IMG/VR virus record: IMGVR_UViG_3300020185_000165 | Coordinates: 1-31,618 of that record | DNA length: 31,618 nt | Reading direction: 5' to 3' (one strand) | Origin: a virus | Shown: positions 1 to 31,618 of the stretch, in pieces | Layout: each line of letters begins with the position of its first letter | Position numbering within the stretch: position 1 is the first letter of the stretch | Made by a program: the position numbers and the translations under genes | Notes under the pieces: generated by a model | Databases searched by the model: none | What the model saw: only the letters and a program-made list of their open reading frames with translations | What the model was told of the DNA's origin: nothing

Positions 1-301
1 TTCTTGTTCCCTTGTACTCGGAGAGCAGGTTCTTACGATTTACTGTTGAACCTGCTCCGTCGAATACTACATAAACAGAAGTTGGATTTGTTTGTCTAAT
101 CATAGCACCCAAAGAGCGAAAGAATCCCCCTAATCCCCCAATATGAACACCATCAGGATTAACCATATTCATCATAGCAAAATTTCTAAAAAATAAATTT
201 AAGCCATCTAAAATTAATACTCTGTCGTGTCTATTTTGGGTAGGGATCTCCTGATCTTCTTGGATATCATCCAAAAGATTAAATAACTCTTTGTGTTTCA
301 T
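1..301 (-). CDS. 5'-3' exonuclease, FEN/T4 RNase H type (partial, N-terminal 100 residues)
   Basis: Starts at ATG 301-299 and runs off the left edge. The visible residues begin MKHKELFNLL. They contain a hydrophobic strand ending in the metal-binding acid (VLILDGLNLFFRN, D32) and a second block, VVFDGAGSTVNRKNLLSEYK (D81), ending in YKGTR. This is the signature of the 5' nuclease / PIN-like FEN family, which includes T4 RNase H and the 5' nuclease of DNA polymerase I (FD-x-G-x(n)-R-x(6)-YK-x-R). Such enzymes remove RNA primers and flaps from lagging strands. It lies 8 bases downstream of the UvsX-like gene, in a replication/recombination cluster with gp32 and a polymerase. The nuclease family is well supported. 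Whether it is a true T4 rnh orthologue cannot be told from the N-terminus alone. Confidence 0.85.
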   Translation of the reverse strand, partial: MKHKELFNLLDDIQEDQEIPTQNRHDRVLILDGLNLFFRNFAMMNMVNPDGVHIGGLGGFFRSLGAMIRQTNPTSVYVVFDGAGSTVNRKNLLSEYKGTR

Positions 302-309
302 GTTTTTGT

Positions 310-1383
310 TTATAGGTCCTCTACATCGTAAAGAACAGGTGTTACATCTTCTTGATCTTCTACAATTTTAAATTGTCCTCCTCCTAGGATTTTAGACCAT
401 TCATCAGCATGCTCTTTTTTATAAGCATTTTTATCTTTGTCAGTATCTTGGATAAAACCATGGTTTGTCATAACAATTTTACCTCTTGATTGCATACCAT
501 TAACATGGTTTTTATCAATCTGTAAGTTAGTTCTTTTACCCCATTCTACTTGCATACCACCTTTAATTGCTTTAATCTTAGATGTTCCAGCATTTGAAAT
601 ATTTCCAAAAGTAACTACAAATGTAGCATCATACCACATAGCCATTCCACCCTTATTCATCATCTTTGGTTGACCCATAGGTGATTCTGCTTTTGCTGTC
701 CATACTTTATTAACTGCAATTAATGTGTTAGTATATGGTGATGATTCTTTACGAGACATTACAATACTTTGGTTAACTGTATTACCAAATTGTGTAGACA
801 TTGCACCTGCATTCCATTCATTGTTATTCTTCAGTTTTTCAACTGACATTGCACAAGGAATAGAGCCAATGGAATCCCAGAAAAATGCTAAATCATAAGG
901 TAAATTACCTTTTTTCTGTTCATTTTGTAGGTCCATAATAAATGCTGCTACGTCTTCAATAGTATGTAATGTTTCTCTATCAACATAGATAAAATTACCT
1001 TCATAGTCAATAACATTACCTTCATCATCTTTAATTAGATTAACTTGTAACCCCATTTGAGCTGCATGTTCCCAATTCCATTTCATTTCAGTAATAATAA
1101 ATACAGGAAGTATACCCATATTTTGAGCAGATACTGCTGCTTCAAGTAATGCAGTAGTTTTTCCAGTATCAGAGTGTCCTCTAAGTATGGAAATATGTCC
1201 CATTGGTATACCCGGTACTCCCGCTACTTTTTGGAAAGCAGGTGATAATGGTATCCATTGTTGATCCTTAAATTTGACGTTTTTATTTAAACCTTTAGAT
1301 GATTTAAATTTATTAAGATCAAATTTGCTCTTAATCTCGGCGGACACTGCCGCCGAGAGAGACTTTGATACTTTTTTCGCCAT
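310..1383 (-). CDS. uvsX: UvsX-like RecA-family recombinase
   Basis: A 357-residue RecA/RAD51-fold ATPase. The Walker A loop is GHSDTGKTT at residues 69-77, preceded by the strand GIPMGHISILR. A conserved acid follows in FIITEMKWNWEHA (about 95-107), and a Walker B-like strand ends in FFWDSIGS (about 167-174). The family forms filaments on single-stranded DNA and drives strand exchange, recombination-dependent replication and repair. Length is close to T4 UvsX (about 390). The start lies 2 bases past the gp32-like stop codon, so the two are probably cotranscribed, as expected for a recombinase that must displace the SSB. The N-terminal 40 residues are Lys/Ser-rich. Both T4 UvsX and this protein end in an acidic stretch (here DVEDL). 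The recombinase call is secure; the gene symbol rests on the gp32/exonuclease context. Confidence 0.92.
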   Translation of the reverse strand: MAKKVSKSLSAAVSAEIKSKFDLNKFKSSKGLNKNVKFKDQQWIPLSPAFQKVAGVPGIPMGHISILRGHSDTGKTTALLEAAVSAQNMGILPVFIITEMKWNWEHAAQMGLQVNLIKDDEGNVIDYEGNFIYVDRETLHTIEDVAAFIMDLQNEQKKGNLPYDLAFFWDSIGSIPCAMSVEKLKNNNEWNAGAMSTQFGNTVNQSIVMSRKESSPYTNTLIAVNKVWTAKAESPMGQPKMMNKGGMAMWYDATFVVTFGNISNAGTSKIKAIKGGMQVEWGKRTNLQIDKNHVNGMQSRGKIVMTNHGFIQDTDKDKNAYKKEHADEWSKILGGGQFKIVEDQEDVTPVLYDVEDL

Positions 1384-1385
1384 AT

Positions 1386-2228
1386 TTAGAAAGGTAGATC
1401 ATCAACTTCGTTAGTACTATCTTTACTATCAAATAAAGAATCGAATTGATCTACTTTAGTTTGTTTAGCTTTAGTAGTATCTAAACTAAAATTTGTAGAG
1501 GGTTTAGTTGCTACGGGTGTAGCAACAGGAGAAGATACTGTTTCTTCAGAATCATCTTCTGGTGATAACCATTTTTCTAAAGCTGATTTCATTTCATCAA
1601 AGGAATATGATTTAAATAATCCTTCTTTAGGGTTTGGTTGTTCATTTGTCCATTTTTCTACTAAACTAGCATCTTCACTAAGTGGTGAAGTTTTTAATCT
1701 AACACGTACTGATGATTTATTGTAAGGGGTACCAGTTGATTCTGGTCCTACTGTTTCAACTGTAAGGTCTCTACCATTTACAATATCAGTATAATCTCCG
1801 ATTTCATCATCTACTGCAAGAGCAAGTAATTCTTCATATACCTGTTTACCAAATTGCCATAGTCTAGTACCTTTATCTTCTTCTCCACGTACTACTACAG
1901 GAACAAAAATACGGTTTTTAGCATCTAACTTTTTAGCTAGTACATAATTTTCTTTGTTATACTCTCCTTCACGTAGTTTCCCAGCAAATAGAGCAATTGG
2001 GTCCTTTTCACCAAAATTAGCAGGTGAAATCATTACTTTATTAGTAATACCATAATAGAATTTTAACTCAGTAAAGGGGTTAGAAGCATCATACGCTGAT
2101 GGTACAATTCTAATTTGTTGTTTACCTACTGTAGGTCTCCAAAAAATGGTTGTGTAATCTGTCTTTTGACCACCCTGTGGTTTTGATTGGAGGGTATCCA
2201 ATTTCTGCTTTAGTGCATTTAAATCCAT
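1386..2228 (-). CDS. 32: gp32-like single-stranded DNA-binding protein with SSB-like C-terminal tip
   Basis: 280 residues. The core follows T4 gp32: IFWRP...QQIRIVPS (about 28-43), then NRIFVPVVVRGEEDKGTRLW and QFGKQVYEELLALAVDDEIG, which parallel the T4 block NILVVKDP...VFKYRFGKKIWDKI...VDVEMG. The protein coats single-stranded DNA during replication and recombination. The C-terminal quarter is a flexible Ser/Thr/Pro-rich linker (about 225-260) followed by an acidic tail ending NEVDDLPF. Two oddities stand out. There is no cysteine anywhere, so the zinc module of T4 gp32 (His-Cys3) is absent. The last residues resemble the partner-recruiting tip of bacterial SSB (DDIPF in E. coli) rather than the T4 gp32 tail. 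A 72-base leader separates it from the upstream gene. The orthologue call is strong; the consequence of the tip is inference. Confidence 0.9.
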   Translation of the reverse strand: MDLNALKQKLDTLQSKPQGGQKTDYTTIFWRPTVGKQQIRIVPSAYDASNPFTELKFYYGITNKVMISPANFGEKDPIALFAGKLREGEYNKENYVLAKKLDAKNRIFVPVVVRGEEDKGTRLWQFGKQVYEELLALAVDDEIGDYTDIVNGRDLTVETVGPESTGTPYNKSSVRVRLKTSPLSEDASLVEKWTNEQPNPKEGLFKSYSFDEMKSALEKWLSPEDDSEETVSSPVATPVATKPSTNFSLDTTKAKQTKVDQFDSLFDSKDSTNEVDDLPF

Positions 2229-2270
2229 AATTGTAACTTATTTTTAATTATAACTGTTTATATGTAACCT

Positions 2271-2279
2271 AATATACGA
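2271..2279 (-). promoter_or_regulatory. Candidate early/middle control element upstream of gp32 gene
   Basis: The 72-base leader of the gp32-like gene carries TCGTATATT on the sense strand. The same nonamer occurs upstream of the polymerase gene (4045-4053). Further down the leader is AACAGTTATAATTAAAA, which could serve as a -10-like box. The late element seen before virion genes is absent here, which fits a different expression class. The role is unproven and two copies are weak evidence. Confidence 0.25.
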
Positions 2280-2284
2280 AATAG

Positions 2285-2302
2285 AATTTGGGGAGCCAAA
2301 TT
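2285..2302 (-). terminator. Weak hairpin at end of the 155-residue ORF
   Basis: On the sense strand AATTTGG-CTCC-CCAAATT forms a perfect 7-bp stem with a 4-base loop, overlapping the stop codon of the upstream gene. It is followed by CTATTTCG rather than a clear T-tract. It may be a weak terminator, an mRNA processing site or a 3'-end stabiliser ahead of the gp32 leader. Confidence 0.35.
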
Positions 2303-2768
2303 ATAATTCGATTATTTTATAAATTTTTGTATTTAATTGATTTAAATCATTATGTTGTGTAAGTAAAACACAATTTCTATAATGCTGCCAATCAACTCTA
2401 TACTTAGTATCAACAACACCCCCATTTAACTTTTTAATAAGTTCGTTAAGGGCATTAATTGTGTATAAGGTATTAGATTCCTTTTTTCTATGTACTAAAA
2501 TAGTATTATCTGGTATAGCATTTAGGTTAGTTTGGTCTACATTGTATGTTACAACGTATTCATCTTTACCTACAATTTCTAGAACAAATAGTTTATTATA
2601 GATAATATCATATTTTGTGGTTATATTTTCAATTAGCACATCCAAACCTTCCAAATCTGTAAAAGTGCAAAATAATTTATTATTCAAATCTTTTAGTGTA
2701 TTTATATCAACTACTGTATCGTAATTCATATTATACGTATTAATTTTATCCTTTAAAGTTGTAATCAT
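2301..2768 (-). CDS. Unknown protein overlapping the polymerase gene
   Basis: 155 residues that I do not recognise. The ATG lies inside the 3' end of the family A polymerase gene (23-base overlap), which argues for translational coupling and coexpression. The protein is Asn/Asp/Thr-rich, has no membrane segment or obvious metal motif, and alternates strand-like and helix-like stretches (for example LFVLEIVGKDEYVVTYNV and TINALNELIKKLNG). A polymerase partner, processivity accessory or regulator would fit the position, but nothing in the sequence proves it. It ends 72 bases before the gp32-like gene. Confidence 0.7.
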   Translation of the reverse strand: MITTLKDKINTYNMNYDTVVDINTLKDLNNKLFCTFTDLEGLDVLIENITTKYDIIYNKLFVLEIVGKDEYVVTYNVDQTNLNAIPDNTILVHRKKESNTLYTINALNELIKKLNGGVVDTKYRVDWQHYRNCVLLTQHNDLNQLNTKIYKIIEL

Positions 2769-4026
2769 AACCTGTTTCTTCTTTTATATTTAATTTATAT
2801 TTTTTGAATATTTCTCTAATACTATCTAAAACCTCTATTTCTTCATCATCTATATCAAATGTAAAACTATCATATGTATATAATACTAGTTTTGTTTTAC
2901 ATCCCCGTAATATACGACACATATCCCACAAAACCAAAATGTTTTGTGAAGTCTCCATATTTTGAAGTATATAATTAAATAGCTTTTGAGGATTCATTTC
3001 ACCCAAATTTTCCTTCGTATATACGAAATTTGAAATTGGACATTTTGTATACCCTTTTTCATTAAATTCATTCCAGGTTTTTGTTACAAACCCTTCAATT
3101 CTTTTAAAGAACTCCAACTCTTTATAATTTTCAAATACGCCTCCGTAAAGTTGTTTGAAAGTGAGTTCTTTTGATTTTTTGTAATCCACATTATATAACG
3201 ATGCAAAATGAGAGTGAATATCGCTAGTGGGAAAAGTATAATTAACGAGACGAGCAGCCAAACTAGGATGGTAAGCAGAAATATCAATTTCCACGAACCT
3301 ACTATTACGAGGGATAAAACTTTTTCGGCAACCGTTTTCTTTATTAAGTGCGGCATAATTTACGTTTTTAAATTTATTTGATGGTCTTGTGGTTGTTGTT
3401 TTTAAGTTGAACTGAGTGTAGACGTATTCACCATCAACGGGATGGAAGAACTTACTGAAGGTTTCATTGTGTATTCGTATTCCATTTCTCTCGATAGCGT
3501 TGAATACCATTGAGGTTTTATTGTTAAAGAATTCATTATATTTTGTTTTTTCTATGTTAATATTCGCTTTTAGATCTCTAAAAATCGTTTCACACAATTC
3601 ATAGTGTTTAACAATAGGTATAATTAGGTTTAACTTACTGTTATCTTGATGTTTGCGATAATATAAATCATGTGTTTTTGTTGTAGGACGTATATACGTA
3701 TGAGGAGGTGGTGTTATGTCATAAAGAGTTTTGTTTGGAAAATAATGTAATATTTCTTTTTTATCCCTACAATATAATACTTCAAATTTGTTTATTAACT
3801 TTTCAATACTTGTCTTACACGTGATTAATTCATTAGTAGCTTCACTATGTGCAATACATACCATAAAGCCTTTGCTTGCTTCAATTGGTCTAATATACAC
3901 TAAACTTACGTGATTTTGTACAGGGTGTATTGTGTCATTATAAGGTATTACCTCAATGAACGCTTTTTTATAACCACTATTTATTAAAACATTTAACTGT
4001 TCCTCGTCTTCTACAAGCCAGTACAT
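2746..4026 (-). CDS. Minimal family A DNA polymerase with degenerate exonuclease region
   Basis: 426 residues with the family A palm and fingers motifs in order. AIERNGIRI (178-186) is followed by the template/thumb block TTTTRPSNKFKNVNYAAL (210-227). Motif A is FVEIDISAYHPSLAARL (D248 catalytic), motif B KKSKELTFKQLYGG (K286, F290, Y294), a Q355 equivalent sits in YILQNMETSQNI, and motif C is LYTYDSFTF (D386 catalytic). The usual HDE of motif C reads YDS. F290 sits at the E. coli Pol I F762 position. Residues 1-110 can be laid against the Klenow 3'-5' exonuclease (KKAFIEVIPYN for the AFDTETD strand), but the catalytic DxE is missing, so proofreading is probably absent or supplied elsewhere. 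No 5' nuclease domain is present; a separate FEN-type gene lies at the left edge. T4 itself uses a family B polymerase. Confidence 0.85.
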   Translation of the reverse strand: MYWLVEDEEQLNVLINSGYKKAFIEVIPYNDTIHPVQNHVSLVYIRPIEASKGFMVCIAHSEATNELITCKTSIEKLINKFEVLYCRDKKEILHYFPNKTLYDITPPPHTYIRPTTKTHDLYYRKHQDNSKLNLIIPIVKHYELCETIFRDLKANINIEKTKYNEFFNNKTSMVFNAIERNGIRIHNETFSKFFHPVDGEYVYTQFNLKTTTTRPSNKFKNVNYAALNKENGCRKSFIPRNSRFVEIDISAYHPSLAARLVNYTFPTSDIHSHFASLYNVDYKKSKELTFKQLYGGVFENYKELEFFKRIEGFVTKTWNEFNEKGYTKCPISNFVYTKENLGEMNPQKLFNYILQNMETSQNILVLWDMCRILRGCKTKLVLYTYDSFTFDIDDEEIEVLDSIREIFKKYKLNIKEETGYDYNFKG

Positions 4027-4044
4027 ATAACCTTATTTTACTCG

Positions 4045-4053
4045 AATATACGA
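4045..4053 (-). promoter_or_regulatory. Candidate early/middle control element upstream of the polymerase gene
   Basis: The sense strand of the 36-base gap before the polymerase gene holds TCGTATATT, matching the nonamer in the gp32 leader (2271-2279). It marks the junction between the virion genes upstream and the replication genes downstream, where a separate promoter would be expected. Evidence is limited to the repeat and its position. Confidence 0.25.
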
Positions 4054-4062
4054 CTTTATATC

Positions 4063-4749
4063 CTATGAGCCAACCTTCTTGTAAAATTGGTCTAAATTAT
4101 TTTTAAAATATTTAGATAAACCATAAACTTTAATTCTAGATTCTTTTAATTTAAGGGAATTAAAGTTAATTGAAGCTACTTTATTTCTATCTTTTCCTGT
4201 AATTTGCCATGTAATTCTAAAAGGAGTGTATAAATAAAATTGAGTATTGGGGTCTTCAGATTTGTATTTAAGAAATGTTTCTTTATTTATTTCTTTAAAA
4301 GATGGAGAATTAATTCTTTTAAGAAAATACCTTTCTATAGCCCCAAATTTATAATCTTCTGGGGATGGGATTGGATAAAATGAGGTAGCTACTTTGGTAT
4401 TTTTGCTTATATTGATATTAGATGAGTTAATATAAGCTGGGGGAAGGGTAAAAAAGGATACTTCTTCTTCTCCTATTTCTTTTTCCGCATCTTCTGCCTC
4501 GTCTACATAGGGGTCACCAATCCCAGGGGCAACTGTGGTTTGGTTTGTTAATTTATTATATTCTATGCTATTATTTGGAATTAATTCTAATTCCACTGTT
4601 GGGGTATCCTGAGGGGTTTTACCTGTAAAGTATTGGTTAGTGGAAGTTTCAAAATAATCACCAACGTATACTTCTTTTGTTGAAAGATACCTTAGGAGAT
4701 TTCCTTTAGTATTTAAATTGGTTTTTATTTGAGATTTTGGAAAATACAT
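4063..4749 (-). CDS. Unknown protein, probable tail/baseplate component
   Basis: 228 residues that I do not recognise by name. The N-terminal 50 residues (YLSTKEVYVGDYFETSTNQY, then FTGKTP) have the look of small structural proteins of T4-like environmental phages. An acidic middle (about 88-100) is followed by a region with aromatic strands (QFYLYTPFRITWQITG, about 165-180). There is no signal peptide or membrane segment. It is the last gene of the virion block, 11 bases downstream of the hub/peptidase gene and 36 bases before the polymerase gene, so a baseplate or tail-fibre-attachment role is plausible but inferred only from position. Confidence 0.6.
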   Translation of the reverse strand: MYFPKSQIKTNLNTKGNLLRYLSTKEVYVGDYFETSTNQYFTGKTPQDTPTVELELIPNNSIEYNKLTNQTTVAPGIGDPYVDEAEDAEKEIGEEEVSFFTLPPAYINSSNINISKNTKVATSFYPIPSPEDYKFGAIERYFLKRINSPSFKEINKETFLKYKSEDPNTQFYLYTPFRITWQITGKDRNKVASINFNSLKLKESRIKVYGLSKYFKNNLDQFYKKVGS

Positions 4750-4760
4750 AAATTTATTTT

Positions 4761-7700
4761 TTAACTAATTTGTGCTTTCTTTTGTTTTTCCCATACAGCA
4801 GTATCTAATATATAACTAGGTTTTAATTTATCAATTCCCGTAGCTTTTTTATTTGATACTGCATATTGTTTTTTACCATTTTTTCCGTCCTTTTTAATGT
4901 TTCCTGGACCAAAATATTTACTAGGAATTTTCTGGTATTTACCATGGAACTGACATTCCCAATGCCAAGTTTCATTTGTTGTACCATTATTAATTAAAGG
5001 AATCCTCATCCAACCTAAACCTGGTCCATTTTCTCTAAACCATGTGTGAACTTCAGCATATGTAGCAGGTTGTTGTAAATCTACTGCTACTCCTAATCCA
5101 TGTCTAGACTTACCCGGTGCGGCAGCATTAGGTCCGCCTGGGGTTGAAATAATAGATCTATAAGCTGAGTTGATTCTTAATTTACCATATCTTTCTAAAA
5201 ATGTTTTACCATTTGATGATACCGCAGTTTCATAAGCACTTAATAGATTTTTAAAATGAGGCATACAAGCATGATGTAATCTCATTCTTTTATTATCAGA
5301 ATTATTCTTCATTTCTAACCTAGCATATAGAGCAGCATCTGCTTCTACTAACATTCCTGGGTATTTATGTAAAAATCCATTTTCAACAGGTATAGAAGGG
5401 TCAGATTTTAATTTTGCGGCATTACCTGCCTTTTTATTTTTAGTAAATTCAGTTCCAGGATCAAAATTTGGATCAACTGCACCTGTACCTCCTGAATTTG
5501 CTTTTACTGCAGGAGCAGGGTTGAATTTAATAGATGGTGGTTTGTCTATGTTAGAGGTTGATAAAGTTTTTAAATTTGTTACCCACCCCTTATCGGTAAT
5601 TTTTTGTGAAATACCTGTAATTAAAAATTCCAGAGTAGCACTATATTGTTTAGGTAAAAAGGATTGTTGAATATCAATTCTATTAAACATTCTAAATCCA
5701 GATATACCATCTAAATCTAAATTAAATTCTACAGGGATAAAACCCGCGGCATTACTTGGTATACCTGTTTCCGAATAAAATTTACCATAGAATTTTTCTA
5801 AGTAATTTTTATAAACTCCTTTACCCATTTCTATATATTCATTATTGGTAGTTGGAAGATATTGGGCATTAGCTTTAGAAATGGTTGAAACTTGTAAATT
5901 TGCATTATTTTGTTGAGTATCTGTTATTGAAGGAGTTCCACCAAACATTTGAGAAAGATAAGCAGAATAGTTAACATTAACAATTTTTTTCAATCTTTCA
6001 AGTACTGCTTGATTTGCAGCATCTTGTGCATTAGTATCTGATTCTTTACTGTTTGCTGTTTCTGCAGGAGCCCCATAGGCTGATATTAATTTCTTTTCTA
6101 TAGGTTTACTAATTTGTTTTTTTAGGAAATTATTACTATAAATCCCAGCAGCAGTACTATAAGTGTGATCTTTTGATTCAAACCGTCCTACTTTTTCATT
6201 TCTTGATGTGAAAAACATTTGAACAGGATCTTGAATAACACCATTATGGTTTACTTTAAATCTAAATTCTGCCTCAGAATGGTATTGGATTTTTATATTT
6301 TTAGCATCTTTATGTATTTTTTTTGGTAATCCCTCATCTTTTGGAGTAACATAAAAATATCCACCACCACCTCTATTCTCTTTAAAAGGTACTTTTTCCT
6401 TATATACTACGGATAGAGGAAATTTAGAAGAATCTGCTAATAAAGTACCTGCTTCATTATTTAAAATCTTTTTTAAATTTGCATCTACTTCGGGATCAAG
6501 ATTAGTATTTCCTTCATAAGATAATTTACTACTTCCTGCTCCCCCACCAGAACCTCCACTATTTTCGGCAGTAGTATCAGTATCAGTTGTTTTTGTTGCT
6601 GTTGGAGTTGTTGTTGTTTCTGGGGTTGTAATAGTTTGTTGAAATCTATCAACTAACCCATTATTCCATTTTGAAAAGGCAGTTGCATCTTCCCCAACGG
6701 TAGTACCACTTGCTGTAGCCCCAATACTAATTTGGTTAGCTAACATTGGGGTTATTTTTGTATTAAATTTTATATTTTTTAAAAAATTAGATTCATTTTT
6801 TGATTTATTAAAACCAAATACTTGAAGTTCTAGATTTTTAGTTGACCTTACACCTGGTATTTTTGATAGGTTTTTTGAAAGACCTTGGGGTGGTTTTCTT
6901 TCTAAAAAAGTTACGATCTTATCATCTTTAATATAAGGTTCAATTTTTGTTGTATTTGCTAATGAACTATTTATACCATCACATATTTCTTGTAAGAATT
7001 TATATATAGATAAGTTTCCATCTTTATCATAGTTTTTTGATAATGATTCAAAAATATGAGCAATATTGATGTACATACTATATAACTTTAAAAATACCAT
7101 TGAACCCTCTTTAATTGAAGAATCACCCTTTAATTTACCCATATCATCTACCTTATAAGAGGGGGTATTAGGTTGTTGTGGTTTAAATATATTCCACGGT
7201 AAAACAGCATTCCCATTATCATCTATAGGAAAACTAGCACCTCCTTCTAAAGTAATAGTTTTTGTTTGTTGGTCGTATTTAGTTATTTTTTCTTTTGTAT
7301 TAGCTAAAGGGATAGGGTTGGTTACTGATACTGTTCCTAAATCAGATTTAGGGGTTGTTGTAGATTTTTTTCCTAATATAGCAAAAGCGGATATCATAGA
7401 TTTAGTATATTGAGGTACATATACATTATTAATATCTACTTGATTTAGAGTACCATCATCATATTTAAAAATACAAACCTTAGGGTTGAATGAAATCAAA
7501 TTAGGTGTATAATTCATTAAAGTAGTATCTTTAGCCCCTGCATCAAATACTAATTGTTTATCACTAGGGGATATATTAGGAATAATTTCTTTTTCAATTA
7601 CAGATATAAGTTCCCCAAAACTAACAAAATAATTATAATTTCTGTCTATTTTTTTATAATTATAGTCAGAATCTCTAAAGTTTACGGCTCCTGCTAAATT

Positions 7701-8678
7701 AAAGTAATTAGCATTATTTTTAAATAATTCTTTATTTTGTATACAATTATAAAAATATGCAGATAATCTATTGGAATTTTTATTTGCTAGTATTATGCTA
7801 TCTGAAGGTTCACCATAGGTTTCAATTTCTGTTTTAGTAGCGGCTGATGAATTTTCTCTTTGTGATTTTGTAGGTGGGATGTTTACTTTTAAAGCTTCTA
7901 TTACATCACCTAAAGAAATTAAATCTACTCTAATGTGGTAAGTTCCATCAGGTTTAAAATCCCAAGTAAAGTTTTTTACTCTTCCAAAAAACCCATCATA
8001 ATTCCCATTATAGGTTTGTTGCATTTCTTGGATTTTTTTCAGCATAGACATCTGGGAAGTGCTTTTTTCTTTGAAAAATTCTTTTTCAACCAAAGTGGAG
8101 CCTATTTTTTTAGGTTTTCCATCTTTATCTAAATAGCTATTCCACCCAAATTCTAACAATAAAGTAAAACCTAATCTAAGATATAATAATTCTATAAGTT
8201 CAAATTGGAATCTATTATAAGCAATAATATTTACAGTTGCATTACGTATTGCACCATTATTTTTAGATACTACATTTACATCTTTAATCCCAGGAGCGGG
8301 TTGGATTCCTTGTGCCGTTCCACCTAAACCATAAAGGTTATTATTCCATATTGAGGCATCCGTAGAAACACCAGATCTAAAGTTGTAAGTTTTATCATCA
8401 TTTAAAGAAGATAACCCATTAAATAATACTGATTTTTTTGCTAAGTTTAACCCTTTAAGGTTTTCACTAGATCCTATATTAAAAGGTAACCTGCTATCAT
8501 CTATAATTGAAACAGATGAAGCTAGTTTAACCCAAGTATTTCTATTATTAATATAGTGTAATTCTGTAGTAGTTTTTCTTTCAGTACCATCAATACCCTT
8601 ACCTAATATCTTTTGACGATTGGTTGCTTCTTCTTGTACAAAATCTAAAACAGATTCACCTAGTATATTTCCAGTCAT
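4761..8678 (-). CDS. Baseplate hub-like protein with C-terminal M15 peptidase domain
   Basis: 1305 residues, the largest gene. The N-terminal part (about 1-260) has a tail-hub look, with a hydrophobic LLYLRLGFTLLLEFGWNSYL and then VKNFTWDFKPDGTYHIRVDL. A Thr-rich and Gly/Ser-rich low-complexity linker follows at about residues 680-720. The C-terminus (about 1090-1265) is a D-Ala-D-Ala carboxypeptidase/endopeptidase of family M15 (VanY type): an INSAYRS strand, SRHGLGVAVDL with zinc ligands H1193 and D1200, and ETWHWE with catalytic base E1236 and ligand H1239. It probably cuts peptidoglycan cross-links at the tail tip during DNA entry, the job done by the gp5 lysozyme in T4. It sits 1 base after a LysM/gp53-like gene. 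The peptidase is well supported; calling the N-terminus gp27/gp5-like is inference. Confidence 0.8.
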   Translation of the reverse strand: MTGNILGESVLDFVQEEATNRQKILGKGIDGTERKTTTELHYINNRNTWVKLASSVSIIDDSRLPFNIGSSENLKGLNLAKKSVLFNGLSSLNDDKTYNFRSGVSTDASIWNNNLYGLGGTAQGIQPAPGIKDVNVVSKNNGAIRNATVNIIAYNRFQFELIELLYLRLGFTLLLEFGWNSYLDKDGKPKKIGSTLVEKEFFKEKSTSQMSMLKKIQEMQQTYNGNYDGFFGRVKNFTWDFKPDGTYHIRVDLISLGDVIEALKVNIPPTKSQRENSSAATKTEIETYGEPSDSIILANKNSNRLSAYFYNCIQNKELFKNNANYFNLAGAVNFRDSDYNYKKIDRNYNYFVSFGELISVIEKEIIPNISPSDKQLVFDAGAKDTTLMNYTPNLISFNPKVCIFKYDDGTLNQVDINNVYVPQYTKSMISAFAILGKKSTTTPKSDLGTVSVTNPIPLANTKEKITKYDQQTKTITLEGGASFPIDDNGNAVLPWNIFKPQQPNTPSYKVDDMGKLKGDSSIKEGSMVFLKLYSMYINIAHIFESLSKNYDKDGNLSIYKFLQEICDGINSSLANTTKIEPYIKDDKIVTFLERKPPQGLSKNLSKIPGVRSTKNLELQVFGFNKSKNESNFLKNIKFNTKITPMLANQISIGATASGTTVGEDATAFSKWNNGLVDRFQQTITTPETTTTPTATKTTDTDTTAENSGGSGGGAGSSKLSYEGNTNLDPEVDANLKKILNNEAGTLLADSSKFPLSVVYKEKVPFKENRGGGGYFYVTPKDEGLPKKIHKDAKNIKIQYHSEAEFRFKVNHNGVIQDPVQMFFTSRNEKVGRFESKDHTYSTAAGIYSNNFLKKQISKPIEKKLISAYGAPAETANSKESDTNAQDAANQAVLERLKKIVNVNYSAYLSQMFGGTPSITDTQQNNANLQVSTISKANAQYLPTTNNEYIEMGKGVYKNYLEKFYGKFYSETGIPSNAAGFIPVEFNLDLDGISGFRMFNRIDIQQSFLPKQYSATLEFLITGISQKITDKGWVTNLKTLSTSNIDKPPSIKFNPAPAVKANSGGTGAVDPNFDPGTEFTKNKKAGNAAKLKSDPSIPVENGFLHKYPGMLVEADAALYARLEMKNNSDNKRMRLHHACMPHFKNLLSAYETAVSSNGKTFLERYGKLRINSAYRSIISTPGGPNAAAPGKSRHGLGVAVDLQQPATYAEVHTWFRENGPGLGWMRIPLINNGTTNETWHWECQFHGKYQKIPSKYFGPGNIKKDGKNGKKQYAVSNKKATGIDKLKPSYILDTAVWEKQKKAQIS

Positions 8679-8679
8679 A

Positions 8680-8973
8680 TTATAAACTATTTAAATCCAA
8701 ATACTGTTGGATAGCTCCAGCAATATTTTGGGGGATTCTAATTTGGGCTCCTACAGGAGGGTAATAACTATTTTGGGGTAATTGAGGATTTGCAACAGAT
8801 ATAATCCACCATAGGGTTGGATCTTTATAATACTGTTGAGCTAAAATATCAAAACGATCCCCAATAGTAGTAGTTACATAAAAATCACTAAAATGTAGAG
8901 GTAAATCTGGGTATTTAACTCCTTGGCTTATACTATAATTGGATAATGATAATAATTCTGTATATCTACTCAT
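8680..8973 (-). CDS. 53: LysM-domain baseplate protein, gp53-like
   Basis: 97 residues dominated by one LysM-like fold: TIGDRFDILAQQYYKDPTLW, then WIISVANPQL, ending YYPPVGAQIRIP (about 35-82). LysM-type domains in small phage tail proteins link baseplate hub and wedge, and T4 gp53 has this fold and a similar WW-I-x-x-x-N core. It sits between a large structural protein (5-base gap) and the hub/peptidase gene (1-base gap), so all three are probably translated together. A Mu-like tail-tip LysM protein is the main alternative. The domain call is firm; the gp53 assignment is moderate. Confidence 0.75.
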   Translation of the reverse strand: MSRYTELLSLSNYSISQGVKYPDLPLHFSDFYVTTTIGDRFDILAQQYYKDPTLWWIISVANPQLPQNSYYPPVGAQIRIPQNIAGAIQQYLDLNSL

Positions 8974-8978
8974 TTTTA

Positions 8979-10739
8979 TTATTTTTCACTAAATGGAATA
9001 TAAGTGGTATTAAAATTTACATCTTTACCTTCTTCGTCTCCATAATTACTTTGCACACTTTTTGCACCTTTTACAGTTGCTGAATCTGATAGATGAATAT
9101 ATTGTTCGGGGCCATATGATTTTATAAAGTTTTCTTCTGCTCCTTGATACTCTGCCTTACCATATTTATTATCTTGTAATTGTGGTACAAAATTATGAAT
9201 AGGGGTAAATTTAAATCCTGATACTTTAATTATCATAGGCATTTCTTTTACACTTCTATCTGTTTTGATTCCGCTCGCGGTTACACCTTTACCATTAGCA
9301 TCAGGTATAGATATTTCCCATGGGGATTCTTTTGGTACAGTATACGAAATACCTTCTATAAATCCAACCTGTTCATATAACCACCCTCCAACGGTTAATG
9401 TAATTAAATTTCCTCTCATATACCCATATTCTGAATAGTCAGGGGCACAAGTAGATGCTAGATAGTTAAGTTTTTGGTACATAGGAATTAATTCATCTTT
9501 AGATTGAGCTGCTATTGTCCAAGATAAAGTAATACTTCTATCAAAACCTTGATAGTTATGTACCTTATCTGCTCTTCCTAAATAATTAGCAGAGTTCCAT
9601 TTTGCATTGTAAGTATCTTTATAATCATCTATAAAAGCCCTAAAATGAATGTATGTTTTTTTAGTAGGAGTGTCATTATCTATTACACCTATTCTAAATT
9701 TAACTAAATCATTTTTAATTTTATTAGTAATGACATGATCTGATTTATAAAGAGGTAATGCTGTAAGTTTATCTAAAGGCCCAAATTTACTTCCATCTTC
9801 TCTTAATTTACCAAATTGATATGAAGATTTATCTCCTTTTACCCCAGGGTCTCCTAAGTTAACTCTTTGAGCTATATTAAATTTAGTATAATCTAAGGAT
9901 GTGGGTAGGTTAGAAAAATTTTCATTAGGAGGTAATGTATTAGACCTAAAATCAACTTTTATTTTATCTCCCCCGTTATTTTTTGAACTCTCTTCTTCTC
10001 CTAACTGTGCATTACTTAGTGTAACATAATTTTGTGATCTAACAATATCATTGGTAATAGATAAATTACTGTTGGTATATGAAGTTCTACCAATTTTAGT
10101 TTTTCCTATTCCTAATTTTGAACCAGGCCCACCAGGGTATCTTAATATTTCAGTATCAGCTTCAGATATATTATTTTTATTACCTGTTTGTGTTATACCG
10201 TATAATTTACTTTTAGTTAACTGGACTAATCGGTTTTCATCTGAAGATTGGTCTTCTTTAACTGTGCTACTATATACATTAAGTCCTAAAGGATCTTTAA
10301 AGGGCAATAAACTCCCCCCACTTTTACCTAACCCAACAGTTGGATCTAAACCTTGTTTATTTAAATGTAAACCTAAAGCATTACCCGCTGATTGTAATAA
10401 TGTAGAAGTAGGTAGATAAGCGCCTTCATTTATAATTCCACTAGCCTGTGTTGCTACTCCTGTTCTGGATAATACATTTTGTTTTGCAATAAAAAGTAAC
10501 CCATTTGGTGACTTAGTATCAATAAACATTTTAGTTAAACGTGAGGCATCTTTAACAATTCTTCCAGGAGTTAAAAGTCCCCCTCTTAATAAAAAGTCAG
10601 GACCTCCTGTTTTATCTGTATCATTAAGATTTTTAGGAAATGAAGATTGAATATAAGGTTGGCTACTTGACCCTCCTCCTATTCTATCTTTTCCGTATCT
10701 TAAAGATTTAAGATCTGTTGTTAAATTTACTAACCCCAT
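8979..10739 (-). CDS. Large tail/baseplate structural protein, function unassigned
   Basis: 586 residues. The N-terminal 250 residues are Gly/Ser/Asn-rich and probably extended (PDFLLRGGLLTPGRIVKDAS). The region from about 345 to 505 is a well-conserved-looking domain: FRIGVIDNDTPTKKTYIHFR, then WNSANYLGRAD, ITLSWTIAAQSKDELIPMYQ, KLNYLASTCAPDY and GYMRGNLITLTVGG. It resembles tube-initiator/hub-associated proteins of myoviruses, where a GpU or tube-like fold caps the baseplate. No catalytic motif, signal peptide or membrane segment is seen. Its place between the tape measure and the LysM gene supports a baseplate/tube-initiation role such as that of T4 gp48/gp54, but I cannot establish homology by eye. 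Confidence 0.7.
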   Translation of the reverse strand: MGLVNLTTDLKSLRYGKDRIGGGSSSQPYIQSSFPKNLNDTDKTGGPDFLLRGGLLTPGRIVKDASRLTKMFIDTKSPNGLLFIAKQNVLSRTGVATQASGIINEGAYLPTSTLLQSAGNALGLHLNKQGLDPTVGLGKSGGSLLPFKDPLGLNVYSSTVKEDQSSDENRLVQLTKSKLYGITQTGNKNNISEADTEILRYPGGPGSKLGIGKTKIGRTSYTNSNLSITNDIVRSQNYVTLSNAQLGEEESSKNNGGDKIKVDFRSNTLPPNENFSNLPTSLDYTKFNIAQRVNLGDPGVKGDKSSYQFGKLREDGSKFGPLDKLTALPLYKSDHVITNKIKNDLVKFRIGVIDNDTPTKKTYIHFRAFIDDYKDTYNAKWNSANYLGRADKVHNYQGFDRSITLSWTIAAQSKDELIPMYQKLNYLASTCAPDYSEYGYMRGNLITLTVGGWLYEQVGFIEGISYTVPKESPWEISIPDANGKGVTASGIKTDRSVKEMPMIIKVSGFKFTPIHNFVPQLQDNKYGKAEYQGAEENFIKSYGPEQYIHLSDSATVKGAKSVQSNYGDEEGKDVNFNTTYIPFSEK

Positions 10740-10745
10740 ATTTTA

Positions 10746-10925
10746 TTATTCAGGTGAATAGTCAGAATACTTAGCTGGGGTTATACCATCTAAATCTAAG
10801 TTTGATGGTGCCATACTGTTACCATATATGTTAGAATTTGAAAGGTCTGGAATTGTTGGGGTTACTCCATTATTTTTTGATAATGGTGAACCTCCTTTAT
10901 TTGTTAATTTACTTAAAAGTCCCAT
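10746..10925 (-). CDS. Small 59-residue protein between tape measure and structural gene
   Basis: An ORF of 59 codons plus TAA in the gap below the tape measure gene. It begins MGLLSKLTNKGGSPLSKNNG and ends AKYSDYSPE. Support is indirect: it fills the gap exactly, ends 6 bases before the next start codon, and has its own copy of the late element (10941-10951) at the same distance from its ATG as other virion genes. It is Ser/Asn/Pro-rich with no predicted helix beyond the first ten residues, suggesting an extended structural peptide. The opening MGL plus a basic/Gly-rich stretch echoes the start of the 586-residue protein next door (MGLVNLTTDLKSLRYGK), perhaps a shared docking peptide. I do not recognise a family. 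Confidence 0.65.
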   Translation of the reverse strand: MGLLSKLTNKGGSPLSKNNGVTPTIPDLSNSNIYGNSMAPSNLDLDGITPAKYSDYSPE

Positions 10926-10940
10926 AATTTAATTGTTTTT

Positions 10941-10951
10941 ATTATAAATAT
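10941..10951 (-). promoter_or_regulatory. Late element upstream of the 59-residue ORF
   Basis: The sense strand reads ATATTTATAAT, followed by AAAAACAATTAAATT and ATG (15-base spacer). It is an exact copy of the consensus found before nine virion-gene starts. It lies between the tape measure stop and this ATG. A promoter giving a very short leader is the likeliest role. Confidence 0.55.
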
Positions 10952-10964
10952 TTAATTTTTAATT

Positions 10965-13337
10965 TTATGCTGATATTTCATAGTTGTTTAATGAGATAGC
11001 CGTTCCTAATTCTTCGGAATCCATAGTTATTTGTGCATTAGAATTTAAAATTTGGTTTAATATAGCATTTGTTTGTGCTAAACTATTTTCCATAATAGAT
11101 AAATCCATGGATACTCCTCCGTTAGATGAAGCCTTTTCTTTAAATAAATCTGTACCTGCAATTATATCGTCATTATTATTTAATTTTATTGCCCCTTCAG
11201 GTCCTAATATGGTTCTACTTCCATATCCACCCCCACCAGTTGCAGGACTAAATATATCATCTGCACTTTCAGAATCACTTACCAAACTACTAATTGCTAA
11301 GTAAGCGGCAGCCGCCGCTGCGATACCAAGACCAACACCCACTAAAGGGACTGGTGTTTTAGCAGCATTTGCACCCGCTTGAGCTGAGTAGTCAACTGCA
11401 CCCATTAAAGCTGCTCCTTTTTCAGAAATTGCTTTTCTTTTAGATAAAAATAACCCAATTTTTGCTGCAGCGTTGTATGCTTTTACCCCTACAACTCCGG
11501 CAATAATTAAAGCTTTATTTTCAGCGGCAAATTTTACAATCGCTGCCATTGTTTTCATGGCGGGTTGGAGGCTTTTTCCTAATTCTAAAAATACTTGATT
11601 CATATCTGCGGCTGCCTGTTTCATTTCTGTTTGTTTATCAGCCTGTGCCTGAAGATCTTCAAAATTAGTATCAGCCATTATTTTTTGGGCTTCTTTTAAT
11701 CCATTTTCTTCAATTAATTTATCTAATAATTCTTGTCTTTTTTCTGCTTCATCTCCTGTTGTATTTTTCAACATTTCTTGGGTAAATAGAGTTTGTGCTA
11801 GTTCTTCTCTACCCATCCCAACAGCTTCAGCTAATGCCTGCTGTTCTAATCTATTCATTTTAGCAAAATCAGCAGAAGAACCCGCTTGTTTAGCTATTTC
11901 TTCAGCTACTGTTGCAAAATCATTTTGTAAAGCCGCAGATCTTGCTTTTTCTAAGTTAAGTTCTTTACCTAACATTAGTTCAGCCTGCATTTCTTTTTCT
12001 ATAGAAGACTCAAAATTAAGTAAACTTTCTGCAATTTTATCTACTTGGGACATTTCCATCCCTAAAGATTGGACTATACCTACGGTCTTACCCATAGTAG
12101 CAGCATTAGCACCCATAGATAAGGTCATAGCAGCATTTATTTTGCCCATTTCAGCCATTAACTTTTTCTCGTTAAGGGCTACTTTATTTTTTAAAGATCC
12201 TAATCTTGCCTGGGCCATAAATTCCCCAGTATTTTTCTTAAGGTCTTTACCATTTACTGATGTTAATTTAGTAATACCTGCTAACTCCTCAGCAGTCATT
12301 CCTGCTAAAACTTGCATTTCTGCATATGAAGTTAACATTTCATCAGATAATATAACATTAGTACCTAATGTTTTATTTATATCTACATTAGCATGTTTAA
12401 TATCATTATAAGAAGTTAAAACTGTACCTTGGATTTTACTAATCCTCATGAATTCAGCACTTGTCTTTTTAGCCTCAGTATATGTCTGGTTCATTCCCTT
12501 AGCTATATCACCTGTGGATTTATCCATTTTTAACATAGATTGTACAATCTTAGTTATAATGGCTATAGTACCAAAAGCTTTCATCATTTCACCAACACCC
12601 GCAGTTAACCCTTTAAGGCCTGCTGTTGCTTTTTGGAACATATTTAATTTAGAAACTTTTCCTGTTTTTTCATCTATAACAACCATTTCGGCGGCTGCCT
12701 TTTTAGATGCTTCTGCTGCTTTATCAAACCCTTTAGTTAAATCCTTTACAGCAGGAATTGCACCAGCGATTGTGGATAGGGAACCAAATAATTTTACTGA
12801 TCCTAGTTTTGAGAGTTGTTTTGATACTACTACTTGAGAATCAAGTGTTTCTTTTACTTCTTTTTGGTTATCTATTTGGTCTGTTACTGCTCTTGCTAAT
12901 TTTAAAGTATTTGAATAAGCTTCTTTTGCTGCTTTTTTCTCTTCTTCACTAGCATTTGCTGAAATTGAAGCAAAGTCTTGTTTTTGTTGTTTAGCTTTTC
13001 GTATTAAATCAGATTTATTACTTTCTAAACTTAAAATATTTTTAGCTAAATCCTGTTCTTGTTTTAGGATTTTATTAGTATCTAACAGGGCGTCTCTTGT
13101 TCTACCTGCAATACTTGCTTGAAATTCAGCTGCTTTATTTATTCCGTCTAAAGCAGATCTAACTGATTTTTTTAGGTCTTTTTCTTGTTTTTGAAGTTTT
13201 AACCCCTCACGGATCTCATTATTAATGTCCCGTGTAATTCTAAGATTTTCATTCTGCTCATAGGATAAACCCTTAGTAGCAGAAATTTGCTCTTCAGTTG
13301 CTTTCGTGGATTTTTTTATTTCTTCAGAATCAGACAT
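10965..13337 (-). CDS. Tail tape measure protein
   Basis: 790 residues. The N-terminal 230 are long charged helices (coiled coil). The middle contains Ala/Met-rich helices and a hydrophobic stretch near 255-268 (MKAFGTIAIITKIVQSML). Two more hydrophobic segments follow at about 625-645 (NKALIIAGVVGVKAY) and 680-700 (VGVGLGIAAAAAAYLAISSL). The C-terminus carries GPEGAIKLNNNDDIIAGTDL, a motif common near the end of tape measure proteins. These proteins set tail length and exit before DNA during injection. By the usual 0.15 nm per residue the tail would be near 118 nm. It follows a gp26-family gene and an 83-residue ORF, the position of the G/GT chaperones in other phages. A strong terminator and a late element precede the ATG, so it probably has its own transcript start. 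Confidence 0.88.
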   Translation of the reverse strand: MSDSEEIKKSTKATEEQISATKGLSYEQNENLRITRDINNEIREGLKLQKQEKDLKKSVRSALDGINKAAEFQASIAGRTRDALLDTNKILKQEQDLAKNILSLESNKSDLIRKAKQQKQDFASISANASEEEKKAAKEAYSNTLKLARAVTDQIDNQKEVKETLDSQVVVSKQLSKLGSVKLFGSLSTIAGAIPAVKDLTKGFDKAAEASKKAAAEMVVIDEKTGKVSKLNMFQKATAGLKGLTAGVGEMMKAFGTIAIITKIVQSMLKMDKSTGDIAKGMNQTYTEAKKTSAEFMRISKIQGTVLTSYNDIKHANVDINKTLGTNVILSDEMLTSYAEMQVLAGMTAEELAGITKLTSVNGKDLKKNTGEFMAQARLGSLKNKVALNEKKLMAEMGKINAAMTLSMGANAATMGKTVGIVQSLGMEMSQVDKIAESLLNFESSIEKEMQAELMLGKELNLEKARSAALQNDFATVAEEIAKQAGSSADFAKMNRLEQQALAEAVGMGREELAQTLFTQEMLKNTTGDEAEKRQELLDKLIEENGLKEAQKIMADTNFEDLQAQADKQTEMKQAAADMNQVFLELGKSLQPAMKTMAAIVKFAAENKALIIAGVVGVKAYNAAAKIGLFLSKRKAISEKGAALMGAVDYSAQAGANAAKTPVPLVGVGLGIAAAAAAYLAISSLVSDSESADDIFSPATGGGGYGSRTILGPEGAIKLNNNDDIIAGTDLFKEKASSNGGVSMDLSIMENSLAQTNAILNQILNSNAQITMDSEELGTAISLNNYEISA

Positions 13338-13351
13338 TAAAGGAGTGTTTT

Positions 13352-13362
13352 ATTATAAATAT
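13352..13362 (-). promoter_or_regulatory. Late element upstream of the tape measure gene
   Basis: Exact ATATTTATAAT on the sense strand, 14 bases before the ATG. It begins two bases past the T-tract of the terminator at 13364-13392, so transcription appears to be ended and restarted within about 40 bases. Confidence 0.58.
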
Positions 13363-13363
13363 T

Positions 13364-13392
13364 AAAAAGAGCAACTATTTGTAGCTGCTCTT
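13364..13392 (-). terminator. Rho-independent terminator overlapping the 83-residue ORF stop
   Basis: The sense strand forms AAGAGCAGCTA-CAAA-TAGTTGCTCTT, an 11-bp stem with one G-T wobble and a 4-base loop, followed by TTTTAAT. The stem includes the end of the 83-residue ORF with its TAG stop. It separates the tube/gp26 transcript from the tape measure gene. Confidence 0.8.
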
Positions 13393-13626
13393 TCCTTTAT
13401 AAGGTTTAGATGCCTTTAAGAATTCTGGAGTATTTACTTGACCTTTTGAGTCTATTAGAGTTGATTGGCCTTGTTCATTAGAAGGTTTTGATTCTTCTTT
13501 ATAATATTTTTCCATTCTTGAATAGGTAAATTTTCTTAACCAAATAGGCATATTATAAACAGTTGGGAAATCATAACCTCCCTTACCTAAGAATAATATT
13601 TCGTGGATTTGGGTAAATAACCCCAT
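13375..13626 (-). CDS. 83-residue ORF, candidate frameshift-expressed tail chaperone extension
   Basis: The ORF has an ATG at 13626-13624. It reads MGLFTQIHEILFLGKGGYDF, then VYNMPIWLRKFTYSRMEKYY, then a Ser/Lys-rich tail. The helical, basic, tryptophan-containing core looks like a small conserved domain. No Shine-Dalgarno sequence precedes the ATG. The same frame stays open upstream through the end of the gp26-like gene (GLTSDIAQEIR precedes the Met), and a run of seven T's in the mRNA at 13666-13660 could allow a +1 or -2 shift into it. The fusion would be about 331 residues. The placement directly before the tape measure matches the T half of G/GT chaperones. Independent translation from the ATG is the alternative. 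Confidence 0.75.
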   Translation of the reverse strand: MGLFTQIHEILFLGKGGYDFPTVYNMPIWLRKFTYSRMEKYYKEESKPSNEQGQSTLIDSKGQVNTPEFLKASKPYKGKSSYK

Positions 13627-13645
13627 CCTAATTTCTTGTGCTATA

Positions 13646-14371
13646 TCAGAAGTCAGGCCAAAAAAACGTAAGACCCAAAGGGATCTCTACCTCCTCTCCA
13701 TTGTCTAATATATAAGACATATCCACATCGGGTTGTTGTTGCTTAATGTGCTCACGTAAAGCTCTTGAATCTCTAGCTAATAAATAATTATCTACAAATT
13801 CTCTAATGGTTTTTTTATCACTATCTCCATCTACTGAAGTAATAGTATACTTTAATCTAGTTGTTAAAGTTGGTGTATGATCTTTATTTATTTTTGCTAA
13901 TCCCTTTAGTTCAGCTTCTATTTTAGCTTCTTCATGACCATCTAACATTTTATATGTTATTAAGTTTGAACTATTAGGTAAGGTAAAAGAAAATTCATTT
14001 TTGCCCTCTATTAAATCAGAACCATCAAATGGTTTATTTTCTAGTTGGGTTAAATCTACACTTTGTTCTTCACCATTAATATTTACTTTATAAGTAGCAC
14101 CATACCCTAAAATTCGTGCCGCAATAAGAATTGCATTTTTATCTCCTATTAAAAGGTCTTTAAGTTTTACTTTAGTAACAATAACGGATTCAAGTAATTT
14201 ATCTAATACTATACCTTTTTGTATATAAGATTGGTTTGATAAAATATCTTCTTCTTTAGCAGTCATATATTTTATTTCTATTTTACCACTTCTTAGTGGA
14301 TGCCCTTCAGGGTATAATAATCCTTTAGTGGGTAATTCAACTTCTTCAGTTGGGAATTTAAATTCGGCCAT
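13646..14371 (-). CDS. 26: gp26-family baseplate hub / tail assembly protein
   Basis: 241 residues with the N-terminal signature of the T4 gp26 baseplate family: LPTKGLLYPEGHPLRSGKIE, then IKYMTAKEEDILSNQSYIQK and GIVLDKLLESVI (about 13-64). The C-terminus ends GLTFFWPDF. T4 gp26 (208 residues) is assigned to baseplate hub assembly. In many phages a homologous gene lies directly before the tape measure and may act as a tail assembly chaperone. Here it lies between the tube gene and the tape measure. A strong terminator and a late element precede it. The TTT TTT TGG codons for FFW form a possible slippery site into the 83-residue ORF. Family membership is strong; the precise function is not settled by sequence. 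Confidence 0.82.
   Translation of the reverse strand: MAEFKFPTEEVELPTKGLLYPEGHPLRSGKIEIKYMTAKEEDILSNQSYIQKGIVLDKLLESVIVTKVKLKDLLIGDKNAILIAARILGYGATYKVNINGEEQSVDLTQLENKPFDGSDLIEGKNEFSFTLPNSSNLITYKMLDGHEEAKIEAELKGLAKINKDHTPTLTTRLKYTITSVDGDSDKKTIREFVDNYLLARDSRALREHIKQQQPDVDMSYILDNGEEVEIPLGLTFFWPDF
13660..13666 (-). other. Candidate programmed frameshift site (run of seven T's)
   Basis: Near the 3' end of the gp26-like gene the mRNA-sense sequence is ACG TTT TTT TGG CCT GAC TTC TGA. A +1 (or -2) shift on the T-run gives GGC CTG ACT TCT GAT and joins the open frame that becomes the 83-residue ORF. Tail assembly chaperone genes before tape measures commonly use such shifts, including -2 in phage Mu. 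The alternative is a homopolymer length error in the assembly. Confidence 0.5.
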
Positions 14372-14400
14372 AATCTTTATTTATTAATAACTTTTGTTCG

Positions 14401-14411
14401 TTGATAAATAT
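14401..14411 (-). promoter_or_regulatory. Late element (variant) upstream of the gp26-like gene
   Basis: The sense strand reads ATATTTATCAA, two changes from the consensus, 29 bases before the ATG. That is the longest spacing among the nine copies. It follows directly after the terminator at 14418-14443, which supports a restart function. Confidence 0.45.
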
Positions 14412-14417
14412 TAATAT

Positions 14418-14443
14418 AAAAAAAAGCTTGCCAAAAGGCAAGC
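14418..14443 (-). terminator. Rho-independent terminator after the tail tube gene
   Basis: The sense strand gives GCTTGCC-TTTT-GGCAAGC, a perfect 7-bp GC-containing stem with a 4-base loop, followed by eight T's. It lies 43 bases past the tube gene stop codon. A strong canonical terminator; it would limit read-through of the very abundant tube transcript. Confidence 0.92.
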
Positions 14444-14485
14444 AATTTTAAACTTTATATTAAATAATAATAATTTTTCTTTGTT

Positions 14486-14974
14486 TTAAAAATTTAAAAC
14501 ACAATAATCTGGTTGAACCGTCATGGTGATATTTTGTGCTGTATCAGCTGTATCCCAATTATATTCACCAAAGTTTGCATCTACTATTAATGCTCCTTTA
14601 ATAATCCATTCTGATACTACATCCCCTACAGGACCTAATACATTAAATGTTAAATCTTTCTTATAGAAATCACTATAACCATCTCTACCAGTTACTGATT
14701 CGTGGTGTAATCTAACCCATTCCATTACTGATTGTGCACCAGATGGAGTAATTGGATCAAATAGTGTAAACTGAATAGTACCCCAAGTAGTTTTACCTTT
14801 TACAAAACGTTGAACATTAATATGATTTAAAGGTACTGTTCCATTGGTTACAGTTACAGCCCCAACAGCTTTTACAGTGTATGATGGAATTCCATCCATA
14901 TACATTATAAACCTATTTGCTTGTTTTGGTTCAAATGCTGTGAAAAATATTTCGTTTGGATCTAATACTGCCAT
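14486..14974 (-). CDS. 19: Tail tube protein, gp19-like
   Basis: 162 residues, almost the same as T4 gp19 (163). It begins MAVLDPNEIFFTAFEPKQAN and continues RFIMYMDGIPSYTVKAV, the usual strand pattern of myovirus tube proteins (F-x-P-x-x-x-NRF-x-M-x-x-DGIPSY-x-VK). It has a central GTIQFTLFDPITPSGAQ and a C-terminal FGEYNWDTADTAQNITMTVQ. Subunits stack as hexameric rings to form the inner tube under the sheath. It follows the sheath gene, as in T4, and is flanked by a late element upstream and a strong terminator downstream, as expected for a highly expressed single-gene unit. Confidence 0.93.
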   Translation of the reverse strand: MAVLDPNEIFFTAFEPKQANRFIMYMDGIPSYTVKAVGAVTVTNGTVPLNHINVQRFVKGKTTWGTIQFTLFDPITPSGAQSVMEWVRLHHESVTGRDGYSDFYKKDLTFNVLGPVGDVVSEWIIKGALIVDANFGEYNWDTADTAQNITMTVQPDYCVLNF

Positions 14975-14990
14975 TTTTTTATTTTATTTT

Positions 14991-15001
14991 ATTATAAATA
15001 T
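14991..15001 (-). promoter_or_regulatory. Late element upstream of the tail tube gene
   Basis: Exact ATATTTATAAT on the sense strand, followed by AAAATAAAATAAAAAA and ATG (16-base spacer). The leader is entirely A/T with no Shine-Dalgarno sequence. Confidence 0.58.
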
Positions 15002-15016
15002 TTATCTTTTTATTTT

Positions 15017-17041
15017 TTATACCGGAAATGTAGCTCCTGTTGGTAATACATTGAAATCTAAAACAATAAATTCAGCTGTTTTCGATGGTTGTAAATAGAT
15101 TTGACCTATTAATTGGTTTCTATCGATTACATCTGGTGTATTATTTGTATCATCCATTACTACTTTAAAAGCATACAAACCTTGTCTTTGTTGTACTGAT
15201 TCTAAGTATGGGTTAACTTGTGTTAAGAAGTTATTTCTAGTTGCTATGGTATTTTGATCAAATACCAATGTGTTAGAAACTTGTGAAATATAGCTTTTAA
15301 GAGCAATTAGTAATCTTCTTACATTTACACGATCTAAAGCACTTGCTTTTTTCTGTAATGTTTTCTGACCAAATACTACAACTCCACTTTGTGGGAAGGT
15401 AGCTATTGGGTTTACATTTGCTTCATATAAAGTATCTCTATTTCCAGAAGTTAATTTTCTTTCAGCTTTTATTACTTGACCTAATCCACCTCTAGTTAAA
15501 CCTGCTGGTGCGAACCATGGGTCTGAAGATGCGTCAGTATAAGCAAAAACTCCAGGGATCAATGTAGATGGTGGAGCCCAAACTGTTTTACCAGTATCTG
15601 CGTCAAGTAACTGTAACCATGGCCAGTAAGTGGCAGCATATGAACTATCAAATCCACTTGCTTGGTTAGTAACACCACCTATAAGTGAGTTATATGCTCT
15701 TAAATCTACTACTGCTAAACAATCTTGTCGTTTTTCAGCAGTTGTAATTAATAAGTTAACTGCTGATGGGTGTAATTGATGAATTAACCCTGGTGCTGAT
15801 AATATATTAAACTGGTAGTTATCCTTATTACTTAATAAATTAATTACTGCCGTATAATCGTCTGCTGTTACACCTTGAGTATTATTAGCTGTAATGGTTT
15901 CGTTAAATTTAGCTGGAACTCCTCCTCCAAATAAATCTCCTTGACCTCCACTAAATGTTCCTTCTCCTACACTTGGTAAACTCGATGTGTATTGAGTTTT
16001 TGCTGTACCTGTATTATCGAAATAATTTGGTGTAGGTGAATTTACAGCCGACACATAAACATATCTACTTTTATTAGTATAGTTACCATTTTCAGTTAGG
16101 TAATAATCTCCATTGTCATCAACAATTTGACCATAATAGCTATTACCAATTACATTTTCTATGTAATTAGAAGATAATGGATCTAAAGATACATTAGAAA
16201 ATGTTTCTAATACCGTCTTTTGGTTAGTTTTATCATCTCCACGACGTATAGCCACACTAAACACTCCAGATGAAGTATTAGCATTTGTTATTTCCCATCT
16301 TATATTATCAGGGGTTCCATTTTCTAAAGCACCTCCTGATAAAGTTGATCCTGTACTGTTTAATATTTCTCCTTTAGATATAGTACTTAAAACAAATGGG
16401 GTCTGAGATTCTAAGTTATCATTACCAATCTCAATTCTTAAATCAACACCTACTCCTCCTGGGAAGGCATTTGATCCCAATGAAGCTGTTGAAAATACAA
16501 TTATATCTCCGCTTTCATATCCTGTTCCTCCTCTTATCTCAAAAACATTCATACTTTGTGAAGTATTAAAACTTGCTGTAAGTTGTGTTTTTCCATCTAC
16601 AGATAATACTCTACGAGTACTAGTTGGACCATTTGCTAATGATGAAGTAATATTAAAAGAATTAATTGTAAAACTAGATGTAGTACTAGAAGTAGCTAAA
16701 TCTCCGTTTACATTTCCATTAAAAAGATTTGTTGATTCTGCACTGCTCCAATCTGTTGAAGATGAAACTATACGAGTTACAAGTAATGAATTTCCTCCTT
16801 GATTGAAGTAATTATTTGCCGCCGTTTGGTTTAAATAAGAATATTGTTGTGAACCACTAGTTACAGCTCCTCCAAATATTGCTAAATATTCGCTATAAGA
16901 AGTAACTACAGTAGGTACTTCAACAGGACCCTTGATAGAAGGACCGATAAGTGCCGCTCCTACTTCTACAGGACCTTGAGTTATTTGAGATTGATCATTT
17001 TCTCTTGCTAGTACTCCGGGAGATATTAATGTTTCTGCCAT
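15017..17041 (-). CDS. 18: Contractile tail sheath protein, gp18-like
   Basis: 674 residues (T4 gp18 is 659). The N-terminus reads MAETLISPGVLARENDQSQI, then VGAALIGPSIKGPVEVPTVV, the typical opening of sheath proteins (SPGV-x-x-x-E-D...GP-x-x-G P). The C-terminal third contains VDLRAYNSLIGG, WLQLLDADTGKTVWAPPST, WFAPAGLTRGGL and DRVNVRRLLIALKSYISQ, ending near NVLPTGATFPV. These are the conserved core and C-terminal donor-strand region that links subunits. The sheath contracts to drive the tube through the envelope. The middle 230 residues (about 120-350) are Ser/Thr/Asn-rich and probably form surface-exposed outer domains. It has its own late element 23 bases upstream, and the tube gene follows. 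Confidence 0.95.
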   Translation of the reverse strand: MAETLISPGVLARENDQSQITQGPVEVGAALIGPSIKGPVEVPTVVTSYSEYLAIFGGAVTSGSQQYSYLNQTAANNYFNQGGNSLLVTRIVSSSTDWSSAESTNLFNGNVNGDLATSSTTSSFTINSFNITSSLANGPTSTRRVLSVDGKTQLTASFNTSQSMNVFEIRGGTGYESGDIIVFSTASLGSNAFPGGVGVDLRIEIGNDNLESQTPFVLSTISKGEILNSTGSTLSGGALENGTPDNIRWEITNANTSSGVFSVAIRRGDDKTNQKTVLETFSNVSLDPLSSNYIENVIGNSYYGQIVDDNGDYYLTENGNYTNKSRYVYVSAVNSPTPNYFDNTGTAKTQYTSSLPSVGEGTFSGGQGDLFGGGVPAKFNETITANNTQGVTADDYTAVINLLSNKDNYQFNILSAPGLIHQLHPSAVNLLITTAEKRQDCLAVVDLRAYNSLIGGVTNQASGFDSSYAATYWPWLQLLDADTGKTVWAPPSTLIPGVFAYTDASSDPWFAPAGLTRGGLGQVIKAERKLTSGNRDTLYEANVNPIATFPQSGVVVFGQKTLQKKASALDRVNVRRLLIALKSYISQVSNTLVFDQNTIATRNNFLTQVNPYLESVQQRQGLYAFKVVMDDTNNTPDVIDRNQLIGQIYLQPSKTAEFIVLDFNVLPTGATFPV

Positions 17042-17064
17042 TTTGTATGTTAATTAATTGTTTT

Positions 17065-17075
17065 ATTATAAATAT
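17065..17075 (-). promoter_or_regulatory. Late element upstream of the sheath gene
   Basis: Exact ATATTTATAAT on the sense strand, 23 bases before the ATG, in the 51-base gap after the 76-residue ORF. Consistent with a dedicated late transcript for the sheath. Confidence 0.58.
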
Positions 17076-17092
17076 TAGAAAAATTGTTAAAA

Positions 17093-17323
17093 TTATTCTG
17101 GTTTTGTAAATTCTCCTGATTCTATGTCAATGTTTCCATCTCCATATTTTTCAAAAAGTTTTGCTCCTAAAATATCCCTTTCTTTTTGAATTTTTTCAAC
17201 TTGAGAAAAAATAGACATTTTTTGAGTTTCTAATTGTCCTAGGGAAAATATTAATTGGTTTCCTTCAGATTGTAATTCTTGTAATTTTTGTAACTCTTCT
17301 TTTGATAACTTGATTTTACTCAT
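17093..17323 (-). CDS. Small coiled-coil protein before the sheath gene
   Basis: 76 residues, nearly all helical: KLSKEELQKLQELQSEGNQL, then IFSLGQLETQKMSIFSQVEK and IQKERDILGAKLFEKYG. The heptad-like spacing of Leu/Ile predicts a coiled coil (about 5-60) with a short acidic tail. I do not recognise a named family. It has its own late element, is flanked by the gp15-like and sheath genes, and is therefore probably made late. Plausible roles are a chaperone for sheath or tube assembly, or a minor tail protein; the sequence does not decide. Confidence 0.7.
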   Translation of the reverse strand: MSKIKLSKEELQKLQELQSEGNQLIFSLGQLETQKMSIFSQVEKIQKERDILGAKLFEKYGDGNIDIESGEFTKPE

Positions 17324-17342
17324 TTTTTTTGTTTTATTTATA

Positions 17343-17353
17343 ATGATAAATAT
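17343..17353 (-). promoter_or_regulatory. Late element (one-base variant) upstream of the 76-residue ORF
   Basis: The sense strand reads ATATTTATCAT, 19 bases before the ATG. The following TTATAAATAAAAC also contains TATAAATA in sense orientation, so this site alone cannot decide which orientation is functional. Confidence 0.48.
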
Positions 17354-17371
17354 GTTTAAATTATATTGAAA

Positions 17372-18295
17372 TTACCTAGTTCTACCTTCTTTGTTAGGGT
17401 TTTCGAAATTAGAGGGACTACTAATATTTTCTATATTAGATACTGTTTCAGATGTAATTGTAACTTTTGCTTTTGTATTATATTTTTTAATTGAATTTAA
17501 GTCTTTTTGTATTACATCAGGTATAATATATCCTCTTAAATTTATATTAAATGTTCCTTTTACAAGTCTATCTTGCCCCACAGTTAATTCTGTAGCGGTA
17601 GTAAAACTATCAACTGTTGATTTAAATTTAAATCTTTCAGGATTACCCCAATAAGAATCTGAAGCGTATTCTACAGATTCAATTATCTTATTTAATTGTT
17701 CCATGTAATATGTTTGAACTATACAACTATAAGATAGAGTAACATAATCAGGTACTGCTACTGCCCTTAATTGTTTTACAGGTTTTCTATTATTTAATAA
17801 ATTAAAATTAGAGTAAGTATTTTTAGAATTAAAACCAGTTTCAAAACTACCATATAAATTAGGCATATTAGAATCTAATTTATTGTAAGTTGACCTATCC
17901 TTAGTAATGGTATCTCTTTTAATTACAATAATAGGTAACATTACAGCACCTCCTTTATCTCTATAATAACCATCTCTTCTAAAAGATTTCCATCTTTCTG
18001 GGCTACCATATATTATGGGAACTGTTCTTCTTTCTCCGTTTTGAAATACAAAGGGTTTGATTACATTATTAAAATAATAAAATATGGATTCATCTAAATC
18101 TTGTAGTCCTATACTAAACTCTTTAGACGTATCACCCTTAGAACTTATTTTTGTAGATCTATTAAATTCAATACCAGTTTGAGTCGAGTTAGGATTAACG
18201 GGAGTATTTGGGTTCCCTCTAACAGAATCAAAAGGTTTTTGTTGGGAAATACTTATTTCCTTTTGTTTTTTTGGGTATGGTTTAAAGTTTGCCAT
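17372..18295 (-). CDS. 15: Tail sheath terminator / tail completion protein, gp15-like
   Basis: 307 residues (T4 gp15 is 272). The pattern follows T4 gp15: a short helix (FYYFNNVIKPF, about 72-82), RRTVPIIYGSPERWKSF (T4: IRVPITYASKEHF), GGAVMLPIIVIKRDTI (T4: ILPRINLHLVDFS), YVTLSYSCIVQTYYMEQLNK with IIESV (T4: YELSIFTRYEDDMFQIVEQI), and RLVKGTFNINLRGYIIPD (T4: RRIEWSLTFEVNGWMYPP). This protein forms the ring that caps the tail and joins it to the neck. It starts at the last base of the gp14-like gene (1-base overlap), so the two are coupled. The Pro/Asn-rich N-terminal 60 residues and the C-terminal 30 are probably disordered. Confidence 0.82.
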   Translation of the reverse strand: MANFKPYPKKQKEISISQQKPFDSVRGNPNTPVNPNSTQTGIEFNRSTKISSKGDTSKEFSIGLQDLDESIFYYFNNVIKPFVFQNGERRTVPIIYGSPERWKSFRRDGYYRDKGGAVMLPIIVIKRDTITKDRSTYNKLDSNMPNLYGSFETGFNSKNTYSNFNLLNNRKPVKQLRAVAVPDYVTLSYSCIVQTYYMEQLNKIIESVEYASDSYWGNPERFKFKSTVDSFTTATELTVGQDRLVKGTFNINLRGYIIPDVIQKDLNSIKKYNTKAKVTITSETVSNIENISSPSNFENPNKEGRTR

Positions 18296-18825
18296 TAAAA
18301 TCTTTCTTTATAAGGTGAAATTGACAATTTATCAGCAGGTATATAATGTGTTTCACATATAATTGATATATTATACCCAAAATCTTCTAAACCAGGGTTA
18401 AGAGGGTTTGGTGTACCATCTGAATTATTATTAGGATAGTCTGGGTTTTTACCTAGGAAGTAATCATTGGCTACTGTGGAATCTACACCGAAATATTCTC
18501 CTTGATATAATATTACATCCCCTACTTCAGGAACTACATTAGCATCAACTAAATCATCTCTTAAAAAAGAAAATCTAATATTTTGGGCGTATCCTATACC
18601 ACTATCCCCTTCAGCATAAGCTTCAGGTTGTCTTAATAATAAGCAATTAAATAAAAAGGGACCATCAAAATATTTTTCACCAGCGGCTTCACCATATAAA
18701 TTAATTACTGTTTCTTCTAATTTATATTTGTAAAAAGCAGCTTGTTGAGTAATAATATTACCCATCAATTCTCTATTTAATCTTCTTATTAAACTCACAT
18801 CACGTGAACGACCAAACATTGCCAT
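18295..18825 (-). CDS. 14: Neck protein, gp14-like
   Basis: 176 residues, shorter than T4 gp14 (256). The N-terminus has basic helices (SLIRRLNRELMGNIITQQAA), followed by ETVINLYGEAAGEKYFDGPF. The central block PEVGDVILYQGEYFGVDST, then VANDYFLGKNPDY, parallels the T4 segment [20 protein letters not shown] with PFYQLG. gp13/gp14 form the neck that closes the filled head and takes the tail. It sits between gp13- and gp15-like genes as in T4, with 1 base between it and the gp13-like stop and a 1-base overlap downstream. The order and the central motif support the call; overall similarity is weak by eye. Confidence 0.75.
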   Translation of the reverse strand: MAMFGRSRDVSLIRRLNRELMGNIITQQAAFYKYKLEETVINLYGEAAGEKYFDGPFLFNCLLLRQPEAYAEGDSGIGYAQNIRFSFLRDDLVDANVVPEVGDVILYQGEYFGVDSTVANDYFLGKNPDYPNNNSDGTPNPLNPGLEDFGYNISIICETHYIPADKLSISPYKERF

Positions 18826-18826
18826 A

Positions 18827-19987
18827 TTATCCTATATATATTGTATATGGAACCTGTTTCAATTCCGTTTGCTTAAACTCTGCTTCTTGAGATCTTCTTT
18901 CAAGTAAAGATTTTCTGGAAGTTTCGTCAAAAAATGTTCTTAGTTTTTCTATTAAAAATGTTTTTTCAGCAGTTGCTGCTGTAATTAAATCTGATTGGTT
19001 TAGAGTTACATTTGCATCAGGGATTGGGATATTACTATATTTACCTCTAACATACCCTAACATTTCTTTTGATAAAGCTAATGTGTATTCAAATATCCAC
19101 TGTCGGCCTATAGAATTTATAAGACCATAATCAGGATTACCATATTGAGCTTTAGATACATTATTTACTACACCTGTAGGGTTATTTAATCCTCTTTGGA
19201 TATTATTAGCTATACGCTCATCTCTATTAATATATTCAAATCTAAAAACCCCACTTCCTGTTGTTGGGACAGGAAATATAGTTAAATTATTATTTTTTAA
19301 TTCAAAACTATAATTTGATCTTCTAACTTGTTCACTAATTTCTATTGATTGAATTTGAGCTAAATCAAAATTAGTAGGCATCATAAGAAAACTAACGGCT
19401 GGGCTCATTCCGCTAAAGCCAAAGCTACTCATTAAATTAACACCATTACCTACATAAGGGTTATATATTTTACTAATCGCAGGGGAGTCTTCATAAAATA
19501 CTCTTTTAATCTCTATACCATGTTCTGATGTAATACCATTATTTATAGCCCATTCTTTTAAATCATAAGTTTGCTTGCTTGCAGTTAAGGGAAAAGAGCC
19601 TGTATAATATGTTACATTACCTCCAGTTCCGGCCTCAGTTCCATATTGTTCTGTTAATCTTATAATGGGTTCAAAGCTTGGGGATATAAGAGCATTATTT
19701 AATTCAGTACTATTTTCTCTATTTGATCCTTCAATTGTAAGGTAATTATCCCTAGTTTGATAAGCATATAACTCATTACCATAAGTTGTTATTGCTTCTT
19801 CAAATGCTGTGAAAAATGATCCTGCTTGAAGTTCTACATCTACTAATGGATAACCTAACCTTTGAGCACAGAATTTAGCTACTTTAACAGCATCTTCTTT
19901 ATAAGATATATCTGTGTTATAGAATCCGAATGGGACTAAATTATCATTGTATACAGGATTACCATCATATATGGGTATATTTGCCAT
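18827..19987 (-). CDS. 13: Neck / head-completion protein, gp13-like
   Basis: 386 residues (T4 gp13 is 309). After an extended N-terminus, LGYPLVDVELQAGSFFTAFE, then EAITTYGNELYAYQTRDN (about 44-85), is the helical adaptor pattern of head-tail connector proteins. A strand region follows (NNLTIFPVPTTGSGVFRFEY, about 230-250). C-terminal helices then carry ALSKEMLGYVRGKYSNIPIP, DANVTLNQSDL and EKTFLIEKLRTFF, typical of gp13 (L-G-x-x-RGK-x-x-x-x-P-x-P). It binds the portal after packaging. The first gene of a neck cluster (gp13-gp14-gp15) in T4 order. A late element lies 12 bases upstream. Confidence 0.8.
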   Translation of the reverse strand: MANIPIYDGNPVYNDNLVPFGFYNTDISYKEDAVKVAKFCAQRLGYPLVDVELQAGSFFTAFEEAITTYGNELYAYQTRDNYLTIEGSNRENSTELNNALISPSFEPIIRLTEQYGTEAGTGGNVTYYTGSFPLTASKQTYDLKEWAINNGITSEHGIEIKRVFYEDSPAISKIYNPYVGNGVNLMSSFGFSGMSPAVSFLMMPTNFDLAQIQSIEISEQVRRSNYSFELKNNNLTIFPVPTTGSGVFRFEYINRDERIANNIQRGLNNPTGVVNNVSKAQYGNPDYGLINSIGRQWIFEYTLALSKEMLGYVRGKYSNIPIPDANVTLNQSDLITAATAEKTFLIEKLRTFFDETSRKSLLERRSQEAEFKQTELKQVPYTIYIG

Positions 19988-19999
19988 ACTTTATTTTTT

Positions 20000-20010
20000 G
20001 TTATAAATAT
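20000..20010 (-). promoter_or_regulatory. Late element upstream of the gp13-like gene
   Basis: The sense strand reads ATATTTATAAC (one change at the last base), followed by AAAAAATAAAGT and ATG (12-base spacer). It lies in the 34-base gap after the PhoH-like gene and would start the neck transcript. Confidence 0.55.
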
Positions 20011-20021
20011 GATAAAAATAG

Positions 20022-20711
20022 TTAATCCCTAAATTTTTGATATACTTCAAGTATAGGAGATACTATATTATGTCTATGGTTTTTTTCTAATGTAATGGTT
20101 TTAAAACCCTTTACTTGTTCCTCAAGTCTACTTAGGAATGAAAAACCACTTTCTCTTTTATCTTTAAGATCTATTTGACCCATATCACCACAAATTACCA
20201 TTATAGACCCTTTACCAAGTCTACCTATTATAGTTTCCATTTGGGAATGTGTTACATTTTGTGCTTCATCTACTATAATAAAGGAATTAGTAAAAGTTCT
20301 ACCTCTCATAAAAGCAAAAGGAACTATTTCTATATCTTCATTTTCTAAATGTTTATCTACTTTTTCTTTATTATATAACATATATAAATTATGATATATA
20401 GGGGCTAACCAGGGATCCATTTTTTCTTTTAAATCACCAGGGAGGAAGCCTATATCTTCTTTAGATACAGTAGGTCGAGTTATTACTATTTTATCTACTT
20501 GTTTAGTAAAAAAATAATCTAAAGCTGCTTGAGTTGCAACTAAAGTTTTTCCAGATCCTGCTAAACCACGAATAACAGTAATAGGATTTTCAATTATTAT
20601 GGATTTTGCTTCTTTTTGTTCTTCATTTAATTGTACTTGAAATTTAATAGGTTTTCTATTCGCTCTTCGTTTTTGTGTAAAAACTTCGTCAGTATGGTGT
20701 TTTGATGCCAT
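20022..20711 (-). CDS. phoH: PhoH-like ATPase
   Basis: 229 residues with a complete PhoH-type P-loop core: Walker A in VIRGLAGSGKTLVATQAALD (G49-T56), then IVITRPTVSKEDIGFLPGDL, Walker B in SFIIVDEAQNVTHSQMET (D148, E149), CGDMGQIDLKDKRESG, and an R-finger-like block at LEKNHRHNIVSPI. PhoH proteins are helicase-like ATPases or RNases common in phages, especially marine ones. Their role in infection is unsettled, and the old link to phosphate starvation is not universal. It stands between the capsid gene (which ends in a strong terminator) and the neck genes, so it probably has its own promoter in the 184-base leader. That leader carries direct repeats but no late element, suggesting a different expression class from its neighbours. 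Confidence 0.93.
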   Translation of the reverse strand: MASKHHTDEVFTQKRRANRKPIKFQVQLNEEQKEAKSIIIENPITVIRGLAGSGKTLVATQAALDYFFTKQVDKIVITRPTVSKEDIGFLPGDLKEKMDPWLAPIYHNLYMLYNKEKVDKHLENEDIEIVPFAFMRGRTFTNSFIIVDEAQNVTHSQMETIIGRLGKGSIMVICGDMGQIDLKDKRESGFSFLSRLEEQVKGFKTITLEKNHRHNIVSPILEVYQKFRD

Positions 20712-20786
20712 ATAAAGGTTTTATTTAAGAATTGATGTAAAATATATAAAAATATTGTATATACACGAAAAAACATAAATTTTAGT

Positions 20787-20817
20787 AATATAACATATAT
20801 TTTAAATATAACATATA
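20787..20817 (-). repeat. Pair of 13-bp direct repeats upstream of the PhoH-like gene
   Basis: Plus-strand AATATAACATATA occurs at 20787-20799 and again at 20805-20817, an 18-base period. A looser copy (GTTATACATATG) follows at 20823-20834. The block lies between the capsid terminator and the PhoH start, in a leader of unusually low GC. Tandem operator sites are possible. The 18-base period does not match the 11-base spacing of a classical Pho box. Confidence 0.4.
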
Positions 20818-20842
20818 ATTTTGTTATACATATGAAAAAGAT

Positions 20843-20868
20843 AAAAAAACCCGGCCGAAGCCGGGTTT
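20843..20868 (-). terminator. Rho-independent terminator after the major capsid gene
   Basis: The sense strand gives AAACCCGGC-TTCG-GCCGGGTTT, a perfect 9-bp stem with a stable UUCG tetraloop, followed by a T-run. It lies 27 bases past the capsid stop codon. The strongest terminator in the window, in the expected place after the most abundant structural message. Confidence 0.96.
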
Positions 20869-20895
20869 AATTATTAAATATGATTTAGTCTCTTA

Positions 20896-22521
20896 TTATA
20901 GAGAATTTAAACCATTGATTTTAATTTTACCATAGAATTCTGGACGTACCATTTTCTTAGCGTAACGAGTTAGTAAACCTTTACGTGGTGTGAAAGTTTC
21001 TGGATCGTATACTAATGGAGTCATAATTAATGGAATGTATGGAGCAAATACTGCACCTGATTCTAAGAATTGTGTTCCTCTAAATCCTAATAAAATTTGG
21101 TTTTCAGTCATGTAAGGGTTTTTGTAAACCTTGATCTTACCACCACCTAATGCACCTACTTTTTGTACACCAAATGCATAGTTAGCTTTATCTACTTGAC
21201 CATCTACGTCACCTGCAAATCCTGGGATAGACTCGATGATTGTAGATACTGCTGGAGAAAGAACCATAAAGTTAGCACCACCTCTAAGAGTTTTCTGGTG
21301 AATCTTGTTAGATAATTTCTGGATTTTAGTTCCTAATGTTTGGAACCATTGTCCTTGGCTATTGTAGAAGTTTAGATCTGAAATGACACCATCAGCACCA
21401 TTATCAACAATAGATCTGTTATTTACAGCAGACCATACTTCAGAACCTCCTGAAGCGCCTTCCATTAACATATCTAAGATCTCTAAGTCAATTTCTAATG
21501 AAATGTACTCGCTTAGGATAGAAGTCAATTCAGCTTCAGCATCTAATGCATGGTATGCATTTAAATCCTGTGCGAATTCTGGCGTCCATACAGCTTTCAA
21601 TTTTCTAGTTTTAGCAACGATAGCAGATGATTTCATCTGTACATTGATTTCTGGAATTGAAATTCCTGGATCAGCATTTCCTTCGTTTAAGCTTCCGTTT
21701 CCAGCTTCGAAATCACCTCTTGCGTTGTCTCTTGGTTGGAAAGAATACTCTAAAGCATAATCACCAGTTGCTGTCAAAGAAGAAGCATCTGATTTGTCAA
21801 TAATAAATGAAATGTTAGTTCCATCTGTAGATGTAAATGCTGGTTTGTTACCTGATGCTACTAAATTAGCACCTGTAAGGATAAATCCTCTAACACCTTG
21901 TGCATCAAAATCAGTTGGTCCTGCGAAAGTTACTTTACGTAAACTGTCAGCAGCTACTGATGCAGATAGATCAGAGTCAAAATTAACATCAGCCCATGAT
22001 CCTGTTGCTTGTGTAGCACCAGCAATTGCAGATCCAGTTTCGTTAATTGAGTATGAGAATCTTCCAGCACCATATAATCCACCTTCTGTTCCGTTTGAAG
22101 CAAATCCTGAAACATCACCATATAGTGAATCACCTACAGCTTTGTCACCTTTTGCAGTTCCATATTGGAAATCTAGATAAAATACTAGACCTGAAGGTAA
22201 GTTCATTGGTTGAACTGATACAAATTCTTGAGCAGCAATCTGTCCAAATACTTTACGTACTAATGGAAGAGCTACACCAGCCCATTGTTCTCCAACACCT
22301 GGAGAAAAAGATCCACCGTTACCTACTCCACCACCTGATTGAGAAGATTCTACTACTAATTGTTTTGCTTGGTTTTCAAGAATAATACCCATATTGTTTT
22401 TATGAGTACCACCTAAACCTTCTAGCAAACCTGTTTTTTCCCATTTGCTAGACAATCTAGCTGCATCACTCTGTACTGAGTGGTATGGGTTTGCGCTTTC
22501 TAATAATGAATTTAAGCTCAT
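20896..22521 (-). CDS. 23: Major capsid protein, gp23-like
   Basis: 541 residues (T4 gp23 is 521). The N-terminal 58 residues look like a delta domain removed during maturation. Candidate protease sites of the T4 form (L/I)-x-E are QLVVE58 before SSQSGGG, and GLLE34. The body carries GEQWAGVALPLVRKVFGQIA, then AQEFVSVQPMNLPSGLVFYL, and at the C-terminus ILLGFRGTQFLESGAVFAPY, IPLIMTPLVYDPETFTPRKG and LLTRYAKKM, the hallmarks of T4-type capsid proteins (HK97 fold). It follows the scaffold gene and is followed by a UUCG terminator. No late element of the common type precedes the ATG, so it is probably transcribed with the scaffold gene. Confidence 0.96.
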   Translation of the reverse strand: MSLNSLLESANPYHSVQSDAARLSSKWEKTGLLEGLGGTHKNNMGIILENQAKQLVVESSQSGGGVGNGGSFSPGVGEQWAGVALPLVRKVFGQIAAQEFVSVQPMNLPSGLVFYLDFQYGTAKGDKAVGDSLYGDVSGFASNGTEGGLYGAGRFSYSINETGSAIAGATQATGSWADVNFDSDLSASVAADSLRKVTFAGPTDFDAQGVRGFILTGANLVASGNKPAFTSTDGTNISFIIDKSDASSLTATGDYALEYSFQPRDNARGDFEAGNGSLNEGNADPGISIPEINVQMKSSAIVAKTRKLKAVWTPEFAQDLNAYHALDAEAELTSILSEYISLEIDLEILDMLMEGASGGSEVWSAVNNRSIVDNGADGVISDLNFYNSQGQWFQTLGTKIQKLSNKIHQKTLRGGANFMVLSPAVSTIIESIPGFAGDVDGQVDKANYAFGVQKVGALGGGKIKVYKNPYMTENQILLGFRGTQFLESGAVFAPYIPLIMTPLVYDPETFTPRKGLLTRYAKKMVRPEFYGKIKINGLNSL

Positions 22522-22552
22522 TTTTTTAAATTTTAAGTTTTTATTAATTTTT

Positions 22553-23680
22553 TTATTTAATTCCAGCTAATTTTTTCATACGTGCAAATGCATCGTTTTC
22601 AACAATTGGCTGTTTTGCTTTAGGAACTATTCCTGCCGCTTTTGAAGCACTACCTTTTACTTCATTAATTGATGGTTTTGTCATCATAGATGAAATTCCT
22701 TCGTTTAATGTTTCGAAAATAACTTTTGCTTCTTTTACTGTTGATGCTTTATCAAAAGCTTTCAACACTTTAACTTTTTTGCCTTCCGACAAATTCTTTG
22801 ATTTGAAGATTTTGTTAGTGTAAAGTAATTTAGCATTTAGTAAGTTAACTTCGTTAAGTTCCTTTTTAAGTTCCTCAACTTCAGATAATGCAGTTGTAAG
22901 TTCTTCACTTTCATCTACTTTTTCTTTGTCTTCTTTTTTAGCTTCTTCTACTTCTTCCTTTTTTTCTTCCATCATTGGCATTTCTACTTCATCTTCAACT
23001 TCGATATCCATATCCATTTCTGACTCTTCGCCATCTACTTCCATTTCTTCTCCCGCTTCTAATTCACCAGCTTCTACCATGTCCTTAATTACATCCTCAA
23101 TGAATCCTTTTAGATCGTCTTCTGACATATCTTCTAGGTCAATTTCTTCCTCTTCCATTTCACCTTCACCTTCTTCGGCTTCACCTTCTTCGGCTTCGTC
23201 CTCTTCGGCTTCCGTTACTTCTTCAGATTCGTCAATTTCTTCAGATTCTTTAACTTCTTCTTTGTCATCTTTAGCTTCGTCAATTTCTTCCTTAGCTTCT
23301 TCGATTTCTTCAGATTCTGTTACTTCTTCTGTTTCATTAAGTTCTGCAAGTAATTCGTCAAGACTAACTTCTTCGTCAATCTCTTCTTTTTTAGCTTCTT
23401 CTACTTCTTCAGCTTCCTTTACTTCTTCTTTGTCTTCTTTTTTAGCTTCATCTAATTCAGCAGTAACTTCTTCAGCTTTAACATCGTCTTCTTCATACTT
23501 ATCGTATCCTTCGTCGATGTCTTCATCTTTGTCCATTTCTTCTAATTTAGCGGATAGCATAGATTTCAAATGAGGAGTAAATGCTTCTTCTAAAGCAGCT
23601 TTAGCGTTTGCTATTGCGGTTTCTTTAACCGATTTAGCGTCAGCAATTGCTTCTTTGAGCAAATCTCTGTTGTTTGACAT
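22553..23680 (-). CDS. 22: Prohead core scaffolding protein, gp22-like
   Basis: 375 residues. The first 45 are a helical, Ala/Lys-rich stretch. Residues about 48-265 are extraordinarily Glu/Asp-rich with many imperfect EE-repeats (for example EEVTEAEEDEAEEGEAEEGE). The C-terminal 100 are again helical (LLNAKLLYTNKIFKSKNLSE, then GKKVKVLKAFDKASTVKEAK), a layout matching the conserved C-terminal region of T4 gp22 (269 residues). The scaffold forms the core around which gp23 assembles and is then degraded by gp21. Short (L/I)-x-E sites abound. It lies between protease and capsid genes as in T4. The leader holds two perfect 7-bp hairpins and no late element. The acidic expansion makes it longer than the T4 protein. 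Confidence 0.88.
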   Translation of the reverse strand: MSNNRDLLKEAIADAKSVKETAIANAKAALEEAFTPHLKSMLSAKLEEMDKDEDIDEGYDKYEEDDVKAEEVTAELDEAKKEDKEEVKEAEEVEEAKKEEIDEEVSLDELLAELNETEEVTESEEIEEAKEEIDEAKDDKEEVKESEEIDESEEVTEAEEDEAEEGEAEEGEGEMEEEEIDLEDMSEDDLKGFIEDVIKDMVEAGELEAGEEMEVDGEESEMDMDIEVEDEVEMPMMEEKKEEVEEAKKEDKEKVDESEELTTALSEVEELKKELNEVNLLNAKLLYTNKIFKSKNLSEGKKVKVLKAFDKASTVKEAKVIFETLNEGISSMMTKPSINEVKGSASKAAGIVPKAKQPIVENDAFARMKKLAGIK

Positions 23681-23705
23681 AATCGCAAAATTTAAATTTG
23701 TGAAA

Positions 23706-23725
23706 TACGGTTATTAGGAACCGTA
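23706..23725 (-). promoter_or_regulatory. Leader hairpin A before the scaffold gene
   Basis: The sense strand gives TACGGTT-CCTAAT-AACCGTA, a perfect 7-bp stem with a 6-base loop, about 25 bases before the scaffold ATG. No T-tract follows, so it is unlikely to be a terminator. It could protect or process the mRNA or regulate translation. Confidence 0.5.
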
Positions 23726-23747
23726 ATAGAATTAATTTGTTTTCTCG

Positions 23748-23768
23748 ACACCATATAAGAGATGGTGT
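23748..23768 (-). promoter_or_regulatory. Leader hairpin B before the scaffold gene
   Basis: The sense strand gives ACACCAT-CTCTTAT-ATGGTGT, a perfect 7-bp stem with a 7-base loop, 67 bases before the scaffold ATG and just past the protease terminator. As with hairpin A, no T-tract follows. Confidence 0.5.
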
Positions 23769-23805
23769 ATTATGCTCATACATATATAAAAATAAATTAA
23801 AATAC

Positions 23806-23827
23806 AAAAAGCGCTCAAAAGAGCGCT
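23806..23827 (-). terminator. Rho-independent terminator after the prohead protease gene
   Basis: The sense strand gives AGCGCTC-TTTT-GAGCGCT, a perfect 7-bp GC-rich stem with a 4-base loop, followed by T's. It lies 40 bases past the protease stop. A 22-base GC-rich island of unknown role (23839-23860) lies between the stop codon and this hairpin. Confidence 0.88.
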
Positions 23828-23867
23828 CTATGTTTTAAGTCCATCGGTAGCGTCCGAGGAAATATTT

Positions 23868-24473
23868 TTATGTTATTGGGCAAGAACCTTTTGAACAAAG
23901 GATTTCATGTATTATTTTATTAACTTTAGAATAATCATATGTAATTGAATTTTTACCTTCATTTAAAGTATGCATAAAAGAACCGGGATTAGAAGGAGTT
24001 GAAACAAAATCCCAACATAATAATTCAAAATCATCTTGTACTTCCATTACTCCACCCCTTTCTTCTAAAGAACCCATCCCACGAGATGAAACACCTACTG
24101 TTACACCTGCTTTAATTAATTCTTTAAGTATATTTCCTGAAGGGGTAGGTAATATTTCTATTTTACCCATTACATTATCTCCATCCCACCAAAAATCAGA
24201 AATTAAGTGAGATACATTTTGAAGATTAATTACTGAGGATTCTGGGTGGTCTAATTCTCCCATAGATCTTCTTTCTTTAATTACTTCTCCATATTTGGCC
24301 ATTTCTCTGTCCCATAGATCTTTAGAATAATAACGCCCATTACCATTTTTAACTTCAGCAGTTGCTAAAATTCCTTCAACCATTAAATTTCCTGTTTCCT
24401 TATTAACATTTTCGGTTAATTGAAGAGGATTAACTTTAAAGGTATTTGTTTCTATTAAGAGTGATCTATTCAT
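23868..24473 (-). CDS. 21: Prohead maturation protease, gp21-like
   Basis: 201 residues (T4 gp21 is 212). Conserved elements in order: GILATAEVKNGNGRYYSKDL (about 34-53), the histidine motif MGELDHPES (H76), and the serine motif TVGVSSRGMGSLEE (S129/S130), then FELLCWDFVSTPSNPGSF. This is the serine protease fold shared by T4 prohead proteases and herpesvirus assemblins. It cleaves scaffold and capsid proteins at (L/I)-x-E sites and then digests itself. It lies 4 bases after a 63-residue ORF and before the scaffold gene, with a strong terminator after its stop. Which of the two adjacent serines is the nucleophile cannot be fixed here. Confidence 0.95.
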   Translation of the reverse strand: MNRSLLIETNTFKVNPLQLTENVNKETGNLMVEGILATAEVKNGNGRYYSKDLWDREMAKYGEVIKERRSMGELDHPESSVINLQNVSHLISDFWWDGDNVMGKIEILPTPSGNILKELIKAGVTVGVSSRGMGSLEERGGVMEVQDDFELLCWDFVSTPSNPGSFMHTLNEGKNSITYDYSKVNKIIHEILCSKGSCPIT

Positions 24474-24477
24474 TATA

Positions 24478-24669
24478 TTAATCGTTTAGTATATAATATA
24501 CTACTTGAGGGTCAGTATTTTTCCACCATCCTTCCATTAAAGTAGCATCTAAAGTATTTTTAATATTAGTTGCCCCTTCTTCACTGTTATTATACTCAGC
24601 TAATTGTTCTTCAGTAAGATCTACTGCATAGTAAGTACTAGATGAGGACATTTTTATTAGCTTGGCCAT
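24478..24669 (-). CDS. Small protein of the prohead cluster, unknown
   Basis: 63 residues, beginning MAKLIKMSSSSTYYAVDLTE and ending PQVVYYILND. It is acidic in the middle with a C-terminal aromatic patch (WWKNTDPQVVYYIL), and shows no membrane segment or signal. I do not recognise it. In T4 the small core genes 67 and 68 occupy this interval between portal and protease, so a prohead core or minor head role is possible from position only. It starts 1 base after the stop of the 291-residue ORF and ends 4 bases before the protease ATG, so it is tightly embedded in the head operon. Confidence 0.65.
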   Translation of the reverse strand: MAKLIKMSSSSTYYAVDLTEEQLAEYNNSEEGATNIKNTLDATLMEGWWKNTDPQVVYYILND

Positions 24670-24670
24670 A

Positions 24671-25546
24671 TTAAATATCGTTAGTTAAAGAATCATCCAT
24701 TTCATCTACCATTTCTTGTTTTTGGTATTTTTTACCACAAGATTTTTCATAGATTTTTTCCATTTTAGATTTTCTTTTCTCTAATTCTTTAATGTCCTTT
24801 TGCATTTGTTTCATTTTAGCTTTATCAACTAACTCGCTAAGGTTTTCATCTTCTTGAATTGAATTAACTCTATCTACCTTTTCAGCAATATGATCATGTA
24901 AAAAATCTAATTGAGCTTCTAATTTTACTGCCTCTGCTTCTTTACCAATTTCAGCTAATTTTGAATCAATTGTTTCTTTTTTTATTTTTTTAGCTTTTGG
25001 TGGTTTTGGTGCTTCTTCTTCTTCATCTATAGGTAAAGGGATTTCTTCTTCTTTAACTACTGAATTTAAAGAATTCATTAAAGATTCTTTAACTACTTTT
25101 TTTAGTTTATCTGAGTATCCGCTAGATGCGTATTTACCTGAAACCTCTTCTAATTCAGTTTCTTGATATCCCAATCCTTCAATTCCGAATGCAGCATTCT
25201 TTATATAATGTTGTCCATCTTTTTCTAAATTTTTAGATACTATTTCTCTAATTTCATCTAAAGACTTATCTGGGTTTTGTTTTGCTTCAAAGTAAATACC
25301 ATTTAATACTTCTTGACCAATTTGGTTGTCTAGATTTTTAACATCCTTATAATCAAAATTACTTTCAGCTACTTCTTCAACTTCTTTAGTTACCTTTTTT
25401 TCTTCAACTTTAGCTTCTTCAGCTAAAAATTCAGCAAATTTATTTTCAAATGAAGTTTTTGGTGTTGCTTCAATTTTATTAATGGGTTTAAGATCAATGT
25501 AGTTTTCATTGATTAACTCCTTAAATATTTTTTCTGATTTTTTCAT
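24671..25546 (-). CDS. Charged helical protein of the prohead cluster, possible core protein
   Basis: 291 residues, very rich in Glu and Lys. The N-terminal helices are followed by an acidic Lys/Glu stretch (about 44-62), a better ordered part (VLNGIYFEAKQNPDKSLDEI, then IKNAAFGIEGLGYQE, about 80-130), a proline/acidic linker (EEEIPLPIDEEEEAPKPPKA, about 167-186) and a long C-terminal coiled coil (about 190-270). The composition resembles the scaffold protein 1 kb downstream, so an internal head core role like that of T4 gp67/gp68 is plausible. The family is not recognised. It lies 5 bases after the 77-residue ORF and 1 base before the 63-residue ORF. Confidence 0.68.
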   Translation of the reverse strand: MKKSEKIFKELINENYIDLKPINKIEATPKTSFENKFAEFLAEEAKVEEKKVTKEVEEVAESNFDYKDVKNLDNQIGQEVLNGIYFEAKQNPDKSLDEIREIVSKNLEKDGQHYIKNAAFGIEGLGYQETELEEVSGKYASSGYSDKLKKVVKESLMNSLNSVVKEEEIPLPIDEEEEAPKPPKAKKIKKETIDSKLAEIGKEAEAVKLEAQLDFLHDHIAEKVDRVNSIQEDENLSELVDKAKMKQMQKDIKELEKRKSKMEKIYEKSCGKKYQKQEMVDEMDDSLTNDI

Positions 25547-25551
25547 TATTT

Positions 25552-25785
25552 TTATTTTAGTAATATTTCAATATCGTTTATATAATCTCCTATTATATCT
25601 GTAGGTTTTATTATTGCAAATGTATTAGGTTGGTTTCTGTATGCTTTTATAGTTTCAATTTTACCTTGGCGTAGTAATTTTTTTATGTTTTCTAAACGAG
25701 ATTCTAAAGCATCAAAAACCATAATTCTTTCTTCATGGAATTTTTTTGCTTTATCTTCTTGCTCTACCAATTTATAGTTATACAT
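25552..25785 (-). CDS. Small protein of the prohead cluster, unknown
   Basis: 77 residues, largely helical in the first half (EDKAKKFHEERIMVFDALES, then RLENIKKLLRQG), then a strand-like segment (TIKAYRNQPNTFAIIKPTDI) and a closing helix. No membrane segment or known motif. It is separated by 1 base from the 152-residue ORF upstream and by 5 bases from the next gene. A minor core or assembly factor is possible by position only. Confidence 0.65.
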   Translation of the reverse strand: MYNYKLVEQEDKAKKFHEERIMVFDALESRLENIKKLLRQGKIETIKAYRNQPNTFAIIKPTDIIGDYINDIEILLK

Positions 25786-25786
25786 A

Positions 25787-26245
25787 TTATTTTTTATTTT
25801 TAGGAACTAATTTATACCCAAACTTTTTAACATATATATTATTTTTTACTCCTTCTTTACCTGGTTTTTTAAAGGCAAAGGGGGTATTATAAGCACCTGA
25901 GGCACCAGACATCGAGGCTTCATCTACTTCTTCTTCTCTGACTGCTTTTTTGTAATCTGAGGGGTAATTATTTCTAACATGGGTACGAATTACATTTCTT
26001 AATTGTTTTGCCTGTTCGTATATGTCTAAGAATTTTTTATCATCTTTAGCTTTTTGATATACACCTTTTGCTGTAGATGCTAATTCCATAGAATCTTCAA
26101 CTAGTTTAGATAAATTAGGGACATAATCAATAGACCAGGATATAGCACCAGTTTCGGGGTCTTTATCTGTAACTACAGATTTTACACCTCCAGTAACCTT
26201 AGTATCACCTACCTCTATTTCTTTAAGCTTATATTTGTACGCCAT
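25787..26245 (-). CDS. Unknown protein of the prohead cluster
   Basis: 152 residues. The N-terminal part looks like strands (YKLKEIEVGDTKVTGGVKSV with GAISWSIDYVPN), followed by a helical middle (LVEDSMELASTAKGVYQKAK, then FLDIYEQAKQLRNVIRTHVR) and a Gly/Lys-rich basic end. Its start lies inside the 3' end of the 289-residue gene (17-base overlap), implying coupled translation. I do not recognise a family. The EVDEASMSGASGAYNTPF segment (about 110-127) looks like a flexible, possibly protease-exposed linker. Head-associated by context only. Confidence 0.65.
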   Translation of the reverse strand: MAYKYKLKEIEVGDTKVTGGVKSVVTDKDPETGAISWSIDYVPNLSKLVEDSMELASTAKGVYQKAKDDKKFLDIYEQAKQLRNVIRTHVRNNYPSDYKKAVREEEVDEASMSGASGAYNTPFAFKKPGKEGVKNNIYVKKFGYKLVPKNKK

Positions 26246-27095
26246 TTGCTAATTTTATTTCTTTTACTAGTTCAAAATATTGAAGTAAATCAACTAAATT
26301 ATTATTGGTTACTCTTGATGTTTTACTAAGGGGAACTATATATTTAGATATTTCTGTAATTTTTATTTGAGTTGGAATATCTTTAATATTTTTAGATAAA
26401 ATATCTAATGATTCTTTAAGATTTTGAATTTTAGAATTATAAAAACTTCTTAAACTTGGGGTTGAATCCACAGAATTAATAAATTCTTTAAGTATTTGTT
26501 TTTGATCAACGGATAAATTATCATATTTACTATTAAATTTTTCTAGAAGAACTTTATAAGTAAGTATTCTTAGATCTTTATCATAAGTAGAAAATTCTTT
26601 AAGGATATCTTCTTTAACTTCTTTTGAATTAATTTCTTGTTTAGTTAAATATTCTAAAATAGTTACTTTATTATTTATTACTTGATCAAAGTTATTATTA
26701 GATTTTGTATTATGTCCTTCAATTAAGGTATATAATGCGGCTAATTCTTTATAATTTTTGATTTTAGAACCAAAGAAAGAATCTAAATCATAATGTTTTT
26801 TGATTTCATTAATTAAATTATATTTTTGTTTTTTTAAAGAAGCACGATTAAACCCTTTAGAAGATTCAAGTATAGTAGTAATTACTATATTTGCCTTTCC
26901 TTCATTTAAAGTATTGGATTTTAATACAGACTCATATAACTTATATTCACGACCTAAAGAAGTTTTTATAAAATATTCTTTTAATATATTAATAGCTGGG
27001 GAATCTCCCCCTTTTAATGTGTCTGCCGTGATTTGACGCACCAAGAGTTCAAACAGGATGCCCGTGTTCTTGTACTTTGAGTGTTTTATTTTCAT
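26229..27095 (-). CDS. Unknown helical protein downstream of the portal gene
   Basis: 288 residues from ATG 27095-27093. An in-frame TTG lies just upstream, but the ATG (giving MKIKHSKYKNTGILFELLVR) is the better start. The protein is almost wholly helical and rich in Lys, Asn and Ile, with blocks such as QITADTLKGGDSPAINILKE and YFIKTSLGREYKLYE. No catalytic or membrane motif is seen. I do not recognise a named family. It directly follows the portal gene and opens the run of five unknown genes before the protease, with its own late element 15 bases upstream. A prohead initiation or core role is possible but unsupported by motif. Confidence 0.7.
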   Translation of the reverse strand: MKIKHSKYKNTGILFELLVRQITADTLKGGDSPAINILKEYFIKTSLGREYKLYESVLKSNTLNEGKANIVITTILESSKGFNRASLKKQKYNLINEIKKHYDLDSFFGSKIKNYKELAALYTLIEGHNTKSNNNFDQVINNKVTILEYLTKQEINSKEVKEDILKEFSTYDKDLRILTYKVLLEKFNSKYDNLSVDQKQILKEFINSVDSTPSLRSFYNSKIQNLKESLDILSKNIKDIPTQIKITEISKYIVPLSKTSRVTNNNLVDLLQYFELVKEIKLANGVQI

Positions 27096-27110
27096 CAAAA
27101 AATATATTTA

Positions 27111-27121
27111 TTTATAAATAT
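27111..27121 (-). promoter_or_regulatory. Late element (one-base variant) upstream of the 288-residue gene
   Basis: The sense strand reads ATATTTATAAA, then TAAATATATTTTTTG and ATG (15-base spacer). Because the sequence runs TATTTATAAATA, TATAAATA is present in both orientations at this site. Confidence 0.5.
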
Positions 27122-27122
27122 T

Positions 27123-27138
27123 GGAGTTTTTTTACTCC
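27123..27138 (-). terminator. Weak hairpin at the portal gene stop
   Basis: The sense strand gives GGAGT-AAAAAA-ACTCC, a 5-bp stem with a 6-base loop that includes the portal stop codon. No T-tract follows. It may be a weak terminator or pause placed just before the next late element, as at 13364-13392, but the stem is marginal. Confidence 0.3.
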
Positions 27139-29027
27139 TTTAATTGTTTTTCATCTAAAAGTGTACTATCATCTTTATCTTGTTCAAAAATTAATACCTT
27201 TTCATTCATTTTTTTAAACATATCTTTATTTTTTAATAAAGTTACTTGGGCATTTTCTAAAGCTAAACCTGATTTATTAGTATCTGTTCTACTATTAGAT
27301 GAATCGTTTTTATCAGTATCTTTCATACGTTTAGTTCCTAATGGGTCTTTACCAAAATTACTATTCTGCTTTCCGTAATTAGTAATACCATCTTTAGGGC
27401 GACCTAAATCCGAATCTGTATTATACCCTGTGGGTACGTTAGCAGGATCTGATGTCATTCTTCCTTTACCATATAATGATGCTAAATCATGGGGAGTTCC
27501 ATATGATTTACCTGTTTCTACTGGGTCATTACCCTCTGCCTCAATCTGAGCATTTCTGAATCTACGTTTAGAATCCTGACGGATTAAATCTCTGTATTCA
27601 TCATATTGATCTTCTGATAGGTGGAATATATTATCATATATCCAATCAGTGGGGAGTAGATTTTTTTCTAGTAGCGCTGTAGCTAATTCAGTTTTAGACT
27701 TCATTAACTCAATTTTTTCTTGCTCAAATATAATTGATGGAGTTTGCATTGACAACTCAAAGTTGGTTAATGCCTCATCTCTATACCCTTGAGAATATAA
27801 ATGAACTAGTGCTATTTTATTTAATTCTGATACCATGATTCGTTGTAATCTTTCAATAGTACGAGCAAATCTAATATCTTCAGCTGCTAACGTTGCTTTA
27901 CCTTCTATATTTTCATCATATCCTAAGAAAGCTTTTGGTACTTTTAAAGCAGCAAATAATTTATCTCTTAAATATTCAACGTCTTGAATTCCATCATAAG
28001 TTAAACCAGGAGTAGTATCAATTTTTGTTGTTTGGTCATTACCACGAATTGGGATATAAAAATCCTCCATCATGTTTTGCATATTATATTTTAAATTATA
28101 CTCCCCATTTTTATCCATATGTGGAGTACGTTTCATGTTAGAAATGGTTTTCTGCATAAATGCATCTATTTCATTTGGGGGAATAGAACCAACATTCATA
28201 TAAAATATACGTTTTTCAGGGGCACGAGCAATTCTATGAATTAACATCGCGTCTTCCATTAATGTATATTGTTTAAATAATTTTCTAGCTGGTTCAATAT
28301 ATGAACGCCCATAAGGGAGATAATTAGTATCACCAACTAATCTAAAGTGAGCCATTTCATAATTTTCAAAATAGATACCATTAGAATTATCTTGTTGGTG
28401 GGGTGTTTTATACATTCCAGAACTTGGGCTTACTAAACCATCAGGATTGTACCTAAACCTTACTTCAGCGGGGTTTTCTATGTTTTGTCCTTCTTGTCTT
28501 TCGATATGATATGCTGTATGTGGTATAACATTATATACTCCATATTTTTCGGCTATTTCTAATTTTAAGAAAAAATCACCATATTTACACATTTGACGAA
28601 CCCAAGGCCATAAATTAAATTCAATATTTAAAACATCATAAAATAAATTATATAATACCTTTTGAACTGCTTCATTAGAAGAACGTATAGATAATACTTC
28701 TCCCATATCATTTTTTAAAGTAGATTCATCAGCTATAATATCTAGTGCAGAAGCAATAATAGCATCTTGGTCCATTACATCATACTCTGAGTATAGTTGG
28801 GGTCTGAGGTATTGGTAATTAAAGTTAAATTGTGAACCATATAAAGATGTTGGGTTTGTAGAATATATTCTATTAAATCTATCTATAAGAGAGTTTGTTT
28901 GTAATTCTCCATTAGATTGGATTTGATTACTATCCATTACCTTTACTTGATCTCCACCAACATTACGAATAATTACGTCTGTTGAGAATAATCTTTGTAA
29001 TCTACTAAATAAATTCTTATCTGCCAT
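27132..29027 (-). CDS. 20: Portal protein, gp20-like
   Basis: 631 residues, longer than T4 gp20 (524). Landmarks: SEYDVMDQDAIIASALDIIA with DESTLKND (about 79-106), FNLWPWVRQMCKYGDFFLKL (about 137-156), YIEPARKLFKQYTLMEDAML, IHRIARAPEKRIFYMNVGSI with PPNEIDAFM (about 250-290), and KVPKAFLGYDENIEGKATLA with AEDIRFARTIERLQRI (about 373-408). These are the conserved core blocks of T4-type portals. The dodecamer is the DNA entry and exit channel and nucleates prohead assembly. The extra length is a Gly/Asp/Ser-rich, probably flexible C-terminal 120 residues. It follows terminase by 22 bases, with its own late element overlapping the terminase stop codon. Confidence 0.95.
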   Translation of the reverse strand: MADKNLFSRLQRLFSTDVIIRNVGGDQVKVMDSNQIQSNGELQTNSLIDRFNRIYSTNPTSLYGSQFNFNYQYLRPQLYSEYDVMDQDAIIASALDIIADESTLKNDMGEVLSIRSSNEAVQKVLYNLFYDVLNIEFNLWPWVRQMCKYGDFFLKLEIAEKYGVYNVIPHTAYHIERQEGQNIENPAEVRFRYNPDGLVSPSSGMYKTPHQQDNSNGIYFENYEMAHFRLVGDTNYLPYGRSYIEPARKLFKQYTLMEDAMLIHRIARAPEKRIFYMNVGSIPPNEIDAFMQKTISNMKRTPHMDKNGEYNLKYNMQNMMEDFYIPIRGNDQTTKIDTTPGLTYDGIQDVEYLRDKLFAALKVPKAFLGYDENIEGKATLAAEDIRFARTIERLQRIMVSELNKIALVHLYSQGYRDEALTNFELSMQTPSIIFEQEKIELMKSKTELATALLEKNLLPTDWIYDNIFHLSEDQYDEYRDLIRQDSKRRFRNAQIEAEGNDPVETGKSYGTPHDLASLYGKGRMTSDPANVPTGYNTDSDLGRPKDGITNYGKQNSNFGKDPLGTKRMKDTDKNDSSNSRTDTNKSGLALENAQVTLLKNKDMFKKMNEKVLIFEQDKDDSTLLDEKQLKE

Positions 29028-29039
29028 TATATTATTATT

Positions 29040-29050
29040 ATTATAAATAT
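29040..29050 (-). promoter_or_regulatory. Late element upstream of the portal gene
   Basis: Exact ATATTTATAAT on the sense strand, 12 bases before the portal ATG, with its first base inside the terminase stop codon. A late start here would separate portal expression from terminase. Confidence 0.58.
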
Positions 29051-30621
29051 TATTTAATTAACCAACTTATATCTTCATTTCCATTTTCTGTGGGCATATG
29101 ATAAGGGTTATCACTTCCTTGAGAAAAGTACCCACCCTGGTATGAAGTTCTATTTACTGATATATTATTTAATGCGTTTCTAGTTGCGTCTAAACCTCGT
29201 TGTCTTTGGATAAGTGCTGTATCTCTAATGTACATTGCTATACCAAAGGCCATAACTAAGTCATCATTATACCCAGTTTGTGCTTCTGCTCTACCATTTT
29301 TCCAAATAAACACTTTCATTTCTTCTACTAATCTCTTTGATTGTATTGTTACTCCTTTATCTGCTATATACTCTTGAAACTTACCTATTACCATAGGGCG
29401 TGTTCTAGATGACATAGTAAAACCAGCTACCATCTTTGAATGGTCTTGATATTTATCAAAATACGAATCAGCATTACGGGAGTCACTCTTTTGTGAATAG
29501 TAAAGGTTAGGATATGCTCTATCAATAGCAACTTGTATTGTTGCCCAACCTATATTAGCATTTTCTATAATAAGCATTGCCTCATTGTATTCAGTAGCTA
29601 ATCCTACTAATAAATGCCCAAATTCTTTAGTACCTAATTGTCCTTTATATTCTGCTACTTGAACATTATTCTCAACATCTATTACATGACAAGTTGAAAA
29701 ATCCTTCCCATCCCCACGGGCAACATCTGCTACTACCATATAGTCCCTACTGTAATCTGGGGATTCCCAAACCCATAAGTTTTGGTCTGCTCCTCTTCTT
29801 TCCATGGGTTCTTTAATATGGGATTTTTCATAAAATTCTAAGTATTCATTATAAAACACTATATCACCAGAGGTGCTAAAATCACAATCACATTCTTGTG
29901 CTGCCAATCTAGGATCACCTAGTAAAGCATCTTGTGAATCTCTCCATTTTTGGTCTCTTTCTGGATGTACATACCAAGGTAATTTGATAGGTAAAAATTC
30001 ATTTTCACCCGATTCTGCTTTAACCCATGTTTGGTGAAACCAATTACCAGTACCATAGGGGGTAGATAGTACAATAGCACCACCACCAGTTGCTAATGTT
30101 TGTTGTGCAGAGGCCCATGTCTCAGCAATATTGTCAATAAAAGCTGCTTCATCAATGATTAGTAATGATACTGCTTCTGAACGTGCAGCATCGGCATTAG
30201 AAGATTTGGCTTGTATTTTTGAACCATTAGTTAATCTTAATGATAATTTATTATTTTCAGCAGAATCAACCTTAAGCCATGAAGGTAGATTTTCCCACAT
30301 GAATTGTACTTTTGTTACTAAATTTCTTGCTGTTGCTTGTGTAGTTGCTAATGCCAGTACATTTCGGTCTTTATGAAATGTCATTAACCATAATGAATAA
30401 CCCGCTGCCAGAGTTGATATACCTAACTGTCTAGACTTTAATATAGCACTATAATCATTTTCTTGAAATAACGTTAATACTTTTTCTTGAAATGGGTATA
30501 AATTAAATTGTATACGCCCCCTTTGTGGGTGTTGTATATAACAGTATTTACGCATAAAATGTACTGGGTCTTTAGCGCATTTTAGATATTCTTGGCGTAT
30601 TACTTTTTTTAAATCAGACAT
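29050..30621 (-). CDS. 17: Terminase large subunit, gp17-like
   Basis: 523 residues (T4 gp17 is 610). ATPase domain: FQEKVLTLFQENDYSAILKS, then RQLGIST as Walker A (64-70), LATTQATARNLV as a Q/T-rich motif, and SLLIIDEAAFID as Walker B (D157, E158), followed by the coupling motif AIVLSTPYGTGNWFH. Nuclease domain: DYMVVADVARGDGKDFSTCH (first metal Asp), AMLIIENANIGWATIQVAID (second acid), and GYNDDLVMAFGIAMYIRD (C-terminal Asp pair). It powers genome packaging and cuts the concatemer at the portal. The shorter length reflects a compact N-terminus. No small terminase is recognisable in the window. It starts 1 base after the 137-residue ORF and has no late element of its own. Confidence 0.96.
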   Translation of the reverse strand: MSDLKKVIRQEYLKCAKDPVHFMRKYCYIQHPQRGRIQFNLYPFQEKVLTLFQENDYSAILKSRQLGISTLAAGYSLWLMTFHKDRNVLALATTQATARNLVTKVQFMWENLPSWLKVDSAENNKLSLRLTNGSKIQAKSSNADAARSEAVSLLIIDEAAFIDNIAETWASAQQTLATGGGAIVLSTPYGTGNWFHQTWVKAESGENEFLPIKLPWYVHPERDQKWRDSQDALLGDPRLAAQECDCDFSTSGDIVFYNEYLEFYEKSHIKEPMERRGADQNLWVWESPDYSRDYMVVADVARGDGKDFSTCHVIDVENNVQVAEYKGQLGTKEFGHLLVGLATEYNEAMLIIENANIGWATIQVAIDRAYPNLYYSQKSDSRNADSYFDKYQDHSKMVAGFTMSSRTRPMVIGKFQEYIADKGVTIQSKRLVEEMKVFIWKNGRAEAQTGYNDDLVMAFGIAMYIRDTALIQRQRGLDATRNALNNISVNRTSYQGGYFSQGSDNPYHMPTENGNEDISWLIK

Positions 30622-30622
30622 A

Positions 30623-31036
30623 TTATTTTACTAATATTGCAGTAACTATAACAGCTAATATTCCAGCACCTGTTGTTAGTTTATTTTTAAACTTTTGTTT
30701 TTTTAAATCCTGTTCTAACTTTTTAGATAATTCTTGGGATAAAGATAGTTGGTCTGATTTAGTGATTAATATGGAATTGAAATTGTTTACTTTACCGTTT
30801 AGGTTAAATATGATACTATCTTTTAAAATTATTTTTTCTTGAAATAGTTTAATTTTATCACTATATAGTACTAGTTCTTTTTTAGCTCCATCACCTTTAA
30901 TAAGGTCTTTAATTACTAATTTTGCTATTGGCTTTTTTAATTGAATCGAAGTACTGTCTGTAACGGTCTGTGAAAAACTGTTCAAGCTCACTATCATTAA
31001 AATTATCGACAGCATCCACCTTTGTGCTAATTTCAT
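30623..31036 (-). CDS. Secreted/membrane protein, candidate outer partner of a spanin-like pair
   Basis: 137 residues. The N-terminus is a signal peptide (MKLAQRWMLSIILMIVSLNS, then FSQ) with the SFSQ ending common in Bacteroidota secreted proteins and no lipobox cysteine. The middle (about 45-110) is charged and coiled-coil-like, and the last 20 residues (LTTGAGILAVIVTAILVK) form a membrane segment. The first 128 bases overlap the 127-residue gene in the +1 frame, the arrangement of lambda Rz/Rz1. A signal peptide plus C-terminal membrane anchor is closer to unimolecular spanin topology than to a lipoprotein Rz1. A spanin or other lysis role is inferred from topology and overlap, not from sequence similarity. 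It ends 1 base before terminase. Confidence 0.6.
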   Translation of the reverse strand: MKLAQRWMLSIILMIVSLNSFSQTVTDSTSIQLKKPIAKLVIKDLIKGDGAKKELVLYSDKIKLFQEKIILKDSIIFNLNGKVNNFNSILITKSDQLSLSQELSKKLEQDLKKQKFKNKLTTGAGILAVIVTAILVK

Positions 31037-31292
31037 ATCTAAGGTTATTTATTTTATTATTTTTAAGATCTATTTGTTGATCTAATTTACCTATTTGTAC
31101 ATTTAATGTATCAATTTTAAAGGTTAAATCGTTATTAATATGGTGTAACGAATCAACTTTTTGTTCTAATGCATTTATCTGGGAATTATATTTATCTATA
31201 TATTTTTCCTTATCGTTTAAAAATCTAAAGACTAAAATACAAGCTCCTATAATTACAAATAAGTGATAATTTTTTCTTAACCATTTAAACAT
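30909..31292 (-). CDS. Membrane-anchored coiled-coil protein, i-spanin-like candidate
   Basis: 127 residues. It has a basic N-terminus (MFKWLRKNYH), one membrane segment (LFVIIGACILVFRFL, about 11-26), then a long coiled coil (about 30-95, INALEQKVDSLHHINNDLTF with KIDTLNVQIGKLDQQI). The N-in, C-out topology with a periplasmic coiled coil is that of an inner-membrane spanin (Rz type). The last third of the gene overlaps the 137-residue ORF in another frame. Spanins fuse inner and outer membranes in the last step of lysis of Gram-negative hosts. No holin or endolysin can be named nearby. A structural or anchoring protein remains possible. Confidence 0.62.
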   Translation of the reverse strand: MFKWLRKNYHLFVIIGACILVFRFLNDKEKYIDKYNSQINALEQKVDSLHHINNDLTFKIDTLNVQIGKLDQQIDLKNNKINNLRYEISTKVDAVDNFNDSELEQFFTDRYRQYFDSIKKANSKISN

Positions 31293-31305
31293 AACATTTA
31301 TTTTA

Positions 31306-31618
31306 TTATTTGTCTATAATAGCATTTAATTCTTTCTTAAGTTTTGTTTTTTTCTTAAGATCAGCTACAATTTTCTCTTTTTCTTCACCTTCAGCTTCTT
31401 TATATTTTTTAGCTAAAGATTTCATTTCACGAGTTAATAATGCTAACTCTTCTTTTGCTTTAGCTAAACCTTTTGTTTTTTTAAGATCTGCTTTAGATGG
31501 TTCTTTATCTTCATTTTCCTCTAACTTATAACTTGCTGTACTATCTTTTACACCTTGGAGAAATCCTCTTCTATAATATTTGTAATCAAGTTCATTATTT
31601 ATATCAATTACATCTTGA
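31306..31618 (-). CDS. Charged coiled-coil protein (partial, C-terminal 104 residues)
   Basis: Enters from the right edge and stops at TAA 31308-31306. The visible part begins near DVIDINNELDYKYYRRGFLQ. It then becomes almost entirely Lys/Glu helix (KTKGLAKAKEELALLTREMK, then SLAKKYKEAEGEEKEKIVAD), ending KKELNAIIDK. A long coiled coil is likely. No known family is recognised and the N-terminus is outside the window. It lies 13 bases upstream of the spanin-like gene, so the two are probably cotranscribed. Confidence 0.7.
   Translation of the reverse strand, partial: QDVIDINNELDYKYYRRGFLQGVKDSTASYKLEENEDKEPSKADLKKTKGLAKAKEELALLTREMKSLAKKYKEAEGEEKEKIVADLKKKTKLKKELNAIIDK

Follow-up and report, generated by a model that had tools for sequence, protein, structure and literature searches.

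The DNA immediately before the tape measure gene in IMG/VR virus record IMGVR_UViG_3300020185_000165 raises the question of whether a gp26-like gene gives rise to one protein or to two. The window is the whole stretch analyzed here (31,618 nucleotides, positions 1 to 31,618 of the record), and terminase, portal, major head protein, sheath and UvsX-like recombinase genes of the T4 superfamily are present elsewhere within it. The gp26-like ORF ends ACG TTT TTT TGG CCT GAC TTC TGA (encoding ...T F F W P D F stop). The +1 frame is already open ahead of the seven T's and continues as GGC CTG ACT TCT GAT ATA GCA... as far as a stop at 13375. The +1 reading places the residues GLTSDIAQEIR ahead of the ATG of an 83-codon ORF, and the segment TGG CCT GAC is dual-coded, being read as GGC CTG AC in the +1 frame. 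A fusion across this junction would be 331 aa long by a +1 shift and 332 aa long by a -2 shift. The original prediction, made from the window alone, described the gp26-like end, the T-run, the open +1 frame, the GLTSDIAQEIR segment and the 83-residue ORF, and its coordinates, residues and lengths are all confirmed. The features of the locus are as follows.

13646–14371, minus strand: gp26-like gene, short form (G), 241 aa, ending FFWPDF; matches PHROG_150 (baseplate hub, E 2e-7)
13660–13666, minus strand: proposed slip site, a run of seven T's (TTT TTT T) kept in frame at 81/81 loci
13661–13663, minus strand: proposed P-site codon, the second TTT of the slip run
13652–13660, minus strand: TGG CCT GAC, comprising TGG, proposed as a slow codon in the A site, and the dual-coded stretch
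13646–13648, minus strand: zero-frame stop TGA, bypassed under the proposed shift
13375–13659, minus strand: +1-frame T extension (94 codons and a stop), open in 78/78 complete loci
13375–13626, minus strand: 83-codon ORF inside the T extension
13689–13699, minus strand: Shine-Dalgarno-like GGAGAGGAGGT inside the gp26-like gene; core GGAGG at 13690–13694, in 44/44 representatives
10965–13337, minus strand: tape measure gene, 790 aa, directly downstream, similar to the annotated tape measure of phage immuto
14486–14974, minus strand: tail tube gene, upstream (context); PHROG_4542 tail tube, E 6e-23
15017–17041, minus strand: tail sheath gene, upstream (context); Pfam sheath families and PHROG_23, E 2e-78

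The gene order tube, G, T, tape measure is like that of lambda-like phages. The tape measure assignment is based on similarity to the protein annotated as tape measure in Flavobacterium phage immuto (30% identity over 427 columns, E 2e-35). Further downstream, a tape measure PHROG also weakly matches a 1305-residue ORF (4761–8678, minus strand; E 1e-5), which is additional to the real tape measure at 10965–13337.

We propose that in this phage of Flavobacterium-like hosts a single gene very probably yields two forms of a helper protein for tail building by means of a +1 shift. Most ribosomes would reach the TGA and produce G. In a minority, tRNA-Phe would occupy the second TTT in the P site with TGG, the single codon for tryptophan, in the A site; the tRNA would then slip one base forward and re-pair on the overlapping TTT, and reading would resume at GGC CTG AC... 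to give the extended form, GT. By analogy with lambda, the tape measure protein would be covered by many copies of G and a few of GT, with the T part recruiting the tube protein.

Short open overlaps are common to several neighbouring gene pairs within the window, so an open overlap by itself is not unusual and it is conservation that carries the case. Scanning IMG/VR identified 80 relatives at 63–99% identity, giving 81 loci with the window, and codon statistics were calculated over 238 columns for 45 representatives below 95% protein identity. All 81 loci carry the run TTTTTTTG in frame close to the 3' end of the gene, and no stop interrupts the +1 frame in any of the 78 whose extension is complete. 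The codons TTT TTT TGG CCT are present in 45/45 representatives and the following GAC in 44/45; among the 238 columns, codon identity exceeds synonymous expectation most strongly at CCT (45 representatives, shared descent ignored). Phenylalanine codons elsewhere in the gene are TTT 271 times and TTC 61 times among the representatives (shared descent ignored). The base ahead of the T-run is C or G in 44/45 representatives (again ignoring shared descent) and is G in the window; in Asn, Ser, Thr and Gly codons elsewhere in the gene, the third base is most often T (1459 of 2537). The freezing of CCT GAC is attributable in part to dual coding, since these bases encode GLT in the +1 frame, and this dual coding itself indicates that both frames are read. 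It does not account for the freezing of TTT TTT or of the base ahead of the run. An alignment of relatives was what the original prediction had looked to for support, and the conserved T-run, the open +1 frame and the synonymous constraint at TTT TTT TGG CCT GAC all agree with its proposed fusion and 241/331-residue pair.

Single-base errors in homopolymers are common and the window is a metagenomic contig, so that the arrangement might be an error of sequencing or assembly, or else a pseudogene in decay. The same seven T's and open frame recur in 80 other contigs, the identical run in the independent contigs L002–L004 speaks against an assembly error, and comparable arrangements are found in the cultured phages immuto, Mel-JY01 and RM378; we regard an artefact or pseudogene as scarcely credible.

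Without any shift, the downstream ORF would be a separate gene with its own start, translated by re-initiation after the overlapping stop. There is an ATG in the +1 frame in the window and other close relatives (6/44 representatives), and in the window it could start the 83-residue protein. However, 36 of the 44 have no ATG, GTG or TTG in that frame ahead of the core that is conserved in the extension, and the +1 residues in this start-less upstream part are conserved (G 44/44, L 44/44, A 38/44 and R 44/44), as are the slip codons. The second ORF is thus one that overlaps G in another frame and is open across the first stop, with no conserved start of its own. In two relatives, L105 (3214–3531) and L109 (3214–3501), T is a free-standing gene with its own ATG right after the gp26 stop, and carries about 20 extra N-terminal residues. 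Separation of the two genes had been named at the outset as a refuting case; it does occur, but only in these two, which in a tree of 46 G proteins are sisters of immuto nested inside the shifting group, and the split therefore looks derived. We consider a separate T gene in the window extremely unlikely.

The direction of the shift had been left as +1 or -2, and the T-run in the window is compatible with either re-pairing. A -2 ribosomal shift as in Mu would move tRNA-Phe back two bases within the run and add one extra phenylalanine (332 aa); re-pairing would be perfect in window-type genes, and Mu provides a precedent in this gene class (PMC5009743). The discriminating sites are in relatives rather than in the window itself. 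Phage immuto has TTT CTT TGG, and the L094–L108 group (except L105) and L225 have TTC TTT TGG, with the +1 frame likewise open in both types. Where TTT follows TTC, a Phe tRNA on the TTT can re-pair at +1 and not at -2, and several relatives therefore speak against -2; re-pairing at -2 is poor at both TTC TTT TGG and CTT TGG although the frame relation is the same. These homologous sites make a +1 shift far likelier than -2, so that the +1 half of the earlier alternative is favoured and the -2 half, which we consider unlikely for the window, recedes. L218 has TTT TTC where others have TTT TGG, indicating that TGG is usual but not essential.

The same relatives bear on slippage by RNA polymerase, in which some mRNAs would be one U short and normal ribosomes would read the fusion. 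Retention of a seven-base homopolymer throughout the window group is consistent with this, but the relatives with just four or three T's keep the +1 frame open, which makes slippage of the polymerase unlikely, and a T ahead of the run, which would lengthen it and be neutral for the amino acid, is avoided in 44/45 representatives. We view polymerase slippage in the window as very unlikely.

A -1 slip in the window group would read TTG GCC TGA and meet a stop two codons on. The heptamer in the window is G_TTT_TTT, the C or G ahead of the run abolishes T_TTT_TTT in the group, and the window site lacks the canonical -1 signal X_XXY_YYZ with an open -1 frame. A C or G in this position together with an early -1 stop is as expected if -1 slipping were avoided. 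The base ahead of the run is T in 79/79 cyanophage relatives, which use -1. Taking these observations together, we think it highly likely that the gene yields two tail-assembly chaperone forms, G (241 aa) and GT (331 aa), by a +1 shift.

The +1 frameshift site of RF2 (prfB) is CUU_UGA_C, with a Shine-Dalgarno sequence 3 nt upstream. The window site shares with it a pyrimidine-U-U codon in the P site followed by U, and UG(A/G) in the A site followed by C; the immuto site, CUU_UGG_C, is one base from that of RF2. The window differs in having a sense Trp codon rather than a stop in the A site, and a GGAGG that is 26 nt away instead of 3 nt. In three Firmicutes relatives, L085, L087 and L088 (SP-15, GXN1 and LIS04), the sequence NCC CGA TTY lies near the gp26 end with the +1 frame open; on the basis of these three phages it is tentatively a different +1 site at the CGA codon. 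LR756508 has no clear slip site.

The GGAGG core ends 26 nt ahead of the codon proposed for the P site. It is retained even where the encoded amino acids change, and is invariant in 44/44 representatives although Glu codons otherwise prefer GAA over GAG. It is missing from several more distant shifting relatives and is therefore clade-specific, and it sits too far upstream for a classical stimulator role. Shine-Dalgarno-like sequences are thought to be little used for initiation in Bacteroidota-like hosts. RNAalifold identified no conserved downstream structure in either the window-type or the cyanophage-type group; mean downstream folding z values are -0.4 and -1.7 respectively (mononucleotide shuffles, small samples), and of the two only the cyanophage type may have a downstream structure. 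Cyanophage-type sites (L122–L201) have GA(A/G)GG about 10 nt before T_TTT_TTC, the classical place for a bacterial -1 stimulator.

The window G is linked to T4 through PHROG_150, which also contains T4 gp26 and the N-terminal part of gp51 (E 7e-71 and 3e-84). At the Pfam cut-off the window and immuto proteins have no match to PF12322, which does match the linking homologues LR756508 and RM378. Cyanophage S-SM1 has a gp26 gene ending NNT TTT TTC, as do 79/79 of the relatives tested, and the -1 frame is open from the gp26 end into an ORF annotated as gp51. RaK2, PA5oct, Vibrio 2.275.O, XacN1, Atu_ph07 and LR756511 have T_TTT_TTY with the -1 frame open. The cyanophages and most of the jumbo phages examined are thus predicted to decode a long form by a -1 shift at T_TTT_TTY. 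The small cyanophage ORF annotated as gp51 (L114:3573–3755 and similar records) corresponds to the -1-frame extension of gp26; it is probably not an independent gene, and its annotated start is probably unused.

The C-terminal part of T4 gp51 (E 1e-23) and cyanophage T (E 1e-29) both match phrog_634, and profile alignment joins these two directly (E 3e-7). Window-type T aligns with cyanophage T (E 2e-4) and weakly with the gp51 C-terminus (E 0.03), so that its link to gp51 runs via cyanophage T. From the shared phrog_634 and the profile alignments, T4 gp51 looks like an in-frame G plus T, and T4 gp26 like G alone. In the tree of 46 G proteins, the six gp26/gp51 rows from Straboviridae cluster together (98/86) and adjoin the cyanophages (100/99). 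The +1 TTT_TGG phages are mostly together, with RM378 unplaced on a long branch, and the -1 phages fall at two places plus LR756511. With no fixed root in this tree, the order of change is our inference; the simplest readings would be that the gene was duplicated in the T4 line and that the split in L105 and L109 is derived. Scans with the RM378 and SP-15 proteins returned self-matches only.

AlphaFold models were made separately of the window G (pLDDT 89) and a T4-type gp51 (84.5). Against BFVD the G model matches chiefly T4-like hub assembly proteins. Against the PDB, VIA-align gives YqbN (Z 5.8) and the HK97 tail assembly chaperone (Z 5.1), both over residues 1–95 only and below the caution level of Z 8, with unrelated rows at 2.4 or less; Foldseek alone gives E of about 1. 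YqbN and HK97 gp13 are tail chaperone structures (PMC9603447), and the modest resemblance of the G model to these two is suggestive. The third PDB row (5ir0, Z 3.8) is ORF19, a protein of unknown function from a Vibrio cholerae phage-satellite-like element, and may mimic a tail chaperone. No PDB entry matches the gp51 model significantly, and a search by sequence found no solved structure related to gp51. T4 gp26 and gp51 are listed as hub assembly chaperones, and gp51 is essential and absent from the particle (PMC3004832).

Comparison shows a conserved slip site, an open +1 frame under selection, a position before the tape measure gene and a G homologous to the T4 gp26/gp51 family, and the reading of the locus as a frameshift, with the G plus T of a tail-assembly chaperone as its long product, is strongly supported. 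From the same comparison we infer the occurrence of the shift, its +1 direction, its rate, the slow-codon role of TGG and the binding partners of G and T.

Conservation of G–T shifting is wide among long-tailed phages, T4 being the exception, and the known directions are -1, -2 and +1; lambda G/GT uses -1, Mu -2 and HSTV-2 probably +1 (2016 review, PMC5009743). The window shares with these three a pair right before the tape measure gene, with short and frameshift-extended forms from overlapping ORFs. It differs from lambda in a shift that is most likely +1 at TTT_TGG and in a G of the T4 gp26/gp51 family, for which no sequence similarity to lambda G is shown. The tail chaperone genes of T4-like phages were identified by Vladimirov, Gautam and Davidson in 2022 (according to PMC9603447, PMC12846349 and PMC10274946), in a paper whose title proposes a non-frameshifting mechanism. 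Our comparison upholds the suggestion that the gp26 family is a G/GT-type chaperone; for T4-like phages the family's tail chaperone role had been published before. In T4 there are two separate genes, one short and one long, whereas the window phage has one shifting locus; 0305phi8-36 gp143/gp144 is likewise a two-gene chaperone (PMC2147016), with short and long forms from duplicated genes and no frameshift, as in T4. The cyanophage gp26 and gp51-annotated ORF and the jumbo phages RaK2, PA5oct and Atu_ph07 share the family, layout and overlapping-frame extension of the window, but have the canonical -1 heptamer T_TTT_TTY in place of a +1 site. The chaperone identity and the T4 two-gene form are therefore already known, and the -1 form probably is. 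The +1 form and a change of direction within one family provisionally appear to be new; no report of either was found in a search limited to open-access papers, in which Vladimirov et al. 2022 is represented through papers that cite it. A broader reading, which we offer tentatively and think somewhat doubtful, is that shift direction has flipped between -1 and +1 within one chaperone family, with opposite selection on the base ahead of the run, and that the GGAGG about 26 nt upstream is a new kind of +1 stimulator in the window clade, whose phages have Bacteroidota-like hosts.

For annotation, many ORFs that follow gp26 and are labelled 'hypothetical protein' or 'gp51' are probably chaperone extensions. 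The naturally varied +1 sites UUU_UGG, CUU_UGG and UUU_UUC provide material on what moves a ribosome forward. The +1 relatives of T4, beside the -1 cyanophages and jumbo phages and the two-gene T4, would form a natural series in which recoding has been gained, reversed and replaced by duplication.
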